Assembly: GCF_947331435.1 (NCBI RefSeq)
Contig: NZ_CAMZOF010000007.1
Location: 248,001 to 312,000 of the forward strand
Reading direction: 5' to 3'
DNA from: Pelagibius sp. Alg239-R121
Lineage (GTDB): Bacteria > Pseudomonadota > Alphaproteobacteria > Kiloniellales > Kiloniellaceae
Length of the DNA: 64,000 nucleotides
Under the pieces are notes generated by a model that searched no databases, was not told where the DNA came from, and saw only the letters and a list, made by a program, of their open reading frames with translations. Positions 1-64,000 of the stretch are shown piece by piece; position 1 is the first letter of the stretch; each line of letters begins with the position of its first letter. A program made the position numbers and the translations under genes.

Positions 1-380
1 CCGAAGCCTTTGATCGACGCCATGATGATACGGGGGTTAATTTCCTGAATGCGTTCCCAGCCGAAGCCCATACGGTCCAGGGCTCCCGGAGCAAAGTTTT
101 CCACCAGCACATCGCATTGCTCGATCAACCGGGTCAGCACTTCCTTGCCAGTCTCATTCTTGGAGTTCAGCTCGATGGAACGCTTGTTGTGGTTCAGCAT
201 TGTAAAGTAGAGGCTGTCGGCACCGGGGACATCGACGAGCTGTTTGCGCGTCGCATCGCCAACGCCGGGGCGTTCAACTTTGATGACATCGGCACCGAAC
301 CATGCCAGCAACTGTGTGCAGGTCGGACCCGACTGCACGTGCGTGAAGTCGAGAATTTTGATTCCTTCGAGGGCCTTCAT
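1..380 (-). CDS. frc: Formyl-CoA:oxalate CoA-transferase, N-terminal part (cut by window edge)
   Basis: Class III CoA-transferase that moves CoA from formyl-CoA to oxalate, making the oxalyl-CoA used by the adjacent decarboxylase. Only about 126 N-terminal residues are present. The translation starts [20 protein letters not shown] and continues with [18 protein letters not shown], the signature opening of the Frc branch of the family. The Frc-like [17 protein letters not shown] stretch follows. The ATG at 378-380 overlaps the oxc stop by 4 nt (ATGA), so the two genes are translationally coupled. The catalytic Asp, expected near residue 169, lies outside the window. Function is secure from family resemblance and the oxc neighbour. 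Confidence 0.93.
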
Positions 381-2152
381 TGAGCTGCCTTTTGCTTAAG
401 TATTTCAAGAACCTCGTGGTTCATTTTTTTGGAGACCACACTGGTTGGATTGAGACTGCCGATGTTGCCGCTTTCCTTGCCGGCTGCAGGGTCGATGACG
501 GCGTTTATCAGCGTTGGTTTACCTGAATCCATTGCTTCGTTGACTGCGCGGGTCAGAGCATCAGGATCGGTTACATGGCGACCTTCTCCACCAAAGGCCT
601 GCATCATCATGTCGTAGCGGCTGTTTTCTACAAATACTGTCGGTGCAGGATCTTCGCCGCCTGCGCGGTTCTTGTCCGTGCCGCGATAAATGCCATTGTT
701 GTTAAACACCACGATGCAGACCGGAAGCTTGTAGCGGCAGATGGTTTCGACCTCCATGCCGGAGAATCCAAAGGCGCTGTCACCCTCTACTGCAAGAACC
801 GGCTGACCGGTCTCTACGGCAGCAGCGATCGCGGTTCCCATGCCGATGCCCATCACGCCCCAAGTGCCGACGTCGAGGCGCTTGCGTGGTTTATGCATAT
901 CAATGATTGAGCGGGCGAAATCGAGTGTATTGGCGCCTTCGTTGACGAGGATCGCATCCGGCCGTTTTTCGATAATCCGTTTCAGCGCACCGAGTGCGCC
1001 CGCATAATTCATCGGTGAGGCGTTGTTCTGTAAAGTCGGCGCCATCCTGGTGACGTTAGCATCGCGTTTCTCACGCACTGCGTCGGTCCATTCCTGTGGG
1101 GGCGCTTTCCAGTCCGCGCCCATGCCTTCGCTCAAAGCTGACAGGCAGGATTCGATGTCGCCGACCAATGGCGCAGCGATTTCGACATTCGAATCCATTT
1201 CCTTCGGCTCAATGTCGATATGCACGAATTTAGTTGAATGCGGTGCGCCCCAGCTTTTGCCCTTGCCGTGGGACAGCAGCCAGTTCAGGCGTGCGCCAAC
1301 CATGATGACGACATCGGATTCTTTCAGTACCAGCGAGCGCGCCGCTCCGGCGGATTGCGGATGATTGTCCGGCAACAGGCCTTTGGCCATGCTCATCGGA
1401 AGATAGGGAATGCCGCTCTTCTCGACAAAATCCTTAACAATTTCGTCGGCTTGGGCATAAGCAGCGCCTTTACCCAGAACGATCAATGGCTTTTTCGCAC
1501 CTTTGATCACTTCGAGCGCGCGTTCAATTGCTGCTGGGGCTGGGATCTGTGCTGGGGCGGGATCAATGACCTTGACCAATGACTTGGCGCCCTCAACCGC
1601 ATCCATTGCCTGCCCGAGCAACGCGCCCGGTATGTCGAGGTAAACACCGCCGGGGCGGCCTGACACTGCAGCACGAATAGCGCGGGCAACCGCAATACCG
1701 ATGTCCTGGGCGTGAAGAACGCGATAGGCCGCCTTACAAAGCGGCTTGGCAATCGCGAGTTGGTCCATTTCCTCGTAGTCGCCTTGCATCAGGTCAACCA
1801 CCTCGCGCTCGGACGAACCGGAAATCAGGATCATCGGCCAACAGTTTGTGGTCGCATGGGCAAGAGCGGTGAGGCCGTTGAGAAATCCCGGGGCGGAAAC
1901 GGTCAGGCAGACGCCTGGCTTCTTGGTGAGGAAGCCGGCAATAGCCGCCGCGTTCCCCGCATTTTGCTCGTGACGGAACGAGAGTACACGCATCCCTTCT
2001 TCCTGCATCATCCGCCCAAGGTCGGTAATCGGAATTCCAGGCACGCCGTAGACTGTATTCAGATCGTTCAGCTTCAGGGCGTCGATGAGCAGATGAAACC
2101 CGTCGGTCAGCTCGTGCTGTGTCTCAGTCTCAGGTGCGGTGGGTGCATTCAT
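377..2152 (-). CDS. oxc: Oxalyl-CoA decarboxylase
   Basis: Thiamine-diphosphate enzyme that converts oxalyl-CoA to formyl-CoA and CO2, the second step of cytosolic oxalate degradation. Visible landmarks are the N-terminal ThDP domain with the catalytic glutamate in [13 protein letters not shown], and the C-terminal ThDP/Mg motif beginning [18 protein letters not shown] and ending in the NNNGIYRG loop typical of Oxc. I place the start at the ATG at 2150-2152 ([10 protein letters not shown]), which has a GGAAG ribosome site 6 nt upstream. A 14-codon upstream extension is possible but has no such site. The length of about 591 residues is slightly over the usual 565-570 because of an N-terminal leader. 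It is co-directional with gntR upstream and overlaps frc downstream. Confidence 0.95.
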
Positions 2153-2270
2153 ATCGTCTTCCAAATTCTTTGCGGCTCCTCGATTTGACCGCATCTTTCC
2201 TTGATTAGTCGCTGTTCGATCGCTGATTGTTGACGTTCGATATTCGCGTTTGATTGTTCTCGGTTGGCGG

Positions 2271-2987
2271 CTAGCTGCTCGCCTCCTTTGTACTGGTAAT
2301 GCTTTCGAGTTTTATCCAAGTGCGGCGCACATGATCATGAAGCTTCATCGTATGTTCGCGAACCATGCGTGCAGCAAGGTCGGCATCGCGGCTTTCAAGC
2401 GCTTCGATAATACTCATGTGGTCCACGACCGACCGGTTGGCGCGGTCTCCTTCACCCATCGCTCTGCGGCGCACGGCGTACATGTGCTGGAACAGTCCGT
2501 CTGCGAGACTCTTGAGCATGGAGCACTGAGACAGTTCGAGAATACGCTGGTGAAACTTGATATTGGCTTCGGAATACTCGGCGATATCGGCGCGGGCCGA
2601 ATGCTGGCTGTGTTTTGCACCAAGCTTGCGAAGCGACGAGAGTTCGAGATCGGTCGCGTTCTCAGTTGCAAGACGCGCGGCCATGCTTTCCAGCGCAGCC
2701 CAGACCACGATCATTTCCAAGACTTCTTCGAGTGATTTTCGTCGGACAAACACCCCTTTTCGGGGCTGAATTTCTACGAAACCCTCTTGCTCCAACTTAG
2801 CAAGGGCCTCTCGGACCGGTGTGCGGGAAATGCCCAATTGCTCGGCCACACGCCTCTCGTCAAGTCGGAGATCGGCGCCTTCGGCATAGATATTCATGTC
2901 CATGATAGCGTCGCGTAGAACGTCGTAGATATGATCCTTCAGTGTGAAGTTCACAGCTATCGGTTTCAATTTGGCGCTAATCGACAT
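2271..2987 (-). CDS. GntR-family (FCD subfamily) transcriptional regulator
   Basis: A 238-residue FadR-type regulator. The N-terminal winged helix spans about residues 15-80 and contains [26 protein letters not shown], followed by PRKGVFVRR. The all-helical FCD ligand domain occupies about residues 90-225, with conserved His residues ([24 protein letters not shown]) expected to bind a metal and an organic acid. It lies 118 nt upstream of oxc on the same strand, so it is the likely oxalate- or oxalyl-responsive repressor of the gntR-oxc-frc unit. A perfect TGGTATACCA palindrome lies upstream of its start. The ligand is inferred from context only. Confidence 0.9.
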
Positions 2988-3074
2988 ACTATGATCCTAT
3001 TCACCAAATGATCGTTTGAGAAAGAAAAAAAGAACGCTTCTTTCCTTTCGATTTTCCCAATCTCAACGATTCTC

Positions 3075-3084
3075 TGGTATACCA
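3075..3084. promoter_or_regulatory. Candidate GntR/FadR-type operator TGGTATACCA
   Basis: Perfect 10-bp palindrome about 88 nt upstream of the gntR start codon. The sequence matches the TGGTATACCA style of operator common for FCD-type GntR proteins. Autoregulation of gntR-oxc-frc is inferred. Confidence 0.5.
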
Positions 3085-3192
3085 TACACCGAGTATTGAA
3101 GGCGTCAATGTCAAAAAATCCCTGATTTCTGCAGATTTCACCATGAGAAACCACCTCTAGATGTTGATATTATTATGATTTTTTTTAAAATA

Positions 3193-3206
3193 TGTGGCAT
3201 GCCACA
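3193..3206. promoter_or_regulatory. Perfect 14-bp palindrome upstream of the gamma-glutamyltransferase gene
   Basis: TGTGGCATGCCACA reads identically on both strands and sits in the otherwise gene-free 2988-3493 interval. It could be an operator for the divergent gntR promoter or for the gene at 3494. No second copy was noticed in the window, so the binding protein is unknown. Confidence 0.35.
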
Positions 3207-3493
3207 AACCCTGTTGGCGAGTCAGAGATACTAGCGGGGCGCCATGGAAAAAACGAAGGTGCGCTCGGAGCCCGGCGTTTTGAGCAAGATCCGAGGCACA
3301 ACTGACAGTATGAGAGGACTCGGTGATTTGCGAATATGAGCGCGGTCCGGATCCAAGCGCTGCGCGCTTAGCCGGGAGTTGTCATCACCAGAGTAATTTT
3401 GTCTTTTGTCGAAAATGAGCGCTTACCCGTATTGACCGGTTTGAAGCGCCGATGAATTGCTGAACCTCAACATTAACTGAGTGATCGGATTTT

Positions 3494-5086
3494 ATGCTTC
3501 ATACCACCAAGGCTTATGGCGGCATGGTCGTCGCGCCGCACCATCTTGCTGCGCAGGCGGGACAGCGTGTTCTTTCCGATGGCGGCAATGCTATCGAGGC
3601 CATGGTCGCCGCCGCTGCGGCGATTGCCGTCGTCTATCCACACATGAATTCGCTGGGCGGAGACAATTTCTGGCTGATTCATGAGCCGGGAGAAAGTCCG
3701 GTCGGTATCGATGCCTGCGGTGGCGCGGCGGCCCTCGCATCCATCGATTTCTACCGCGAGCAGGACCTGGAGGTCATTCCCGGCCGTGGCCCGCTGGCAG
3801 CACTGACTGTGGCCGGTGCGCCATCGGGATGGGATGCGGCGTTAGCATTGTCCAAGGGGACTTGGGCTGGCCGATTGCCGCTGGCGCGCCTGCTCGAAGA
3901 TGCGATCGGGTACGCGCGCCATGGCATCGCGGTTACAGGATCGCAGGCGGCAAATACCGACGCCAAAAGGCCTGAAATGATCGGCTCGCCAGGTTTCGCA
4001 GACACTTATTGTCCCGGTGGCGCGGTGCCTCGTGAGGGCGAACGCTTTTATCAGACTCGTCTGGCAAACAGTCTCCAGGCCTTGGCTGAGCAGGGGCTTG
4101 AGAGTTTCTATCGGGGCGATCTCGCGCAAAGCCTGGCGAGAGACCTTGAGATTGCCGGGAGCCCTCTGCGGCATTCCGATTTCGAATCTTTCCGGGCACG
4201 ACGCATCGATCCGTTATCCGTCGAGGTGGCCGGACACCGTGTCTTTAACATGCCGCCGCCAACCCAGGGACTGGCTTCTCTGATGTTGCTTGGGATCGCA
4301 CAGCACCTCGATCTCGGGAGCCCAGGCAGCTTCGCATTCGTGCACGGGCTTTTGGAGGCGACCAAGCGCGCGTTTCTGGTGCGTGACCGTCACGTTACCG
4401 ATCCTGACTACATGAGTGTTGACCCGGCTTCGTTCCTGACGCCTGTGACATTGAAGAAGGCGGCCAGAGCAATAGACCCTGCCAAAGCCATGCCCTGGCC
4501 GGCACCGGTCAATGCGGGCGACACCGTTTGGCTCGGCGCCATCGACGGGGAGGGGAGATCGGTTTCCTTTATTCAGAGTACCTATTGGGAATTCGGGTCC
4601 GGCGTGGTTCTGCCGGAAAGCGGCATTGTGTGGCAGAACCGGGGCACCAGCTTCAGTCTGGATCCGGAACACCACAATCACTTACGGCCCGGCAGGCGGC
4701 CGTTCCACACCATCCAGCCCGCTCTCGCTCTGCTTTCCGACGGGCGGGTGATGGCCTACGGAACCATGGGTGGCGAGGGGCAGCCGCAAACGCAGGCGAT
4801 GATCTTTGCCCGCCATGTGCTGCAAGGGCAGGATTTGCAGGAAGCGATTACCGCGCCGAGGTGGCTGCTTGGGCGTACCTGGGGTTCGGAGCAAACGAAC
4901 ATTCGTATCGAAAACCGGTTCGACCCCAAAGTCATCGAGGCGCTTCAGGCCGCAGGCCACGACATTGAAGTGACCGGCGCATTCGAGGAAATCATGGGAC
5001 ATGCCGGTGCGCTGGTCCACCACCCGGACGGCCTGATCGAAGGCGCCGCCGATCCGCGAAGCGACGGGCAGGCTAGAGGATTTTAG
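3494..5086 (+). CDS. Gamma-glutamyltransferase family protein
   Basis: Ntn-hydrolase of the GGT family, 530 residues. The start shows the family pattern AYGGMVVAPHHLAAQAGQ, then DGGNAIEAMVAAAAA and NSLGGDNFWLIHE. The predicted autocleavage and nucleophile threonine lies in NAGDTVWLGAIDGEG near residue 344, followed by the small-subunit features FGSGVVLPESGIVWQNRG and a GTMGGEGQPQTQ motif. No signal peptide is evident, unlike classical periplasmic GGT, so a cytoplasmic amidohydrolase acting on a gamma-glutamyl-like or cephalosporin-acylase-like substrate is plausible. The start ATG at 3494 lacks a strong ribosome site. It is monocistronic and converges on a GNAT gene. Confidence 0.85.
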   Translation: MLHTTKAYGGMVVAPHHLAAQAGQRVLSDGGNAIEAMVAAAAAIAVVYPHMNSLGGDNFWLIHEPGESPVGIDACGGAAALASIDFYREQDLEVIPGRGPLAALTVAGAPSGWDAALALSKGTWAGRLPLARLLEDAIGYARHGIAVTGSQAANTDAKRPEMIGSPGFADTYCPGGAVPREGERFYQTRLANSLQALAEQGLESFYRGDLAQSLARDLEIAGSPLRHSDFESFRARRIDPLSVEVAGHRVFNMPPPTQGLASLMLLGIAQHLDLGSPGSFAFVHGLLEATKRAFLVRDRHVTDPDYMSVDPASFLTPVTLKKAARAIDPAKAMPWPAPVNAGDTVWLGAIDGEGRSVSFIQSTYWEFGSGVVLPESGIVWQNRGTSFSLDPEHHNHLRPGRRPFHTIQPALALLSDGRVMAYGTMGGEGQPQTQAMIFARHVLQGQDLQEAITAPRWLLGRTWGSEQTNIRIENRFDPKVIEALQAAGHDIEVTGAFEEIMGHAGALVHHPDGLIEGAADPRSDGQARGF

Positions 5087-5090
5087 AGTG

Positions 5091-5115
5091 CGGGCGCCCC
5101 GAACCGGAGCGCCCG
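5091..5115. terminator. GC-rich hairpin between convergent genes
   Basis: Arms CGGGCGCCCCG (5091-5101) and CGGAGCGCCCG (5105-5115) pair over 11 positions with one mismatch and a 3-nt loop, just after the stop of the preceding gene. There is no T-run, so strength as an intrinsic terminator is uncertain. Confidence 0.45.
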
Positions 5116-5126
5116 TCTCGTTCCGA

Positions 5127-5555
5127 CTATTTGGGATTGAAGGTCATGCGAAGAGTGACCTGTCCTGATTCTTGATGCACGAATTCCTCCGAACCCTTGA
5201 ATCCGTATGCATTGTAGAATCTGCGCCCAATGGCATTCTCTTTGAAGACTTCGACCCTCAGCGGCCCTTTTTCGGCAACGGCTTTGTCAAGCATGGCTCT
5301 TCCGTAACCCTGACCGTGATAGGCTGGGTCGAGAAACAACCCGCCGACCACGTCCTCAATCAGAGCGATGAAGCCGACGACCTCACCGTCGATTTCTGTC
5401 ACCCAGGTTTCGGCGAAAGCGAGATAAACGTTCCGCACATTTTCCGCCTCACGGTCGATAAAGTCATTTGTTAGAAAGGGATGAGCAAGTGCGCTTGCGC
5501 TTCGCCATGATGCGACAACGGCGTCTGTGTCTTCTTTTTCGAATTTTCTGATCAT
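5127..5555 (-). CDS. GNAT-family N-acetyltransferase
   Basis: A 142-residue single-domain acetyltransferase starting MIRKFEKEDTDAVVASWRSAS. The acetyl-CoA loop is seen in GLFLDPAYHGQGYGRAMLDKA (the Q/R-x-x-G-x-G/A motif is HGQGYG), followed by the C-terminal pattern LRVEVFKENAIGRRFYNAYGF. The size is normal for a GNAT. The substrate cannot be read from sequence. It is transcribed toward the gamma-glutamyltransferase gene. Confidence 0.88.
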   Translation of the reverse strand: MIRKFEKEDTDAVVASWRSASALAHPFLTNDFIDREAENVRNVYLAFAETWVTEIDGEVVGFIALIEDVVGGLFLDPAYHGQGYGRAMLDKAVAEKGPLRVEVFKENAIGRRFYNAYGFKGSEEFVHQESGQVTLRMTFNPK

Positions 5556-6067
5556 TGTCCGGCATGTCTTTCATGCTTCGCCTAGCGGCAAAACCGCTGA
5601 CGTTCTGTGTACTTAGGATAAGACAAGAGAGTAGGGCTGCGGCACAGAGGTGCGGGCAGGCGTTGCTACTCAGCTTGAAACGGGGTGCTGTTTAGCGCCC
5701 CCAAGGTGCCATTGGCACCCGGTATCAGCGGGACATGAAATCTCCGGTTAAGCGAACGCACTACATAGGTCATTACTGCTTGGAAGTAAACCGGAGGTGG
5801 TTGCTCGAAGATATCTGCCAATGCTCTCCTGCGCGCAAAGTCTAACGACGCGACAATTATGCCTCGATAGACTTTGAGTTATCGACCTAAATCTCGTTTC
5901 CCAGAAAATCTGGAAATCAGCGATGAGCCTCTGCGCATCGCTTTGTGTTCGCCGTCGGACGCGACTTTCATGGGCTGAGTGAACCCAACAGCCTTTGGAA
6001 AGGCCTCAATGATCCGGTAAAAATTTTCGATGAGGTGCTTCGCGCATCTTTTGGTGTTTCAGGCGAT
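5556..6067. other. Gene-free interval with a short palindrome
   Basis: No convincing coding region is seen on either strand. It contains GGTGCCA-T-TGGCACC at 5705-5719 (perfect 7-bp arms) with no recognised partner gene. The right end is simply downstream of the GNAT gene ending at 6068. Confidence 0.5.
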
Positions 6068-6667
6068 TTACTTCAGCTCTTGAACCAGAAGAAGCGCGTT
6101 GCCGTCGGGATAGTGCAGACTGGGGTGGGGCACCAGCGGACGCTGGTCGCGCAGTTCGAAACCGCGCCGCTGGTAAAAGGCAAGCGCACGTGTGTTCTGA
6201 TCGAAGCAGATGAGACTCAGGCGTGTCAGGCTTTCTTTTCGGGCGCGGTCTTCGGCGCAGTCCATCAGCTTTGCGCCGATCCCGCCGGATCGGAACTCTT
6301 TAACTACGGCAAGGCCGGATATGTAGAGTGACCCCGGGTCCTCGAGTTCCGAATAGGGTTTGAGCACTGGATCGCTTTCTGGGGCAGCGTCCGGGTCAAC
6401 TGTCATTTTAAAGGCATGAAGCATGCCGATAACAATTCCACCGCGTTCCGCCAGATGGCAATTCTCGAAGGAAAAGACGGTGTTTGAACGGGCGTATCGT
6501 TGCGCGCCATGTTTAAGTAGCGATGTTCCTGCCGGTTTGCTCAGACTCCATATATATTCCGCGAGTCCATCAGAAGAAATGAGAAAAAGTGCGGCGATTG
6601 CGGCGCTGTCGCCTTCGACTGCGGGCCTGGTGATAACCCGATCGGCAGGACTGTTGTTGCCATTCAT
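6068..6667 (-). CDS. GNAT-family N-acetyltransferase
   Basis: About 199 residues from the ATG at 6665-6667 (MNGNNSPADRVITRPAVEGD). A GTG-initiated form reaching 6709 would overlap the upstream gene and has no better ribosome site. The acetyl-CoA motif is EFRSGGIGAKLMDCAE, and the fold ends with RALAFYQRRGFELRD. The N-terminal half (ITRPAVEGDSAAIAALF) is a typical first strand and helix. It sits directly downstream of the BKACE gene on the same strand, so it may be the last gene of the 11.3-6.1 kb operon, perhaps acetylating a pathway intermediate. That role is inferred. Confidence 0.85.
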   Translation of the reverse strand: MNGNNSPADRVITRPAVEGDSAAIAALFLISSDGLAEYIWSLSKPAGTSLLKHGAQRYARSNTVFSFENCHLAERGGIVIGMLHAFKMTVDPDAAPESDPVLKPYSELEDPGSLYISGLAVVKEFRSGGIGAKLMDCAEDRARKESLTRLSLICFDQNTRALAFYQRRGFELRDQRPLVPHPSLHYPDGNALLLVQELK

Positions 6668-6674
6668 TGAAGGC

Positions 6675-7532
6675 CTACTGGTGCGGAGATACCCCCTGGC
6701 CAATGGCACCTAACACGCCACTGGCGCCTTCCACTGTCTGACCGCCTCGTCCCAGGCGTTTGGCGATCGCTGCGATGACATGAACCCGTTCCGCATTCGA
6801 CTTCGCGACTTCGCCGTCCGCATGCCAGAGGCTATTCTCAAAACCGACGCGAGCGTGGCCGCCTAACGCCAGCGCTGCTGTCAGGGAGGCGGTTTCACTG
6901 TGCCCAAAACCGCAAACCATCCAATCGCTACTGACCTTTAGTCCGGAAACATTGAGGGCATCGACAAAGGGAAGTAGATCCTCAACTTCGCTTTCCAGAT
7001 TCTTTGCATAGCGGCCGAGGACGAACAGCAGAGCGTGACGTTCTCCGGGGATTACGCCGCGTCTAGCCAGATCGGCAAAGCGGTGAATTTCTTCCGCGTC
7101 ATAGAGGATATGCTGAACGGCGATCTCTTCCTGCAGTGCCCAGGCGTAGAAGTCCGATGCTTCGGCTTCCTTTTCCGGCGACGCAACCAGCTCCTTCAAG
7201 GCGGCGCTGAAGCCGCGTGGCTGAACCTCTCGCACAACTGCCATCTGCTGTTCGGGCTGGTAGATGCCGACAGCTTCGGTCGTAATCTGAGCGAAGACAT
7301 CATCGCCGCATTCCCTGGTGATTGCGACGAGGAGTTCCTGATAAAGTGCAGCGTCCAGAATGTGCCTGCCGTCCGCACCGCGAACATGGGCGTGGATGGC
7401 TGTCGCGCCCGCCTCAGCGCATTCGGAAGCGACCCGTGCGGTTTCCGCGACGGTCACCGGAACAGCGGGATGATCATCCTTGGTTTTGCGGGCGCCGTTG
7501 GGCGCGACCATGATAGTGGCGGGAGACGTCAT
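6675..7532 (-). CDS. Beta-keto acid cleavage enzyme (BKACE, DUF849 family)
   Basis: A 285-residue TIM-barrel protein of the 3-keto-5-aminohexanoate cleavage (Kce/BKACE) family. These Zn enzymes condense a beta-keto acid with acetyl-CoA to give acetoacetyl-CoA and a shortened CoA or acid. Visible landmarks are APNGARKTKDDHPAVPVT, the metal-binding HAHVRGADGRH near residue 48, DALNVSGLK, and the C-terminal ALALGGHARVGFENSLW. The stop is separated by 7 nt from the GNAT start. Its own start overlaps the upstream aminotransferase stop by 4 nt. Coupling with an aminotransferase suggests that the latter makes the beta-keto substrate. The exact substrate is unknown. Confidence 0.92.
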   Translation of the reverse strand: MTSPATIMVAPNGARKTKDDHPAVPVTVAETARVASECAEAGATAIHAHVRGADGRHILDAALYQELLVAITRECGDDVFAQITTEAVGIYQPEQQMAVVREVQPRGFSAALKELVASPEKEAEASDFYAWALQEEIAVQHILYDAEEIHRFADLARRGVIPGERHALLFVLGRYAKNLESEVEDLLPFVDALNVSGLKVSSDWMVCGFGHSETASLTAALALGGHARVGFENSLWHADGEVAKSNAERVHVIAAIAKRLGRGGQTVEGASGVLGAIGQGVSPHQ

Positions 7533-8866
7533 GCGGCGCCTATCTCCGTTAAGGCCGAAGACACGGCACGATCAAGTTTGTCGACGATTTCATCGAGCTG
7601 CGCATCTTCCAGAATGAAGGGAGGGGCGAGCAACACATGATCGCCGGTCTGACCATCAACCGTGCCGCCCATGGGATAACACATCAGACCTTCGTCCATG
7701 GCTGCTTTCTTGACCTTGGCATGGAGCTTATGCGCGGGTTCGAAAGGTATCTTGGTTTCGCGGTTGCGGACCAGTTCCAGTCCACGGAAGAGTCCGCGAC
7801 CACGAATGTCGCCGATGTGTGGATGCTGGCCGAAACGGGCTTCAAGTCTTTCCTGCAGACTCTCACCGAGGGGTGCAACGCGCTCCACCAGTCCGTCGTC
7901 GACCAGGCGAGTCAGGACTGCGGTGCCCGCGGCACAGGCAGTAGGATGCCCGATATAGGTATGTCCATGCTGGAACATGCCTGATCCCTGTTCGATGGCA
8001 TCGTAGATCTTATTCGTACAGAGCATGGCGCCGATAGGCTGATAGCCGGCACCCAGGCCTTTTGCGACGCTAAGAATGTCGGGTGAGATACCCTCCTGAT
8101 CACATGCGAAGAGTGTACCTGTGCGGCCCATACCGCACATCACTTCGTCTAGGATTAGCAACACGCCGTATCGATCGCAAATCTCCCGAATCCGCTTGAA
8201 GTATCCCTCGACAGCAGGAACGGCGCCCAATGTTGCGCCGACCACGGGTTCGGCCAGGAAGGCGGCCACACTATCGGGGCCAAGCCGCTGGATTTCGTCT
8301 TCCAATTGGTTCGCGACCCGCTGGCCATAGTCGAATTCGCTCTCGCCCTCGGCCTGGCCGCGATAAGCGAAGCAAGGGTCGATGTGCGCCATCTCGACCA
8401 GAAGGGGTTCGAATTGGGCCCGCCGCCAGCGATTGCCGCCGGCCGCCAGTGCGCCGAGCGTGTTGCCGTGATAGGACTGCCAGCGCGCGATGACGTGCTT
8501 GCGCTGCGGCTGGCCGATTTCAACGAAGTACTGCCGGGCGAGCTTGAGTGCGGCTTCCATCGCCTCCGAGCCGCCTGACACAAAGTAGACACGGTCGAGA
8601 CTGCCGGGCGCCAGTTCAATCAGTTTGTCGGCCAGAGCCTCGGCCGGCGGCGAAGTAAAGAACCCGGTGTGGGCATAGGCGATGGAATCGATCTGGGATC
8701 GTATTGCCTCGGTTACCGCCGGGTCCGAGTGGCCCAGGCAAGAAACAGCCGCACCGCCGCAGGCATCGAGATACTGCTTGCCGTTATCATCGACGATGTA
8801 GGCGCCGTCGCCGTGGGAAACGACCGGTGGGCGGACTTTGGTGTGACGGGGAAAAACGTGACTCAT
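7529..8866 (-). CDS. Class III PLP-dependent aminotransferase
   Basis: A 445-residue omega-amino acid type aminotransferase. Landmarks are the N-terminal DACGGAAVSCLGHSDP, the phosphate-binding VYFVSGGSEAMEAALKLARQ, ILDEVMCGMGRTGTLFACD with the PLP-contacting Asp, and SVAKGLGAGYQPIGAML with the Schiff-base lysine. It overlaps the BKACE gene by 4 nt and lies 5 nt from the flavoprotein gene upstream, so the three are one transcription unit. Inference: it deaminates a beta- or omega-amino acid released by the flavoprotein, and the resulting keto acid is the BKACE substrate. Confidence 0.93.
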   Translation of the reverse strand: MSHVFPRHTKVRPPVVSHGDGAYIVDDNGKQYLDACGGAAVSCLGHSDPAVTEAIRSQIDSIAYAHTGFFTSPPAEALADKLIELAPGSLDRVYFVSGGSEAMEAALKLARQYFVEIGQPQRKHVIARWQSYHGNTLGALAAGGNRWRRAQFEPLLVEMAHIDPCFAYRGQAEGESEFDYGQRVANQLEDEIQRLGPDSVAAFLAEPVVGATLGAVPAVEGYFKRIREICDRYGVLLILDEVMCGMGRTGTLFACDQEGISPDILSVAKGLGAGYQPIGAMLCTNKIYDAIEQGSGMFQHGHTYIGHPTACAAGTAVLTRLVDDGLVERVAPLGESLQERLEARFGQHPHIGDIRGRGLFRGLELVRNRETKIPFEPAHKLHAKVKKAAMDEGLMCYPMGGTVDGQTGDHVLLAPPFILEDAQLDEIVDKLDRAVSSALTEIGAA

Positions 8867-8871
8867 GAGAT

Positions 8872-11352
8872 CTACGCTTTCTGGAGCTGACGCTCCGTTG
8901 GTCGGGGTGTGGATTTCATGCGTTCGCCCTTTGGATCGTACGCCGCCTGCAAAGAGACTGTCGCAGGATGGTAGGTGCCCGCAATATCTATCTGCACTTC
9001 ATAACCCTCTCGGGCAATGTTGGCGTCGATGAAGGCGAGGGCGACCGGCCTGCGGACACGAAAGCCGTAGGCGGCGGACGTTACCTGTCCGACTGGGCGA
9101 CCGTCGCAGAGGACCGGTTCGTGACCGATTGGCCAAATTTGCTGCTGTTGGGGCAGCAGTGTGACCAAGCGGGTTGTCGGAGAGGCTCGCTTCTGATTCA
9201 TAAGGGCTTCGCGGCCGATGAAGCCTTGATCGCTATTGAGCTTGACCGCAAACCCGAGACCTGCGGCCAGTGGCGTCGTATCAGGCCCGATATCGTGTCC
9301 GATGGCGAGGAATTGTTTTTCGATGCGAAGAGAAGTTTGCGCATAGGCACCCGCCAACCTGATGCCGTGGTCATGGCCTGCCGTCATGAGAGCATCGAAA
9401 ATCCGGCCGGCATTGGCGTTTGGCACGATCAGTTCCCAACCTAGTTCACCGACATAGGATAGTCGAACCGCGTGAAGCGCGATGCCCGCGACCTTGAGGC
9501 TTTGGTGGGTGAAGAAGGAAAAGCTGTCATCGGACAGATCAGAGTCGCTCAACGGCTGCAGCAGCGCACGACTCTTCGGGCCCATGACACCGAGGATTGA
9601 GAAGTCTTCAGTGATCTCGGTGATGCTGAGGTCTTCATTCGAATGCTGTTCCCGCCGGAGCCACGCGAGATCCCGCCTGATCCGGCCGGTGCTGGGCAGC
9701 ATCAGGTATTCCTCGGGTGAGAACCTTAAAACGGTTAAGTCGCTTTCGATTCCACCCTTCCGGTTGAGTATCGATGTATAGGTTGCCCGGCCCGCGGCGC
9801 GCCCCATGTCGTTGGCGCAGATACGCTGGAGAAAGCGCTCGGCATCGGGGCCCTGAACTTTGATTTTCCCAAAGCTTGATTGTTCGAAAAGCGCGACATC
9901 TTCGTGGGCTGCGCGACATTCTTCTGACACGACATTGAACCAGCCGGGCCGATCGAAGGTAAGGCTGTCGTCGACGTTACCCTCAGGATCGAAATAGAGC
10001 GGACGTTCCCAGCCGAACCTCTGGCCGAACACAGCACCCGCCCGAACCAGCCTTTCATGGGTCGCAGTCTGGCGAAGATTCCGCGCCGTTGTGTGTTCTT
10101 TGCCTGGAAAGGAGATCGCGTAATGTTCGCCCAGGACCTCGGGCGCGCGTGCGAACAAAGCATCCGTTTCGGCCTCGCAGGGGTGAAATCGGGCAGGGTG
10201 GACCTCGTCGAGATCCATCGGGGCTTGACCCTCCACGATCCAGGTGGCCAGGGCCTTGCCGGCCCCGCCGCCCGTTGCGACCCCGACTGAATTCATACCG
10301 CAACCTAGATAAAGGCCGTCTACCTCTGGCGCAGGTCCGAGCAGGAAGCTGCCGTCGGGCGTGAAGCTCTCCGGCCCGTTCAGCAGCATGCGGACTTCGG
10401 CGGTCTCTAAAACCGGAATCCGGTGCAGTCCCGTCATCATCATGGGTTCGAAGTGATCCCAGTCTTCGGGTAGCAAGTCGAAAGCGAACTCATTGGGCAG
10501 ATTTTCCAGGCGGATCGCCTTGCCCATGGGCTCGAAGCAGCCGACCAGCAGTCCGCCGACATCGTCGCGGATGTAGAGATGCCCGTCGTGATCGCTGAGG
10601 GTGGGCAAATGTCCTGCGATCCCGTCTATGGGCTTGGTCAACAGATAGAAGTGTTCGCAGGCTTGTACCGGGATCGTCACGCCTGCGAGCTTGGCGATTT
10701 CTTTACTCCAGAGGCCGCCGCAGATGACGGACGTTTCGCAATTGATATGGCCGCGCGGGGTGTCGACACCCGTGATTCGGTCGCCGGCTTTGGAAAATCC
10801 CGATACGGGAGTGTCCTCGAACACCCGCACGCCGTTTGCTTTGGCTGATTTGACCAGTGCTGCACAAAGGTCCGAGGGGTTCACGCGTCCGTCGCTTGGT
10901 GAATAGATCGCACCGATGACATCGTCGGTCCGGGCGAGCGGCCAGAAGTCTTTGACCTCCTCGGCCGTTATCTCCTGGACCGGCACATCGTAAAGCCGTG
11001 CCAAAGCTGCCTGTCTACGGATGTGCGTGAGACGATCCGCATTGGTTGCGATTGAGAGGGAGCCGGTCTGGTACCAGCCGGTGGATTGCCCGGTTTCAAT
11101 CTCCAGACTGCTGTAGAGCGCGACCGAGTCCTTGATCAGCTGCGTCAGGTTTCGAGTAGAACGCAACTGCCTGACCTGCGCCGCGGAATGCCAGGTCGTG
11201 CCGCAGGTAAGCTGTTTACGTTCCAGCAGGATAACGTCCTTAACCCCCGATTTCGCGAGATGGTAGGCGGTGGAACAGCCCATGATTCCGCCACCGATGA
11301 TGACGACAGTGGCCGTTTTGGGGAGGATTGTTTCTGGCGCAGTTCGACTCAT
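8872..11352 (-). CDS. Dimethylglycine/sarcosine dehydrogenase-like flavoprotein (DAO plus GcvT-like domains)
   Basis: An 826-residue two-module enzyme. Residues about 12-375 form a D-amino-acid-oxidase FAD domain (VVIIGGGIMGCSTAYHLAKSG), with TCGTTWHSAAQVR carrying the His that is covalently flavinylated in dimethylglycine dehydrogenases. An FAO_M-like linker follows. Residues about 440-800 are the aminomethyltransferase-like folate-binding GCV_T/GCV_T_C module (ILNRKGGIESDLTVLRF, SYVGELGWELIVP, GFIGREALM). The chemistry expected is oxidative N-demethylation of an N-methylated amino acid with the one-carbon unit passed to tetrahydrofolate. It is the first gene of a leftward operon, divergent from the MurR/RpiR gene across a palindrome. 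Confidence 0.92.
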   Translation of the reverse strand: MSRTAPETILPKTATVVIIGGGIMGCSTAYHLAKSGVKDVILLERKQLTCGTTWHSAAQVRQLRSTRNLTQLIKDSVALYSSLEIETGQSTGWYQTGSLSIATNADRLTHIRRQAALARLYDVPVQEITAEEVKDFWPLARTDDVIGAIYSPSDGRVNPSDLCAALVKSAKANGVRVFEDTPVSGFSKAGDRITGVDTPRGHINCETSVICGGLWSKEIAKLAGVTIPVQACEHFYLLTKPIDGIAGHLPTLSDHDGHLYIRDDVGGLLVGCFEPMGKAIRLENLPNEFAFDLLPEDWDHFEPMMMTGLHRIPVLETAEVRMLLNGPESFTPDGSFLLGPAPEVDGLYLGCGMNSVGVATGGGAGKALATWIVEGQAPMDLDEVHPARFHPCEAETDALFARAPEVLGEHYAISFPGKEHTTARNLRQTATHERLVRAGAVFGQRFGWERPLYFDPEGNVDDSLTFDRPGWFNVVSEECRAAHEDVALFEQSSFGKIKVQGPDAERFLQRICANDMGRAAGRATYTSILNRKGGIESDLTVLRFSPEEYLMLPSTGRIRRDLAWLRREQHSNEDLSITEITEDFSILGVMGPKSRALLQPLSDSDLSDDSFSFFTHQSLKVAGIALHAVRLSYVGELGWELIVPNANAGRIFDALMTAGHDHGIRLAGAYAQTSLRIEKQFLAIGHDIGPDTTPLAAGLGFAVKLNSDQGFIGREALMNQKRASPTTRLVTLLPQQQQIWPIGHEPVLCDGRPVGQVTSAAYGFRVRRPVALAFIDANIAREGYEVQIDIAGTYHPATVSLQAAYDPKGERMKSTPRPTERQLQKA

Positions 11353-11394
11353 TCCAACGGCCCGGATTCTCGCTGTTTCAGAGAGTGGATCATT

Positions 11395-11422
11395 TGTTTC
11401 AACAATAATTGTGATTGAAACA
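11395..11422. promoter_or_regulatory. Candidate MurR/RpiR operator in divergent promoter
   Basis: Perfect inverted repeat TGTTTCAA (11395-11402), 12-nt AT-rich spacer, TTGAAACA (11415-11422). It sits between the divergent starts at 11352 and 11462. TGAAA/TTTCA half sites are typical of MurR/RpiR proteins. One operator could control both operons. Confidence 0.55.
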
Positions 11423-11461
11423 GTCGCGTCAAGTGGTTATTGTCGCGGAATGGGGGTTGAT

Positions 11462-12346
11462 ATGCATACGCGCCTGGATGCGGCTTACGAGCGCCTGGGG
11501 CCGCGGCTGAAGATCGCCGCACGCTACGTTTTGGATCACCCTGACGATGTCGCGCTTTATTCCATGCGGACGCTGGCCGAGCGGGCAGGGGTGGCGCCGG
11601 CAACGCTCTCCAGATTGGCGCGGGCGATCCAGTGCGAGGACTATGAGACCTTTCGGCACAGCTACCGTGTGCTGGTCACCGGCCGTCATCAGCCCGGCGC
11701 TTCCTTTGCTGGCCGTGCACGCGCCTTGAAGGCGGATGCCGGCAACATGAAAGGGGTTATGCGTCAGCAGGCCGATGCTGTGGTCGCCAACATCGATTCC
11801 TTCTTGGCTGCTGGATATCAGGAGAGCCTGGAGCAAGCTGCGGATCTTTTGATATCAGCTCGGACGGTCCAGGTCGTGGGGATGATGAGCGGTTTTTCGC
11901 TCGCCATCTATGCACATTACGTGGCCAGCATGGCCTTTCCAAACTGGTCTCTGCTGCGCACCCAGGGGGGCAGTATTGCCAATTCGCTCTATGACTTAAC
12001 CTCAGAGGATGCGGTCATCGCTTTTTCTTCGGAGCCATACTCGCGCGCGACCATAGTCGCCTGCCAGGATGCCCGCGCCGCCGGTGTCAAGGTCGTTGCC
12101 GTCACCGACCGGCGCTCCGCACCTCTGGCCCGCATCGCCGATGTGGCCTTGGTCGCGCCGGCGGATTCTCCACATTATTTTCCTTCGATCGCGGCGCAGG
12201 TCGCGGTGGTCGAAGGTCTACTGAGCACTATGCTGAAGCGTGCCGGGCCGGAGACGCTAACCAAGATCGAGACCATAGAAGCCGCACGTCATGCCTACGG
12301 CGAATATTGGGACGAGGAGAAAGAGCCGACATCTGCGAGAGCGTAA
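11462..12346 (+). CDS. MurR/RpiR-family transcriptional regulator
   Basis: About 294 residues. The N-terminal HTH_6 domain includes RYVLDHPDDVALYSMRTLAERAGVAPATLSRLARAIQCEDYETF. The C-terminal SIS domain (about residues 115-260) includes TVQVVGMMSGFSLAIYAHY, AVIAFSSEPYSRATIVACQDARAAGVKVVAVTD and SAPLARIADVALVAP. SIS domains of this family normally sense a phosphosugar, but members next to amino acid genes sense other metabolites. I chose the ATG at 11462, preceded by GGGGG and a 5-nt spacer; the in-frame ATG at 11450 is an alternative. It runs into the MmgE/PrpD gene and is divergent from the flavoprotein operon. Confidence 0.9.
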   Translation: MHTRLDAAYERLGPRLKIAARYVLDHPDDVALYSMRTLAERAGVAPATLSRLARAIQCEDYETFRHSYRVLVTGRHQPGASFAGRARALKADAGNMKGVMRQQADAVVANIDSFLAAGYQESLEQAADLLISARTVQVVGMMSGFSLAIYAHYVASMAFPNWSLLRTQGGSIANSLYDLTSEDAVIAFSSEPYSRATIVACQDARAAGVKVVAVTDRRSAPLARIADVALVAPADSPHYFPSIAAQVAVVEGLLSTMLKRAGPETLTKIETIEAARHAYGEYWDEEKEPTSARA

Positions 12347-12378
12347 ATGGGGACAAAAGGGGCTGCATAAAAACTAAA

Positions 12379-13761
12379 ATGAGTGACATTTGCCACAGCT
12401 TTGCGAATTGGAGCGCGAGTCTCGCGCCGGAAGCGATTCCGGCGGCGGTGATGGCTGTTGCCCGATGCGCGGTCCGCGATACCATTGGCGTGATCGCCGC
12501 AGCGACTGCTCATCCAATGCTGCCGGCTCTGACGGATATATATGGCAAGAGCGACGGTCTCTCTTCGGCAACCGGATGCGCCAAGGGATTGACTGCTGAA
12601 AACGCGGCTCTCATCAACGGTGCAGCAGCCCATGCCTGGGATTTCGATGACACCAGCTACACCGGCATCATGCACGGATCGGCGGTAGTGTTTCCGGTGG
12701 TCTTCGCGGTGGCCGAAGAGGCCGGCGCGGGCGAAGAGGAGATGCTGGCGGCGTTTATCGCAGGGTCCGAGGTGACTTACACTCTGGCCGACATCTGCAC
12801 TCATGCTCACTACTTCAGGGGGTGGTGGAGCACGGTGACCTTCGGACTGATCGGCGCGACGGCGGCCGCTGCAAAGCTATACGGTTTGAACCTAGAGCAG
12901 ACGGCCAATGCTCTTGGACTCGCGGCGGCGGCATCGGGCGGCGGCAAGTCCGTCTTTGGGAGTGACGGCAAGCCTTTCCTGGTCGGTGAGGCGGCGCGCC
13001 GGGCGATTGAGTTCGCGAGGGTCGCAGGTGCGGGTTTGAGCGGACCGATGAGTGCTTTCGAGGATGAGCGTGGGTTCCTGGTACTGCTGAACGACGGCGA
13101 GGCGAAGATGGATGAACTGGACAGCCTCGGCCGGCGCTGGCGTCTGGCTGACCCGGGGCTGCTGTTCAAGACCAGCCCGGTCTGTTCCGCGGCTCATGCG
13201 GCGATTGAGGCGGCGGATGAGATTTTCAAGACGTCAGGAGCGAATCTTGATGACATCGACGTAATCCGGCTCGAGGTGCCGGAATTGGTGCGAATCAGTC
13301 TGGTTTACGACCGGCCGGAGACACCACAGCAGGCGCAGTTTTCACTGCCCTACGCAGTGGTCTGCGGACTGCTTACCGGTAAGGTACGGCTCGAGGATCT
13401 GGAGCCGGTGGAAATTGCATCCGCTCGCAAGCGTGCGCTGATGGATCGCATCAGCATTTCCGTCGCGGCGGATCTCTCCAGCGACGAGATGCGGGGGCGC
13501 TTTCCGGAGTCTGCACGGCTGCGGCTGTCTCTAAAGGACGGCAGCGCACATGACTCCTTCTGCGGTGAGTCGGCCGGCATGCCCAATCGGCCGCTGAGCG
13601 GTGCGCAGTTGCGTGAGAAATTCGAATCTTGTCTATCGTACGGTGACGTAGAGGTGCAGACTGGATCGAACGAACAAGAGAATCTGAAGACATTGGCCCG
13701 GCGGATCATTGGATACAGACGGGCTGATGAAAGAACCGGAGAGCCGAGCCTGGTGGCATAG
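12379..13761 (+). CDS. MmgE/PrpD family protein
   Basis: About 460 residues of the MmgE/PrpD fold, which includes 2-methylcitrate dehydratase, cis-aconitate decarboxylase and several uncharacterised hydratases or lyases. Landmarks are the N-terminal helical domain with AVRDTIGVIAAATAHP, NGAAAHAWDFDDTSYTGIMHGSA, a GWWSTVTFGLIGATAAAAKLYGL segment, and the C-terminal FKTSPVCSAAHAAIEAADE. The start is the ATG at 12379 (MSDICHSFANW). It begins 33 nt after the regulator stop and precedes the ABC transporter genes, so it probably acts on the transported compound or a product. The substrate is unknown. Confidence 0.88.
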   Translation: MSDICHSFANWSASLAPEAIPAAVMAVARCAVRDTIGVIAAATAHPMLPALTDIYGKSDGLSSATGCAKGLTAENAALINGAAAHAWDFDDTSYTGIMHGSAVVFPVVFAVAEEAGAGEEEMLAAFIAGSEVTYTLADICTHAHYFRGWWSTVTFGLIGATAAAAKLYGLNLEQTANALGLAAAASGGGKSVFGSDGKPFLVGEAARRAIEFARVAGAGLSGPMSAFEDERGFLVLLNDGEAKMDELDSLGRRWRLADPGLLFKTSPVCSAAHAAIEAADEIFKTSGANLDDIDVIRLEVPELVRISLVYDRPETPQQAQFSLPYAVVCGLLTGKVRLEDLEPVEIASARKRALMDRISISVAADLSSDEMRGRFPESARLRLSLKDGSAHDSFCGESAGMPNRPLSGAQLREKFESCLSYGDVEVQTGSNEQENLKTLARRIIGYRRADERTGEPSLVA

Positions 13762-13821
13762 GGGCGGCTGACCGGACAAAAGTGAGATAAAAACCATCAA
13801 GCAAAGAAACGGGAGAAGACT

Positions 13822-14652
13822 ATGAGGAAAATGATTAGCCTGTTGAGCGCCACGGCCATGACCTTGGTTGCGACCAGCGCCTATGCCGAGCAGTGCACCA
13901 ACGACACCTGGAACAAGGTTATGTCGCGCGGCAAGCTGGTCGTGGGCGTGAAGGCGGACTACAAGCCCTGGGGATTCCGCGACGAGAGCGGCAATCTGGT
14001 CGGCATGGAGATCGACATGGCGCAGTCGGTTGCGGACGCCATGGGCGTTGAGCTGGAAACCGTTGCCGTGCAGTCCTCCAACCGCATGCAGTTTCTGGAG
14101 CAGGGCAAGATCGACCTGATGATCGCCACCATGTCCGACCGCCCGGACCGCCGCGAGATCGTCGGTATCGTCGGCCCGAACTACTACACCTCGGGCACCA
14201 ACATCCTGGCGCCGAAGGCCTTGAAGTTCGCCGACTGGGAACAGCTGCGCGACCGTCCGGTCTGCGGCAAGCAGGGCGCCTTCTATAACAAAATCGTCGA
14301 AGAACGCTACGGCGCCAAGGTCGTGGCCTTCGGAGGCAACGCCGAAGCCAAGCAGGCCTTGCGCGACAAGAAGTGCATCGCCTTCGTCTATGACGACAGC
14401 TCCATCGTCGCCGATCTGTCTTCGGGCAACTGGGATCAGTTCGAGATGCCCCTGAAGACCGAAGACGACAACCCCTGGGCGCTGGCCGTGCCGAAAGCCG
14501 AACAGAACTGCGTCTTCGGACAGTTCATGTCCGGCATGCAGTACAACTGGCATCGGAGTGGAACTCTCGTCGAGCTTGAGAAAAAGTGGGGCATCCAGCC
14601 GACCGCGTATCTGCAAAACCAGAAAGAGCGCTTCGCCGACTGGATTAAGTAA
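13822..14652 (+). CDS. Polar amino acid ABC transporter substrate-binding protein
   Basis: A 276-residue periplasmic binding protein of family 3. A Sec signal peptide (MRKMISLLSATAMTLVATSAYAEQ) has a likely AYA cleavage site. The mature part shows the SBP_bac_3 pattern GKLVVGVKADYKPWGFRDESG, LVGMEIDMAQSVADAMGV, RMQFLEQGKIDLMIATMSDRP and an Arg-Asp ligand pair of amino acid binders. A strong ribosome site (GGGAGAAGACT) precedes the ATG. It is the first transporter gene, separated from the permease by an unusually long 280-nt gap that contains a strong hairpin. Confidence 0.93.
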   Translation: MRKMISLLSATAMTLVATSAYAEQCTNDTWNKVMSRGKLVVGVKADYKPWGFRDESGNLVGMEIDMAQSVADAMGVELETVAVQSSNRMQFLEQGKIDLMIATMSDRPDRREIVGIVGPNYYTSGTNILAPKALKFADWEQLRDRPVCGKQGAFYNKIVEERYGAKVVAFGGNAEAKQALRDKKCIAFVYDDSSIVADLSSGNWDQFEMPLKTEDDNPWALAVPKAEQNCVFGQFMSGMQYNWHRSGTLVELEKKWGIQPTAYLQNQKERFADWIK

Positions 14653-14663
14653 GCTTTTCCGAC

Positions 14664-14694
14664 TGGGAGCGGCCGCTCGTTTCGGCCGCTCCCA
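14664..14694 (+). terminator. Strong intra-operon hairpin after the binding-protein gene
   Basis: Perfect 12-bp stem TGGGAGCGGCCG / CGGCCGCTCCCA with a 7-nt loop, 11 nt after the stop. No T-run follows. It may stabilise the binding-protein mRNA and reduce read-through to the permeases. Confidence 0.6.
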
Positions 14695-14934
14695 AACGGT
14701 AGGCGCGAGAACGATTCACTGCCGACGAGCAGTGGGCGCAGATTCGATATAAAAAGAACGTCGCCGGCCAACGGCGGTTCAATTGAAACAGGGTTCGATG
14801 TAAAAAAGCGGGAGTTTGAGTCGAGCTTCAGGAGAGGATTTCGCGAGAACCGGAGCATACTTCAGGTATGTGAGGACAGAAGCGGAAGCTTCGACGCAGA
14901 GATCGGCCGAAATGCCGCTTTTTAGGGGGATGTC

Positions 14935-15687
14935 ATCGAAGCGATTCAGGAATTTTTTCGAGAAGTAGCCGCCAACCATCCGACCTGGAACTTCATCTTC
15001 TTCTACGAGGCGACTCAGTGGAACAAGGTGATGTCGGGGTTGTGGATGACCATCCAGCTCTCGGTCGTCTGCATTCTCTTTTCTCTGGTGATCGGCGTGG
15101 TGGGCGCGGGCATGCAGGGTGCCAAGAGCGCCGTTTTGCGCGCCGTCGTGGCGGGCTATATCCAGTTCTTCCGCAACACGCCGCCCTTCGTGCAGCTGCT
15201 GTTCTTCTACTTTGCGCTGGGGCAGTTCACGCCGACCTATTCGCCGGACGGCTGGCTGGAGATCCCGATCATCAGCAACGTGGGCTGGGCGATCATTTCG
15301 CTCTCCTTCTTCGCCGGCGCCTTCAACGTGGAGATCTTCCGCGCCGGGGTTGAGGCGGTGCCGAAGTCGACCCAGGAGGCGGCCGAGGCGCTGGGCTACA
15401 CGCGGCTGCAGATCTACGGCCACATCGTCTTTCCCCTGGCGTTGCGGGTGTCGATTCCCGCGCTGAACAACAATCTGGTCAACCTGGTCAAGACCACGAC
15501 CCAGGCCTTCGTGATCGCGGTGCCGGAGCTGCTCTATCAGTCGGTGACCATCTGGAATGATTATCCTTCGGCGCAGTATCCCATGATGACCTTTTTGTTC
15601 TTTGCCTATCTCGGGCTGGTCGGCGTGGTGGTGGTCGGCATGAACAAGTGGGAGCGCACCATGCGCATCCCCGGATATGGAGGCTGA
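14935..15687 (+). CDS. Polar amino acid ABC transporter permease (start codon anomalous)
   Basis: A HisM/GlnP-like inner-membrane permease, about 250 residues. The core MSGLWMTIQLSVVCILFSLV, the FFRNTPPFVQLLFFY segment and the EAA loop EAAEALGYTRLQIYGHIVFPLALRV are clear. The coding signal extends upstream of the first GTG/ATG (15028/15031) as EAIQEFFREVAANHPTWNF and IFFYEATQWNK, in frame back to a TAG at 14923. No ATG, GTG or TTG lies in that extension. A GGGGGA ribosome site at 14925-14930 sits 4 nt before an ATC codon at 14935, which I take as a possible non-AUG start. The overlapping ATG at 14930 is out of frame. A recent indel is the alternative. The stop is 1 nt before the next permease start. 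Confidence 0.82.
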   Translation: MEAIQEFFREVAANHPTWNFIFFYEATQWNKVMSGLWMTIQLSVVCILFSLVIGVVGAGMQGAKSAVLRAVVAGYIQFFRNTPPFVQLLFFYFALGQFTPTYSPDGWLEIPIISNVGWAIISLSFFAGAFNVEIFRAGVEAVPKSTQEAAEALGYTRLQIYGHIVFPLALRVSIPALNNNLVNLVKTTTQAFVIAVPELLYQSVTIWNDYPSAQYPMMTFLFFAYLGLVGVVVVGMNKWERTMRIPGYGG

Positions 15688-15688
15688 C

Positions 15689-16630
15689 ATGATCAGAAAC
15701 TCCATTCGCAGTCATTCTATTCGCCGCAACGCCATTCGCCGTGACGCCATTCCGGGCGTGACCGCCGCAGCCAAAACCGACCTGCCGGTTCTGCATTCCT
15801 TCAAGGCCACTTACAGCGGTCCGGGCGAACTGGGTTTCAGCCGCTGGCTGGCGAGCCTTCCGGCCTGGAGCGTCTTCGTCCTGATCGCGGTCGCCGGGCT
15901 CTGGCCCTTGAGCGCGCTGGCGCAGGGTGGCGGTTTCACGACCGGCGATGCCTTCGAGGCTCTGCTGCGCTGGATCCCCTATCTGTTGACCAGCGGCTTT
16001 GCACTCACCATCCTGATTTCTTTCCTGACCATGCTGGTCGGTACCATCTTCGGAGTGCTTCTGGGGCTGGGACAGATCTCGCCCAATCCGCTGATCGCCA
16101 AGCCGAGCTGGTTCATAACCCAGGTGTTCCGCAACTCGCCCTGGCTGGTGCTGCTCTTCATCGTGATGCTGTCCTTTCCATTCGAGATTCAGATCGGCGA
16201 TCTGATCATCCCGGTGCCGGACTGGATCAAGGCGGTGATCGGGCTGGCCCTGCCGATCATGGCCAACATTTCCGAGATCGTGCGCGGCGCCATCAATTCG
16301 GTGCCGACGGCCCAGTGGGAGGCAGCCGAGTGCCTGGCTTTCTCGCGCCGCCAGACCCTGTTTGAGATCATCCTGCCGCAGTGTATCAAGCGCATGATTC
16401 CACCCTGGATGAACTGGTACGCGATCCTGACCATGGCCACACCCATTGTCTCGATCCTGGGGGTCAACGAGGTGCTGAACCTGGCCCGTCAGGCGATCGA
16501 GGCCGAGGACAATCACCCGGAATTGCTGATCCCCTTCTACAGCTTCGTACTGGTGATCTTTTTCGTCTACTGCTACCCGATTGCGCGCCTGACCATCCGG
16601 CTCGAGCGCAAGTTCGCGGTCAAACTCTGA
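15689..16630 (+). CDS. Polar amino acid ABC transporter permease with N-terminal extension
   Basis: About 313 residues. The second HisMQ-type permease of the transporter, starting at the ATG at 15689 behind GGAGG. The first 40 residues are polar and contain a short tandem repeat (IRSHS, IRRNA, IRRDA). Transmembrane helices then start at WSVFVLIAVAGLWPLSALA, followed by the permease core YLLTSGFALTILISFLTMLVG, the VFRNSPWLVLLFIVML segment, and the EAA loop QWEAAECLAFSRRQTLFEIILPQ. It forms a heterodimer with the preceding permease by family logic. The cytoplasmic N-terminal extension is unusual for this family. Confidence 0.9.
   Translation: MIRNSIRSHSIRRNAIRRDAIPGVTAAAKTDLPVLHSFKATYSGPGELGFSRWLASLPAWSVFVLIAVAGLWPLSALAQGGGFTTGDAFEALLRWIPYLLTSGFALTILISFLTMLVGTIFGVLLGLGQISPNPLIAKPSWFITQVFRNSPWLVLLFIVMLSFPFEIQIGDLIIPVPDWIKAVIGLALPIMANISEIVRGAINSVPTAQWEAAECLAFSRRQTLFEIILPQCIKRMIPPWMNWYAILTMATPIVSILGVNEVLNLARQAIEAEDNHPELLIPFYSFVLVIFFVYCYPIARLTIRLERKFAVKL
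15704..15748 (+). repeat. Three in-frame 15-nt tandem repeats inside the permease N-terminus
   Basis: ATTCGCAGTCATTCT, ATTCGCCGCAACGCC and ATTCGCCGTGACGCC follow one another, with a fourth partial ATTCC. Each unit encodes I-R-x-x-x, so unit gain or loss would keep the frame. Confidence 0.7.
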
Positions 16631-16642
16631 GGCATTAGAATT

Positions 16643-17425
16643 ATGGCCGAGACCAACACTGCAACCGCTGTCGCCGCCGGGGACTGGACCCCGGAACAGC
16701 CCATCGTGGCGCTGAACGAAGTGCGTAAATCCTTCGGCGACCTGGAGGTCCTGAAGGGCATCACCTTCAATGTGATGAAGGGCGAGGTGATCTGCATCAT
16801 CGGCCCTTCGGGCTCCGGCAAGTCGACGCTCATTCGCTGCGTCAACGCGCTGAACCCGATCGACTCAGGCTCGATCAAGGTGGAGGGGCAAGAGGTCCAC
16901 GACGCCCACCTGGACAAGCTGGCCCTGCGCAAAAAGGTCGGCATGGTGTTCCAGCAGTACAACCTCTTCCCCCACAAGACCGCGATCCAGAACGTCATGA
17001 TGGCGCCGGTCCAGGTCCTGAAACAGGACAAGGCCGAGGTCGAGGAACGGGCGCGCAAACTGATCAAGAAGGTGCGCCTGGAAGGTAAGGAAGACAGCTA
17101 TCCCGGCGAACTCTCCGGCGGCCAGCAACAGCGCGTCGCCATCGCAAGATCACTCGCCATGAACCCGGACATCATGCTGTTCGACGAGGTCACGGCGGCC
17201 CTCGATCCCGAGACGGTCAAGGAAGTGCTGGTCACCATCAAGGAACTGGCCCAGGATGGCATGACCTGCATGCTGGTCACCCACGAGATGGGATTTGCGC
17301 GGGAGGTTGCGGATCATATTTACTTCACGGATCGGGGCGTGATCGTGGAGCACGGGCCGCCGGCAACGTTTTTTAGTGACGCGAAGGACTCAAGGACGCA
17401 GGAGTTTTTGGGGCAGATTTTATAG
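16643..17425 (+). CDS. Polar amino acid ABC transporter ATP-binding protein
   Basis: A 260-residue GlnQ/HisP-type ATPase. Walker A is GPSGSGKST, the Q-loop is MVFQQYNLFPHKT, the signature is LSGGQQQRVAIARSLAMNP, Walker B is IMLFDEVTAALDPE and the switch His is in LVTHEMGFARE. A 20-residue leader precedes the usual PIVALNEVRKSFG start. It completes the SBP, two permeases and ATPase set. The IS5 element begins only 20 nt after its stop, so the downstream end of this operon was probably altered by insertion. Confidence 0.95.
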   Translation: MAETNTATAVAAGDWTPEQPIVALNEVRKSFGDLEVLKGITFNVMKGEVICIIGPSGSGKSTLIRCVNALNPIDSGSIKVEGQEVHDAHLDKLALRKKVGMVFQQYNLFPHKTAIQNVMMAPVQVLKQDKAEVEERARKLIKKVRLEGKEDSYPGELSGGQQQRVAIARSLAMNPDIMLFDEVTAALDPETVKEVLVTIKELAQDGMTCMLVTHEMGFAREVADHIYFTDRGVIVEHGPPATFFSDAKDSRTQEFLGQIL

Positions 17426-17445
17426 GTAAATTCTTTTAGTTCTTA

Positions 17446-18285
17446 GGCTCCGGACCCATAAAATGGGTTCCCTATCGAATGGATTTGTGATTCAAGGTTT
17501 CCGAAGGGAGCCCCATGATGGATCACGACTATTTTTGGCTCGACGACACGCAGTTTTCTCGGCTTGAACCGCTGCTACCGACCGATACACGTGGCGTGCC
17601 GCGTGTTGATGACCGTCGGGTTATCAGCGGGATCGTCCATGTCTTGAAGAGCGGCGGACGTTGGGTCGATGCGCCGGCCGTCTATGGGCCGCGCAAAACG
17701 CTCTACAATCGGTTTGTGCGTTGGGCGGCCAAAGGCGTATGGGCGGAAATCTTTCATGCTCTGGCCTCGGCCGGTGGCCCACCGGCGGAATTTCTGATCG
17801 ATTCATCGGCAGTAAAGGCTCACCGCTGCGCTTCGGGCGCTAAAGGGGGGAGCTCAGCCAGGCCATAGGCCGCTCGCGCGGCGGGCGCACCACTAAGATC
17901 CACGCCCTGACTGACCGCCACTGCCGTCCCATAGCCTTCCACCTGACCGGTGGCCAGGTGGCAGATTGCACAGCGGCCGATGCTCTGCTGGAGCTCATGC
18001 CAGAAATCGAAATTCTTCACGGCGACAAAGGCTATGACAGCGATGCCGTACGGCGGAAGATCGAGAGCAAAGGTGCCGCCCCGAACATCCCACCCAAAGT
18101 CAACAAGCGATGGAAGAACTGCTTCTCGCCAGCACTCTACCGGTCACGAAACGCCATCGAGCGTATGTTCGGACGCCTCAAGGACTTCAGAAGAATCGCA
18201 ACTCGATACGACCGTCTCGCAAAAAACTTCCTCGCCGCTGTCTGTCTCGCTGCGACTGTATGTTACTGGTTATGAGTCTGGAGCC
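17446..18285 (+). mobile_element. IS5-family (IS427-group-like) insertion sequence
   Basis: An 840-bp element bounded by imperfect 16-bp inverted repeats, GGCTCCGGACCCATAA at 17446-17461 and the complement of GGCTCCAGACTCATAA at 18270-18285 (14 of 16 match). A TA dinucleotide flanks both ends (17444-17445 and 18286-18287), consistent with the TA duplication of this group. It carries one transposase in two frames. It marks the left edge of an AT-rich islet. Confidence 0.9.
17515..18275 (+). CDS. IS5-family DDE transposase, two frames joined by a -1 shift
   Basis: The first frame (17515-17868) encodes the N-terminal part with DYFWLDDTQFSRLEPLLP and the first catalytic Asp in FLIDSSAVKAHR. The second frame, open from about 17844 and ending at 18275, continues with QAIGRSRGGRTTKIHALTD, the second Asp in HGDKGYDSDAVR and the Glu in RNAIERMFGRLKDFRR. 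The join requires a -1 shift in the run AAAGGGGGG at 17842-17850. This is the usual position for programmed frameshifting in IS427-group elements. The catalytic DDE triad is complete across the fusion, so the element may be active rather than decayed. Confidence 0.88.
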
Positions 18286-18465
18286 TAGTCCGATTTCCTC
18301 GGCTTGCGTTTTAGGTATTTGAGCAGATCCGCGAACACATGTCTGGTATCTACCTCTATTTACATGACAGAGCGTTCATCGGTGTTGAAATTGGTGAGAA
18401 AATATGCGACTTATACGATATTGAAAATACTTTTTATTAACAATAGGTGGTGTGGGGGCGGAGAC

Positions 18466-18858
18466 GTGACTAAAGCCTGTAGGCTTATGGCCATAGCAAT
18501 CCTTTATTTGGTGTCTTGTAATCACTCATTGTTTGCCGCGGAGAAAATATCTGAATTTAAGCCTAATCAAGCGCTAGTCGTCTGGGAGTCTGAGGCTATA
18601 GCAACTGACAACAATGGCGTTCTTCAGAGGAAGTTATTAGGGACAGTTTTGGATACATTTATGTGCACCTTATCAGGTTCAGGGTTTTATCGACATGGAG
18701 ACCCAAACAGAGGGTGGTTACAATGTCGAGTTCGAACAGAGGGGGCCAATTGGTATTTGGAAGCAGACGGACCATCACACAATCAAGGTACAGGTGGAGG
18801 AGCCGCTCAGTCCCAATGCCGAGCAATTTGTATAGGGACGAGTGTTCCTAACAATTAG
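18466..18858 (+). CDS. Predicted secreted orphan protein
   Basis: About 130 residues if started at the GTG at 18466 (preceded by GCGGAG, short spacer), or 123 from the ATG at 18487. Either start gives a signal peptide: a Lys/Arg N-region, hydrophobic LMAIAILYLVSC, and a likely cut after SLFAA. The mature part (EKISEFKPNQALVVWESEA...) holds four cysteines in a C-terminal half rich in Gly, Ser and Asn, suggesting disulfides in the periplasm. I do not recognise a family. It is AT-rich like the operon that follows, and lies on the opposite strand, tail to tail with it. Confidence 0.55.
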   Translation: MTKACRLMAIAILYLVSCNHSLFAAEKISEFKPNQALVVWESEAIATDNNGVLQRKLLGTVLDTFMCTLSGSGFYRHGDPNRGWLQCRVRTEGANWYLEADGPSHNQGTGGGAAQSQCRAICIGTSVPNN

Positions 18859-19042
18859 CTTTACGAAAAAAACTAGAAGCTCCTCGTTTTGTTACATGTC
18901 GTGGTGTGCGCTTTGCGAGTACCTCTTATTGGTTCGAGGTGAATGGCTTGTGTTGATAAAGTCATGGCGCTACCCACTCGCTAAAGACTGCTTGCATTTG
19001 TAGCGTCAGTTTCTTTTGTCTATTGTCTACACAATGAGTATT

Positions 19043-19738
19043 TTAGATGTCCATCCGCCCGGGGCCGTTCGACCATTCAATGGTGCGCCTGAAGCGACCA
19101 TTGCTCTGCTCAATGTTCCAAAATCTCTTCTCGTGACTTTTTAGGCTTAACTTTTCATATAGTTGATCTTTATCAATAATGTTATAGATTAGATGCAGAA
19201 TAGGCGCGTGATCGCCAGGATAGTACTCGTCGGTAATGTTTTGACTTGACGCAAGATGCAACGACATCGCTGTCTCTTCAACGACGTACGCGCGCGACCT
19301 GGCGATTAGATCATCTTTAGTTAAATGACTAATGCCGGGACGGGATCGCTTTATAAAGTGATCTGTTCTTTCGCGAACCGCGGCTACAAGCGTATGTTCA
19401 CTGACGATAAGCATATAGACGCGTCTTAAGATATCAATAAACTCTGGCGTACAGAATTGCCTCCACGACTGGACCAAGACCTCTAGCTTGCCTTTTTCGG
19501 ATCTTTGTATCGCGTTCTCAACATAACGAAATCGGTCTCTAACTAGCTTATAAATCTCGTTTGGATCATCATCAAAAACCGGACGATTGTAACAATACAA
19601 ATCATCTGCAAGGACAATATGGAGGCGAGCATGAATCTTTGCACACATCGCAATTGTGCTTATGAGATAATCTCGGTCAAATGCTTGGCTGTCCATGCTC
19701 ACAACCGTCATTGCATTCTTGCCAAAGCGCCCAATCAT
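19043..19738 (-). CDS. Putative tRNA-dependent cyclodipeptide synthase (XYP type)
   Basis: A 231-residue protein that I read as a cyclodipeptide synthase, a class that uses two aminoacyl-tRNAs to make a 2,5-diketopiperazine. The family's nucleophile pattern S-x-x-(N or X)-x-x-F appears as SMDSQAF (Ser14, Ser17, Phe20). Y-x-x-x-E appears as YVVEE (Tyr151, Glu155). The XYP signature appears as DEYYPG (Tyr173-Pro174). Spacing between Ser and Tyr (137) is close to the 141 of AlbC, and total length matches. A basic helix RDRFRYVENAI (67-77) fits the tRNA-binding patch. The N-terminus before Ser14 is shorter than usual. The ATG overlaps the upstream stop (ATGA). It is AT-rich, probably acquired. 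If this reading is wrong I have no other family. Confidence 0.68.
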   Translation of the reverse strand: MIGRFGKNAMTVVSMDSQAFDRDYLISTIAMCAKIHARLHIVLADDLYCYNRPVFDDDPNEIYKLVRDRFRYVENAIQRSEKGKLEVLVQSWRQFCTPEFIDILRRVYMLIVSEHTLVAAVRERTDHFIKRSRPGISHLTKDDLIARSRAYVVEETAMSLHLASSQNITDEYYPGDHAPILHLIYNIIDKDQLYEKLSLKSHEKRFWNIEQSNGRFRRTIEWSNGPGRMDI

Positions 19739-20259
19739 GGTCCCAATTCCGGCGGCGGAGCTGGCGAAGGGTTCAATATGTATTTTATTAAACCAACAAT
19801 AACGAATAATAAGAAGGAGGCGACGGTGAAAAAGGCAAAAATAGCTATTAGAGCCTTTTTTACGGGATCGACTATATCTTGGTTCAAGTTAAGCACTGGA
19901 AACGTCGAAGGATCTTGGTTAGAAGATTTTTCAATTACAACACCCAGGTAAGGTGTTTTAATCTTTAAGCTCGATGCGTCAACTATTTCAATTTTTTGAC
20001 TACGATCATCAGAAAACAGTTCATCCTGAATCCTATCGAAGCCAAATCCAATAACCAAAAAAACGAATAATATTAAAGCTGTAAGTCCCAAGTTTCCAAA
20101 AAAGAGGCTTCCAACAACAAGCCTCAGCCTAGTGTTCTTTTCTGGTGACCCAATATCAATTTTATTGAGCCATCGAAATAGCGTAACTCTAATTTTGGTT
20201 AATCCACCAAATAGCAATGCGATTAAGGTCGCTAGTGCGACGTACTCTTGTATCCCCAT
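19735..20259 (-). CDS. Three-helix membrane protein of unknown function
   Basis: About 174 residues from the ATG at 20257-20259, which has GGGAGG 7 nt upstream; an ATG 7 codons earlier is less likely. Predicted helices are YVALATLIALLFGGLTKI (near the N-terminus), LGLTALILFVFLVIGFGF (about 57-74) and LIAIFAFFTVASFLLFVIVG (about 137-156). A hydrophilic segment of about 60 residues between helices 2 and 3 would face one side of the membrane. The tail is Pro-rich (PSPAPPPELGP). It lies 39 nt after the symporter stop and overlaps the cyclodipeptide synthase start by 4 nt, so tight co-expression is expected. No family recognised; an accessory or docking subunit is a guess. Confidence 0.75.
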   Translation of the reverse strand: MGIQEYVALATLIALLFGGLTKIRVTLFRWLNKIDIGSPEKNTRLRLVVGSLFFGNLGLTALILFVFLVIGFGFDRIQDELFSDDRSQKIEIVDASSLKIKTPYLGVVIEKSSNQDPSTFPVLNLNQDIVDPVKKALIAIFAFFTVASFLLFVIVGLIKYILNPSPAPPPELGP

Positions 20260-20298
20260 GATAACACCCTCCCTTCCCATTCTTGGGAAATTAGAACC

Positions 20299-21771
20299 CT
20301 AACGGTGCAATTTTGAATAGGTTAATCCAATAAAAAGGCTTGCAGGGGCAGCGGCAACCGAGAATAAGCTTGGCAAACCTCCTTCTATCAGGCCTTGAAT
20401 GGTCATGGCTAGATACACGGCAGCCGGCAAAACGACATCTGTAGGACCGACGCTTTGCAAGTTGATCGATCGCAAAACTGCAGGAAAAACAACAGCGGGA
20501 AGGCCTAAGCAAATGAAGACGAGATTTTGATCATTTACAGAGAAAAAAACTGCAGCCCAAGTCGCCGCAAAAACCAAAAAAAATGACATTGCAGTTATCG
20601 CCAGCATCCTCGTTTTATTCATTTCCCAGCGGCGTAACGAGTTTGTTTTTGCGCAAAATAGAAACAGGCGTTTCAACGCAAAAAACTGATTGTCAGAGGT
20701 CGAAAGCATGGCGGCAAGCATACCCAATACTAAAACTGGTAGCATGAAAGCGGACACTCGAACGATTTCAATGACCTCAACAACAGATGTTGCTGGTCTG
20801 CCAATTACGACCGGTACAAGCATTCCTACAAGCACAAGTAAAAGCCAGACAGGGATCGCGTATACAGTGGCCCGAAAAAGTCGCGAAGCAGCAAGATTTT
20901 GATGTTTCTTATCGTCAGAGAACGCTGACATTCGAAGCCAAAGGTCGTCACGACCGATGTGGTAAATAGCATTAACTGAAAAAATGTTTAGAATAAAAAA
21001 ACAAAGAATGATCGGATCATTCTGTGGAGCCAATTGAATCGATTTTACTACATTGTCAATGTTGCCAGATGTGTTGTAAGCGAGCCCAATAGTTACGACG
21101 GCGACAACCGCGACAGATAGAATTATGAATGGCCAGTACAATGCATCTGTTGCGATAACACCTTGCATACCAAAACGAAGGACAAACTGCACAAGAAGAG
21201 CGGTTAAAGTTCCGGCGATAACGCCGATATGGATTGCATGTTCAGGTGAAAAGCTAATGCCAAAAACAACACCGGCAAATACAGATGACAATATTTTTAT
21301 TTCCAGCCAAATTACTGCTGATATATTTATTATGGACAGTATTTTGACAAATCGAGTTGTAGTGATACCAGCGTTTGCTCCAACCAATGCTGCCATAAGT
21401 CCAATTGACAGAGCTTCCCGGCCTTTGCGTTCTTTGCTGATATTATTAGTGGCTTTTTTAGCTAGTTTCTGACCGATGAAGCCACCAAGTGGAAACGCAA
21501 TTAGTGTCGCGAGCATTGCGAATCCAAAATAAGGGTATTGAAGCAGAAAGAATATGTAAACAGAAGCAAGGGATGTAAGTGTGCTTCCAACTGTCGAGTA
21601 AAGAAAAAAATTACTCGATCTAATTTGTGGATCTATACTTATATCGCTAGGATTGTTTGTCTGGTTACGTTTGATTTTCAAAGCGATGTTTAGTACATAA
21701 GCTCCGCCAAACAAAAATGACGATGTAATAATCAAAACAGCCGATGATAAAATTGCTTCTAGTGCTGACAT
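20299..21771 (-). CDS. Sodium:solute symporter (SSS)-like transporter
   Basis: About 490 residues with roughly 12-13 hydrophobic helices. Two stretches resemble SSS family landmarks: GRDDLWLRMSAFSDDKK (about 273-289), like the D-x-W-Q-R motif, and GMLAAMLSTSDNQF (about 350-363), like the AA-x-x-STADS sodium-site helix. The start ATG at 21769-21771 follows GGGGA with a 7-nt spacer. It is the first gene of a leftward operon ending with the cyclodipeptide synthase, so import of a precursor or movement of the cyclic dipeptide is the natural hypothesis. It is divergent from typical SSS proteins, and the substrate cannot be named. Confidence 0.75.
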   Translation of the reverse strand: MSALEAILSSAVLIITSSFLFGGAYVLNIALKIKRNQTNNPSDISIDPQIRSSNFFLYSTVGSTLTSLASVYIFFLLQYPYFGFAMLATLIAFPLGGFIGQKLAKKATNNISKERKGREALSIGLMAALVGANAGITTTRFVKILSIINISAVIWLEIKILSSVFAGVVFGISFSPEHAIHIGVIAGTLTALLVQFVLRFGMQGVIATDALYWPFIILSVAVVAVVTIGLAYNTSGNIDNVVKSIQLAPQNDPIILCFFILNIFSVNAIYHIGRDDLWLRMSAFSDDKKHQNLAASRLFRATVYAIPVWLLLVLVGMLVPVVIGRPATSVVEVIEIVRVSAFMLPVLVLGMLAAMLSTSDNQFFALKRLFLFCAKTNSLRRWEMNKTRMLAITAMSFFLVFAATWAAVFFSVNDQNLVFICLGLPAVVFPAVLRSINLQSVGPTDVVLPAAVYLAMTIQGLIEGGLPSLFSVAAAPASLFIGLTYSKLHR

Positions 21772-21806
21772 TTTGATTTCCCCACAACCAAATAGTGTCG
21801 TTTGCA

Positions 21807-21833
21807 CTTAAAAAGAATCATATTCTCTTTAAG
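21807..21833. promoter_or_regulatory. Imperfect palindrome upstream of the symporter/CDPS operon
   Basis: CTTAAAAAGAAT, CAT, ATTCTCTTTAAG: 12-bp arms matching at 11 positions, 36 nt upstream of the symporter start codon. Candidate operator or promoter-associated dyad. No regulator gene is adjacent. Confidence 0.4.
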
Positions 21834-21931
21834 GGTAAAATGCGTCTATAAGAAGATTAAACAGTATCACGATAACGCAATACGTGAAATTGTAAATTGA
21901 GGTGAGGTGATTTTGCCTCTCTCTACGGGGG

Positions 21932-22387
21932 CAATCTGAGTGTAGAGAGGCCTGCTGCCGCGAATTGCAGGAACATCTGGACTGCGAAAACGTGGTGCTG
22001 ACCCTCAGCAAGGACGGCGTCGCGTTGCTGGACCGCGAAGGCAATTTCGCCATGCTGCCCGCCATGATCCGCTTCGTCCATGACGCGGCGAGCGCAGGCG
22101 ACACGGTGGTGAGCGTGCTGGCTGCGGCTATGGCTTCGGGCGCTTCTCTGTTCGAAGCTGTGACGTTGGTCAACCTTGAGCTGTTTGCGTTTAAGTCGAC
22201 TCAAAATCCGCTGCCTCTCAACCAGCATGCTGCTGCTTTCGAATGCAGATTTTAAGAACCTTTTGGTTTCAGAAAAACACAAACCGCTATAGCCGGTGGC
22301 GTAATCTGTGAGAAGGTCGGTGTTCAGCCGGTCACCGTTGAGGAGACCCGGCTGGCTCTGGGGTACTTTGCTGATGGAATGGCGTAG
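21932..22387 (+). pseudogene. Remnant of hldE/rfaE-like heptose kinase domain
   Basis: A fragment of a PfkB-type kinase resembling the kinase domain of HldE. It reads RELQEHLDCENVVLTLSKDG, LLDREGNFAMLPAM, then SAGDTVVSVLAAAMASGAS (the anion-hole motif, normally GAGDT) and LFEAVTLVNLE. After an in-frame 110-bp insertion with a TAA at 22253-22255, it resumes as AGGVICEKVGVQPVTVEE and ends at TAG 22385-22387. The N-terminal ribokinase half and the nucleotidyltransferase domain are absent. It is GC-rich relative to the islet on its left, so the acquired region probably landed in or near this gene. Confidence 0.75.
22179..22288. repeat. About 110-bp palindromic insertion inside the hldE remnant
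   Basis: Ends AGCTGTTTGCGTTT (22179-22192) and AAACACAAACCGCT (22275-22288) are inverted repeats matching at 12 of 14. An inner pair AAAATCCGC (22203-22211) and GCAGATTTT (22245-22253) matches at 8 of 9. The insertion interrupts the kinase alignment between VNLE and AGGVICEK but keeps the frame. Resembles a MITE or an in-gene palindromic element. Confidence 0.5.
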
Positions 22388-22566
22388 CGGCGGCGATAGG
22401 TGGGGTCTCGTCTCATACTTGTTAGGTATAGCGGGCTCCTGCGTTGCACGCTGTGATTGCCGAATCTTATGCCGTATCATGTTTCTGGAGTTTCCCCGTA
22501 ACGGGAAACTCAGCGATCCTGCAAGCGCGATGATCGTGGAGAGCAGGCTTTCGGGGAGAGCAAGCC

Positions 22567-23193
22567 ATGGCGATCAGTCTCAATGAATTCGATCTCGGCC
22601 GGGATCGCGAGATCTGGTATCCCAATCTCCAAACCTGCCTGGGTTTTACCGTGGTGCTGGACGATGGCACGCTGCTGGGCACGCATATGACCGCGGGCAC
22701 GACGCTGCGCGTGATTCAATACACCTGCGAATACTTCGAGCAGCAGCGAGGAGCAGCCAATATCCTCAGCATGCTTCTGATTGGCAATATCAGCGATTGG
22801 AACACGCATCGCGAATCCCTGCTGCGCACCGGTGGCAATCTGCGTGAGACCCTCCGCGCCGCGATGAACACGGATTGCGTCATCTACCAATACGATTCAG
22901 TCTGTGCCGAGTCCGGCGGTATTGGGGCCGCGGCACATCTGCGGCACAAAGGCGGCGCCCATCCCTATCCCGATGTCGAGCTGGTGAAAGAGGGGGATTG
23001 GTCATTCTTCATGAACTTCGACCCGGGACATGCGGCCGTACAAAACCTGGAGATCAAACATGTGTACGTGCCGAGCATCCTGGCGGCCCAGGCCGGTGCG
23101 ATACACGGCGTGCAGGCGCCGCAGATCGTGAGGATGGTGCGTGCGACCGGTGATAAAACCGCGATCGAAGAAGGTGAGATGGAGAGGACGTAG
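22567..23193 (+). CDS. Conserved hypothetical protein, no signal or membrane segment
   Basis: A 208-residue soluble-looking protein starting MAISLNEFDLGRDREIWYPN. Readable features are CLGFTVVLDDGTLLGTHMT (a beta strand, turn, Gly-Thr-His pattern vaguely like CheD/deamidase folds), a central region with several Cys (TDCVIYQYDSVCAESGG) and IVRMVRATGDKTAIEEGEM at the end. No confident family. The codon use is like the GC-rich chromosome, unlike the islet to its left. It could be part of a locus with the PAS protein 275 nt downstream, but nothing shows this. The CheD-like reading is weak. Confidence 0.6.
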   Translation: MAISLNEFDLGRDREIWYPNLQTCLGFTVVLDDGTLLGTHMTAGTTLRVIQYTCEYFEQQRGAANILSMLLIGNISDWNTHRESLLRTGGNLRETLRAAMNTDCVIYQYDSVCAESGGIGAAAHLRHKGGAHPYPDVELVKEGDWSFFMNFDPGHAAVQNLEIKHVYVPSILAAQAGAIHGVQAPQIVRMVRATGDKTAIEEGEMERT

Positions 23194-23467
23194 CTCCACT
23201 GGATGGCGGCGGCAGTCCGTGACAGCGGTCTTACACCCTCGGATCCATCTGGAGGATCTTCGCAGAGCTTCTGTAGATCCAGTTCGCAGGTATGGCCTGC
23301 AGGCCGTTACCCTGTGCCAGGCAGGCGCGGGCGGATGAGGATTGCCGGGTTCGCCGGGTTTGCCTGTGTTCTGGTACCGATTGAAACGATGTTTTTTTAC
23401 CCTTTTATTATATTCTTCGGCTAAGTTATTTCTGTTGTTGATTGTGATAGACCTGAAGTAAACCGCG

Positions 23468-23962
23468 ATGCGGCGAATAAATCTATCTGAAGTTGAAGAA
23501 GTAAATCCCGTTTTTATTATGGCGAATTATTTCTTCCGGATGCCGCGTGTTGTTTGTCCGCTGGCACCGCTCTGGTCGGATTTTGACCCCATGGCGGTGC
23601 CCAGCGTACTGGAATGGATGGTCGTGCTCGAACGGCGGGATGAGAGCCTGGAAGGGCATGTTGTCCGCTTGATGGGCGAAAGCGTAAAAAATCTCTTTGC
23701 CTCGAATATGACTGGACAGAATCTGTCGGAAGCCCTGAGCGACAAGGACCTCGCGAAACGCTGGCAGGATCTAAACAGTGTCGCGGAGGCACGCGAGCCT
23801 TCATTTCATGTGAGCAAAGTGCCGGTCAAGGCGCGAGAGTTTATCTCTATTTGCCGCGGCTGCTTTCCTTTCTGTGACGAAAAGGGAGCTATTGTTCGCC
23901 TGGTCATCGTCGCCGCCCCGACCGGCGATAGCGGCTTTCTGCGCTTCAAGCGTTCGGGCTAA
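23468..23962 (+). CDS. PAS domain-containing protein (PAS_5 type)
   Basis: A 164-residue protein (or 146 from the internal ATG at 23522) matching the short PAS_5 proteins widespread in Rhodospirillales. The pattern is APLWSDFDPMAVPSVLEWMVVLERRD, then VRLMGESVKNLFASNMTGQNLSE (in relatives usually RLAGT...LFGRDLTG), and the closing strand GAIVRLVIVAAPTGDSGF. Such proteins are stand-alone sensory domains with no output domain attached. The partner is unknown. No operon partner follows. Confidence 0.8.
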   Translation: MRRINLSEVEEVNPVFIMANYFFRMPRVVCPLAPLWSDFDPMAVPSVLEWMVVLERRDESLEGHVVRLMGESVKNLFASNMTGQNLSEALSDKDLAKRWQDLNSVAEAREPSFHVSKVPVKAREFISICRGCFPFCDEKGAIVRLVIVAAPTGDSGFLRFKRSG

Positions 23963-24019
23963 AGCCTTGCCGACATTTGAGTGCGGTGCTGGAAGGGGCG
24001 GTGACGGGCGTGCCGCGTC

Positions 24020-24268
24020 TTATGTTTGTGGCCCGACCAACAGGATTTTCGCCCGGCTTTTATAGGCTTCGTTTGCTGGCATTACCCGCACCCCATTCCC
24101 ATACTCCACACAGGCACATGCGGGCGGCATGTCCTTGGGGCAGAGGTTGAGTTTGCTTTCGCTCGACCGCGCCGGGGCTGTGTTCGCATCCGGAATCGGT
24201 TTTGCGACTTCTTCTGCTTCTGGTGCAGTGCTGGAGAGAAGAAGCAGCATCACAAGGGTGTACTTCAT
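24020..24268 (-). CDS. Small secreted protein, uncharacterised
   Basis: An 82-residue peptide with a clean signal sequence (MKYTLVMLLLLSSTAPEAEE) and a short mature part with three cysteines in LCPKDMPPACACVEYGNGV. The CPKDMPPACAC cluster suggests a disulfide or metal site. It lies 76 nt downstream of the ECF sigma gene on the same strand, so it may be in the same unit. The ribosome site is weak. Coding status is moderately likely. Confidence 0.5.
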   Translation of the reverse strand: MKYTLVMLLLLSSTAPEAEEVAKPIPDANTAPARSSESKLNLCPKDMPPACACVEYGNGVRVMPANEAYKSRAKILLVGPQT

Positions 24269-24344
24269 GACAGTTTCTTTGTCGTTTCAGGTCATGATCA
24301 TCCTGCTGCCTTATCGCCTACCCTCCAAATAACCATTTCGCGCG

Positions 24345-24953
24345 TCAGCCCGCTTTTCGCTTGGGTTCGACCGCCTGCCGTTCGGCCGCAGTCCTTATTT
24401 CCGCCAGCTTTTGCCGTGCATTGGCCAGGCGGCTCATGACGGTACCGACCGGGATGGCGAGCGTGGCGGCGGCTTCGGCGTAAGTCAGGCCTTCGACGTA
24501 GACCAACAGGATCGTGCTGCGCTGGGCTTCGGGCAGTTTGGTCAAGATCTGGGCCAGAAAGATGTGGGTCTCGAGTTTTCCGTGGCTGTCGCTGACCAGG
24601 ACTTCCCTGGCATCGACGAAGCCGCCACCCCGTCGAATACGTTCAGCGCGCAATTCGTTCTTCCAGAGCGAGGCCATGATTGAGAAAGTCCAGCGATCCA
24701 GACGCGTGCCGGGTTGAAACTGGGTGCTGCGCTGCAGGGCGCGCAGGCAGGTTTTCTGCACCAGATCGGCCGCGGTCTCCTCGTCGTGAGACAACACCAT
24801 GGAGAAGCGCCAGAGGCGGGTGAGAAGCCGGGGCAGCCCGGTTTTGACAGGATCGGGACCCGACGCAGAAGACGCGTTACGTTTGGCGGAGGATACCCTA
24901 CTTTTAGCGGGTGTAGGGATACGTGAGTCAATTGTTTCGGTTTGTGGTTTCAT
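24345..24953 (-). CDS. ECF-type RNA polymerase sigma factor
   Basis: A 202-residue sigma-70-like factor with only regions 2 and 4. Region 2 reads LTRLWRFSMVLSHDEETAADLVQKTCLRALQ (the D-A-E-D-L-x-Q variant is ETAADLVQ), followed by PGTRLDRWTFSIMASLWKNELR. Region 4 reads LPEAQRSTILLVYVEGLTYAEAAATLAIPVGTVMSRLANARQKL, with the helix-turn-helix. A 45-residue Ser/Lys-rich leader precedes the domain. No anti-sigma gene is seen next to it, which is unusual. A small secreted-protein gene follows downstream. Confidence 0.9.
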   Translation of the reverse strand: MKPQTETIDSRIPTPAKSRVSSAKRNASSASGPDPVKTGLPRLLTRLWRFSMVLSHDEETAADLVQKTCLRALQRSTQFQPGTRLDRWTFSIMASLWKNELRAERIRRGGGFVDAREVLVSDSHGKLETHIFLAQILTKLPEAQRSTILLVYVEGLTYAEAAATLAIPVGTVMSRLANARQKLAEIRTAAERQAVEPKRKAG

Positions 24954-25221
24954 CGGTCATTTGCCAGCGGTGAATGAGGAAGCCCGGAAACCGCTGCTCT
25001 CCAATTTGCTTCTGTCGGATCTCCTGGAAACTGCGCAGAGTCGCGCTGTCTTCGGGTTGATCAGGGCAAGCCGGTTGGTGTGTCCACGGGACAAAAGTCT
25101 CCCGCGGGATGAGACGAAAGAAACGCCGTTAACACACTAAATCTATGAAGCGACTCAGCGTTTGGGTATTGCCGAAATTTCTATAGGGTTATACGAAAAT
25201 AATTGAACTGCCCGCCGATCG

Positions 25222-26127
25222 CTAGGCTTTAGAGCTTTGATCCTGCAGCGAGATCTCCAGTTGCGAGCGAAGCCAGGCTTCGAAAAGTTTTACGCTGCGC
25301 GATTTCTGCACGTGACGGCCGACCACCAGCCAATAGGACAGGCCGGTCGAATAGCGGCCGGGTAGAGGGGCCACCAGGCGGCCCATGGCCAGCCCGTCAG
25401 CGGCGAGCGTTTCCCACGCGAGGAAGACGCCCTGGCCGGCGACGGCGGCATCCAGACAGAGCGAGCCGTCTGAAAATGTCGGGCCGTCACCCAGAAGGGA
25501 CTCGTCGCGTCCATTGGGTGCCAGCCAGATATTCCAGCTGTAGACCTGGCCAGCGTCACGAATGATAGGCAGGTGGCGCAGGTCGTCAGGCGACTTGATC
25601 TGCTCCGCGAGAGCCGGACAGCAGACCGGAAAGATCCGCTGATCGATCAGTTTCTCGGCTTTAACGTCGCTCCAGCCGCCTTTGCCGACCCGGATGCAAA
25701 GGTCGACGTCCGAGAGGTTGGGGTCGATCAGCGCAACCGTTGCATCGACTCTTACCCGGATGCCGGGATGCTTCTTGTAGAAATCCTTCAGACGCCAAAC
25801 CAGCCACTTACTTGCAAAAACCGGAGCAACCGAGACCGTCAGGCTATCCTCGCGGCTGCGCTCTGCCAGCGCGACGGCCGCCGAGAGCTCAGCCATCCCG
25901 CCGCTCAGATGCCGCAAGACTGAGTCGCCGTGGGTGGTGAGCACAAGGCCCTTTGGGCGGCGTTCGAAGAGATCGCGGCCGAGCTGCAGCTCGGTTTTCT
26001 GGATCTGCTGGCTGACGGCGCCGGGAGTTACGCCCAGTTCTTCGGCTGCAGCACGAAGGGAGCCCAGGCGCCCCACCGCCTCAATGGCGCGCAAGCCACC
26101 CAGGTTGATGCGGTTCAGGTTTTTCAT
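25222..26127 (-). CDS. LysR-family transcriptional regulator (GcvA-like)
   Basis: A 301-residue regulator. The N-terminal winged HTH is AVGRLGSLRAAAEELGVTPGAVSQQIQKTELQLGRDLFERRPKG. The substrate domain starts near residue 90 with LTVSVAPVFASKWLVWRLKDF, typical of the GcvA/AmpR clade, which includes regulators of amino acid metabolism. It is divergent from a 63-residue ORF at 26199, with a 71-nt intergenic space. The target is unknown. Confidence 0.9.
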   Translation of the reverse strand: MKNLNRINLGGLRAIEAVGRLGSLRAAAEELGVTPGAVSQQIQKTELQLGRDLFERRPKGLVLTTHGDSVLRHLSGGMAELSAAVALAERSREDSLTVSVAPVFASKWLVWRLKDFYKKHPGIRVRVDATVALIDPNLSDVDLCIRVGKGGWSDVKAEKLIDQRIFPVCCPALAEQIKSPDDLRHLPIIRDAGQVYSWNIWLAPNGRDESLLGDGPTFSDGSLCLDAAVAGQGVFLAWETLAADGLAMGRLVAPLPGRYSTGLSYWLVVGRHVQKSRSVKLFEAWLRSQLEISLQDQSSKA

Positions 26128-26198
26128 ATAGCAACGCTATATCATTGAATAGAAAGGATCGATAGAAATTAGCATCTAAGCAGGCTTATGTTTTAGCC

Positions 26199-26390
26199 AT
26201 GCTAAATTTATACCATACCCTCAAAAGACTGATATGCCGGCCATTTTCCGGTAACCAAAATCAAATTGAATACCTCTGCCACTCCTGGTGGCGCGACCCG
26301 CTGTCCCACCCAGACCTGAAAAAAATGTCGCTGGATCAACTGGCCGATTTGCCTTTCGATCCTGCGGCCCTCAGGGACTGCTCCGAGTAA
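26199..26390 (+). CDS. Small protein (63 aa) divergent from LysR
   Basis: Starts MLNLYHTLKRLICRPFSGNQ and contains WWRDPLSHPDLKKMSLDQLADLPFDP. The WWRDPLSHPDL and LADLPF pieces look like a conserved small-protein motif in alphaproteobacteria, as I recall it. It could be a target of the divergent LysR gene. Length and composition are plausible, but no ribosome site is strong. Function unknown. Confidence 0.5.
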   Translation: MLNLYHTLKRLICRPFSGNQNQIEYLCHSWWRDPLSHPDLKKMSLDQLADLPFDPAALRDCSE

Positions 26391-26473
26391 TCCCGAAAGC
26401 CCAATCAACGGCTCAGAGGACACTGTGGTTGCGACGACAAGCCGATTGGATACTTGAGCCAGGCCGTCTGCCT

Positions 26474-27715
<1,242 letters not shown>

Positions 27716-27755
27716 CTAAGAATGTTCAGCAGGAAAGACGTAAGTCTGACCGAAC

Positions 27756-27803
27756 CAATTGGTTATGAGAAATGAATTTATCGGCTTTATCCATAACCAA
27801 TTG
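27756..27803. promoter_or_regulatory. Candidate PcaQ-type operator upstream of pobA
   Basis: Perfect 12-bp inverted repeat CAATTGGTTATG (27756-27767) and CATAACCAATTG (27792-27803) separated by 24 nt. The GGTTATG-N24-CATAACC core is repeated with the same spacing in front of pcaD. Placed between pcaQ stop and pobA, it most likely controls pobA. Confidence 0.65.
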
Positions 27804-27806
27804 TTG

Positions 27807-28739
27807 TCAGGATGCGCTTTTCTTTCTCTGGTTGTCAGGTACCTCCCGAATGGCCTGCATCAGCATCTGCACAGCGAGGCCAGGAGGGGAATCGACCCGG
27901 GTTGTGAGGCCTACGGGGCCGAGCGTGTCGGTCGTATCGACCGGCAGCTCGACGAGGACGCCATCGTCGATGGAATCGGCGGCAACACCCCGGGAGATGA
28001 TCCAGATTGCATTGGTTGTGCGCGTATAACTCCGGCCGAAGGCCATGGAAACAGTCTCGATCTGGTCTTCCGGAACGCCGATGCCGCTTGCAATCAGAAA
28101 GCGGTCGACGGCAGGCCGGATAATGGAATCTCGGGTCGGCATAAGGACCGGGAAAGACAGGATTTTTGCCAGGTCGAAAGTTTTGTCGGCGAGCAGCGGA
28201 TGGTCAGGCCTGACGACGAAGGAGACGCTCTCTGAATAGAGATGCTCGAACGATAACCCGGTCATCAGCTCAGGCTCACCCAAGCGCCCCACGACAAGGT
28301 CAAGCTCACCGACCCGTAAGCGGGATACGAGATAGCCGTTCGGGCCGGTGACGATCCGCACGATGGTTTCTACTCCGTCCTTTTTAAATGATTTCACCGC
28401 CGCCGGCATGACCAGGGCCGCAACCGTGGGAAGAGCACCGACTGTGATGGTCGCGCCATCTTTTGCGCGCGCCTGAGCGATGCTGTCCACGCCCTGGCGA
28501 AGGGCAGTCACGCTGGCACCGGCGTAGCGGAGGAAAACTTCACCGAAACGCGTGAGTGCAATGCTGCGCTTGCTGCGATCGAAGAGTTGGACGCCAAGAG
28601 TTTCTTCAAGTTCGCGCAGAGTTTTGGAGACCGCAGGCTGAGTGACCGACAGCGTGTCAGCTGCCTTTACCACGCTCTTCTGGCGCGAAACCTCCAGAAA
28701 GCATTGCAGGTGCCGGAATTTGATGCGCCGGTCGATCAT
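27807..28739 (-). CDS. pcaQ: LysR-type regulator of the protocatechuate operon
   Basis: About 310 residues from the ATG at 28737-28739 (MIDRRIKFRHLQCFLEV); a 16-residue longer form starting upstream is possible. HTH: QKSVVKAADTLSVTQPAVSKTLRELEETLGVQLFDRSKRSI. The effector domain begins TITVGALPTVAALVMPAAVK, as in PcaQ of Rhizobiales, which activates pca genes with beta-carboxy-cis,cis-muconate or gamma-carboxymuconolactone as inducer. It is divergent from pcaD, with a GGTTATG-N24-CATAACC dyad between them. Identity rests on homology and location. Confidence 0.92.
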   Translation of the reverse strand: MIDRRIKFRHLQCFLEVSRQKSVVKAADTLSVTQPAVSKTLRELEETLGVQLFDRSKRSIALTRFGEVFLRYAGASVTALRQGVDSIAQARAKDGATITVGALPTVAALVMPAAVKSFKKDGVETIVRIVTGPNGYLVSRLRVGELDLVVGRLGEPELMTGLSFEHLYSESVSFVVRPDHPLLADKTFDLAKILSFPVLMPTRDSIIRPAVDRFLIASGIGVPEDQIETVSMAFGRSYTRTTNAIWIISRGVAADSIDDGVLVELPVDTTDTLGPVGLTTRVDSPPGLAVQMLMQAIREVPDNQRKKSAS

Positions 28740-28767
28740 TAATGTAACTCGATTATATATGACGAAA

Positions 28768-28807
28768 TGGTTATGAAACAGGCTCAATATATAAATTTAC
28801 ATAACCA
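28768..28807. promoter_or_regulatory. PcaQ operator between pcaQ and pcaD
   Basis: TGGTATG-type half site written TGGTTATG (28768-28775), 24-nt spacer, CATAACCA (28800-28807): perfect 8-bp arms, half sites three helical turns apart. ATAACC half sites are known for PcaQ. Both divergent promoters could be served. Confidence 0.7.
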
Positions 28808-28890
28808 GTTCAAGTGCGCATCTTATTGTCGTGGAAAGACCGTTGATTGGCGCTAACCTTGAGACTGGTTCAAGTTGGAGAGAAACGAAA

Positions 28891-29709
28891 ATGAAGTTCG
28901 CAAAGATCAATGGGATCGTTATTCACTACGACGATCATGGTTCGGAAAACGCGACAGGCGCGGTGCCAACGCTGGTGTTCTCGAACTCGTTGGGCACAGA
29001 CTTTCGGGTCTGGGAACGTCTTGTCGTGCGTCTTCGCGATCTTATCGAGCGGCCTCTGCGAATTGTGCGCTATGACAAGCGCGGTCATGGCCTCTCTGAA
29101 GCACCTGCTGACCCTTACGTCATGAACGATCATGTCGGCGACCTTGCCGCGTTGCTGGACCACCTTGAGATCGAGCAGGCCGTTATCTGCGGTCTATCGG
29201 TCGGCGGGATCATCGCCCAGGGACTGACGGCCAGACATCCCAGACGAGTCAGCGGATTGGTGCTCAGTGACACGGCGCACAAGATTGGGCCACCTGAAAT
29301 GTGGAATGACCGCATAGCCAAGATCCGCGCAGGTGGGATCGAAGCACTAGCGGAGCCCATCCTTGAGCGTTGGTTTTCAAACGAACTGCGCCATAACCAG
29401 CCGGATGAATTGGCGGGTTGGCGCAGTATGCTCGTGCGTACGCCGGTCGCGGGTTATCTGGGCACCTCGGCAGCGATCCGCGATTCCGACATGACCGAGG
29501 CAGCACAGTCGATTGCGGTGCCGACTCTCTGCGTGGTGGGCGATGAAGACGGCTCGACACCACCGGATCTTGTGCGGGAGCTTGCCGGCCTGATTCAGGG
29601 GGCGCGTTTCGAAGTGATTGAAGGAGCTGGGCATCTGCCCTGCGTCGAGAAGCCGGACGTTCTAGCAGAATTGATGAGCGGTTTTCTAAAGGAGAACAAT
29701 CTTGTCTGA
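28891..29709 (+). CDS. pcaD: 3-oxoadipate enol-lactonase
   Basis: An alpha/beta hydrolase of about 272 residues from the ATG at 28891, preceded by GGAG. The nucleophile elbow is GLSVGGIIAQG, and the acid and His regions are VVGDEDGSTPPD and GAGHLPCVEKPD. It hydrolyses 3-oxoadipate enol-lactone to 3-oxoadipate in the protocatechuate branch of the beta-ketoadipate pathway. First gene of pcaDCHGB, in the gene order typical of alphaproteobacteria. Its stop overlaps the TTG start of pcaC by 8 nt. Confidence 0.94.
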   Translation: MKFAKINGIVIHYDDHGSENATGAVPTLVFSNSLGTDFRVWERLVVRLRDLIERPLRIVRYDKRGHGLSEAPADPYVMNDHVGDLAALLDHLEIEQAVICGLSVGGIIAQGLTARHPRRVSGLVLSDTAHKIGPPEMWNDRIAKIRAGGIEALAEPILERWFSNELRHNQPDELAGWRSMLVRTPVAGYLGTSAAIRDSDMTEAAQSIAVPTLCVVGDEDGSTPPDLVRELAGLIQGARFEVIEGAGHLPCVEKPDVLAELMSGFLKENNLV

Positions 29710-30118
29710 AAACCGATATGCGCAGGGGATGAAGACCCGGCGTGCGACCTTGGGAGAGCGTTACGTGGACGGCGCCGAAGCGAGAAAATCTCCTTTCGAC
29801 GAAGCCTTTCAGCGTTTCATTACCGAAGGAGCCTGGGGCTCGGTCTGGTCGCGTGATGAGATTACGCCGCGCGAGCGCAGCATGGTGACCATAGGTCTTC
29901 TGGCTGCGATGGGGCATCGCGACGAACTTGAGTTACACCTTCGCGCAACCCGCAATACAGGTGCAACAATGGAAGACGTAAAGGAAGTGCTGCTTCAGGT
30001 GGCCGTCTATGCCGGCGCGCCGCCGGCGAACACAGCGATCAAGATTGCCAAGGCAACCTATGCGGCTCTTGAGGCTGAGGAGGCTGCAGCGGCAAAAGAA
30101 AAGCAGGGTGGGGCATGA
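29702..30118 (+). CDS. pcaC: 4-carboxymuconolactone decarboxylase
   Basis: A 138-residue AhpD-fold enzyme that decarboxylates 4-carboxymuconolactone to 3-oxoadipate enol-lactone. Motifs are SVWSRDEITPRERSMVTIGLLAAMGHRDELELHLRA and the C-terminal QVAVYAGAPPANTAIKIA. It starts at a TTG (29702) with AAAGGAG 7 nt upstream. It overlaps pcaD at its 5' end and pcaH at its 3' end (ATGA), so it is translationally coupled on both sides. Note the non-ATG start. Confidence 0.95.
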   Translation: MSENRYAQGMKTRRATLGERYVDGAEARKSPFDEAFQRFITEGAWGSVWSRDEITPRERSMVTIGLLAAMGHRDELELHLRATRNTGATMEDVKEVLLQVAVYAGAPPANTAIKIAKATYAALEAEEAAAAKEKQGGA

Positions 30119-30822
30119 GCGAGAATCGCGCCTTTAAATCTCGGGACTGGGACAGCCATCCCGCCTATCTGAGTTCTGAGTATAAGTCGACGCGCCTGCG
30201 CAGTCCGACCAAGCCGCTGGTGCCGCTGGTGCAATCTCTATCGGAGATCACCGGACCGGTCTTTGGGCAGGAGAGCGTTGGCCCACTGGACGATGATCTG
30301 ACAAAAAACGGGGTCACCGGCGGCGAGCCACTGGGTGAACGCATCATTGTTGCCGGGCGGGTGCTGGACGAGGACGGGCGGCCTGTTCCGGACGCCCTGG
30401 TCGAGGTATGGCAGGCCAATTCAGCTGGGCGTTACATTCATGCTGTGGACCAGCACGACGCGCCGCTGGATCCTAATTTCTTTGGCGGCGGACGCTGTGC
30501 CACGGATGCCGAGGGGCGCTATTTCTTCAAGACCATCAAACCGGGCGCTTACCCTTGGGGCAACCACCACAATGCCTGGCGACCCAATCACATTCATTTC
30601 TCCCTCTTCGGACCCAGCTTTGCGACCCGTTTGGTGACACAGATGTATTTTCCCGGCGACCCATTGCTGGATCTCGATCCGATCTTTCTGGCAACCCCAA
30701 CTGCGGCACGCAGCCGCTTGGTGGCGGACTTTTCGCTCGATGTTACGGAACCCGGCTTCGCGCTGGGGTATGTTTTTGACATCGTGCTACGCGGCCGCAA
30801 CGAAACGCCGATGGAAACTTGA
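30115..30822 (+). CDS. pcaH: Protocatechuate 3,4-dioxygenase beta subunit
   Basis: A 235-residue beta subunit carrying the non-heme Fe(III) site of the intradiol ring-cleavage enzyme. The Fe ligands appear in GAYPWGNHHNAWRPNHIHFSLFG (Tyr and two His), with the second Tyr in VTQMYFPGDPL. The N-terminal part is the linker helix domain. It forms an (alpha-beta-Fe) unit with pcaG, which follows directly. Confidence 0.96.
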   Translation: MSENRAFKSRDWDSHPAYLSSEYKSTRLRSPTKPLVPLVQSLSEITGPVFGQESVGPLDDDLTKNGVTGGEPLGERIIVAGRVLDEDGRPVPDALVEVWQANSAGRYIHAVDQHDAPLDPNFFGGGRCATDAEGRYFFKTIKPGAYPWGNHHNAWRPNHIHFSLFGPSFATRLVTQMYFPGDPLLDLDPIFLATPTAARSRLVADFSLDVTEPGFALGYVFDIVLRGRNETPMET

Positions 30823-30825
30823 TTG

Positions 30826-31416
30826 ATGAAGAAGAAGCAAACGCCGTCGCAGACGGTTGGGCCGTTCTTCGCCTACGGTCTAACGCCCGAACAGTATGAC
30901 TATGACCTGACATCCATCGCGGTGCCTGAAGTCGGTGGTCAGGATGTGGAAGGAGAGCGGATCCGGATCGAAGGACAGGTTTTCGACGGTGAGGGAGCGC
31001 CGATTGGCGATGCCATGATCGAGATCTGGCAGGCAGATGCGGCCGGTCGCTACGCGCACTCCGCCGATGGTCGTGGTTCCAATGCAAACTTCACCGGATT
31101 TGGACGGGTGGGGACGGGCACCGATCCGCAACAGCGGTTTTTCTTCGAGACGATTCGACCCGGTGCAGTTGGGAACGGTCAGGCGCCTCATGTCAATGTC
31201 GTGGTCTTTATGCGAGGCATGCTCAGCCACGCCTATACACGTATCTATTTTCCTGAGAATGCAAAGGCTCACGCGAGCGATCCTGTTCTGTCGTCTGTAC
31301 CCGCTGAACGGCGAGAGACTTTGATCGCGCAGTTGGACGAAAGTGGAGCGATAAGAGTCTACCGGTTCGACATTCATATGCAGGGGCCGCAGGAGACAGT
31401 GTTTTTCGACGTTTGA
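30826..31416 (+). CDS. pcaG: Protocatechuate 3,4-dioxygenase alpha subunit
   Basis: About 196 residues from the ATG at 30826; a TTG 3 nt upstream is also possible. The fold matches the beta subunit without iron ligands: QTPSQTVGPFFAYGL, IRIEGQVFDGEGAPIGDAMIEIWQADAAGRYAH, and HVNVVVFMRGMLSHAYTRIYFPEN. It pairs with PcaH. It follows the pcaH stop with a 3-nt gap. Confidence 0.96.
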   Translation: MKKKQTPSQTVGPFFAYGLTPEQYDYDLTSIAVPEVGGQDVEGERIRIEGQVFDGEGAPIGDAMIEIWQADAAGRYAHSADGRGSNANFTGFGRVGTGTDPQQRFFFETIRPGAVGNGQAPHVNVVVFMRGMLSHAYTRIYFPENAKAHASDPVLSSVPAERRETLIAQLDESGAIRVYRFDIHMQGPQETVFFDV

Positions 31417-31436
31417 TTTCGAGTTAAGCTCCGCCG

Positions 31437-32777
31437 ATGACAGTTAGCCCCTTCGATTCTCTTATTTATGGTTCGCTGCTTTCGGACCGTGACGTTGCCA
31501 GTCTGTTTGACGATCAGGTCTATGTCGACAACATGGTCCGTTTCGAGGCTGCTTTGGCGCGCGTACAGGGCCGGTTGGGGATCATTCCAGGCGGCGCCGC
31601 TGAACAACTCCACGAGACTTTGGCGCAGATCGACTTGCCGGCTGCAGAACTGGCGGTTGGGACCGCCGATGCAGGCGTTCCGGTGCCGGCTCTGGTCGCG
31701 GCCTTGCGAAAAAAGATAGACGGGTCCGCCGCGCAGTATCTGCACTGGGGAGCCACCAGCCAGGATGTTATGGATACAGCGTTGGTCCTGACACTGGCAC
31801 GTACGATCAAGCTCCTTGAGCTGCGACTCGATAAAGTCATCGAAAGTCTAAAGGTCCTGGCGGACCAGCATCGTGAGACGGTGATGGCGGCACGCACCCG
31901 CTCGCAGCAGGCACTGCCGATGACGTTCGGCTTGAAGGTGACGAGCTGGCTCGGACCGCTTCAACGGCATCGGGTGCGTCTTGACCAACTGCGTCCACGG
32001 TTGCTTGTCGTTCAGTTCGGCGGGGCGGTCGGTACGCTTTCTGCGCTGGGTGGGCGCGGGTTGGAAGTGATGGAGGCCTTGGCATCGGAACTGGACCTGA
32101 ATTCACCTGGCGTACCCTGGCAGGTGCAGCGCGACGGCCTCGCGGAATTTGCCGGCTGGTTGTCGCTGGTCTCGGGAAGTCTCGGTAAGATGGGACAGGA
32201 TGTCGTGCTGATGGCGCAGTCCGAAGTTGGCGAATTGCGCGAAGGCGGGCAGGCGTCGGGAGGGGGAGGCCGCGGCGGCTCCAGCACGATGCCACAGAAG
32301 TCCAATCCTGTATCCAGTGAAGCGCTGGTGACCGCGGCGAAGATGAATGCCACCCTGCTGCCCGCGGTGCACCAAGCTTTGTTGCAGGAGCATGAACGCG
32401 GCGGTGCAGCCTGGCAACTCGAATGGCTCACGTTGCCGCAGATGGCGGTCTGTACGGCGGTGTCGTTGAAACACGGCCTCTATCTGGCGGAAAACCTGGA
32501 GGTTGACGCTGTGCGGATGCGGGCAAATCTGGACAGGTCCAATGGTCTGTTGCTGGCTGAAGCTGCAACTTTCGCGCTGGCCGAGCACATGCCACGCCCC
32601 GAAGCGCAAGCTCTGGTCAAGGAGAGCTGTGGGGCGGCACTGGCGAGTGGACGGCACCTGATGGATTTGCTGGCCGAACGTAGCGACGCACCGGTCGATT
32701 GGGCGAAGGTCCGGGATCCGGCCAATTATCTGGGGGTGACCGGCGAACTGATCGACCGGGTAATCAAGGGCGGCTAA
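31437..32777 (+). CDS. pcaB: 3-carboxy-cis,cis-muconate cycloisomerase
   Basis: A 446-residue member of the fumarase/aspartase superfamily, with the signature GGSSTMPQKSNPVSSEALV and the N-terminal FDDQVYVDNMVRFEAALARVQGRLG. It converts 3-carboxy-cis,cis-muconate to 4-carboxymuconolactone, the step between PcaHG and PcaC. It is the last of the pca set here; pcaIJF are not in the window. Confidence 0.95.
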   Translation: MTVSPFDSLIYGSLLSDRDVASLFDDQVYVDNMVRFEAALARVQGRLGIIPGGAAEQLHETLAQIDLPAAELAVGTADAGVPVPALVAALRKKIDGSAAQYLHWGATSQDVMDTALVLTLARTIKLLELRLDKVIESLKVLADQHRETVMAARTRSQQALPMTFGLKVTSWLGPLQRHRVRLDQLRPRLLVVQFGGAVGTLSALGGRGLEVMEALASELDLNSPGVPWQVQRDGLAEFAGWLSLVSGSLGKMGQDVVLMAQSEVGELREGGQASGGGGRGGSSTMPQKSNPVSSEALVTAAKMNATLLPAVHQALLQEHERGGAAWQLEWLTLPQMAVCTAVSLKHGLYLAENLEVDAVRMRANLDRSNGLLLAEAATFALAEHMPRPEAQALVKESCGAALASGRHLMDLLAERSDAPVDWAKVRDPANYLGVTGELIDRVIKGG

Positions 32778-32804
32778 CCGCACTTGCGATGTCAGAGGCC
32801 AGGC

Positions 32805-33587
32805 GTGAACAAGCCACTTTGGGTCGTGCAGGATAATCTCGGGAACGGCGAAGACTACGTACGTTTGCTGACTGCTTTTGACTCCCTGAATCTGCCTTAT
32901 CACCCGGTGAGCATTGTCCCCTTCGCAGATGACTTCCCGGACGTGGACTGGGAAGGTCCGCTGGTGGCTTATGGTTCGACGCGCTTCGTCACCAATGTTC
33001 ATCGCGCGGGGAAATGGACGCCCGGCGTCTTTTTCGACGAAGACGCCTTTACCATGGGCCAATACATCGAGCGCTATGGCGACAGGGTTCTGAACGCGGC
33101 CGGACAGCTCACGACGATTGCTGAATTCTCTGCACGGGATTATCAGCCGGGAGAGGTTCTCTTCGTCCGCCCTGATCGCGATCTGAAGGAGTTCGAGGCG
33201 CGAGTCTCCGAAGTGGAGGCGCTCGGCGCGTGGTTCGTAAAAATCCGGGATGATGATTTCGAGTTGAAGGCCGATACCCCAATTCTCGTGGCAAAACCTC
33301 TTCAAATCGAAGCCGAGTGGCGCCTTTTCATGGTGAAGGGACGATGTGTTGGCGGCAGCTGTTATCGAACAGCGGGGTTGCTGGATATCGCGGCGCCAGT
33401 ACCAGAGGAGGTCACGGCTTTCGCTGAAAGCATGGCGGACATCTGGTCGCCGGCGGAGGTATTTGTGTTGGACATCGGTCTGGTCGCAAATGATCTAAAG
33501 ATCATCGAAATCAACTGTTTCAACAGTTCCGGATTCTACGCCAGCGATGTCGAGACGATTGTGCAGGAAGTCTCGAACGCGGTCTGA
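32805..33587 (+). CDS. ATP-grasp domain protein (DUF4343-like) at the end of the pca operon
   Basis: About 260 residues from a GTG at 32805, 28 nt after pcaB. The N-terminal domain is Rossmann-like (PLWVVQDNLGNGEDYVRLLTAF), and the C-terminal half carries ATP-grasp features: the substrate-side EAEWRLFMVKGRCVGGSCYR and the Mg/ATP acid residues in EVFVLDIGLV and IEINCFNSSGFY. It matches DUF4343 ATP-grasp proteins. Such enzymes ligate an amino or carboxyl group with ATP. Its link to protocatechuate catabolism is unclear, and no promoter separates it from pcaB. Confidence 0.8.
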   Translation: MNKPLWVVQDNLGNGEDYVRLLTAFDSLNLPYHPVSIVPFADDFPDVDWEGPLVAYGSTRFVTNVHRAGKWTPGVFFDEDAFTMGQYIERYGDRVLNAAGQLTTIAEFSARDYQPGEVLFVRPDRDLKEFEARVSEVEALGAWFVKIRDDDFELKADTPILVAKPLQIEAEWRLFMVKGRCVGGSCYRTAGLLDIAAPVPEEVTAFAESMADIWSPAEVFVLDIGLVANDLKIIEINCFNSSGFYASDVETIVQEVSNAV

Positions 33588-33635
33588 TTGAAAGCTGGCA
33601 TCGGCAGGATCATGCGGTGAGAGGAGAGCGCTCTA

Positions 33636-34235
33636 TCAGACAAGTGCTCTATCGAGAAATTCCAGGCGGTCTTGGCCCCAGAAGATTTCCCCGTCCGGGA
33701 GAACGTAGCTCGGTGCACCGAAGACTCCCGCTTGAACCGCCTCAGAAGTATTTCGGTCGTAACGCGCAGCGGTCTCCTCAAATGAAGCGGCACCGGACTC
33801 CAGTGCCGCGGGATCGAACCCGGCACGTTGAGCTGCGGCGGCAAGTACGTTGGCGTCGCCGATATCCTCTTCGCGCGCCCAGACGGCCCGCCCGATTTCA
33901 GTCAGCAACGGCAAGGCGTTCTGATGTGAATCGGCGGCGCTGAGCAACAATCGCACAGCGGGCAGATGGTCGGCGCCGCTATGTGCCGGTTGCAGGTTAA
34001 TTGGGACCTTAAGCAGGTCACTCCAGCGTCTGAGTTCCATCAAACGATACGCCTTGCGTTCAGGTGCGCGCTTGGGAAGCGGCAGTCCGCCAGTCTGAGA
34101 GAAGATCTCATGGAACTTTGCCGGCTTTATATTGACGCTGCAGTTTTTCCGGAGGGCGATTTCCTCGAGCCTTGGGTTCCCGAGATAAACCCACGGTGAG
34201 GTCACGCTGAGGTAATAGTCGATGTGTGTTTTCAT
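33636..34235 (-). CDS. 2-hydroxychromene-2-carboxylate isomerase-like (DsbA/GST kappa) protein
   Basis: A 199-residue thioredoxin-fold protein. The nucleophile region is DYYLSVTSPWVYLGNPRLEEI (Ser rather than a CxxC), followed by a helical insertion and the closing GVFGAPSYVLPDGEIFWGQDRLEFLDRAL, characteristic of HCCA isomerases. It is the third gene of an apparent crotonase, TetR, isomerase operon on the minus strand. The family isomerises glutathione-linked chromenes in naphthalene breakdown, but many members have other roles, so the substrate is unknown. Confidence 0.85.
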   Translation of the reverse strand: MKTHIDYYLSVTSPWVYLGNPRLEEIALRKNCSVNIKPAKFHEIFSQTGGLPLPKRAPERKAYRLMELRRWSDLLKVPINLQPAHSGADHLPAVRLLLSAADSHQNALPLLTEIGRAVWAREEDIGDANVLAAAAQRAGFDPAALESGAASFEETAARYDRNTSEAVQAGVFGAPSYVLPDGEIFWGQDRLEFLDRALV

Positions 34236-34284
34236 TCAACCAGCCTGCCGCAATCGGACATCGGCGAGCAATGGAAAATTGGCT

Positions 34285-34902
34285 TCAGATCTGATTGACG
34301 TAATCTGCGAACAGCGCAGGTGCCCGTTTTTTGAACAGCCGAAGTCGCCCGGTCTGCTCCAGGATCAATAGTCCTGTTGCCTGGGCGATAGCTGATGCGG
34401 TTGTACCTGCAGGGTCCGGTTTACCGGCTGTCGCAAAGGCTGCCTCGACCAGGTCGAACACCTCTCGGAGTTGCTTGTTCAGCGCGCGGTTCAGTTTGCT
34501 GCTCAGTCCGGCGGGTTTCATGCCGCCGAAGAGATAGAGCCCCAAGGCGAGATCATCAGGATTTGCATGGTAGTGGTCGAAAAAGGCCTGCAAGGCCGCG
34601 CGCGCTTGCCTGCTTGTCTCGGGTTCCCGTAGAACCGCAGCGGCGACCCGTTCTTTCAGGACTGACAATGTCCGCGAAAGGACCGCCGCATAGAGCTCTT
34701 CCTTGCCTTCAAAATAGGGATAGATCGCACCAGTCGTGCAACCTGCCTCGGCGGCGATAGCGCGCATGGTTGCGCCCTCCAGCCCCATGTCGCTGAAGAC
34801 CCTCTTGGCGGCTTCGACCAGGAGGTTGGTGCGAACATCGCGCATGGCATCGGCGCGACGACGGCGTGCCCTGCCGCTTGCTTCTGGATAGGTCAAGGCC
34901 AC
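34285..34902 (-). CDS. TetR-family transcriptional regulator
   Basis: About 205 residues from a GTG at 34900-34902. HTH: LLVEAAKRVFSDMGLEGATMRAIAAEAGCTTGAIYPYFEGKEELYAAVL, then a helical ligand domain. It lies 24 nt after the crotonase stop, in the same operon. A palindrome upstream of the crotonase (35841-35853) is the candidate operator. An acyl-CoA or aromatic ligand is a guess. Confidence 0.88.
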   Translation of the reverse strand: MALTYPEASGRARRRRADAMRDVRTNLLVEAAKRVFSDMGLEGATMRAIAAEAGCTTGAIYPYFEGKEELYAAVLSRTLSVLKERVAAAVLREPETSRQARAALQAFFDHYHANPDDLALGLYLFGGMKPAGLSSKLNRALNKQLREVFDLVEAAFATAGKPDPAGTTASAIAQATGLLILEQTGRLRLFKKRAPALFADYVNQI

Positions 34903-34926
34903 AACCTCGCTGTTGAAGCCTTGTGA

Positions 34927-35784
34927 TTATGTGGGATCATGAAAAGGCTGGTCGGCGGTCCAGTCGTAACTGCCGGAATCGCGCTCCTGGACGGCTTGTT
35001 TCCAGCCTACGGTTTCTGCTCGGTTCTTAAAGTTGACACCCTCCGGGCTGTGTCGGGTGATGCCGTCGAAAACAGTCGCCATCATCTGGGTGTTGCGCAG
35101 GCCCATGGCTTCGATCGCCTGGTTGATGACCAGTTTGTGCATCATCAGCTGATTGACCGGTACGTTGCAGATACGGGTCGCGAGTGCTTCGACTTCCGCG
35201 TCCAGATCTGCCTCTGGCACGGCTTTGTGGATCAGGCCCATGCGTTCGGCCTCGCGCCCACTGATCCTGTCGCCGGTAAAGAGCATACGCTTGGCGCCTT
35301 CGGCACCCAGGCGGTACACCCACATGGCAGTTGTCGGGCAGCCCCAGACCCGTGCCGGCATATAGCCGATCTCTGCTGTTTCCGACATCACGACCAGGTC
35401 CGAACAGAGTGCGATGTCCGATCCGCCGGCCACTGCGTAGCCCTGCACCTTGCAGATCACCGGACGATGGCTGCGCCAGAGAGACATAAAAAGCTCGGTG
35501 TTGCGCATCATGAAGGCGTAATCCTTCATGGGATCCCAGGGCATCTTCTGAATGACGTCGTTGGTGTCGCCGCTTTCGGCATAGGCTTTCAGGTCGTAGC
35601 CTGCGCAGAAGGCTCGTCCTGCGCCGCTCAAGACAATAACGTGGACGTCCGGATCGGCGTTGGCCTCGGTGACGCGGTCGGCAAGTTCCTGTGGCAGATC
35701 CCCGTCGATGGCATTCAGAACCTCGGGGCGGTTGAGAGTAATCCGGCCGATCCGGCCGTTTTTTTTGTAGAGAACCTTGGGCAT
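34927..35784 (-). CDS. Enoyl-CoA hydratase/isomerase (crotonase) family protein
   Basis: About 285 residues from the ATG at 35782-35784, preceded by AGGAG with a 7-nt spacer. The crotonase fold begins MPKVLYKKNGRIGRITLNRPEVLNA. The oxyanion-hole pieces are SGAGRAFCAGYDLKA and YAVAGGSDIALCSDLVV. The usual catalytic Glu region reads MPARVWGCPTTAMW, lacking the classic EPN pair, so hydratase activity is not certain. First gene of an operon with TetR. Confidence 0.88.
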   Translation of the reverse strand: MPKVLYKKNGRIGRITLNRPEVLNAIDGDLPQELADRVTEANADPDVHVIVLSGAGRAFCAGYDLKAYAESGDTNDVIQKMPWDPMKDYAFMMRNTELFMSLWRSHRPVICKVQGYAVAGGSDIALCSDLVVMSETAEIGYMPARVWGCPTTAMWVYRLGAEGAKRMLFTGDRISGREAERMGLIHKAVPEADLDAEVEALATRICNVPVNQLMMHKLVINQAIEAMGLRNTQMMATVFDGITRHSPEGVNFKNRAETVGWKQAVQERDSGSYDWTADQPFHDPT

Positions 35785-35840
35785 GAGCAAACTCCTAACA
35801 CAGCCGTCGTCGCAACCTGTTATCTCCAACTAACTGTATA

Positions 35841-35853
35841 ATAACAGTGTTAT
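35841..35853. promoter_or_regulatory. Candidate TetR operator upstream of the crotonase operon
   Basis: ATAACA-G-TGTTAT, perfect 6-bp arms, in an AT-rich stretch 57 nt upstream of the crotonase start. It is a natural target for the TetR encoded in the same operon. Confidence 0.45.
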
Positions 35854-36044
35854 ATTTTTATGTATATTGTTACGTCGATTAACCTGAGACGTGCCTGCAT
35901 AAACAATCTGTATCTGGAAGCCGGCAAGGCTTTGTCGTTGCCGCGCCCAAGTTGGCCTCGACTAGAGTCGGCGTGTAGTTTGATTGCGGCACACGCCACT
36001 CGGACAGACCCATTGAAATCATCGCAGGCCATAAGGAGGACACC

Positions 36045-37058
36045 GTGGGAGAGAGGAAAGATCGTCCCAAAGTGATTGTCATCGGGACTGGCGGGACCAT
36101 CTCTTTTGATGGCAGGCACGGTCTGGATACATACGAATATATGGAATTCGGCACGCGTCACGATATCGATACGGTGCTGACCAGGTTTCCTGAGCTTGAT
36201 GCTATAGCGCAAATCGAAACGGTTTCCTTCCGGACGCTATCGAGCGCGGCGGTTTCTCCGTGCGACTGGATCGACCTTGTGCAGAAAATTCACGATCTGG
36301 CGGAAGGAGGCGGGGGGCCGGACGGCTTTGTCATTACTCACGGCACGGCGACCCTGGAAGAGACTGCATATTTTCTGAACCTGACCTTGAAGACATCGAT
36401 CCCTGTCGTTCTGGTTGGCGCTCAGAGGCCGAAGAATGCCTTGGGGTCGGATGCCGGCCCCAATTTGGTGAACGCGGTTCAGGTCGCGGCGTCACCGGAG
36501 GCGCGTGCCCTCGGTGTTCTGGTCGTGCTGAACGAGGAGATCCAGGCCGCGCGTGAGGTGACCAAGACTTCCACTCACCGGCTCGAGACTTTTCGCAGCC
36601 CGGATCTGGGGATGCTGGGCTACGCGGATGCGGACGGCCGGGTCGCTATATACCGGCGTCCGGCGCGCCGCTATGCACCGGATTGCGAGTTCGATGTTTC
36701 CGGTCGGGACGGCCTGCCGCGAGTCGACATTGCGGCGACATATGCTGGCGCCGACGAAGCCGCTATTTCGGCCTTTGTGGCCGCGGGGGCGCGTGGGATT
36801 GTGATGTCGAGTGTTGCACCCGGCCTGGTCACGCCGCAGCAACGCGACGCCTTAATAGCTGCGCGATCAGAGGGCGTGGTGATCGTAGAAAGCACGCGCG
36901 CCGGCAGCGGCCGCGTGCTGCGGCGTACCTCCATGCACGAGCAGGGTATTGTCGCTGCCGACAACCTGAACCCGCAGAAAGCCCGGGTGCTGACCATGCT
37001 GGCCTTAACAGTCACGGACGATCCCGAGCGGATCCAGGTAATGTTCGAGCTGTATTGA
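36045..37058 (+). CDS. Asparaginase family protein
   Basis: A 337-residue bacterial asparaginase/glutaminase starting at a GTG with AAGGAGG upstream. The two catalytic threonine regions are KVIVIGTGGTISFDG and DGFVITHGTATLEETAYFL (Thr-Asp/Lys signature seen as THGTATLEE with VGAQRPKNALGSDAG). No signal peptide is visible, so cytoplasmic type I-like. It hydrolyses L-asparagine or a related amide to ammonia. It is monocistronic and converges on the patatin gene. Confidence 0.92.
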   Translation: MGERKDRPKVIVIGTGGTISFDGRHGLDTYEYMEFGTRHDIDTVLTRFPELDAIAQIETVSFRTLSSAAVSPCDWIDLVQKIHDLAEGGGGPDGFVITHGTATLEETAYFLNLTLKTSIPVVLVGAQRPKNALGSDAGPNLVNAVQVAASPEARALGVLVVLNEEIQAAREVTKTSTHRLETFRSPDLGMLGYADADGRVAIYRRPARRYAPDCEFDVSGRDGLPRVDIAATYAGADEAAISAFVAAGARGIVMSSVAPGLVTPQQRDALIAARSEGVVIVESTRAGSGRVLRRTSMHEQGIVAADNLNPQKARVLTMLALTVTDDPERIQVMFELY

Positions 37059-37067
37059 TCACAGATA

Positions 37068-39629
37068 TCATTCCGGATCCGGGGTAGCAGGGCGCTGCTC
37101 CCAAGATTGGAGCGTGTTCATGGCGACGTTGTAACCCAGCGCGCGATAGCATTCGAATTGTCCTTCGTCGAAAAACTGATCGCCTGTCGATTCGTGTGGG
37201 AAGGCAGGATGTTGCGCCTTGTAATGCGCGATATAGGCGCCATCGTCGAACAGCATATTGTCGTCCCGGTAAGGCGAGGTGGTATAGTTTTCCTTGTCCA
37301 GTGTTGCTTTCAAATTGTTGTCACCTAGCAGTGATGACTTGAGGTAAATCAGCTTGCCGATGCGGCCATTGGGATAGCGGATGGTGCCGACTGCGTGGTG
37401 CTGCTCGCCCCTGCGGATTTCGTCCAGGCCGGAGACCTGGATCTTGATTCCCATATCGATCTGGATCATCCGGATAACCTCCGCAAGCCCCTGGAACTTC
37501 AGCTCGGGATCGGCCTCACCGTCGCCGGCGATGATCAGGCGGCACTGGCGCCGAACCAGTTCGTAGACGCCGAGGTTCTCAATGTGTCCGCCGTCGGACA
37601 GGTTGATGTACTTGCTCTTTGCAGTGTTCATGCCGAACATCTCCGCTAGAAGATACATCGGTCCAACCCGGCTGATGGCGCCCATGGGTAGATCTTTGAA
37701 GAAACGGACGTTTTTCATGATTTCGGGTTTTGGTCGCAGTTTTGCCGGGTTCGGCAACCAATAATTCAGGCGGACATTCAGCATGGCGAGAATGAAGATC
37801 AGCGGTTTCACCGTGATCTTTCCCATATTGGGAGCCGCAGCAGCGCCTGAGATCGCCATGGCCGTCGCGAGATCGACGTGACGACTGGCGTCTTCCATAT
37901 CTCTGGTCTTGCAGTATCCGGTGATGTCACCCCCGATAAACCTCTTGCTGAACATGAAGAAGTCGCCACGGCGTCCCGACTTATAGCGGTCTTCGGTTTT
38001 CTTAAGATTCAGCAGAGTGTTGATTAGGTGGTAAGGGCCGCGCTGGGTGTTGAGTTCCGAGAGCTTGACTTTGTCGCTATGCACCACGCTGTAGTCGGAG
38101 AGTTTTATCCGGTCATTCGAATCGTCGGCAGGATGGCCGCCCTCCGGCTTTACAATTGTGTCAGGTTTTTTCAGGCCGATGATGTAGGCCTTGCTTAGGC
38201 GGTCACGGTAGAATTTGTGGATGCCGGTAAAATTTACGTCCACTGTCCAAAGCGTATAGATCCAAAGGATGACTGCGGGAATTCCGTAGTCCGCGAGCCG
38301 CTCCGGGAGATCCCATCTTGTTTCCGGTGTTCTCGTGCCTTCCCAGTCGATGCCTTGTTCGCAAAGGTAAAGGTACAGGAGCCAGAAGAAGGCGGCGCCG
38401 AGGGCGCCGAGCGCATAGAAGGCCAGCTTGCCGTAAAACTTTGTTAGTTTGGGTAGGAGCTTGTCTGCAAAAAGTGTGGCCAGGGTTCCGAATACGCCGG
38501 TACCCGTCGTAAACATCTCCAGCTTCGACCAGCCTTGCTGTTTCGCTTCGTGGACGAGCTTGATTGCAACTGGTTGCAATTCGACGAAGGCAACCGCTGC
38601 AACCACCACGATGCAGAGGCCCAAAAATCGGCCGAATTTATTCCGTAGAGTCCAGTTCGAATCAGTCCCCAGTTTCCACTTCTGACCAAGCATGTGGATA
38701 CCGGGGTAGAGGGCAAAAAACAGGACGAGGAGGACGACCAACAGTTTGGTCACAAGGAAGTTGTTGCCAAGCGACTGAACCCACCAGTCGCCGAAAACGG
38801 CTCTTACCGTATCCTCGAGTGTTGAGACGTTCAAGCTGGCCCCTGTTGGCTTGATCCAGATCGTGAGCAGCGCCGCCGCGAGCAGATAAGGCAGGATCAC
38901 TAGAAAATTGACGACGATACCGCGTAGCAGGATTGCCGGGATGCGCAGTACGTCCCGTAAGCCGTTGGGGGCCAAGTAATTCGCGTTGTCGCGCAGATGC
39001 CGGAAAACACTGGGTTCTAGCCTGCCCTGTTCGTGACCGAAAATTTCATTTAAAGGCTCCGCAGGCAGATCCTTCGTCACCTCGTCACTTGGGTCATCGC
39101 TATCTGGAGATTCGTCACTTTCGGCATTGGCGTCCGGACTTTTATCATTCTGGTCTTCGCTGCCCTGTTCTGCTGCGGGGGATCTCTCAACCGACGCCAG
39201 GGTGGAACTGATGCAGGAGCCGATGTACCCGCCGCCCGAGACCGTCGAGAGATAATCGACGCACCTGAAGAGCCCCATCTTCTTCAATGCCTGCATCACA
39301 CCGAGGTTATAGGTTGCAGAGCGAATGCCGCCGCCGGAAAATGCCAAACCGACAAGCCCCCTATGCTGCACCGCTTTGACTTTTTCGTCCTCTTCGTCCT
39401 CTTTCCACCGGCGCTCGTTGTCTTCGTCGTTCAGTTCTTCAATGACCTGAGCGAGGACATTTGAACGGGGTGTGTCCGCTGACATGAGATGATCAAAGTC
39501 GGGCAATCCGTTGCCGCGCGCGTCGGTGAATCCATTACGAGAAATCAGGCGTTTGCGGACCAGCTTCAACTCCTCGGGATAGACGTCATCCTCGAAGCTG
39601 ACGGTCTTGATCGTGCTGCCTTCAAACAT
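37068..39629 (-). CDS. Patatin-like phospholipase with internal membrane domain
   Basis: About 853 residues from the ATG at 39627-39629. The oxyanion motif LAFSGGGIRSATYNLG (residues ~96-111) and the nucleophile motif STVSGGGYIGS (Ser131) start the lipase. The catalytic Asp is in LSDGGHIENLGVYE (Asp679). Between them lies an acidic low-complexity stretch (~152-190) and five or six hydrophobic helices (near 229-260, 292-314, 335-354, 401-423, 447-467). So the catalytic halves flank a membrane region. The nucleophile lacks the leading Gly of canonical GXSXG. It is divergent from 39918. It may act on membrane lipids; its biological role is not known. Confidence 0.85.
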   Translation of the reverse strand: MFEGSTIKTVSFEDDVYPEELKLVRKRLISRNGFTDARGNGLPDFDHLMSADTPRSNVLAQVIEELNDEDNERRWKEDEEDEKVKAVQHRGLVGLAFSGGGIRSATYNLGVMQALKKMGLFRCVDYLSTVSGGGYIGSCISSTLASVERSPAAEQGSEDQNDKSPDANAESDESPDSDDPSDEVTKDLPAEPLNEIFGHEQGRLEPSVFRHLRDNANYLAPNGLRDVLRIPAILLRGIVVNFLVILPYLLAAALLTIWIKPTGASLNVSTLEDTVRAVFGDWWVQSLGNNFLVTKLLVVLLVLFFALYPGIHMLGQKWKLGTDSNWTLRNKFGRFLGLCIVVVAAVAFVELQPVAIKLVHEAKQQGWSKLEMFTTGTGVFGTLATLFADKLLPKLTKFYGKLAFYALGALGAAFFWLLYLYLCEQGIDWEGTRTPETRWDLPERLADYGIPAVILWIYTLWTVDVNFTGIHKFYRDRLSKAYIIGLKKPDTIVKPEGGHPADDSNDRIKLSDYSVVHSDKVKLSELNTQRGPYHLINTLLNLKKTEDRYKSGRRGDFFMFSKRFIGGDITGYCKTRDMEDASRHVDLATAMAISGAAAAPNMGKITVKPLIFILAMLNVRLNYWLPNPAKLRPKPEIMKNVRFFKDLPMGAISRVGPMYLLAEMFGMNTAKSKYINLSDGGHIENLGVYELVRRQCRLIIAGDGEADPELKFQGLAEVIRMIQIDMGIKIQVSGLDEIRRGEQHHAVGTIRYPNGRIGKLIYLKSSLLGDNNLKATLDKENYTTSPYRDDNMLFDDGAYIAHYKAQHPAFPHESTGDQFFDEGQFECYRALGYNVAMNTLQSWEQRPATPDPE

Positions 39630-39917
39630 TTTTTCCCCCATGCAGGCGTACAAGCCCTGCGTAATACCCGTGCTTTCAAATTTATTGTCGCGATTTTCGT
39701 CTGTGGCCGACGCTTCGAATCGCGTCAGCCGGGTATGATCTCGAGAATGGGCAAGTTTATGGTGTGTCGTTCCGCATATGCAACTATCAAGCGCTGTGTT
39801 ACCAAGTAATCGTTCGAGGCCGGGAGTTTTCGGTGCTATGTATCAATAAAAATGCGCTTTGCTCTGTTTAATGTTCTATGGCAGGTGCAAATTTTTGGCG
39901 ACAAGGAGAAATTTGAT

Positions 39918-40286
39918 ATGTCCTTTCAGACGGCGTTCGAATCGGTTCGCGATGGAATCACGGATCTTTCGCAGTTAAACGTCCGCACCTTTACAGGGGA
40001 AATTGTCGTAACCGCTGCGAAACTGGAGGGAAAAGATGCCACTCTTGCCGGGTTCCTGAAGGAGGCTACTCAGCAAGGCAAATTAACGGTTGTCGGTTAC
40101 ACGAATATGAAAATAGATGGAGACGTCGATCAGTTCATCTCCGCCACAGCGGCCGAATCGGCAATAGCCGCACACAACAATGCCGTCCAGGCTGGTCAGG
40201 CGTCGCGCGCAGCGACTCTCGATTTGTTCATGGGGTTGGTTCGGGAAGGCATTGGCAAGATCAAACCCGAGGCAACTACTAAATAG
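39918..40286 (+). CDS. Small hypothetical protein upstream of the PG-binding gene
   Basis: About 122 residues from the ATG at 39918, with AAGGAG 9 nt upstream. It starts MSFQTAFESVRDGITDLSQL and contains NVRTFTGEIVV, with an Ala-rich middle (AESAIAAHNNAVQAGQASR) and a Lys/Glu tail. It looks like a soluble alpha/beta protein, not one I recognise. It ends with a TAGTG overlap (1 nt) with the next gene, so they are translationally coupled. Confidence 0.75.
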   Translation: MSFQTAFESVRDGITDLSQLNVRTFTGEIVVTAAKLEGKDATLAGFLKEATQQGKLTVVGYTNMKIDGDVDQFISATAAESAIAAHNNAVQAGQASRAATLDLFMGLVREGIGKIKPEATTK

Positions 40287-41878
40287 TGAACGGAAAGGAA
40301 CAGGCTGCGTTTAGCCGACTCGGTGCGGCGCTGGACGATGCGGTTCAGCTTGGTTACGTCGGCATCGATCCTCAGACCCAGAACGCCGATGTGGTTCGAG
40401 CACGCAGGCGCGTTGTCGGCGAGTATCTCTTCCTGTTGGGATATCTGGCGAAACGTCCCGCGGATGACACCAGAGACCGGTCGCAGCGGACGGGTGATCT
40501 AAGCCGTTCATTGGGGCATGACAGTGACGGCGACATCCGCGAAGCCGTCCGTAACTTTCAACGCGATGCCGGATTGACGGCCGATGGCTGGGTGGGGCCT
40601 GAGACCTGGGATGCCGTTCAGCAGCTCGCGAGTTTCGAATATCCGACAGACGTGACTCGATGGATCTCAGGTGAGAAGCAACGCGAGGTATTGTGGCGGG
40701 CGGTTTATCTGCGACTTTTCGCCTTTGGCCTGACCAAGCTGCCGCCGCGCCCAAACTCCCGCCTGCAAAGCAAGCAGGAACAGACAGCGCAGGACATCAG
40801 TGAGGGACTTGGTGATTTTGTTAGAGCGGTCGCGGTGCTGCAGCCGTCTGCGCCAAAGCTGGAGCCGGCACTCGTCCGGGAAACAGTCAGCCTGCTGTTT
40901 GATCAGCATGCCGTCTGCGCTCTGGTGAAGGTCTATCTGGACAATCCTGCCTGGGCGCCGAAGCAAAAACAAAACCTGCAATTGATCAAGAGTTTCCTGT
41001 GCAACACCGCTCGGATCGAACTTTGGCTCTACGGCTACAATGTCGACATCGGAAACTTCAAACGAAAAGGGCCGTTCTTTAAGCCAGACCGTTTCACACA
41101 GAGTTTTGATTCGGCAATGCAGGATTTCTGTAGTGACCACGGCAAGGAAAAGGCCTTTTGCGCTCGATCGCAGCGCGAAGAAAGCGATGTACTCGGCTGG
41201 TTTTTTGCCCATCTTGTAGCGCTTCGCCTCGACCTGCCGGATCTGCAAAACCCAGAGGATGCTGACCGTGTTGTTGAAAGAGTGCTCGCCGACGAGAAGA
41301 CCATGACAGGCGTTCGCGGTGCGATTAAAAGCTTGGGCGCGCGGTTATGGGACGGCGTGACCCGGGCCTGGAACTGGATAAAGTCGGTTTTCAAGAAAGT
41401 CGTGACCACCGTGAAAAGGGTCGCGAAGCGCGTTATCACCAATATTTCGCGATTCGTGCACGGCGCCGCGTTGAAGGTGTTTTCACACGTGGTTGCGGCA
41501 ATCAAAGCGGTCGTTGATGGAGTTGATTTTTTGAAGGAAAAAATTGTCCGCGGTTCCGACCCGGAACATATGGTCGTGTTTCATGACAAAGACTGGGACT
41601 TCGAGGTGTTTGTCAATGCCTCCGCAGATCCTGCCGTGGTTGATAACCTCACCGAGCGGATTGCTCTGCGCTGCGAAGTTTTCGCTGTCGGAGGCAAGAT
41701 TGTCGGCAACCTTCTGTCGATTTTTCTCTCAACCCTTCGCAACGGCGTCACGACAGGATGGTTCGCGCTTATGCTCGCCTTTGTGAGGATCTTTAAGTCG
41801 GTGAAGCAGCTTCGGGCATTTTCGCAACGCGCGCTTACCTTGATGACTGAACTGGACGGTCTGCGCGCCCAGGCGTGA
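40286..41878 (+). CDS. Peptidoglycan-binding domain protein with cationic amphipathic helix region
   Basis: A 530-residue protein starting at a GTG. A PG_binding_1 domain spans about 76-114 (LGHDSDGDIREAVRNFQRD, GLTADGWVGPETWDAVQQL). A long helical middle follows. Residues about 341-420 are strongly amphipathic and Lys/Arg-rich (LWDGVTRAWNWIKSVFKK, then VVTTVKRVAKRVITNISRF and a hydrophobic FLKEKI end). The C-terminus has a hydrophobic segment (LSIFLSTLRNGVTTGWFALM). No signal peptide. It could be a cell-wall-targeted, membrane-active effector, but this is inferred only from the composition. It is coupled to the small gene upstream. Confidence 0.75.
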   Translation: MNGKEQAAFSRLGAALDDAVQLGYVGIDPQTQNADVVRARRRVVGEYLFLLGYLAKRPADDTRDRSQRTGDLSRSLGHDSDGDIREAVRNFQRDAGLTADGWVGPETWDAVQQLASFEYPTDVTRWISGEKQREVLWRAVYLRLFAFGLTKLPPRPNSRLQSKQEQTAQDISEGLGDFVRAVAVLQPSAPKLEPALVRETVSLLFDQHAVCALVKVYLDNPAWAPKQKQNLQLIKSFLCNTARIELWLYGYNVDIGNFKRKGPFFKPDRFTQSFDSAMQDFCSDHGKEKAFCARSQREESDVLGWFFAHLVALRLDLPDLQNPEDADRVVERVLADEKTMTGVRGAIKSLGARLWDGVTRAWNWIKSVFKKVVTTVKRVAKRVITNISRFVHGAALKVFSHVVAAIKAVVDGVDFLKEKIVRGSDPEHMVVFHDKDWDFEVFVNASADPAVVDNLTERIALRCEVFAVGGKIVGNLLSIFLSTLRNGVTTGWFALMLAFVRIFKSVKQLRAFSQRALTLMTELDGLRAQA

Positions 41879-41899
41879 GCAAGCAGTCGAAACTTCAAT

Positions 41900-42505
41900 C
41901 TAGGCTTTAAGAGCTGCGAGCTCGCTCTCCAACTCCACAATCCTGGCTTCGAGCTTTTGCACGACTTGAGCAACGACATCCTCGTCAATTTTGGGTGGGA
42001 TGTGCTGCGGACAGTTGGCATTCCAGGCCGTGACGGTGAAGACAATGGCCCGTTCTGGTCGGGCGCGGTACCCGGCGACATGCAATCGCTTGATCAATTC
42101 CGGATCTTCCGAGATCTCTGCGCGGCCCCAGATCTTCACCCGTTGCCGCCCCATGTAGTCCATCAGGAAAATGAAGGCCTTCGGATTCTCGCTCAGGTTC
42201 CCGGTGGTGATGTACTGTTTGTTGCCTTTGAAGTCGGCGAAGGCGAGGCGCTTTTCATCGAGAACAGCCAAAAAGCCTTTGGGGCCGCCGCGGTGCTGTA
42301 CGTAGGGTTGTCCCTCTGCATTCGCGGTCGAAAGATAAAAGGAATTGCGGTCCGCGACGAAGGCAGCCAGTTCGCCAGTGATGAAATTCAGCCAGTCTGC
42401 CGTGCGTTCCATCTCGGCATAGCCGCGCCGTGAGCCATAGCGCTCTTGAAGCTGTTTGACCGCCGGTGTGAAGGCAATATCGCTGATAAAGCTATCGTCA
42501 TTCAT
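41900..42505 (-). CDS. Pyridoxamine 5'-phosphate oxidase-family protein
   Basis: A 201-residue split-barrel FMN/heme-binding protein: MNDDSFISDIAFTPAVKQLQE, FITGELAAFVADRNSFYLSTAN, GQPYVQHRGGPKGFLAVLDEKRLAFADFKGNKQY, and RVKIWGRAEI. The C-terminal 25 residues form a heptad-like helix (VVAQVVQKLEARIVELESELAAL). It lies divergent from the TetR gene, with an operator between. The flavin reductase or F420-like role is not resolved. Confidence 0.87.
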   Translation of the reverse strand: MNDDSFISDIAFTPAVKQLQERYGSRRGYAEMERTADWLNFITGELAAFVADRNSFYLSTANAEGQPYVQHRGGPKGFLAVLDEKRLAFADFKGNKQYITTGNLSENPKAFIFLMDYMGRQRVKIWGRAEISEDPELIKRLHVAGYRARPERAIVFTVTAWNANCPQHIPPKIDEDVVAQVVQKLEARIVELESELAALKA

Positions 42506-42634
42506 AATCTAATTCCGGCCATGTTTTCTGTTCGGTGTTACCAGCAGTTCGTCTCTGTTTTCGGGGCTTGAGAGAAAATTCATCTCAAGATCCCAATCAA
42601 CATCTTGAAATTCATGTCCTCTGCATATAGTTTT

Positions 42635-42648
42635 ACCGAACGATCGGT
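42635..42648. promoter_or_regulatory. Candidate TetR operator in the divergent 42506-42676 promoter
   Basis: ACCGAACGATCGGT: perfect ACCGA-N4-TCGGT palindrome, 29 nt upstream of the TetR start. The extended form TTTTACCGAACG recurs in front of the GST gene. Confidence 0.6.
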
Positions 42649-42676
42649 CAATACGTTAATGTGAAAGTACCTTGAA

Positions 42677-43243
42677 ATGCCATCTCCATTATTGTCGAAA
42701 GAAGAGGTTATCGATCGCCTCGCACTTGCCTTTCGCGACTTGGGGTACGAGGGGACCAGCTTAACCTTATTGTCCGAAGCGACCGGTCTGAAAAAAGCCA
42801 GCCTCTACTACTACTTTCCTGGTGGTAAGGAGGAAATGGCGTCGGTCGTGATTGAACAGGTTCAGGCCTGGTTCGGCGAGAATGTTTTCAAGCCGCTGAA
42901 AGGAGAAGGGACGCCCGCGTCACGCCTAAAGAAAATGACGTCGGCCCTCCATCGCTTTTATGACGGTGGTACCCGCGCCTGCATTCTGGACGTTTTCGCC
43001 ATCGGGCAGGCCGGGGTCATGTTCTCCCCCCACCTGGCGGCCGCGCTGAAAGCCTGGGAAAAGCTTATTGCCGAAGTGGTCGTGGATGCGGGGATCGACA
43101 AGGCGACGGCCCGGTACCGAGCCGAGGATGCACTGGTATCGATCGAAGGCGCCTTGGTCTACACGCGGGTGACCGGGTCGTCGAAAACTTTCAAACGTAT
43201 CCTATCGAATCTACCCGACCGGCTTTTGGCACCCGCTGCTTAG
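42677..43243 (+). CDS. TetR-family transcriptional regulator
   Basis: A 188-residue repressor. HTH: RLALAFRDLGYEGTSLTLLSEATGLKKASLYYYFPGGKEEMASVV, with the YYYFPGGKEEM tail typical of the TetR_N/YxaF-like clade. The ligand domain has the LDVFAIGQAGVMFSPHLAAALKAWE region. Adjacent to two flavin-oxidase-like genes and a GST, so the likely inducer is an electrophile or aromatic compound. Confidence 0.9.
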   Translation: MPSPLLSKEEVIDRLALAFRDLGYEGTSLTLLSEATGLKKASLYYYFPGGKEEMASVVIEQVQAWFGENVFKPLKGEGTPASRLKKMTSALHRFYDGGTRACILDVFAIGQAGVMFSPHLAAALKAWEKLIAEVVVDAGIDKATARYRAEDALVSIEGALVYTRVTGSSKTFKRILSNLPDRLLAPAA

Positions 43244-43330
43244 CATTGCTAATCCGGCGAGGCCGAACCCTCCGGAAGACGGACACGCGGCCACAGGACA
43301 GCGAATAACAAGACTGTGTCTGGATATTTA

Positions 43331-43347
43331 ACAAACGTTCGGTAAAA
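43331..43347. promoter_or_regulatory. Second TetR-type site upstream of GST
   Basis: On the minus strand it reads TTTTACCGAACGTTTGT, sharing TTTTACCGAACG with the palindrome at 42635. The right half is degenerate. It lies 31 nt upstream of the GST start. Confidence 0.45.
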
Positions 43348-43377
43348 TTCTCGAGCGTGACGCACAAAGGAAGAATC

Positions 43378-44007
43378 ATGAAGCCTAGCCAAGCGATCAA
43401 ACTTTACCGTCACCCCTTATCGGGGCATTGCCACAGAGTTGAACTGTTTCTTTCGATTCTGGGGTTGCCCTATGAAACCGTTGATCTCGACATGGCAAAT
43501 GGCGCGCACAAAGCTGCCGATTTTCTGGCACTCAACCCACTTGGCCAGGTGCCGGTGATCGATGATGGTGGCGTCGTGATTGCGGATTCCAATGCAATCC
43601 TGATTTATTTGGCTGCTAAGTACGATGATGGAAGTTGGTATCCGAGCGACGCTGTAGGCGTTGCAGAGGTTCAACGCTGGCTTTCGGTAGCTGCAGGGCA
43701 GATCGCTTTTGGTCCGGCGGCGGCCCGTCTTGTGACCGTATTCGGCGCTCCGCTGAATGCCGAGGAATTGGTTGCACGTGCAGCCGGTATCCTAGGTGTC
43801 TTGGATGGGGTTTTGGCTGACAGGCTTTTTCTGGCCGGCGAGAAGCCCTCGATCGCCGATGTTTCAGGCTACAGCTATATCGCGCATGCACCGGAAGGCA
43901 ATGTGTCTCTGGAGCCTTTCCCCAATGTCCGTGCCTGGCTGGCCCGAGTTGAAGCCTTGCCTGGTTTTGTTGCAATGCCGGTGACTAAAGCGGGACTGGT
44001 TGCCTGA
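43378..44007 (+). CDS. Glutathione S-transferase
   Basis: About 209 residues from the ATG at 43378 (GGAAG site). The N-terminal thioredoxin half is [32 protein letters not shown], with [28 protein letters not shown] as the glutathione-binding strand. The C-terminal helical domain ends with [22 protein letters not shown]. First gene of a pair with the flavin oxidase at 44044. Confidence 0.92.
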
Positions 44008-44043
44008 CAGCGGGCTGAAGCGTCGTGCCCAGGAAAGAATGCG

Positions 44044-45018
44044 ATGACTGAACCAGGATGGAATGCGGAAGGCTCGCCCTTCCACGAGGGAGAGCAGGAA
44101 GCTCAAGCACGCGCGGGCGTTCGGGAGCGTATGGAGCGTATCGGCCGGCGTGTGGTGCGTGATTTCATGCCGGATCAACATCGTCAGTTTTTTGCCAAGC
44201 TTTCGACCCTATTGATTGGCCACGTGGACGGACAGGGCAGACCATGGGCCTCTATCTTGATCGGTCAACCTGGGTTCATTACGTCGCCTGATCCCAGGCA
44301 ATTGCATATTGCCGCCGAACCTCTTGCTGGTAGCCCTTTGAGTGGAGAGCTGCTGGAAGGTATGGATGTCGGTCTGCTGGGTCTGGAATTTCACAGCCGT
44401 CGCCGGAACCGGATGAATGGCAAAGTCGTGACGCTTCGCCCCGGCGCTTTTTCCGTGAAGGTGGATCAGTCCTTTGGAAATTGCCCAAAGTTCATCCAGA
44501 CGCGCAATCTGGTCTCAAACGGCAGTACAGTGGGGGACTTGCAACCAACCGCAACGCGTGCTGATTTTTTTGGGCCGGCGCAGCGCAGGCTGATCGAGCA
44601 AGCGGACACCTTTTTCATCACTTCGCAATTTTCCCAGGATCGCGATGACGCGACACAAGGAGCCGACGTGTCCCATCGGGGTGGGAAGCCCGGATTCGTA
44701 CGATGTGAGGGCGATCGGCAAATCCTGTGGCCCGACTTTCACGGCAACGCGCATTTCAACACAATCGGCAATATCCTACGCAATCCCAAATCCGGCCTGC
44801 TGTTCCTCGACTTCGCGACCGGTGATTTGCTCTATATCACCGGGACAAGCGAAGTGATATGGGAGGGTGCGGAAGTTGAAGCCTTCGAAGGTGCCGAGCG
44901 TCTGATGCGCTTCACCGTCACCGAGTTGATCTACGTCGAGGCAGCATTGCCGTTCGAATGGGAGTTTCAGGCCTTTTCACCAGTCCTAGATAAGACTGGT
45001 TCCTGGGAACCACTCTAA
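44044..45018 (+). CDS. Pyridoxamine 5'-phosphate oxidase-family protein, long form
   Basis: A 324-residue protein with a leading HEGEQEAQARAGVRERMERIG, then split-barrel domains: FAKLSTLLIGHVDGQGRPWASILIG, LDFATGDLLYITGTSEVIWEG and RFTVTELIYVEAALPFEW. This longer PNPOX-like class is often found beside GST genes. It follows the GST by 36 nt. Probably an FMN-dependent reductase in xenobiotic detoxification; inferred from the context. Confidence 0.85.
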   Translation: MTEPGWNAEGSPFHEGEQEAQARAGVRERMERIGRRVVRDFMPDQHRQFFAKLSTLLIGHVDGQGRPWASILIGQPGFITSPDPRQLHIAAEPLAGSPLSGELLEGMDVGLLGLEFHSRRRNRMNGKVVTLRPGAFSVKVDQSFGNCPKFIQTRNLVSNGSTVGDLQPTATRADFFGPAQRRLIEQADTFFITSQFSQDRDDATQGADVSHRGGKPGFVRCEGDRQILWPDFHGNAHFNTIGNILRNPKSGLLFLDFATGDLLYITGTSEVIWEGAEVEAFEGAERLMRFTVTELIYVEAALPFEWEFQAFSPVLDKTGSWEPL

Positions 45019-45032
45019 AGGCCGGCTCGCCG

Positions 45033-45851
45033 TCAAATAATCGCGCCCCTGACTTTGGCGGAAACCATTTCGCTGAGGATCACGGCGGCAAAGATGACAA
45101 GCAGGATGAGGGAGACCTGCGGCCAAGCCAGCACGTTCAGCGACGCCTGCATCTGCAAGCCGATCCCGCCGGCACCGACCAGGCCCAGTACCGTTGACTC
45201 ACGAATATTAATGTCCCACCGGAACACAGTGATGCCGGCGAAGGAGGGCATGATCTGCGGAACGATACCGTAGGCCATGACCTGCCAGGGACTGGCGCCG
45301 GTAGCCTTGATGGCCTCGACCTGCTTTTCGTCGATCTCCTCGATCGCCTCATACAAAAGCTTGGCACAGAAGCCGATGGAGCGCAGGGCGATGGCAATGG
45401 TGCCTGCAAAAATACCGGGCCCGATGATCGCGACCAGCAGCAAAGCCCAGATCAGAGAGTTGATCGAGCGGGAAGAGACGATGATCAGCAGTGCAGGCCA
45501 GCGGCAGAGATATTTATGTGGTGTCGTGTTGCGGGCAGCCAGAAAGGCCACAGGGACGGCCAGGAACAGTGACAAAAGAGTCCCGATTGTGGCGATGTTG
45601 ATCGTATCCCACAGAGGCTCCCAGAGCTCGTTGATGTAGGGCCACTTCGGCGGCATTGCGCGGGAGGCGATGTCTCCGGCGATATTGGGAGCGTCCATCA
45701 CGAAGAACCATGTCGTTTGCTCTGATATTGTTTGCCAGCAGTACATGATGACGGCTACTGCAACGAACCAGGCAAACCAGCGGGCGAGCTGGGCATTGCG
45801 GTCGCTTAGCCGCCAGACCTTTTGGCCGCTTTTGTCTGTTGAAACTGCCAT
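45033..45851 (-). CDS. phnE: Phosphonate ABC transporter permease
   Basis: A 272-residue PhnE-type permease with about six helices (WFAWFVAVAVIMYCWQTI first) and the EAA loop [25 protein letters not shown]. Overlaps the upstream permease by 1 nt (stop and start share a base at 45851). Two PhnE-like permeases form the transmembrane pair. Last gene of phnDCEE. Confidence 0.92.
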   Translation of the reverse strand: MAVSTDKSGQKVWRLSDRNAQLARWFAWFVAVAVIMYCWQTISEQTTWFFVMDAPNIAGDIASRAMPPKWPYINELWEPLWDTINIATIGTLLSLFLAVPVAFLAARNTTPHKYLCRWPALLIIVSSRSINSLIWALLLVAIIGPGIFAGTIAIALRSIGFCAKLLYEAIEEIDEKQVEAIKATGASPWQVMAYGIVPQIMPSFAGITVFRWDINIRESTVLGLVGAGGIGLQMQASLNVLAWPQVSLILLVIFAAVILSEMVSAKVRGAII

Positions 45852-46657
45852 TACTGCACCTTTGCCCGAATGACGCCCGATAGATATTCAAGGCACATGA
45901 CGATCGTAATGATGATGATGATGATGGCGGCAGCAGTGTCGAATTCATAGCGGTCGAACGCCGTATTCAAAGTCGCTCCGATACCCCCGGCCCCTACAAG
46001 GCCAAGAATAGCGGATTCACGGAAGTTGATGTCCAGCCGGTACATTGAGAGACCGATCAGGCGCGGCATGACTTGAGGCTGAATGCCGTAGTTGATCCAC
46101 TGAAGCCAGGCGGCACCCGTGGCCTTGATGGCCTCGGCCTGTGAGCGGTCCGTATCTTCGATGTCTTCGGCTAGAAGCTTGGAGAGAAAGCCGATGGTTG
46201 CGAAGGACAATGTAATGAATCCGGCGAGTGGTCCGAAACCAAAGATCGCGACCATCAGGATGGCCACGATAATTTCATGCAGGGCGCGGGAGACCGCTAT
46301 AATGCCCCGGCAGATGATGTAGACGGGCAGGGGTGCAATATTCCGCGCCGCGCCCAGGCCGATGGGAATGGAAATGATGATTCCGGCGGCCGTTGAGGTA
46401 ATGGTCATGATGACGGATTCCATCATTCCGTCGTAGATATCGGACCAACGGCTGATAAAATCGGGGTGGGTGAAGGCCAGAATGAACCGCCCGCCACGAT
46501 CCAGCCCTTCGTAGACCCGCGACCAGTTGACCTCGAGGGATCCAACAGCGAGCAGGAGGTAGGCGAGTGACCCGAGCAACAGGCTCCAACGCAGAAAGGG
46601 ATTTTTGATCAGCGGCGGCTTTCGCCATTTTCGCGGCGCGGACAAGGTCGCGCTCAT
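45851..46657 (-). CDS. phnE: Phosphonate ABC transporter permease
   Basis: A 268-residue permease paralogous to the one downstream: [20 protein letters not shown] first helix, [20 protein letters not shown], and EAA loop [26 protein letters not shown]. Start overlaps the PhnC stop by 4 nt (ATGA). Works with the second permease. Confidence 0.92.
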
Positions 46658-47460
46658 GCAACGGCTCCTTCTTCGGGCGTAACAACTTCCTCTTCATCGA
46701 CCTTTTCTATGGTTGCTTCCCAGTCCTCCTCGCCATAGATCTGAGTTAAGGTATCCGGTGTGAGCTCGTTGGGCGGGCCGTCGTAGACCACTTCACCGAA
46801 GCGCAACCCGATCACCCGCTGGACGAACATTTGCGCCAGGGCCACATCATGGATGTTGATGATGGCTGCCAAATCGCGCTCCGCGCAAAGTTCGCAGATC
46901 AGGCGCATGATCTGACGTGAGGTTTTGGGATCGAGCGAAGCGGTCGGCTCATCGACAAGCAGCAGTTCGGGATCCTGTATCAGCGCGCGTGCAATGCCGA
47001 CTCGTTGTCTCTGGCCACCCGAAAGCTCGTCGGCCCGTTTGTCGGCCATGTGATCCAGTCCAACGCGCTCGAGCAGCCGGAAAGCCTCGTCGACCGCGCT
47101 TTGGGGATAGCGTCGCAGGAACGATCGCCAGAAGCCGACGTAACCCAAACGGCCGGAGAGAACGTTTTCCATGACCGTCAAGCGTTCGACCAGCGCATAT
47201 TCCTGAAAGATCATGCCCATGCGCCGCCGGGCCTGCCGCAAGGCACCAGATCCAAGTTTCGTTAGTTCCTTGCCGTTGAGGTCGACGCCGCCCGACGTCG
47301 GTTCAACCAGTCTGTTGATACAGCGTATCAAGGTACTTTTACCGGCGCCGGACGGGCCGATCAGGGCCACGACCTGCCCCTTGGGAATTTCCACGTCGAC
47401 GGCTTTCAGCGCCAGATCACCCGTCGCATAACGCTTGGTCAGTTGGTTCAGCTTTAACAT
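46654..47460 (-). CDS. phnC: Phosphonate ABC transporter ATP-binding protein
   Basis: A 268-residue ATPase. Walker [10 protein letters not shown], signature [19 protein letters not shown], Walker [19 protein letters not shown], switch [13 protein letters not shown]. The PhnC-type [20 protein letters not shown] is clear. It lies 82 nt after phnD with a hairpin between. Confidence 0.94.
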
Positions 47461-47487
47461 GGCGTTCTACCTGTAAATACGACACGG

Positions 47488-47519
47488 CACGCCCGGCACC
47501 GGTAAAGGCGCCGAGCGTG
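47488..47519 (-). terminator. Intra-operon hairpin between phnD and phnC
   Basis: Arms CACGCCCGGCACC and GGCGCCGAGCGTG pair at 13 positions allowing two G-U pairs, with a 6-nt loop. No T-run. Probably an attenuating or mRNA-stabilising stem after the binding-protein gene. Confidence 0.55.
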
Positions 47520-47542
47520 TCTCGTCTAATCAGGAAATCCTG

Positions 47543-48520
47543 TTATTTGCAGGCGTAGGAAACGTTGTTCGCCGCATCGATCTTGCGGATCACGCTCCAG
47601 AACTCCTTGTAGGTCATGGGAAGGAATTTGCTTTCCTTTGACTTGGAGAATTCTTTTTCCAATGACGTGCCGGCCCATTCAAAGCTGAAGAACGCGTCCT
47701 TGACCTGTTCCTGAATCTCGGGTTTCAGATTGTAGGCAACACCGAAGCCGGTTGTGGGAAAGGTTTGCGACTTGTAGATCGTCGTCACTTGATCTTCTTT
47801 GATGACGTCCCGCGATATCATGCGCAGCTTGACTGAGTTTGCGATGGATGCAGCAACGTAATCCTTGTTGGCGACGCCGAGAATCGAATTGTCGTGCTTA
47901 CCGGAGAACGTCGCTTCGAAGTCGCGGTCCTTGATCATGTCGAACTCTGATTTCAGGAGCGCAGACGGCGCCTTGAAACCGGAATTGGATGTGGGGGACG
48001 TAAAGGCCAGGGTCTTGCCCTTCAGATCTTCAACCTTTTCGACACCGCTGCCCGGATAGGTGATGATCTCCATCTCATATCCAAAACTTCCGTCGTCGCG
48101 GGCCATGATGGTAAAGGGCTTAAACCCGGCGCAGTTGACCGCGAGCGGGTTCGATCCCGTATTGAAACCGGCGATGTGCAGGCGACCGGAGCGCATGGCC
48201 TCGATTTCCGCTGCGTTGGATTGGACAGGGAAGAAGATGACTTCCTTGCCGGTTTTCTTCTCCAGGTGATCGATAAAATCCGACCAGGCTTCCTTATAGA
48301 CAGCGGGGTCTTCTACCGGTGTATAGGCAAAGATCAGCGTGTCAGGGTCCAGCCATTTGGAAGAATCAGTCGGCGTATCGGCGATCAGGTCGCCATCGGC
48401 ATCGCAAAATCGAGTGTCGAGGTCGCCCCGTGGGCAGTCAGCAGCCGAGGCGGTCGTTACGTTGAATGAAAGGCAGGCTAGAACGCTTGCACAGCTAAAC
48501 AGAATGTCTCGAAGTTTCAT
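47543..48520 (-). CDS. phnD: Phosphate/phosphonate/phosphite ABC transporter substrate-binding protein
   Basis: A 325-residue periplasmic protein with a signal peptide (MKLRDILFSCASVLACLSF, cut near TASAA). The mature part carries the PhnD family pattern: LIFAYTPVEDPAVYKEAWSDF, EVIFFPVQSNAAEIEAMRSGRLHIAGFNTGS and LKGKTLAFTSPTSNSGFKAPSAL. No C-P lyase or phosphonatase gene is nearby, so the ligand (phosphonate, phosphite or another organic anion) is open. Confidence 0.9.
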   Translation of the reverse strand: MKLRDILFSCASVLACLSFNVTTASAADCPRGDLDTRFCDADGDLIADTPTDSSKWLDPDTLIFAYTPVEDPAVYKEAWSDFIDHLEKKTGKEVIFFPVQSNAAEIEAMRSGRLHIAGFNTGSNPLAVNCAGFKPFTIMARDDGSFGYEMEIITYPGSGVEKVEDLKGKTLAFTSPTSNSGFKAPSALLKSEFDMIKDRDFEATFSGKHDNSILGVANKDYVAASIANSVKLRMISRDVIKEDQVTTIYKSQTFPTTGFGVAYNLKPEIQEQVKDAFFSFEWAGTSLEKEFSKSKESKFLPMTYKEFWSVIRKIDAANNVSYACK

Positions 48521-49175
48521 CAGTTTCTCCCTGTGTTTTTGTATTTGTTGTTTGTGATATCAGCAGATTGATTCTGCTTGTCTCCTTAACTCCTCCTGAC
48601 GATTCGATCGGCGCATTGAATGTCCCCAGGAAGTCTTTTTGATTGAAACATAATTGTCATTTATTTGTAACAACTACGTTTCAGAAAGCAAAATGATTCG
48701 GTTCGATATCGGGAAATGTGCGTTTGAGAACGCAAAAGGGTAACGGGCTTAGAGAAAGACCAGCGCTGTGGCGGATAAGGAAAACGCAAAGTAGTTTATG
48801 ATTTTGCGGGCGATTTTCTCAATGAACCGTCAATGGGTCGCAGCTGGAGAACTTGAGAAAAGCCAAGGCGTTTGAGTTGTATTTTTTACTTAAAAAAACA
48901 CATTTTAACAATGAGTTATGCAAAGTTCGTGAGTTACGAAACGACTCACAAAAAATCGGGCGAACCGCTGTCAATAACGTGATTGAGAAAGCAAAATTAT
49001 GGTGGTGGCAGGAAAAAGACAGAGGCGTTGCTCACCTGTCGGTTCGCATTGGATCTCAGAAACACTGATATCGTTGCAGAGTGCAGACCCTTTCGAATTC
49101 GAAAAAAACCGAAAGGGTCTGCGAATGCCTTCAAGCGGCATTTCTTCCGCATAAGGTGTTCTCTGATGTTACGGA
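48521..49175. other. Gene-free interval with an inverted repeat
   Basis: About 650 nt upstream of phnD and downstream of the GST ending at 49176. No convincing coding region. It holds a perfect 13-bp inverted repeat, GCAGACCCTTTCG (49083-49095) and CGAAAGGGTCTGC (49110-49122), loop 14 nt, without a T-run on either strand; it may end GST transcription. A TTGTCAT-N4-TTGTAAC pair at 48654-48671 resembles a PHO box but is on the strand opposite to phnD. Confidence 0.5.
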
Positions 49176-49880
49176 TCAGTCTCTGGACGGCTGGACAAGG
49201 CCTCGTTCAACGGCTGGGCGGGCGAGGCAACGTTCCAGATAGGCCACGACATTGGGATAGTTATTCATACCGACAGTATCGCCTGCCTCGTAGAATCCGA
49301 CTACGGTCCGAATCCATGGGAAAGTTGCGATGTCCGCGATGCTGTAATCTGCGCCCATGATGTAGTCACGGCCTTCTAGGCGCCCGTTCATCACGCTCAT
49401 CAGGCGTCGGGTCTCATTGAGATAGCGTTCGGTCGGATAAGGGTCGGTGATTTTGTCTGCGGCGAACTTGAAGAAGTGTCCAAACTGGCCGAACATCGGG
49501 CCGACACCGCCCATCTGGAACATCAGCCATTGAATGCACTCGATCCGGGCCGATGGGTCGGATGGCAGCAGCTTTCCCGTTTTCTCAGCGAGATAAAGCA
49601 AGATTGCGCCACTTTCGAACAGCGGGAGCGGCTCTCCGTTCGGACCATCAGGGTCGATGATCGCGGGGATTTTATTATTTGGGTTGAGGGACAGAAATTC
49701 AGGTGTCATCTGATCATCATTGCCGAAAGACACCAGATGCGGTTCGTAAGGTAGTTCCATCTCCTCCAGGGCGATCGAAACCTTCACGCCATTGGGAGTT
49801 GTAAGAGAATAGAGCTGGATACGGTCGGGATGGGCAGCTGGCCAGCGCTTGGTTATCGGAAAGTTTGAAAGATCGCTCAC
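49176..49880 (-). CDS. Glutathione S-transferase (Ure2p/YfcG-like)
   Basis: A 234-residue GST of the Nu/Ure2p-like type, starting at a GTG with GAGGGG 8 nt upstream. The glutathione site is YSLTTPNGVKVSIALEEMEL and LNPNNKIPAIIDPDGP, with LFESGAILLYLAEKTGKLLP and the C-terminal EGRDYIMGADYSIADIATFPW. Such proteins act as disulfide-bond oxidoreductases. No close partner. Confidence 0.92.
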   Translation of the reverse strand: MSDLSNFPITKRWPAAHPDRIQLYSLTTPNGVKVSIALEEMELPYEPHLVSFGNDDQMTPEFLSLNPNNKIPAIIDPDGPNGEPLPLFESGAILLYLAEKTGKLLPSDPSARIECIQWLMFQMGGVGPMFGQFGHFFKFAADKITDPYPTERYLNETRRLMSVMNGRLEGRDYIMGADYSIADIATFPWIRTVVGFYEAGDTVGMNNYPNVVAYLERCLARPAVERGLVQPSRD

Positions 49881-50143
49881 TGAGATTTCCCCTCTGGAGG
49901 CTGATTTCGGTCGACAGAGAGCAACCGCCCTCTCTCCTTAATTGATTGTTGACCAACTGGTCATGAATAGCGAGTGGTTCAATCGTAGTGTCGGAAACGA
50001 TCTGTTTCCGGTGCTTACCTGTTTCGACGCAACTGCGAAAGCCCCGTGATATCTCAACATTTGACACGGAAGATTCATTTATCGAATTTTAGCTTCGCGG
50101 CGATAGTGTTTGTCCTTCAGGATCACCGGTAAGCGGATTGTCC

Positions 50144-50977
50144 ATGACTCAGGATCACGTTTCCCAATTTCGAGCGCAGGGATATGCCATCGTTCGCGGC
50201 GTCTTCTCGCCTGAAGAGATTGCCCGGATGGCGGAAGCTTTTGATGCTATCCACGAGCGAGCGATTTCTGGCGGACGCAACTGGCGTGACCGCAATACCT
50301 ACTTCTGCCTGGCCGATGATCCAGCGAAAGGCCGGATTTTACGTTACGTACAATGGCCGGGTTGGATCGATAAAGCTTTGGAGCAAGTCCGCCGCGACCC
50401 TCGGTTTCTGGAGATCCTTGCTCCATTAATCGGTCGGGATCTAAAGCAGATCATCAATCAGATGCACTGGAAGGCCCCCGGCGCATCGGCGGAATTCGGT
50501 TTTCATCAGGATTCCCGCTCTCGCCGTCCACGAGAAGCTTATCGCGATCTGGCCAGTTCCTATATTCAGACCGGAATCGCTATTGATCCGCACTCGATTG
50601 AAAACGGCGCCATGGTGGTCTGTCCCGAGAGCCATCTGCGCGGCGACCTGCCGTTCGACACGAACCAGCGTTCCATGGACCAGGAAATGGATACCGCGGA
50701 TCTGTCGCGCCTGGGCATTCGTTCCGACAAGATTGCCGTACTAAAGATGTCGCCGGGCGACGTTGCGCTATGGCATGTCCACACGATGCATGGTTCAGGC
50801 CCCAACCGTTCAAGCATCGATCGGCGTTTCTACATTAATGGCTATGTGGTCGCGGACAATTGCGACCGGGGCGAATGGGCGTTCCGTAACGGCGAGGCTT
50901 GTCCGCTGCTAGGCGAACAAAGCCTCGTACATTATGAAGAACTTCACAGCAATCCGGGCCCCATGTATCTCGAGTAG
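50144..50977 (+). CDS. Phytanoyl-CoA dioxygenase (PhyH) family protein
   Basis: About 277 residues, an Fe(II)/2-oxoglutarate oxygenase. The iron ligands are the H-x-D in FGFHQDSRSRRP and the distal His in LWHVHTMHGSGPNRS, with the 2OG-binding Arg in that last stretch. The N-terminus FRAQGYAIVRGVFSPEEIARM is typical. Substrate unknown; PhyH-like oxygenases hydroxylate a range of small molecules including aminoethylphosphonate, but the phn genes are 1.6 kb away and on the other strand. Confidence 0.87.
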   Translation: MTQDHVSQFRAQGYAIVRGVFSPEEIARMAEAFDAIHERAISGGRNWRDRNTYFCLADDPAKGRILRYVQWPGWIDKALEQVRRDPRFLEILAPLIGRDLKQIINQMHWKAPGASAEFGFHQDSRSRRPREAYRDLASSYIQTGIAIDPHSIENGAMVVCPESHLRGDLPFDTNQRSMDQEMDTADLSRLGIRSDKIAVLKMSPGDVALWHVHTMHGSGPNRSSIDRRFYINGYVVADNCDRGEWAFRNGEACPLLGEQSLVHYEELHSNPGPMYLE

Positions 50978-51000
50978 GGACCCGGGTTTCTCGAGCCCGG

Positions 51001-51600
51001 TTAATCAGCGATATCCGTTACATTCGGCAGGATGCAAGCAAAGCGATCAGCCAGGGCTGCCAGCGCACTCTCGTGCAGGACACTCGCTTCCACCGCCCCG
51101 CCACCTGGCTTCGGCAGAGCACGTGTTGTGGTTGTCTCTTCCACGATCGTGTTGCTGTAACCCAGATCGAAGGCGGCGCGGGCCGTTGAACTCACGCACA
51201 TATGTGTCATGAAACCCGCAAGGATCAGATCCTTGCGGCCGATCTTCTCCAGCTCTTCCTGCAGGTTCGTGTCGGCCAGCGCGTTCGGCTTGCGCTTTTC
51301 GATTACAAGTTCGCCGGCTTCCGGAGCGACTGCGTCCATGATCTGTCCACGCTGGGCGGTGCGGTCGAAGGCGCCTCCCTGGCCGCCAACGTGGGCGATA
51401 TGGATGATTGGCGTGCCTGCCGCCCGGGCGCGTTCTAAGAGTGTTGCGGCATGTGACACGGCGGTCTCGACGTTATGGAGCTTGAGCGGACCGTCCGCGT
51501 ATTCATTCTGCAGGTCGATCATGACGAGCGTGGCGTTAGACAGTGTGGCTTGAGGAAGAGAGGCGCCCGCAAGGTCGAGCAGTGTTTTGGGTTCGGACAT
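51001..51600 (-). CDS. Isochorismatase-family cysteine hydrolase
   Basis: A 199-residue hydrolase with the D-K-C triad: Asp in LVMIDLQNEYADGPL, Lys in LVIEKRKPNALAD and Cys in LAGFMTHMCVSSTARAAFDLGY. Such enzymes cleave amides, including nicotinamide, ureidoacrylate and carbamoyl compounds. It is divergent from a LysR gene. Confidence 0.9.
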   Translation of the reverse strand: MSEPKTLLDLAGASLPQATLSNATLVMIDLQNEYADGPLKLHNVETAVSHAATLLERARAAGTPIIHIAHVGGQGGAFDRTAQRGQIMDAVAPEAGELVIEKRKPNALADTNLQEELEKIGRKDLILAGFMTHMCVSSTARAAFDLGYSNTIVEETTTTRALPKPGGGAVEASVLHESALAALADRFACILPNVTDIAD

Positions 51601-51699
51601 TTTTTGTCTCCAAGGAATTCGTCTGGTTTCCCATTTTAGCTAATGTATGTTTCCTGCAAATCCTCGACAATTGCAGCTACATCCTGCATTTTTGCAGGC

Positions 51700-52614
51700 A
51701 TGATAAATTGGGATGATGCAAAGGTGGTTCTTGCGGTCGCGCGAGGCGGTACCTTCGCTGCTGCGGCCCGGACTCTGGGGCTTGACGAAACGACCATTGC
51801 GCGGCGGCTGACTCGGATGGAACGTGCCCTGGGTCTAGAGGTGTTTCAGGCTCACGACGGTCGCCGGATACCGACTTCTCGCGGCGCGACGCTCATTGCC
51901 CAAGCCGAGCGCCTGGAAGTCGAGGCGCTGCGGCTGGAACATCTCGCTGGCGAGAATACCGAAGAAGCCATCGGATGTGTACGTATCGCCGCGACTGACA
52001 TGATGACTCGGCATATTTTGGCACCGCAGATCGGCAAGCTGCTGAAGGCGCATCCCAAGGTCACGCTACGTTTCCTCACCGGGCATGAGAACGTCAGCTT
52101 CGCACGCTGGGAAACTGATCTGGCAGTGCGCCTCGCCCGACCGGAGCGGGGCGACCTAGTGGTCCGCAAACTTGCCGATCTTCGCTTTGCCGTCTTCGAA
52201 AGTCCTGATAACAAAAGCCCTGGTAACAGAAAGCCTGAAGTAAAGAAGGCAACAACGCGCAAATGGCTGGCCTATCACGATGACCTTGCCCATTTGCCCG
52301 AAGCCAGGTTTGTCGCAGGCAAGCTGGATGGGGCCGAACCGGTGCTCCGTAGCAACGACCTGGATGCCCTGACGGCGGCGGTCGAAACCGGGGCAGGTGC
52401 TGCTTGTTTGCCAATGTTTGTTGCGCAGACAACACAAAGGGGAAAGCTCGGCCGGCTCTCTGTAGTGCCGGACGAAAAAGACCTCAACCTTGTTCGTGAA
52501 GCCTGGCTTTTGATGCGACCCGATCAGCGGGAGGTTCACTCGGTCCGCGCGGTTGCGGACTGGATCGTAGAGTCTTTTCGCGAAGCGCAGCCGCGGCTCT
52601 TGGGACAAACGTAA
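51700..52614 (+). CDS. LysR-family transcriptional regulator
   Basis: About 304 residues from the ATG at 51700. HTH: AVARGGTFAAAARTLGLDETTIARRLTRMERALGLEVFQ. The DETTIARRL version of the recognition helix is typical of regulators that act on isochorismatase or glutathione genes in this clade. It is divergent from the hydrolase at 51600, with a 99-nt space, so it likely controls it. Confidence 0.9.
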   Translation: MINWDDAKVVLAVARGGTFAAAARTLGLDETTIARRLTRMERALGLEVFQAHDGRRIPTSRGATLIAQAERLEVEALRLEHLAGENTEEAIGCVRIAATDMMTRHILAPQIGKLLKAHPKVTLRFLTGHENVSFARWETDLAVRLARPERGDLVVRKLADLRFAVFESPDNKSPGNRKPEVKKATTRKWLAYHDDLAHLPEARFVAGKLDGAEPVLRSNDLDALTAAVETGAGAACLPMFVAQTTQRGKLGRLSVVPDEKDLNLVREAWLLMRPDQREVHSVRAVADWIVESFREAQPRLLGQT

Positions 52615-52695
52615 GCAGCACCCATTAAGCGTTACGCTTTACCTGGCAGCGGCTTTCGGGAGATAAGAAAAGAGAACCCCGACACTAGGTCTGTG

Positions 52696-53601
52696 ATGCT
52701 GCAACGAAACCTCGATACCTTTTACTGGGTTGCGACACTAAAGAGCTTTCGCAAGGCGGCCGAGAAGCTTTTTCTCACCCAGCCCGCGATTTCTGCGCGC
52801 ATAGCGTCTCTTGAAGAGAACCTCAATGTTGCGCTGTTCGACCGGGAAGGGCGCTCAATCCAGCTTACGCCTCACGGCCGCAAACTCCTTGTCTATGCGG
52901 AGAAATTTATCCGGTTGGAAGAGGCTCTGCTGCGGGACTTCGGCCAACAAAGTGGCGCGGGTGCCGCGCTGCGCGTTGGAGTCTCCGAGACACTTGCAAC
53001 GACGTGGTTCCCTGAGTTCCTGGCTCGACTATCGAATGAGCGGCCTGCTGTCTCGATGGAAATACACGTGGACGCTACATCCGTGCTTCGGGAACAACTG
53101 GTCCAGCGGGAAATCGATCTGGCCTGCCTGATGGGGCCGGTCTCGGATTCTTCCATTTGTAATCTGGAACTCTGTCAATTCGAGATGGCCTTTGTTGCAG
53201 TGCCCAAGCTGTCGGCATTACACAAATCCTGGTCTTGCGCTGCGCTTGCCGCACAGCCATTGCTGACCTTCGCCAGTAATACGCGGCCACATCGTGAGCT
53301 CCTGGAATTGCTGAGCGGACCCGACCTGCCTGCGCTCAAGATGACCAGCGCCAGCTCGCTCTCTACTCTGACCAAACTGGTGCGCGAAGGGGTCGGCTTG
53401 GGTGTATTGCCGTTGGCTGCTGTAGCAGGCGAAATAGAGTCCGGGTCGCTTTGTGTGTTGAAGACGGATTTGCAGCTCAATGCGATTGGCTTCACGGCCT
53501 CCTATGCCATGTCACCGTTCTCCAGTGTTCCCGCGGATGTCGCTAAGGCGGCACAGGCTTTTCTCAAACCCAAACTCATAAAAAAGATCTATCGAAAATG
53601 A
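52696..53601 (+). CDS. LysR-family transcriptional regulator
   Basis: About 301 residues. HTH: TLKSFRKAAEKLFLTQPAISARIASLEENLNVALFDREG. The effector domain starts ALRVGVSETLATTWFPEFLARL. It sits upstream of the DUF1445/TRAP operon on the same strand, with a 50-nt gap to the next start, so it likely controls that operon. Confidence 0.9.
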   Translation: MLQRNLDTFYWVATLKSFRKAAEKLFLTQPAISARIASLEENLNVALFDREGRSIQLTPHGRKLLVYAEKFIRLEEALLRDFGQQSGAGAALRVGVSETLATTWFPEFLARLSNERPAVSMEIHVDATSVLREQLVQREIDLACLMGPVSDSSICNLELCQFEMAFVAVPKLSALHKSWSCAALAAQPLLTFASNTRPHRELLELLSGPDLPALKMTSASSLSTLTKLVREGVGLGVLPLAAVAGEIESGSLCVLKTDLQLNAIGFTASYAMSPFSSVPADVAKAAQAFLKPKLIKKIYRK

Positions 53602-53651
53602 TCAAAAGTTAGAATTGGAATTTATTGAAACTATCTTGTTACGCTTCGGTC

Positions 53652-54488
53652 ATGAAAGCGGCGATCCAATTCGACTATTCAACACAAGGTCAGGCGGTCC
53701 GGCAAAGTGCCCGATCGGGAGACTTGAGCGGCCATACCTCTGGCCTGGCGCGTGGTAACCTGCAAGGCAATGTCGTTATTTTGCCTTCCAGTCATGCCGG
53801 TTCCTTCCTGCAATATTGTCTGAACAATCCGAAGCCTTGTCCGTTGATCGGGGTGTCGGCGCTCGGTGATCCTGCGCTGCCTTCGCTCGGGCGGGATATC
53901 GATATTCGCACAGATCTGCCGCGCTATCGGGTCTTTCACAACGGAGTATACGACGAAGAAACCACCAACATCGTCGAACTCTGGAGTGACGACTTCATGA
54001 CGTTTGTTATCGGTTGTTCCTTCACCTTCGAACAGGCCCTGCAAGACAATGGTGTTGCAGTGCGGAACATCGATGATGAACTTAATGTGCCGATGTTCCG
54101 GACCAACATCGAGACTATGCCGGCAGGGCCTTTCTGCGGGCCACTGATCGTTACTATGCGGCCGGTGAAGACCGAGTTGGTCCCCGCTGCATTCGAAGCG
54201 ACGCGGCCTTTCACCCACTCCCACGGCGTGCCAATCCATGTTGGCGCGGCGTCGGATCTTGGAATTGCCGATCTCGACAAACCGGACTTTGGCGATGCCA
54301 TCGAAGTCGCGGAAGGGGAAGTGCCCGTGTTTTGGGCTTGCGGCGTCACACCACAACTGGCGCTTGGCGTCGCAAAACCACCGATCTGCATAACACATTC
54401 GCCCGGATCCATGCTGGTGACCGACCTAAACGGCGATGAACCGCCGACGGTCGATTTCCCTTTTTCAATGATCACAACGAACAAATAA
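53652..54488 (+). CDS. Putative hydro-lyase (DUF1445, D-glutamate cyclase-like)
   Basis: About 278 residues from the ATG at 53652. Pattern of the DUF1445/YcsI family: NVVILPSSHAGSFLQYCLNNPKPCPLIGV, DIDIRTDLPRYRVF, FVIGCSFTFEQALQ, FWACGVTPQLALG and ITHSPGSMLVTDL. Characterised relatives act on D-glutamate (cyclase) or related compounds. It precedes a TRAP transporter, suggesting that the transported acid is its substrate. Confidence 0.88.
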   Translation: MKAAIQFDYSTQGQAVRQSARSGDLSGHTSGLARGNLQGNVVILPSSHAGSFLQYCLNNPKPCPLIGVSALGDPALPSLGRDIDIRTDLPRYRVFHNGVYDEETTNIVELWSDDFMTFVIGCSFTFEQALQDNGVAVRNIDDELNVPMFRTNIETMPAGPFCGPLIVTMRPVKTELVPAAFEATRPFTHSHGVPIHVGAASDLGIADLDKPDFGDAIEVAEGEVPVFWACGVTPQLALGVAKPPICITHSPGSMLVTDLNGDEPPTVDFPFSMITTNK

Positions 54489-54516
54489 CAAAACACATGA
54501 ACAGAGAGGTTCTAAC

Positions 54517-55563
54517 ATGTTTACGCGTAACGCAATTTTGGCGGCAGGCTTGGCGGCCTGTACCGCCATTCCGAGTATCTCGGCAAGTGCTGCCGACGTT
54601 TCCCTGAAGGTTGTAGGCACCTGGGCCAACCTGACCAACTATCAAAAGCACGAAGGCCCGTTCTGGGCTGAGAAGATCGGGGAGGCCTCCGGCGGTTCGA
54701 TCAAGGGCGAAATCAAACCCTTGACCGAACTTGGCCTGAAAGGCTTCGAGATCATGCGCCTGTTGAAGCTGGGCGTATTCGATTACGCCCATGGCTTACC
54801 AGGCTATGTCGCCTCTGAGAATGCGATTTTCGAGGGCGCTGACCTTTCGACGATCGCACAGGATATCGAGACCGAGCGTAAGATTGCCGATGCCTATTTC
54901 CCGACGTTGGAGAAATCCTTCGAGGAAATCTACGGGGCCAAACTGCTGCAGCTCTATCCCTTCCCGAGCCAGACCCTCTGGTGCGCCACGCCAGTCTCGG
55001 GCATCGAGGATCTGAAGGGTAAGAAGATCCGTGTCTATTCGACAACGCTTGGTGATTTCGTGCAGGGCGTGGGCGGCGAGTCCGTGACGGTCTCCTTCGG
55101 CGAAGTGATCCCGGCCCTGGAAAAGGGTGTCGTTGACTGCGCGATCACAGGGACCATGTCCGCCTACACCGCCAAATGGCATCAGGTTGCCACCCATGCC
55201 TATACACTGCGGGTCGGCTGGGGCCTGGCTTTCGGCGCGATGAATCTGAACAAATGGAATTCGCTTTCGGCTGATCAACAGACCACCCTGACGACAGAGC
55301 TCGATGCCCTGACTGAGGCCATGTGGGCGGAGACGGCGACAGAAGACGAAGTTGCAGTTGCCTGTCTGACCGGTGGCAAGTGTGAGATCGGGGACGCCGC
55401 GAACATGGTGCTGGTTGAGCCGTCCGACGCGGACTTGAAGGCCACGGAAGCGGTTGCACGCGATGTCATTTTGTCCCGCTGGGCAGAGCGCTGCGGCGCA
55501 GATTGCGCCGACAACTGGAACAAGACCGTCGGACCGATCGTCGGGCTGTCCGCCAAGAAGTAA
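54517..55563 (+). CDS. TRAP transporter substrate-binding protein
   Basis: A 348-residue DctP-type periplasmic protein: signal peptide MFTRNAILAAGLAACTAIPSI cut near SASA, then VSLKVVGTWANLTNYQK and the DctP pattern GKKIRVYSTTLGDFVQGVGGESVTVSFGEVIPALEKGVVDCAI. It lies 29 nt after the hydro-lyase. A strong terminator-like hairpin follows it. Confidence 0.93.
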   Translation: MFTRNAILAAGLAACTAIPSISASAADVSLKVVGTWANLTNYQKHEGPFWAEKIGEASGGSIKGEIKPLTELGLKGFEIMRLLKLGVFDYAHGLPGYVASENAIFEGADLSTIAQDIETERKIADAYFPTLEKSFEEIYGAKLLQLYPFPSQTLWCATPVSGIEDLKGKKIRVYSTTLGDFVQGVGGESVTVSFGEVIPALEKGVVDCAITGTMSAYTAKWHQVATHAYTLRVGWGLAFGAMNLNKWNSLSADQQTTLTTELDALTEAMWAETATEDEVAVACLTGGKCEIGDAANMVLVEPSDADLKATEAVARDVILSRWAERCGADCADNWNKTVGPIVGLSAKK

Positions 55564-55576
55564 CCCTGCGACACTA

Positions 55577-55619
55577 TGCGGGAAGAGCAAGCGTTTGAAG
55601 GCTCTTCCCGCATTTTTTA
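55577..55619 (+). terminator. Strong Rho-independent-like terminator between TRAP SBP and permease genes
   Basis: Stem TGCGGGAAGAGC / GCTCTTCCCGCA (12 bp) with a 12-nt loop followed by TTTTTTAT. It sits inside the TRAP operon, so partial termination likely sets the ratio of binding protein to permease. Confidence 0.8.
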
Positions 55620-55636
55620 TTGGGGAGGTCTGTCTC

Positions 55637-56227
55637 ATGCTCGACAGCCTTGTTGGTTCTCTGGACCGAATCTCGCGCCGACTTGCGTGGGTCGGCGGTG
55701 CCGCTGTGCTGGTCGCCGCGGGTGTCGTGACCTTTGATGTCATAGCCCGCAAGTTCTTCGGCTTCTCGCTAGCAGGTGCTGACGAAATTTCAGGTTACGT
55801 CCTCGCGGATGCTGTGGCCTTGTCCCTGGCATTTGTGATTTTTGAACGGGCGAACATCCGCATCGATCTTGCGGTTAAGTCCTTTCCGTCGCTGTTGCAG
55901 GGCGCATTTGATTTGCTTGCGTTATTGCTGTTGCTCGCTTTTCTCGGGGTTGTCACCTACTACGGCTGGAACCTGTTGTCGGACTCCTTTCAGCATGGCT
56001 CTCGGGCGGTCACGCCGCTGCGCACGCCGCTGGCAATCCCGCAGACGATCTGGATCGCCGGGTTAATCTTTGCCCTGTTTTCGGGAAGTGTTTTGTTCGT
56101 TGCCGGTGCGGCGGCGATTGCCAAAAGGCGTTATGCCGCAGCACAAAAACTGATCGGCATAAAGTCACTCGACGAGGAAATCGAGACGGAATCGGCCGAT
56201 ATTCTCCCTCAAGAAAAGAAGGGCTAA
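55637..56227 (+). CDS. TRAP transporter small permease (DctQ)
   Basis: About 196 residues from the ATG at 55637 after a GGGGAGG site. Four helices: WVGGAAVLVAAGVVTFDVIA, YVLADAVALSLAFVIF, LLALLLLLAFLGVVTYYGWN and IWIAGLIFALFSGSVLFVAG. It pairs with the large permease that follows. Confidence 0.9.
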   Translation: MLDSLVGSLDRISRRLAWVGGAAVLVAAGVVTFDVIARKFFGFSLAGADEISGYVLADAVALSLAFVIFERANIRIDLAVKSFPSLLQGAFDLLALLLLLAFLGVVTYYGWNLLSDSFQHGSRAVTPLRTPLAIPQTIWIAGLIFALFSGSVLFVAGAAAIAKRRYAAAQKLIGIKSLDEEIETESADILPQEKKG

Positions 56228-56230
56228 GCC

Positions 56231-57514
56231 ATGGTTGCGACAATCGCCGTCCTGCTGTTGGCCCTCATCGCGATCGGTGTTCCCGTTGCCGCCTCTCTCG
56301 GCTTGCTGGGGTTGATCACGGCAGAACTTTTTTCATCCATGCCGCTGCATCGCGCGATCGGCGATATTGCCTGGCAGAATTCGACCGAATTCCTCCTGGT
56401 CGCCATTCCTATGTTTGTCCTGCTGGGGGAGATCCTGTTGCGCGCCGGGATTGCTACACGGATGTACGAAGCCATGGCCCGTTGGCTATCCTGGCTGCCC
56501 GGTGGTCTGATGCATTCAAACATCGGTGCCTCTGCACTCTTTGCTGCGACTTCGGGGTCCAGCGTGGCGACAGCGGCCACCATTGGCACGGTCGCGCTGC
56601 CTGAAGTGCATAAGCGTAATTACAACGAACCGCTGTTTCTCGGCACGATCGCTGCCGGCGGAACTCTTGGAATCCTCATCCCGCCATCGATCAATCTGAT
56701 CGTATATGGGCTGTTGACCGATACCTCCGTGCCGGAACTCTATCTGGCGGGGTTTCTTCCCGGCTTCGTTTTGGCGCTTGTCTTCATGGCCGTGGTCGCC
56801 GTTGCCTGCCTGGCGAAGCCAAAACTCGGCGGTGACGCGACACACTACAGTTGGGCCGAGCGGATCGCTGCCTTGCCCGATCTGATCCCGCCTATACTGA
56901 TTTTTCTGGTCGTTGTGGGGTCGATCTATGCGGGATTTGCCACCCCGACCGAGGCCGCTTCGCTGGGTGTCTTTGCCGCGCTCGGCCTGGCTGCCTGGAC
57001 CCAGACACTCACCTTGGCGATGCTGCGCATCGCCTTCGAGAACACTATGCGGGTGACCGCGATGATCATGCTGATCATTATCGCCGCCATCTTTTTGAAC
57101 TTCGTGCTTTCGGCCACCGGCGTGACAGATATCTTCGTGCGCTTCGTGACCGGCCTCGGTCTGAGTCCGTTGGAGACCATGCTGCTGATCATCCTGGGAT
57201 ACGTCATCTTAGGCTGCTTCATGGAGACTTTCTCCATGTTGATTACGACCGCGCCTTTGATCACTCCGATCGTGATTGCGCTGGGTTATGACCCGGTCTG
57301 GTTCGGCGTATTGCTGATGGTGTTACTGGAGACCGCACTGATTACTCCGCCGATCGGGATCAATCTCTATGTCGTGCAAGGTATCCGCACCAAGGGCGTG
57401 ATCGGCGATGTAATGGTCGGGATCATCCCCTTTGTCGTGGCCATGTTCGTGGTCATCGGTCTGCTGCTTGCTTTCCCCGATCTGGCGCTCTGGCTGCCGA
57501 AACAGTTTTATTGA
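56231..57514 (+). CDS. TRAP transporter large permease (DctM)
   Basis: A 427-residue multi-pass permease with about 12 helices. Family motifs: GVPVAASLGLLGLITAE, SALFAATSGSSVATAATIGTVALPEV, GGTLGILIPPSINLIVYGLLT, and LLMVLLETALITPPIGINLYVVQGI. It completes the TRAP complex. Confidence 0.94.
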   Translation: MVATIAVLLLALIAIGVPVAASLGLLGLITAELFSSMPLHRAIGDIAWQNSTEFLLVAIPMFVLLGEILLRAGIATRMYEAMARWLSWLPGGLMHSNIGASALFAATSGSSVATAATIGTVALPEVHKRNYNEPLFLGTIAAGGTLGILIPPSINLIVYGLLTDTSVPELYLAGFLPGFVLALVFMAVVAVACLAKPKLGGDATHYSWAERIAALPDLIPPILIFLVVVGSIYAGFATPTEAASLGVFAALGLAAWTQTLTLAMLRIAFENTMRVTAMIMLIIIAAIFLNFVLSATGVTDIFVRFVTGLGLSPLETMLLIILGYVILGCFMETFSMLITTAPLITPIVIALGYDPVWFGVLLMVLLETALITPPIGINLYVVQGIRTKGVIGDVMVGIIPFVVAMFVVIGLLLAFPDLALWLPKQFY

Positions 57515-57564
57515 TCGATAGTCGATTTGACATCAATGTTATTGCCTTTTATCGTTAATCGTCG

Positions 57565-57906
57565 ATGTACAATAAAAGGTTCGTCGAAATGGTGCATTCG
57601 GGTGCTGATGAGCGACTGGCTGCTCAACTTAAAGCCGTAGCGCATCCGGCCCGCTTGCAGATTCTTGAACTGCTGGCGGAGCGTGGAGAGTGTGTTTGCG
57701 GCGAAATCGTCGAGGTTTTGCCGTTGGCGCAGTCGACTGTGTCGCAGCACCTCAAAATCCTGAAGAAAGCGGGCTTGCTCTGTGGCAGCATTGATGGTCC
57801 GCGCTCCTGCTACTGTCTGGATGGTGCAGCACTTCTTGCGTTTCGAAAGGCTTTTGACGAACGCTTCAGCGAGCTCGAAGCGTGCAACAAGCTGCAGGAT
57901 GCTTGA
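57565..57906 (+). CDS. ArsR-family transcriptional regulator
   Basis: A 113-residue winged HTH repressor: LKAVAHPARLQILELLAERGECVCGEIVEVLPLAQSTVSQHLKILKKAGLL. The ECVCGE stretch places cysteines in the position of ArsR-type metal-thiolate sites. It overlaps the MFS start by 8 nt, so it is translationally coupled and likely controls it. Metal or arsenical inducer is possible, not proved. Confidence 0.9.
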   Translation: MYNKRFVEMVHSGADERLAAQLKAVAHPARLQILELLAERGECVCGEIVEVLPLAQSTVSQHLKILKKAGLLCGSIDGPRSCYCLDGAALLAFRKAFDERFSELEACNKLQDA

Positions 57907-59068
57907 ACGTCATCACGGCGGCTTTGTTGTGCAGGCTTGGCAGGCACGGCGGCTCTTCGCCGTCATACCGTTGTTCGCCTTCAGCACTGGCGCGCTCTAC
58001 CCTCTCATTGCGCTCGAACTTTCTTCAAGCGGACTCAGCAAGGCTTTCATCGGTGCCGTAACCTCCGCGTGGTACCTTGGCACCTTTCTTGGTTCGGCAT
58101 TGGGCGGACCGATCATGCGTCGGTTCGGCTATCGCCGGTCCTTCCTCTGCGCGGCTGTACTGGCAGCGTTCTCAGTGTGGGGATTGAACCTTTCCGATTC
58201 GCCATTTGTCTGGCTTACCTTGCGTTTCGCTGGCGGGATTTGCCTAGGCGTCTATTACCTGTTGATGGAGAGCTGGATCAGCGGCCTCGCAACGCCGGCC
58301 ACGCGCGGACGCATGCTGGCGTCCTATGAAGCGATCCGTATCACGGCCGTGGCCCTGGGGCCTCTTTTGTTGCTGGTTGCCGCAACCCATACTGCCTTTG
58401 CATTGATTGGCGCCGTCTTCCTATTTGCAATCGTTCCGATCGTTGGAGCTCAGCCGCCAGACACCGGTTTCAAACGTGTCGAGTGGCGAGAAGCCCTAGG
58501 CCTGTTCGTATGTTCTCCCTGTACGATTGCGTTAACGGTTGTTGCCGGGTTCTTGAGCTCTTCGTTCTATGGTTTCGGCGCGATCTACGCTGAAAGCCAA
58601 GATTTTTCACGGGCTGAGGTCGCGTTGTTCGTGTCGGTGACGCTGCTTGCTCCGGCAGTGACGCAATTGCCCGTCGGGGCCATTGCGGATCTTTTCGGTC
58701 GCGCGCAGACGGGTGTGTTGGTCTCCGCATTGGCGGCGGCGTGCGCGTTCATCCTAGCCTTTGAGTTGTCGGGCTCATTTCTTGTGATGACGACTCTGGC
58801 GGCAATCGTTATCGGCCTGGGTAGCCCACTCTATGCGCTTGGGCATGGCCGGCTTGTGGATGGCGGCCACGAGTTGATCATGTCTACCACGGCCGGATTG
58901 ATCGGCTATAATCTAGGCACTTTTCTTGGACCTTTTGGGGCGGCACTGGCGATGGATGTCAGCGGACCTGCTGGGTTGTATCTATGGGTGGGCCTTTGCC
59001 TTCTCCTTGGTTCGGGCGCCGCGGCATCAGCTGCTTTGCAGCGTCAATTGCGCTGTTGTCCACTTTAA
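57899..59068 (+). CDS. Major facilitator superfamily transporter
   Basis: About 389 residues from the ATG at 57899. Twelve helices, with an early FAFSTGALYPLIALELSSSG and the MFS A-motif-like GPIMRRFGYRRSFL, and a second-half DLFGRAQTGVL. A YcaD-like sequence. Coupled to ArsR, so an efflux role for a toxic compound is likely. Confidence 0.9.
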   Translation: MLERHHGGFVVQAWQARRLFAVIPLFAFSTGALYPLIALELSSSGLSKAFIGAVTSAWYLGTFLGSALGGPIMRRFGYRRSFLCAAVLAAFSVWGLNLSDSPFVWLTLRFAGGICLGVYYLLMESWISGLATPATRGRMLASYEAIRITAVALGPLLLLVAATHTAFALIGAVFLFAIVPIVGAQPPDTGFKRVEWREALGLFVCSPCTIALTVVAGFLSSSFYGFGAIYAESQDFSRAEVALFVSVTLLAPAVTQLPVGAIADLFGRAQTGVLVSALAAACAFILAFELSGSFLVMTTLAAIVIGLGSPLYALGHGRLVDGGHELIMSTTAGLIGYNLGTFLGPFGAALAMDVSGPAGLYLWVGLCLLLGSGAAASAALQRQLRCCPL

Positions 59069-59146
59069 CACCAGGCTCGGTATGGGTAATCTTACCTGCT
59101 CCGGAAAATCCTGCAGTCTTGCTGATTCGTTTAAAGACTCAGTTGC

Positions 59147-59830
59147 TCAGAGTTCGGTTAAACGCCTGTAAAGGGTTTGACCGCCTTCTTCGATGTGCTG
59201 CATGAGGCAACCTACCGCGTCTGCTTCGTCGCGCCGCCGGCACGCTTCCAGCAAAGTGCGATGTTCGCGGTGGGACTTTTCGGCGTAATCCAAAGTACCG
59301 ATGGCAACCCGCAGGTAGCGGTCGGCGGCGTTGCTGAGGTTTTCGACATGGGCGAGCAATCTCGGGCGGGCGCAGGGCTGGTAAAGCGTCTGGTGAAAGG
59401 CCGCATTCAACTTGCCGAATTCGCCGACTGGCGCCGTCTCCATCTCTGCTTGAAGATCTTCTGCCCGGCCGATCTGCGCGTTGGTAAGTTCGGGTAGCGC
59501 CAATCGCAGGGCGAGCGTCTCAGCGGCACTCCGCATTTCGTAAATCTCGCGGACGTCCTCCGCGCTGACCGGCGCGACCGTTGCGCCTTTGTTGGGTGTG
59601 AAGGCGATGAAGCCTTCGGCCTCCAAGCGATAGAGCGCTTCCCGGACTGGCATGCGACTTACACCGAACCGTTCCGCCAACAGCTGTTGGCGCAAGAGGC
59701 TGCCGGCGGTCAGCCGGCCACTGATGATATCCTCACGGAGCGTCTGAAGGATTTCCAAGGCCTGTTCGCCATGGCGGCCCTGTGACGCGCTTTCATCCTG
59801 ATGGGCCATAACAGCGGAGGGTCTTTTCAT
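59147..59830 (-). CDS. GntR-family (FCD) transcriptional regulator
   Basis: About 227 residues if started at the ATG at 59828-59830. Longer forms reach 59878 or 59923, but the latter overlaps the operator. HTH: ALEILQTLREDIISGRLTAGSLLRQQLLAERFGVSRMPVREALYRLEAEGFIAF. FCD domain: LQAEMETAPVGEFGKLNAAFHQTLYQP with conserved metal-binding His residues. Divergent from the BenE-type transporter. Confidence 0.88.
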   Translation of the reverse strand: MKRPSAVMAHQDESASQGRHGEQALEILQTLREDIISGRLTAGSLLRQQLLAERFGVSRMPVREALYRLEAEGFIAFTPNKGATVAPVSAEDVREIYEMRSAAETLALRLALPELTNAQIGRAEDLQAEMETAPVGEFGKLNAAFHQTLYQPCARPRLLAHVENLSNAADRYLRVAIGTLDYAEKSHREHRTLLEACRRRDEADAVGCLMQHIEEGGQTLYRRLTEL

Positions 59831-59890
59831 CTCGGCGTCATTCTTTGTTTCGGAGGAATGGTAACTCAATTTGAGCATTGACAAAATAAT

Positions 59891-59927
59891 CATATTGGAT
59901 CCAGATGGAAAAATTGTATCCAATATG
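59891..59927. promoter_or_regulatory. Candidate GntR operator between gntR and the transporter
   Basis: Perfect 10-bp inverted repeat CATATTGGAT (59891-59900), 17-nt spacer, ATCCAATATG (59918-59927). It can also be read as two ATTGKATCC half-palindromic sites 19 bp apart. It overlaps the region just upstream of the transporter start at 59938. Confidence 0.55.
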
Positions 59928-59937
59928 AAATAGCGAT

Positions 59938-61095
59938 ATGCGTGCGTCAGTTATCATCTCCGCTTTGGTTGCGATCCTTGTGGGTTTCGGCAGCTCTGTG
60001 GCCGTTATTCTGGCTGCGGCGAGGGCCGTAGGCGCCAGCCCTGATCAGGCGTCATCTTGGGTGGCTGCTCTTTGCCTATCGATTGCGGCAACGACCGCGA
60101 TCTTGAGTTTTCGTCACCGCATGCCGATTGTGGCGGCCTGGTCAACACCCGGTGCGGCCTTAATCGCGACGTCCCACGGGATTTCGATTCAAGAAGCCGT
60201 TGGTGCCTTCTTTCTGGCGGCGGTCCTGATCTTAATGACCGCCGCGTTTCGGCCGGTTGGTGCACTGATTGCAAGGATACCTACAGCCATCGCGTCCGCC
60301 ATGCTGGCTGGCGTACTGTTCGGGTTTGTGCTCTCCATGTTCGATCACCTGCAGATCAGCCCCGAACTGGTTCTGCCTCTTTTGGCCGCCTTCGTTGTGC
60401 TTAGGATATACTCCGCGGCTTGGGCGGTTCTAATCGCACTGATGTTGGGGGGCCTGCTCGCGCACATTCTGGGGATGACGGGTCCGGTTGGCGATTTGCG
60501 GTTTTCCAGCTTCACCTGGGTTCAGCCGGATTTCAATCCGGTGACGCTGATTGGGTTGGGTCTACCGCTCTATATCGTAACCATGGCCTCGCAGAACCTT
60601 CCGGGTTTTGCAGTGCTCAAGGCGGCAGGCTATTGCGTTCCCTCGCGTTCCATCCTGTCGGTGACGGGACTCGCCTCTCTGTTGACTGCCGGTGTGGGTG
60701 CTCACACCACGAACCTTGCCGCGATCACCGCGTCCATTTGCACAGGCGCCGAAGCACATCCTGACAAAAACAAACGTTGGCTTTGCGGACCGGTCTATGC
60801 AGCCGGCTATGCGCTTCTTGCCATATTCGGTGCATCGCTGGTGACCCTCTTTGCGAGCTTTCCTGAGGCTCTTATCGCCACCGTTGCCGGGGTTGCGCTC
60901 GCCGGCCCTTTCGTCGCTTCGTTAAGTGCGAGCCTGACAGGAGAGGGAAATCGCTTTGCCGCCGCAACGACTTTTGCTGTCACGGCATCTGGTGTTTCCG
61001 CGTTTGGCATTGGCGCCGCCTTTTGGGGCTTGGTTGCAGGTCTCGTTGTATTCGTGTTGGAGCACCTGAACAGCCGGCGTAAAATTCTGCCTTGA
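59938..61095 (+). CDS. BenE-family benzoate/H+ symporter
   Basis: A 385-residue inner-membrane transporter with about 12 helices, starting MRASVIISALVAILVGFGSS. BenE features: WVAALCLSIAATTAILSFRHRMPIVAAWSTPGAALIATS, IPTAIASAMLAGVLFGFVLSMF, and GLGLPLYIVTMASQNLPGFAVLKAAGY. The usual substrate is benzoate, and other aromatic or organic acids are possible. Under control of the divergent GntR. Confidence 0.92.
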   Translation: MRASVIISALVAILVGFGSSVAVILAAARAVGASPDQASSWVAALCLSIAATTAILSFRHRMPIVAAWSTPGAALIATSHGISIQEAVGAFFLAAVLILMTAAFRPVGALIARIPTAIASAMLAGVLFGFVLSMFDHLQISPELVLPLLAAFVVLRIYSAAWAVLIALMLGGLLAHILGMTGPVGDLRFSSFTWVQPDFNPVTLIGLGLPLYIVTMASQNLPGFAVLKAAGYCVPSRSILSVTGLASLLTAGVGAHTTNLAAITASICTGAEAHPDKNKRWLCGPVYAAGYALLAIFGASLVTLFASFPEALIATVAGVALAGPFVASLSASLTGEGNRFAAATTFAVTASGVSAFGIGAAFWGLVAGLVVFVLEHLNSRRKILP

Positions 61096-61097
61096 AA

Positions 61098-61134
61098 TTA
61101 GTTTGGCATCAAACTAAATGGTTTGATATCAAAC
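61098..61134. promoter_or_regulatory. Tandem MarR operators upstream of the nitroreductase
   Basis: TTAGTTTG-GCAT-CAAACTAA (61098-61117, perfect 8-bp arms) and GTTTGATATCAAAC (61121-61134, perfect 14-bp palindrome), centres 20 bp apart. They lie between the transporter stop and the nitroreductase start at 61151. Confidence 0.65.
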
Positions 61135-61150
61135 TAATCGAGGTGATGCC

Positions 61151-62299
61151 ATGAACAGACGAAAATTCGTTGCGCTTGCCGGCGGCGGTGTGATTTTGGC
61201 CGCAGGCACCGGCGGCTTCCTTGTGACCAGGACGCCCGACAAAGCCCTGCAGCCCTGGCAGGACGCAGGCTCTGTTTACTCCGATCCGCGCAAAAAGGCT
61301 TTGTCCTACGCGATCCTGGCGCCAAACCCGCACAATCGTCAGCCTTGGCTGATTGATCTTTCGAAAGTGGGGCAGGCCACGATCTACGTGGATACTGACC
61401 GATTGCTTCCCCACACGGATCCCTACAGCCGGCAAATCACAATTGGGCTGGGGTGTTTTCTGGAACTGATGCGTATGGCCGCCGGCCATGATGGTTTTCG
61501 TGTCGACATGGATCTTTTCCCGCAAGGCCAGGATAGCGAAGCACTCGACAGGCGGCCAATTGCGATCGCGACCTTCGTTAAAGATAGTACGGTGAAGCCC
61601 GATCCGCTGTTTAAGCATGTCCTTGCGCGCCGATCGCTCAAGGAGCCGTACGATATGGAGCGTGCGGTTTCTTCGGAGGTGCTGTCCAAACTCCAGGCCG
61701 TTACCGGTGATGGCGTAGTATCCGGAAGCAGCAACGACAGAGCTGTAGTGCAGTCACTGCGCGCGCTGACCCGGGATGCCATGATTGTGGAGATCGAAAC
61801 CCACCGTACTTATAAGGAGAGCGTCGACCTCTTTCGCATTGGCAAATCAGAGGTCGAGGCCAATCCCGACGGTATCGATTTTTCAGGCCCGATGTTCGAA
61901 ACAATGCATCTGACCGGTCTCTTCTCGCGCGAGGCGGCGCTGGACCGGACTTCGAGCAGCTTTTCGCAGGGTCGTGAAATTGTTCTAAAAAGCATAGATG
62001 CGACGATGGCCCACTTTTGGCTGGGAACGCCCGGCAACAGCCGTAACGACCAGATCAACGCGGGGCGAGATTGGCTACGGGTCAATCTTGCCGCCACCTC
62101 TCTGGGTTTGGGCATTCAGCCTTTGAGTCAGGCTTTGCAGGAGTATCCGGAAATGGCGACGCACTATGAAGAGATCCATCGCATGGTCGCGCCGGAGGGC
62201 GGAACCGTGCAAATGCTAGCGCGTTTGGGTTATGGTGCCTCGATTCCGCAGAGCCCACGTTGGCCGCTCAGCGCAAAAATTATGAAAGAGCAGGTTTGA
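61151..62299 (+). CDS. Nitroreductase-family protein with Tat signal (Acg-like)
   Basis: A 382-residue FMN-binding oxidoreductase. The N-terminus MNRRKFVALAGGGVILAAG is a twin-arginine signal (RRKF), so periplasmic export of a folded flavoprotein is likely. The nitroreductase fold is split over the sequence: ALSYAILAPNPHNRQPWLIDL, RRSLKEPYDMERAV and the C-terminal INAGRDWLRVNLAATSLGLGIQPLSQALQE. Closest to Acg-type proteins. Coupled to MarR downstream. Confidence 0.88.
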   Translation: MNRRKFVALAGGGVILAAGTGGFLVTRTPDKALQPWQDAGSVYSDPRKKALSYAILAPNPHNRQPWLIDLSKVGQATIYVDTDRLLPHTDPYSRQITIGLGCFLELMRMAAGHDGFRVDMDLFPQGQDSEALDRRPIAIATFVKDSTVKPDPLFKHVLARRSLKEPYDMERAVSSEVLSKLQAVTGDGVVSGSSNDRAVVQSLRALTRDAMIVEIETHRTYKESVDLFRIGKSEVEANPDGIDFSGPMFETMHLTGLFSREAALDRTSSSFSQGREIVLKSIDATMAHFWLGTPGNSRNDQINAGRDWLRVNLAATSLGLGIQPLSQALQEYPEMATHYEEIHRMVAPEGGTVQMLARLGYGASIPQSPRWPLSAKIMKEQV

Positions 62300-62778
62300 C
62301 CAATTCAGTTTCGAGCGGAAAAGCCCTGAAGAACCCGGCGCGGCAAAAGCTCGCGTTCCAGTTCTTCACCGAAGTGGGGATCATTCAGCAGCTTGGAACG
62401 GCCCTGTTCAATAAGCGCTTGCCGGAAGGACTTCATGTTTCCCACTTTTCAATATTAAATCACATGATGCGTTTAGGTGATGGCAAGACGCCGCTTTCCC
62501 TGGCCGAATCCTTTCAGGTGACCAAGGGGACTATGACCCATACGCTTGCTGGGCTCACCAAGCGCGGGTTGGTTCGGGTCGAACCCAACGCTTTGGACGG
62601 GCGCAGTAAGCTGGTGTTTCTAACCGATGACGGCCGTGTGTTTCACAAGACTGCAATCGAGAGTCTTGCCCCAATGTTCGCCATGCTGGATGAGAAAATC
62701 GACTTTGATAAGCTGATCGAAGTGATTCCCCTGCTGCAAGAAGTGCGTGAAATTCTGGACAGCAATCGCGATATGTAA
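62296..62778 (+). CDS. MarR-family transcriptional regulator
   Basis: About 160 residues if started at the TTG at 62296, which forms a TTGA overlap with the nitroreductase stop. HTH and wing: SLAESFQVTKGTMTHTLAGLTKRGLVRVEPNALDGRSKLVFLTDDG. The likely target is the double palindrome at 61098-61134, giving negative autoregulation of the pair. Confidence 0.88.
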   Translation: MTNSVSSGKALKNPARQKLAFQFFTEVGIIQQLGTALFNKRLPEGLHVSHFSILNHMMRLGDGKTPLSLAESFQVTKGTMTHTLAGLTKRGLVRVEPNALDGRSKLVFLTDDGRVFHKTAIESLAPMFAMLDEKIDFDKLIEVIPLLQEVREILDSNRDM

Positions 62779-62787
62779 GCGACGTGC

Positions 62788-63072
62788 TTATTTGGTCTCG
62801 ACTTCGATGAAAGCGAACTCGAAGTCGTTGGCGTTGATGACGTCATGCTCGACCCCGGTTTCGCGGAAATAGGGTATGCCTTTCTTCAGGTCTGCAATGC
62901 TTTCTGCGCCACCTTCAGTGACGATCTTGAGCTGGCCGTCCAGCATAGGCACGACGACGTAGTCCAATTCGTGGCGATGCCAGCCGGTGGCGGCACCGGG
63001 CGCGAAGCGCCATTCGGTGACCCGGACTTTGTCGTTGTCGATGAAGACGGTTGGTTTTGCAGCTTCGGTCAT
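62788..63072 (-). CDS. Cupin domain protein
   Basis: A 94-residue single-domain cupin. Motif 1: GAATGWHRHELDYVVVPMLDG (His-His-Glu type metal site seen as HRHELDY). Motif 2 is degenerate at GVEHDVINANDFE. Small cupins of this type act as binding or isomerase domains. It is downstream of the VOC gene on the same strand, 47 nt away. Confidence 0.85.
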   Translation of the reverse strand: MTEAAKPTVFIDNDKVRVTEWRFAPGAATGWHRHELDYVVVPMLDGQLKIVTEGGAESIADLKKGIPYFRETGVEHDVINANDFEFAFIEVETK

Positions 63073-63119
63073 TATTGGCCTCGATTGACGGTGGATTCAA
63101 ACCGCCCTGGAATTTCGAT

Positions 63120-63497
63120 TCAGTCATTCTCGTTGGCGGGAAACTGGATCTCGATCCGGTTGCCGTCCGGATCGCGTACATTGACTTGGGTATTGCCGAG
63201 CTCAGGAATGGTTCGGATCGAATGCTCGACACCGTCATTTTCCAGTTTGGCGACAAAGTTTGAAAGGCCGGATGCCATGAAGGCGAAGTGATCGATCTGG
63301 CCGTCGGGCGCGCTTTCGTTGCTGGCAACCTCGACCAGATGCAGCGCAGCCCGGTCGCCGCAGTAAAGCCAGGCGCCAGAAAAAGAGAAGGGCGGGCGCG
63401 CACCGTCCGTTAGTCCGACGACGTCTTCATAGAAGCGGACCATTTCTGTGAGTTTGCTGGTGCGAATGTTGACGTGGTCGAGATAGGTGAGTGACAT
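63120..63497 (-). CDS. VOC-family (glyoxalase-like) protein
   Basis: About 125 residues from the ATG at 63495-63497 (MSLTYLDHVNIRTSKLTEMV). Two beta-alpha-beta-beta-beta modules with metal-binding His/Glu (LDHVNIRT, DHFAFMA, RDPDGNRIEIQF). Family members are dioxygenases, lyases or resistance proteins. Substrate unknown. Confidence 0.87.
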   Translation of the reverse strand: MSLTYLDHVNIRTSKLTEMVRFYEDVVGLTDGARPPFSFSGAWLYCGDRAALHLVEVASNESAPDGQIDHFAFMASGLSNFVAKLENDGVEHSIRTIPELGNTQVNVRDPDGNRIEIQFPANEND

Positions 63498-63836
63498 GGC
63501 GGTCCATTCCCAGTTGTTGTGCCGTGAGTGTCTCACCGCTTTTCGCCCGGTGCCAGAATTTTTGCACGGGGCACTGGTCAAGTTGAGCTGAGGCGCCCAT
63601 ATGGAACTTTACTAATTGCGCCAACGCAGATGCGCGACAAAGGTGGAAAGACAAATTTCAGGTTCGGGACATACCGGCGGTACATCGCGCTTGCGGTTTA
63701 TCACGTGCTGCCGTCCGCACTGCGGATCCTCCCGTAACTCTGATGGTCTAAAACGCTTCTACTATCCAAAGAATGACCGAACGGCTTGAAAGCATGCCTG
63801 CGGACGCCACTCCGCCAGGGCAAACGGAGGTATTCC

Positions 63837-64000
63837 ATGTACGAACTGAAAATAAACGGCGAGACCCGCAGCGTTGATGTCGATGGCGACACGCCGCTGT
63901 TGTGGGTGATTCGCGACGAACTAAATCTCACGGGTACGAAATTCGGTTGCGGGGTGGCGGCCTGTGGTGCCTGCACCGTTCATGTGAACGGCGAGCCGAC
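63837..64000 (+). CDS. iorA: [2Fe-2S] subunit of an isoquinoline 1-oxidoreductase/xanthine dehydrogenase-type enzyme (cut by window edge)
   Basis: Only about 55 N-terminal residues are in the window. They start [20 protein letters not shown], then [32 protein letters not shown], which holds the first ferredoxin-like cluster (C-x4-C-x2-C) and the TG-TKFGCG pattern of IorA-type small subunits. CGGAGG ribosome site upstream. The larger molybdopterin subunit is expected next. Gene symbol is tentative. Confidence 0.82.

Follow-up and report, generated by a model that had tools for sequence, protein, structure and literature searches.

The 64,000-nt window, the whole stretch of DNA analysed here, carries an AT-rich islet bordered by an insertion sequence (IS) on one side and a broken gene on the other (table 1). 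The islet contains a three-gene operon, in which a 490-aa membrane protein gene is followed after a gap of 39 bp by a 174-aa membrane protein gene and, last, by the gene that is our subject, a homologue of cyclodipeptide synthases (CDPSs), whose product we call the query. The stop of the 174-aa gene overlaps the start of the CDPS gene in the sequence ATGA, and purine-rich sites precede the 490-aa and 174-aa genes. Across the interval occupied by the CDPS frame, the opposite strand has many stops. No tRNA gene was found within the window. Promoter-like sites showed no excess (9 vs. a shuffle mean of 8.0), and terminator-like sites were somewhat more frequent than in shuffles (7 vs. a mean of 4.1, sd 1.6).

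Table 1. Position of the operon, the islet, and its borders in the 64,000-nt window
Feature	Position	Strand	Basis or remark
IS5-family element, 840 bp	17446..18285	+	Pfam/NCBIfam IS5 matches; transposase in two frames
AT-rich islet	18286..21946	.	GC 0.423 vs. 0.562 for the window
Open frame, 184 aa, AT-rich	18304..18858	+	between IS and operon; not known to be part of the latter
Divergent XYP-side CDPS homologue, 231 aa	19043..19738 (ATG 19738, stop ends 19043)	-	profile, alignment, tree
Membrane protein, 174 aa, ~3 transmembrane helices	19735..20259 (ATG 20259)	-	hydropathy
Polytopic membrane protein, transporter-like, 490 aa, first operon gene	20299..21771 (ATG 21771)	-	hydropathy
PfkB-type kinase gene remnant (named by eye), right islet edge	21947..22150	+	comparison with sister genome G001

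The initial annotation had placed the CDPS gene in an acquired islet, and several features agree with this. Besides the low overall GC content (0.42 vs. 0.56), third-position GC is 0.35-0.47 in four islet frames versus 0.68-0.83 in four flanking genes. The 840-bp IS at the left end is flanked by TA direct repeats and has imperfect 18-bp terminal repeats (14/18), and the PfkB-type remnant at the right edge is 82% identical over 204 bp to a whole gene in G001. Three sister genomes have the same flank order, with ABC-transporter genes on the left and a MopJ/PAS-type gene on the right, and other cargo in between. The gap between the ABC-transporter and MopJ/PAS-type genes is a variable site, and by the four genomes sampled from the genus, the CDPS operon is foreign to it; the operon would have come into this site together with the low-GC segment. 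The cargo of the gap (17421-23392 in the window, and loci L025-L027) differs in each of the four congeneric genomes; what was recognized there by eye includes lipoprotein-like genes, LuxR-type regulators, and a PfkB-type kinase. The 184-aa frame of the islet encodes a signal-peptide-like segment, recognized by eye, and several cysteines; it has no convincing family match.

The gene had been proposed to encode an XYP-type CDPS on the basis of a small set of residues. Ser14, Ser17, Phe20, Tyr151, Glu155, Tyr173, and Pro174 are all found at the claimed positions of the 231-aa protein, and the spacing of 137 between Ser14 and Tyr151 lies within the range of 122-145 seen in 16 other CDPS-family proteins. 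A basic helix at residues 67-77 had been listed as well. Basic residues do occur there (three Arg, and seven Lys or Arg within 63-84), but this helix is not the diagnostic part of the protein, because in XYP enzymes the tRNA acceptor stem is described as being gripped by the basic strands β2 and β7 (PMC7566563, PMC13062777).

Both curated CDPS models match the query below their cut-offs: TIGR04539 with 21.7 bits (E 1.2e-4, cut-off 45), which is the sole NCBIfam match up to E 1, and PF16715 of Pfam with 15 bits (E 0.021, cut-off 27). Failing these cut-offs reflects a database rule and not a property of the enzyme. They are a weak test here, because only three of the nine other XYP-side proteins pass the cut-off of either model; five of the eight XYP-side proteins of small-genome Alphaproteobacteria fall below both. 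A search of the query's whole genome with TIGR04539 reported nothing at E 0.001. As the curated cut-offs judge this part of the family poorly, we built a profile without the query. This profile, A2, consists of eight CDPSs from other Alphaproteobacteria that were found with TIGR04539; profile A1 contains the same eight and the query. Two NYH-type loci (L002 and L003) were excluded from both profiles. Starts of loci derived from genomes were set at the earliest Met in each open frame. Three loci are the query's own (L001, L012, and L028), and duplicates of other loci (L039, L040, L057-L062, and L066) as well as fragments or weak matches (L041, L063-L065, and L067) were left aside.

Profile A2 matches the query with 40.8 bits (E 8.1e-15 when a single sequence is searched), aligning residues 8-184 with positions 24-201 of a model of 242. 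Among 20,000 residue shuffles of the query, the best score was 11.8 bits. When the 542 stop-to-stop frames of at least 60 residues in the window were scored with the same profile, the query frame reached 40.2 bits and the runner-up 2.4. Alignment of the query with the eight CDPSs by hhalign gave a probability of 92 and a P value of 6.5e-7. An HMM search with the CDPS family, which had been suggested as a check, is positive with the query-free profile and falls short of the cut-off with both curated models. Searches of the PDB with the single sequence returned nothing significant: of the 11 matches up to E 10, an oxidoreductase came first (E 0.55) and Cglo-CDPS second (E 0.64), the latter covering Tyr151, Glu155, and Tyr173-Pro174. 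With profile A1, CDPS entries made up the first 23 of 24 PDB matches, counting 5mlp and 3oqh, which are labelled uncharacterized; 3oqh (YvmC) we take to be a CDPS. We did not count this result as independent, because it is driven by the other eight rows of the profile. Entry 5mlp is given as Rgry-CDPS in PMC7566563.

Chance resemblance, or membership in another group of HUP/Rossmann proteins, would agree with the sub-threshold curated scores and with the lack of a significant PDB match to the single sequence. It would also agree with the structure prediction, the other check that had been suggested: AlphaFold2 gave mostly helical models too poor to use, with a pLDDT of 42.2 from the single sequence and of 36.6 when one viral CDPS was added, and the Rossmann fold of CDPSs is unconfirmed. 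We nevertheless regard such an explanation as highly improbable: the query-free profile scores the protein far above any shuffle, no other frame of the window exceeds 2.4 bits, and the only non-CDPS family match in Pfam, NCBIfam, PADLOC, and PHROGs is to Pfam HGAL (E 0.16, 12.6 bits).

The catalytic residues are conserved despite a low overall identity of 14-21% between the query and the eight CDPSs. In the alignment of these nine sequences, Ser14, Asp45, Asn51, Trp92, Glu154, and Glu155 are invariant, besides Met1. In a wider alignment of 17 proteins, Ser14 and Glu155 are kept in all 16 others and Tyr151 in 14 of them, the remaining two having Phe. Trp92 is present in 9/9 XYP-side rows, and Tyr173 and Pro174 are each present in 8/9. 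In the columns of Tyr173 and Pro174, neither Tyr nor Pro occurs in any of the seven NYH rows, which means that the NYH Tyr202 is not aligned with Tyr173 by the automatic procedure; these two residues are therefore backed by the XYP-side rows alone. The four residues described as almost strictly conserved in active enzymes (Ser37, Tyr178, Glu182, and Tyr202 in Snou-CDPS numbering; PMC7566563) align with Ser14, Tyr151, Glu155, and Tyr173 of the query. Like the XYP enzymes Rgry-, Nbra-, Fdum-, and Cglo-CDPS, the query thus has the catalytic Ser, the Tyr-x3-Glu motif, and the Tyr-Pro pair, and it shares Asp45, Asn51, and Trp92 with the alphaproteobacterial set. It differs from XYP CDPSs by its low identity to the aligned eight and by the 13 residues that precede its catalytic Ser. 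The A2 score, the hhalign P value, the match of the XYP Pro and all four catalytic positions in the alignment, and the tree described below all favor the proposed family membership, and the gene most likely encodes a genuine, very divergent CDPS, as far as sequence comparison can tell.

XYP and NYH enzymes are distinguished by positions 40 and 203, which are X40-P203 in the former and N40-H203 in the latter (PMC13062777). In June 2017, all 765 putative CDPSs were reported to fall into one or the other of these subfamilies (PMC5816076). A third subfamily, RCDPS, has been added since, and is described as lacking sequence homology to NYH or XYP (PMC13062777). By motif the query is of the XYP type, with Ser17, Tyr173, and Pro174 standing for positions 40, 202, and 203. 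We constructed a tree of 17 proteins, comprising the query, nine XYP-side rows, and seven NYH rows, labelled by motif and by eye; it takes in 4 of the 23 plasmid records matched. The XYP/NYH split has a support of 100/100 and leaves the query with the XYP side, at the end of a branch of 3.37 changes per site versus a median of 0.87. A topology with XYP as a closed group and the query outside it is not rejected (p-AU 0.164). XYP-side members left out of the profile scored 95-196 bits; with the XYP-side profile, three NYH proteins scored 38.7-56.1 bits, compared with 40.8 for the query, and a profile of three NYH sequences gave the query -0.6 bits. By these profile scores, the query is therefore about as distant from the XYP-side set as the NYH enzymes are. 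The XYP assignment of the initial annotation holds by motif and by the side of the tree, and on these sequence criteria the query is a deep member or a near neighbor of the XYP group. The nearest relatives found for it, also on the XYP side, are the CDPSs of small-genome Alphaproteobacteria (L004-L011), of which seven of eight have Tyr-Pro and one (L008) Phe-Ser. The genomes of the class that are positive for TIGR04539 are of 0.9-2.0 Mb, whereas the query's genome is of 8.0 Mb. For a family that is used for drug-like cyclic dipeptides, the query extends the sequence range to a region where standard models score below their cut-offs.

The most unusual part of the protein is its N-terminus. The 13 residues before the catalytic Ser are the fewest among the 17 proteins, the others having 19-48. 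In XYP enzymes, this part of the chain makes up the basic strand β2 (PMC7566563, PMC13062777), and the called start probably leaves out the tRNA-binding strand β2. A variant of Cglo-CDPS without both tRNA-binding strands is reported to be inactive (PMC7566563). Upstream of the ATG, the frame is open for 50 codons with no ATG, GTG, or TTG. It includes in frame the sequence NKIHIEPF, which overlaps the preceding gene and by eye resembles the β2 consensus (K-φ-X-F). When upstream residues were added to the query, the A2 scores were 40.7 and 40.2 bits, compared with 40.8 for the called protein. The scores did not improve, and therefore give no sign of a lost N-terminus encoded upstream. Close to the C-terminus, GRFRRTIEW can be compared by eye with the β7 motif L(R/K)FKK; the profile match stops before this, at residue 184. 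Should the enzyme be active with its short N-terminus, XYP enzymes could bind tRNA without the usual β2 strand.

These observations also bear on whether the gene is in decay or misread, that is, a former CDPS under relaxed selection among the remains of mobile elements, with a truncated N-terminus. The IS and the broken PfkB-type gene at the borders of the islet are in line with such a history, as is the startless open stretch with its β2-like sequence. However, the operon consists of three intact and tightly packed frames, with the overlap and the purine-rich sites mentioned above, and the upstream residues bring no gain with the profile. We consider decay or misreading improbable.

The initial annotation had noted that the operon is not the usual combination of a CDPS and an oxidase, and indeed the partners of the CDPS are two membrane proteins. 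In contrast to CDPS clusters with tailoring enzymes, none of the four scanned frames of the islet belongs to a tailoring family such as the oxidases, P450s, or methyltransferases. For the 490-aa protein, family searches gave only weak matches in Pfam (E 0.092), NCBIfam (E 0.0073), and PHROGs (E 0.0092), and none in PADLOC. The 174-aa protein likewise had only weak matches in NCBIfam (E 0.03) and PHROGs (E 0.025), and none in Pfam or PADLOC. The Pfam, NCBIfam, and PADLOC scans used longer readings of both proteins, of 502 and 181 aa, respectively. The 490-aa protein had no sequence match in the PDB up to E 10, and no relatives among the GTDB contigs, plasmids, or IMG/VR. In 239 other genomes of the class, a single weak match was obtained, and was rejected because the frame looks by eye like a histidine kinase.

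Transporters, among them sodium/solute symporters, have been described in the vicinity of CDPS genes and interpreted as exporters (PMC4159871), and transporters in this position are also described in PMC5767969. Since neighboring transporters are already described, the CDPS-transporter arrangement is not new as such. A transporter-like neighbor is common to the known clusters and to this one, but here both membrane partners are without a recognized family. By eye, the segment LAAMLSTSDNQ of the 490-aa protein aligns weakly with the motif of sodium/solute symporters. Tests did not support this assignment: a profile of five PF00474-family members from the query's own genome scored the protein at -0.9 bits, compared with up to 8.5 in 500 local shuffles, hhalign gave a probability of 0.5, and PF00474 itself had no match to the 502-aa reading up to E 1. 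A second candidate that we set aside is a fusion of the 174-aa protein with the CDPS by a -1 frameshift at A-AAA-AAG (19861), which is in the right phase. It was held unlikely because the heptamer precedes the last predicted membrane helix, so that the enzyme would probably lie outside the cytoplasm.

The membrane partners also enter into an alternative in which the CDPS fold has been kept and its chemistry changed. The protein would then still bind aminoacyl-tRNA but hand the aminoacyl group to another acceptor, such as a lipid or protein at the membrane, or would do no more than sense charged tRNA; its target would be the membrane partners. The long end branch would fit such a shift, as would the shortest N-terminus among the 17 proteins and the presence of membrane proteins in place of tailoring enzymes. 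Against this, the XYP Pro has been kept along with all four catalytic residues at an overall identity of 14-21% to the eight relatives, which suggests selection on the usual chemistry. We view a change of chemistry as unlikely, less so than decay of the gene.

Our preferred reading, to which we assign a probability of roughly 70%, is that the gene encodes a very divergent XYP-side CDPS, and that it belongs to a foreign operon with membrane partners for its product. In the CDPS mechanism as described, the catalytic Ser is loaded by a first aminoacyl-tRNA, a second one extends the bound group, and a Tyr assists cyclization (PMC7566563). By analogy with the family, the query would bind an aminoacyl-tRNA and accept its aminoacyl group on Ser14. 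A second aminoacyl-tRNA would extend the Ser14-bound group with the participation of Tyr151 and Glu155, and the cyclic dipeptide would be released with the help of Tyr173 in ring closure. The two membrane proteins might move or sense this product, export being the likelier role. As proteins without a recognized family, they are candidate transporters or receptors for cyclic dipeptide products. The points of interest of this system are the two membrane partners and how, or whether, tRNA is bound with so short an N-terminus. A more far-reaching picture can be drawn, of a mobile membrane-coupled dipeptide system on a deep unsampled branch beside XYP, in which the tRNA-binding strand would be reduced or replaced, and a new transporter family with a three-helix partner would carry or sense the product with no tailoring enzyme involved. 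We offer it tentatively, as a rather doubtful extension of the preferred reading.

No close CDPS relatives were found in the GTDB contigs, IMG/VR, or plasmids. Among 23 genomes of the family and 61 of the order, the protein was detected in its own genome only, and with profile A1 the same was true among 398 genomes of the phylum. Of 385 genomes sampled from the class, nine have a CDPS found by TIGR04539, each of the small size given above. Profile A1 matches 12 of the 385 at E 0.1, a count that includes the query's own genome and three others with weak or fragmentary matches. From searches in small orders around two CDPS genomes (two genomes each), the sole gain was a second fragment in one of these two. 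No match came from viral scans that used a single CDPS or a tighter CDPS alignment, and two other viral scans led to one and the same contig.

At six of the eight XYP-side CDPS loci of the small-genome set, the gene immediately upstream, in the same orientation, encodes an XRE-type HTH protein of 213-222 aa and overlaps the CDPS gene or lies within ~20 bp of it (L043 1839-3228, L044 5739-7111, L045 2352-3825, L047 6699-8122, L048 4392-5616, and L050 6439-7850). Of the remaining two, L049 is cut by the contig end and L046 has a gene for an FRG-domain protein upstream. The XRE gene is thus present at six of seven readable loci, where the query has two membrane proteins instead. The XRE-CDPS arrangement resembles a regulator pair or a module of the toxin-antitoxin type; among the papers listed, no description of it appears in titles or abstract openings.

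The contig recovered from IMG/VR, of 55 kb, carries an NYH-type CDPS gene (L030 2962-5214) within a cluster resembling phage recombination genes (nuclease, RecT-like, and SSB, by eye). Genes for a PAS-histidine kinase and a response regulator, also named by eye, come after this cluster. A tblastn search of 50,697 phage records found nothing up to E 0.01. Kinases occur beside CDPSs elsewhere too. At L051 (6640-8880) the CDPS is fused to a PAS/histidine kinase, the kinase part being recognized by eye. At L052 (6333-8247) a PAS/histidine kinase assigned by Pfam is encoded by the adjacent gene, and at L042 (3881-6521) the neighboring kinase begins with a PQ-loop segment (Pfam). The association of CDPSs with PAS/histidine kinases suggests a signalling pair based on cyclic dipeptides. 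The CDPS-like protein of this last locus (L042 3881-4693), of 270 aa and XYP by motif, is encoded on a plasmid of Candidatus Endohaliclona renieramycinifaciens (MK748464.1) and annotated as a hypothetical protein. Its TIGR04539 score is 22.4 bits against the cut-off of 45, comparable to the 21.7 bits of the query, and PF16715 does not match it up to E 1.
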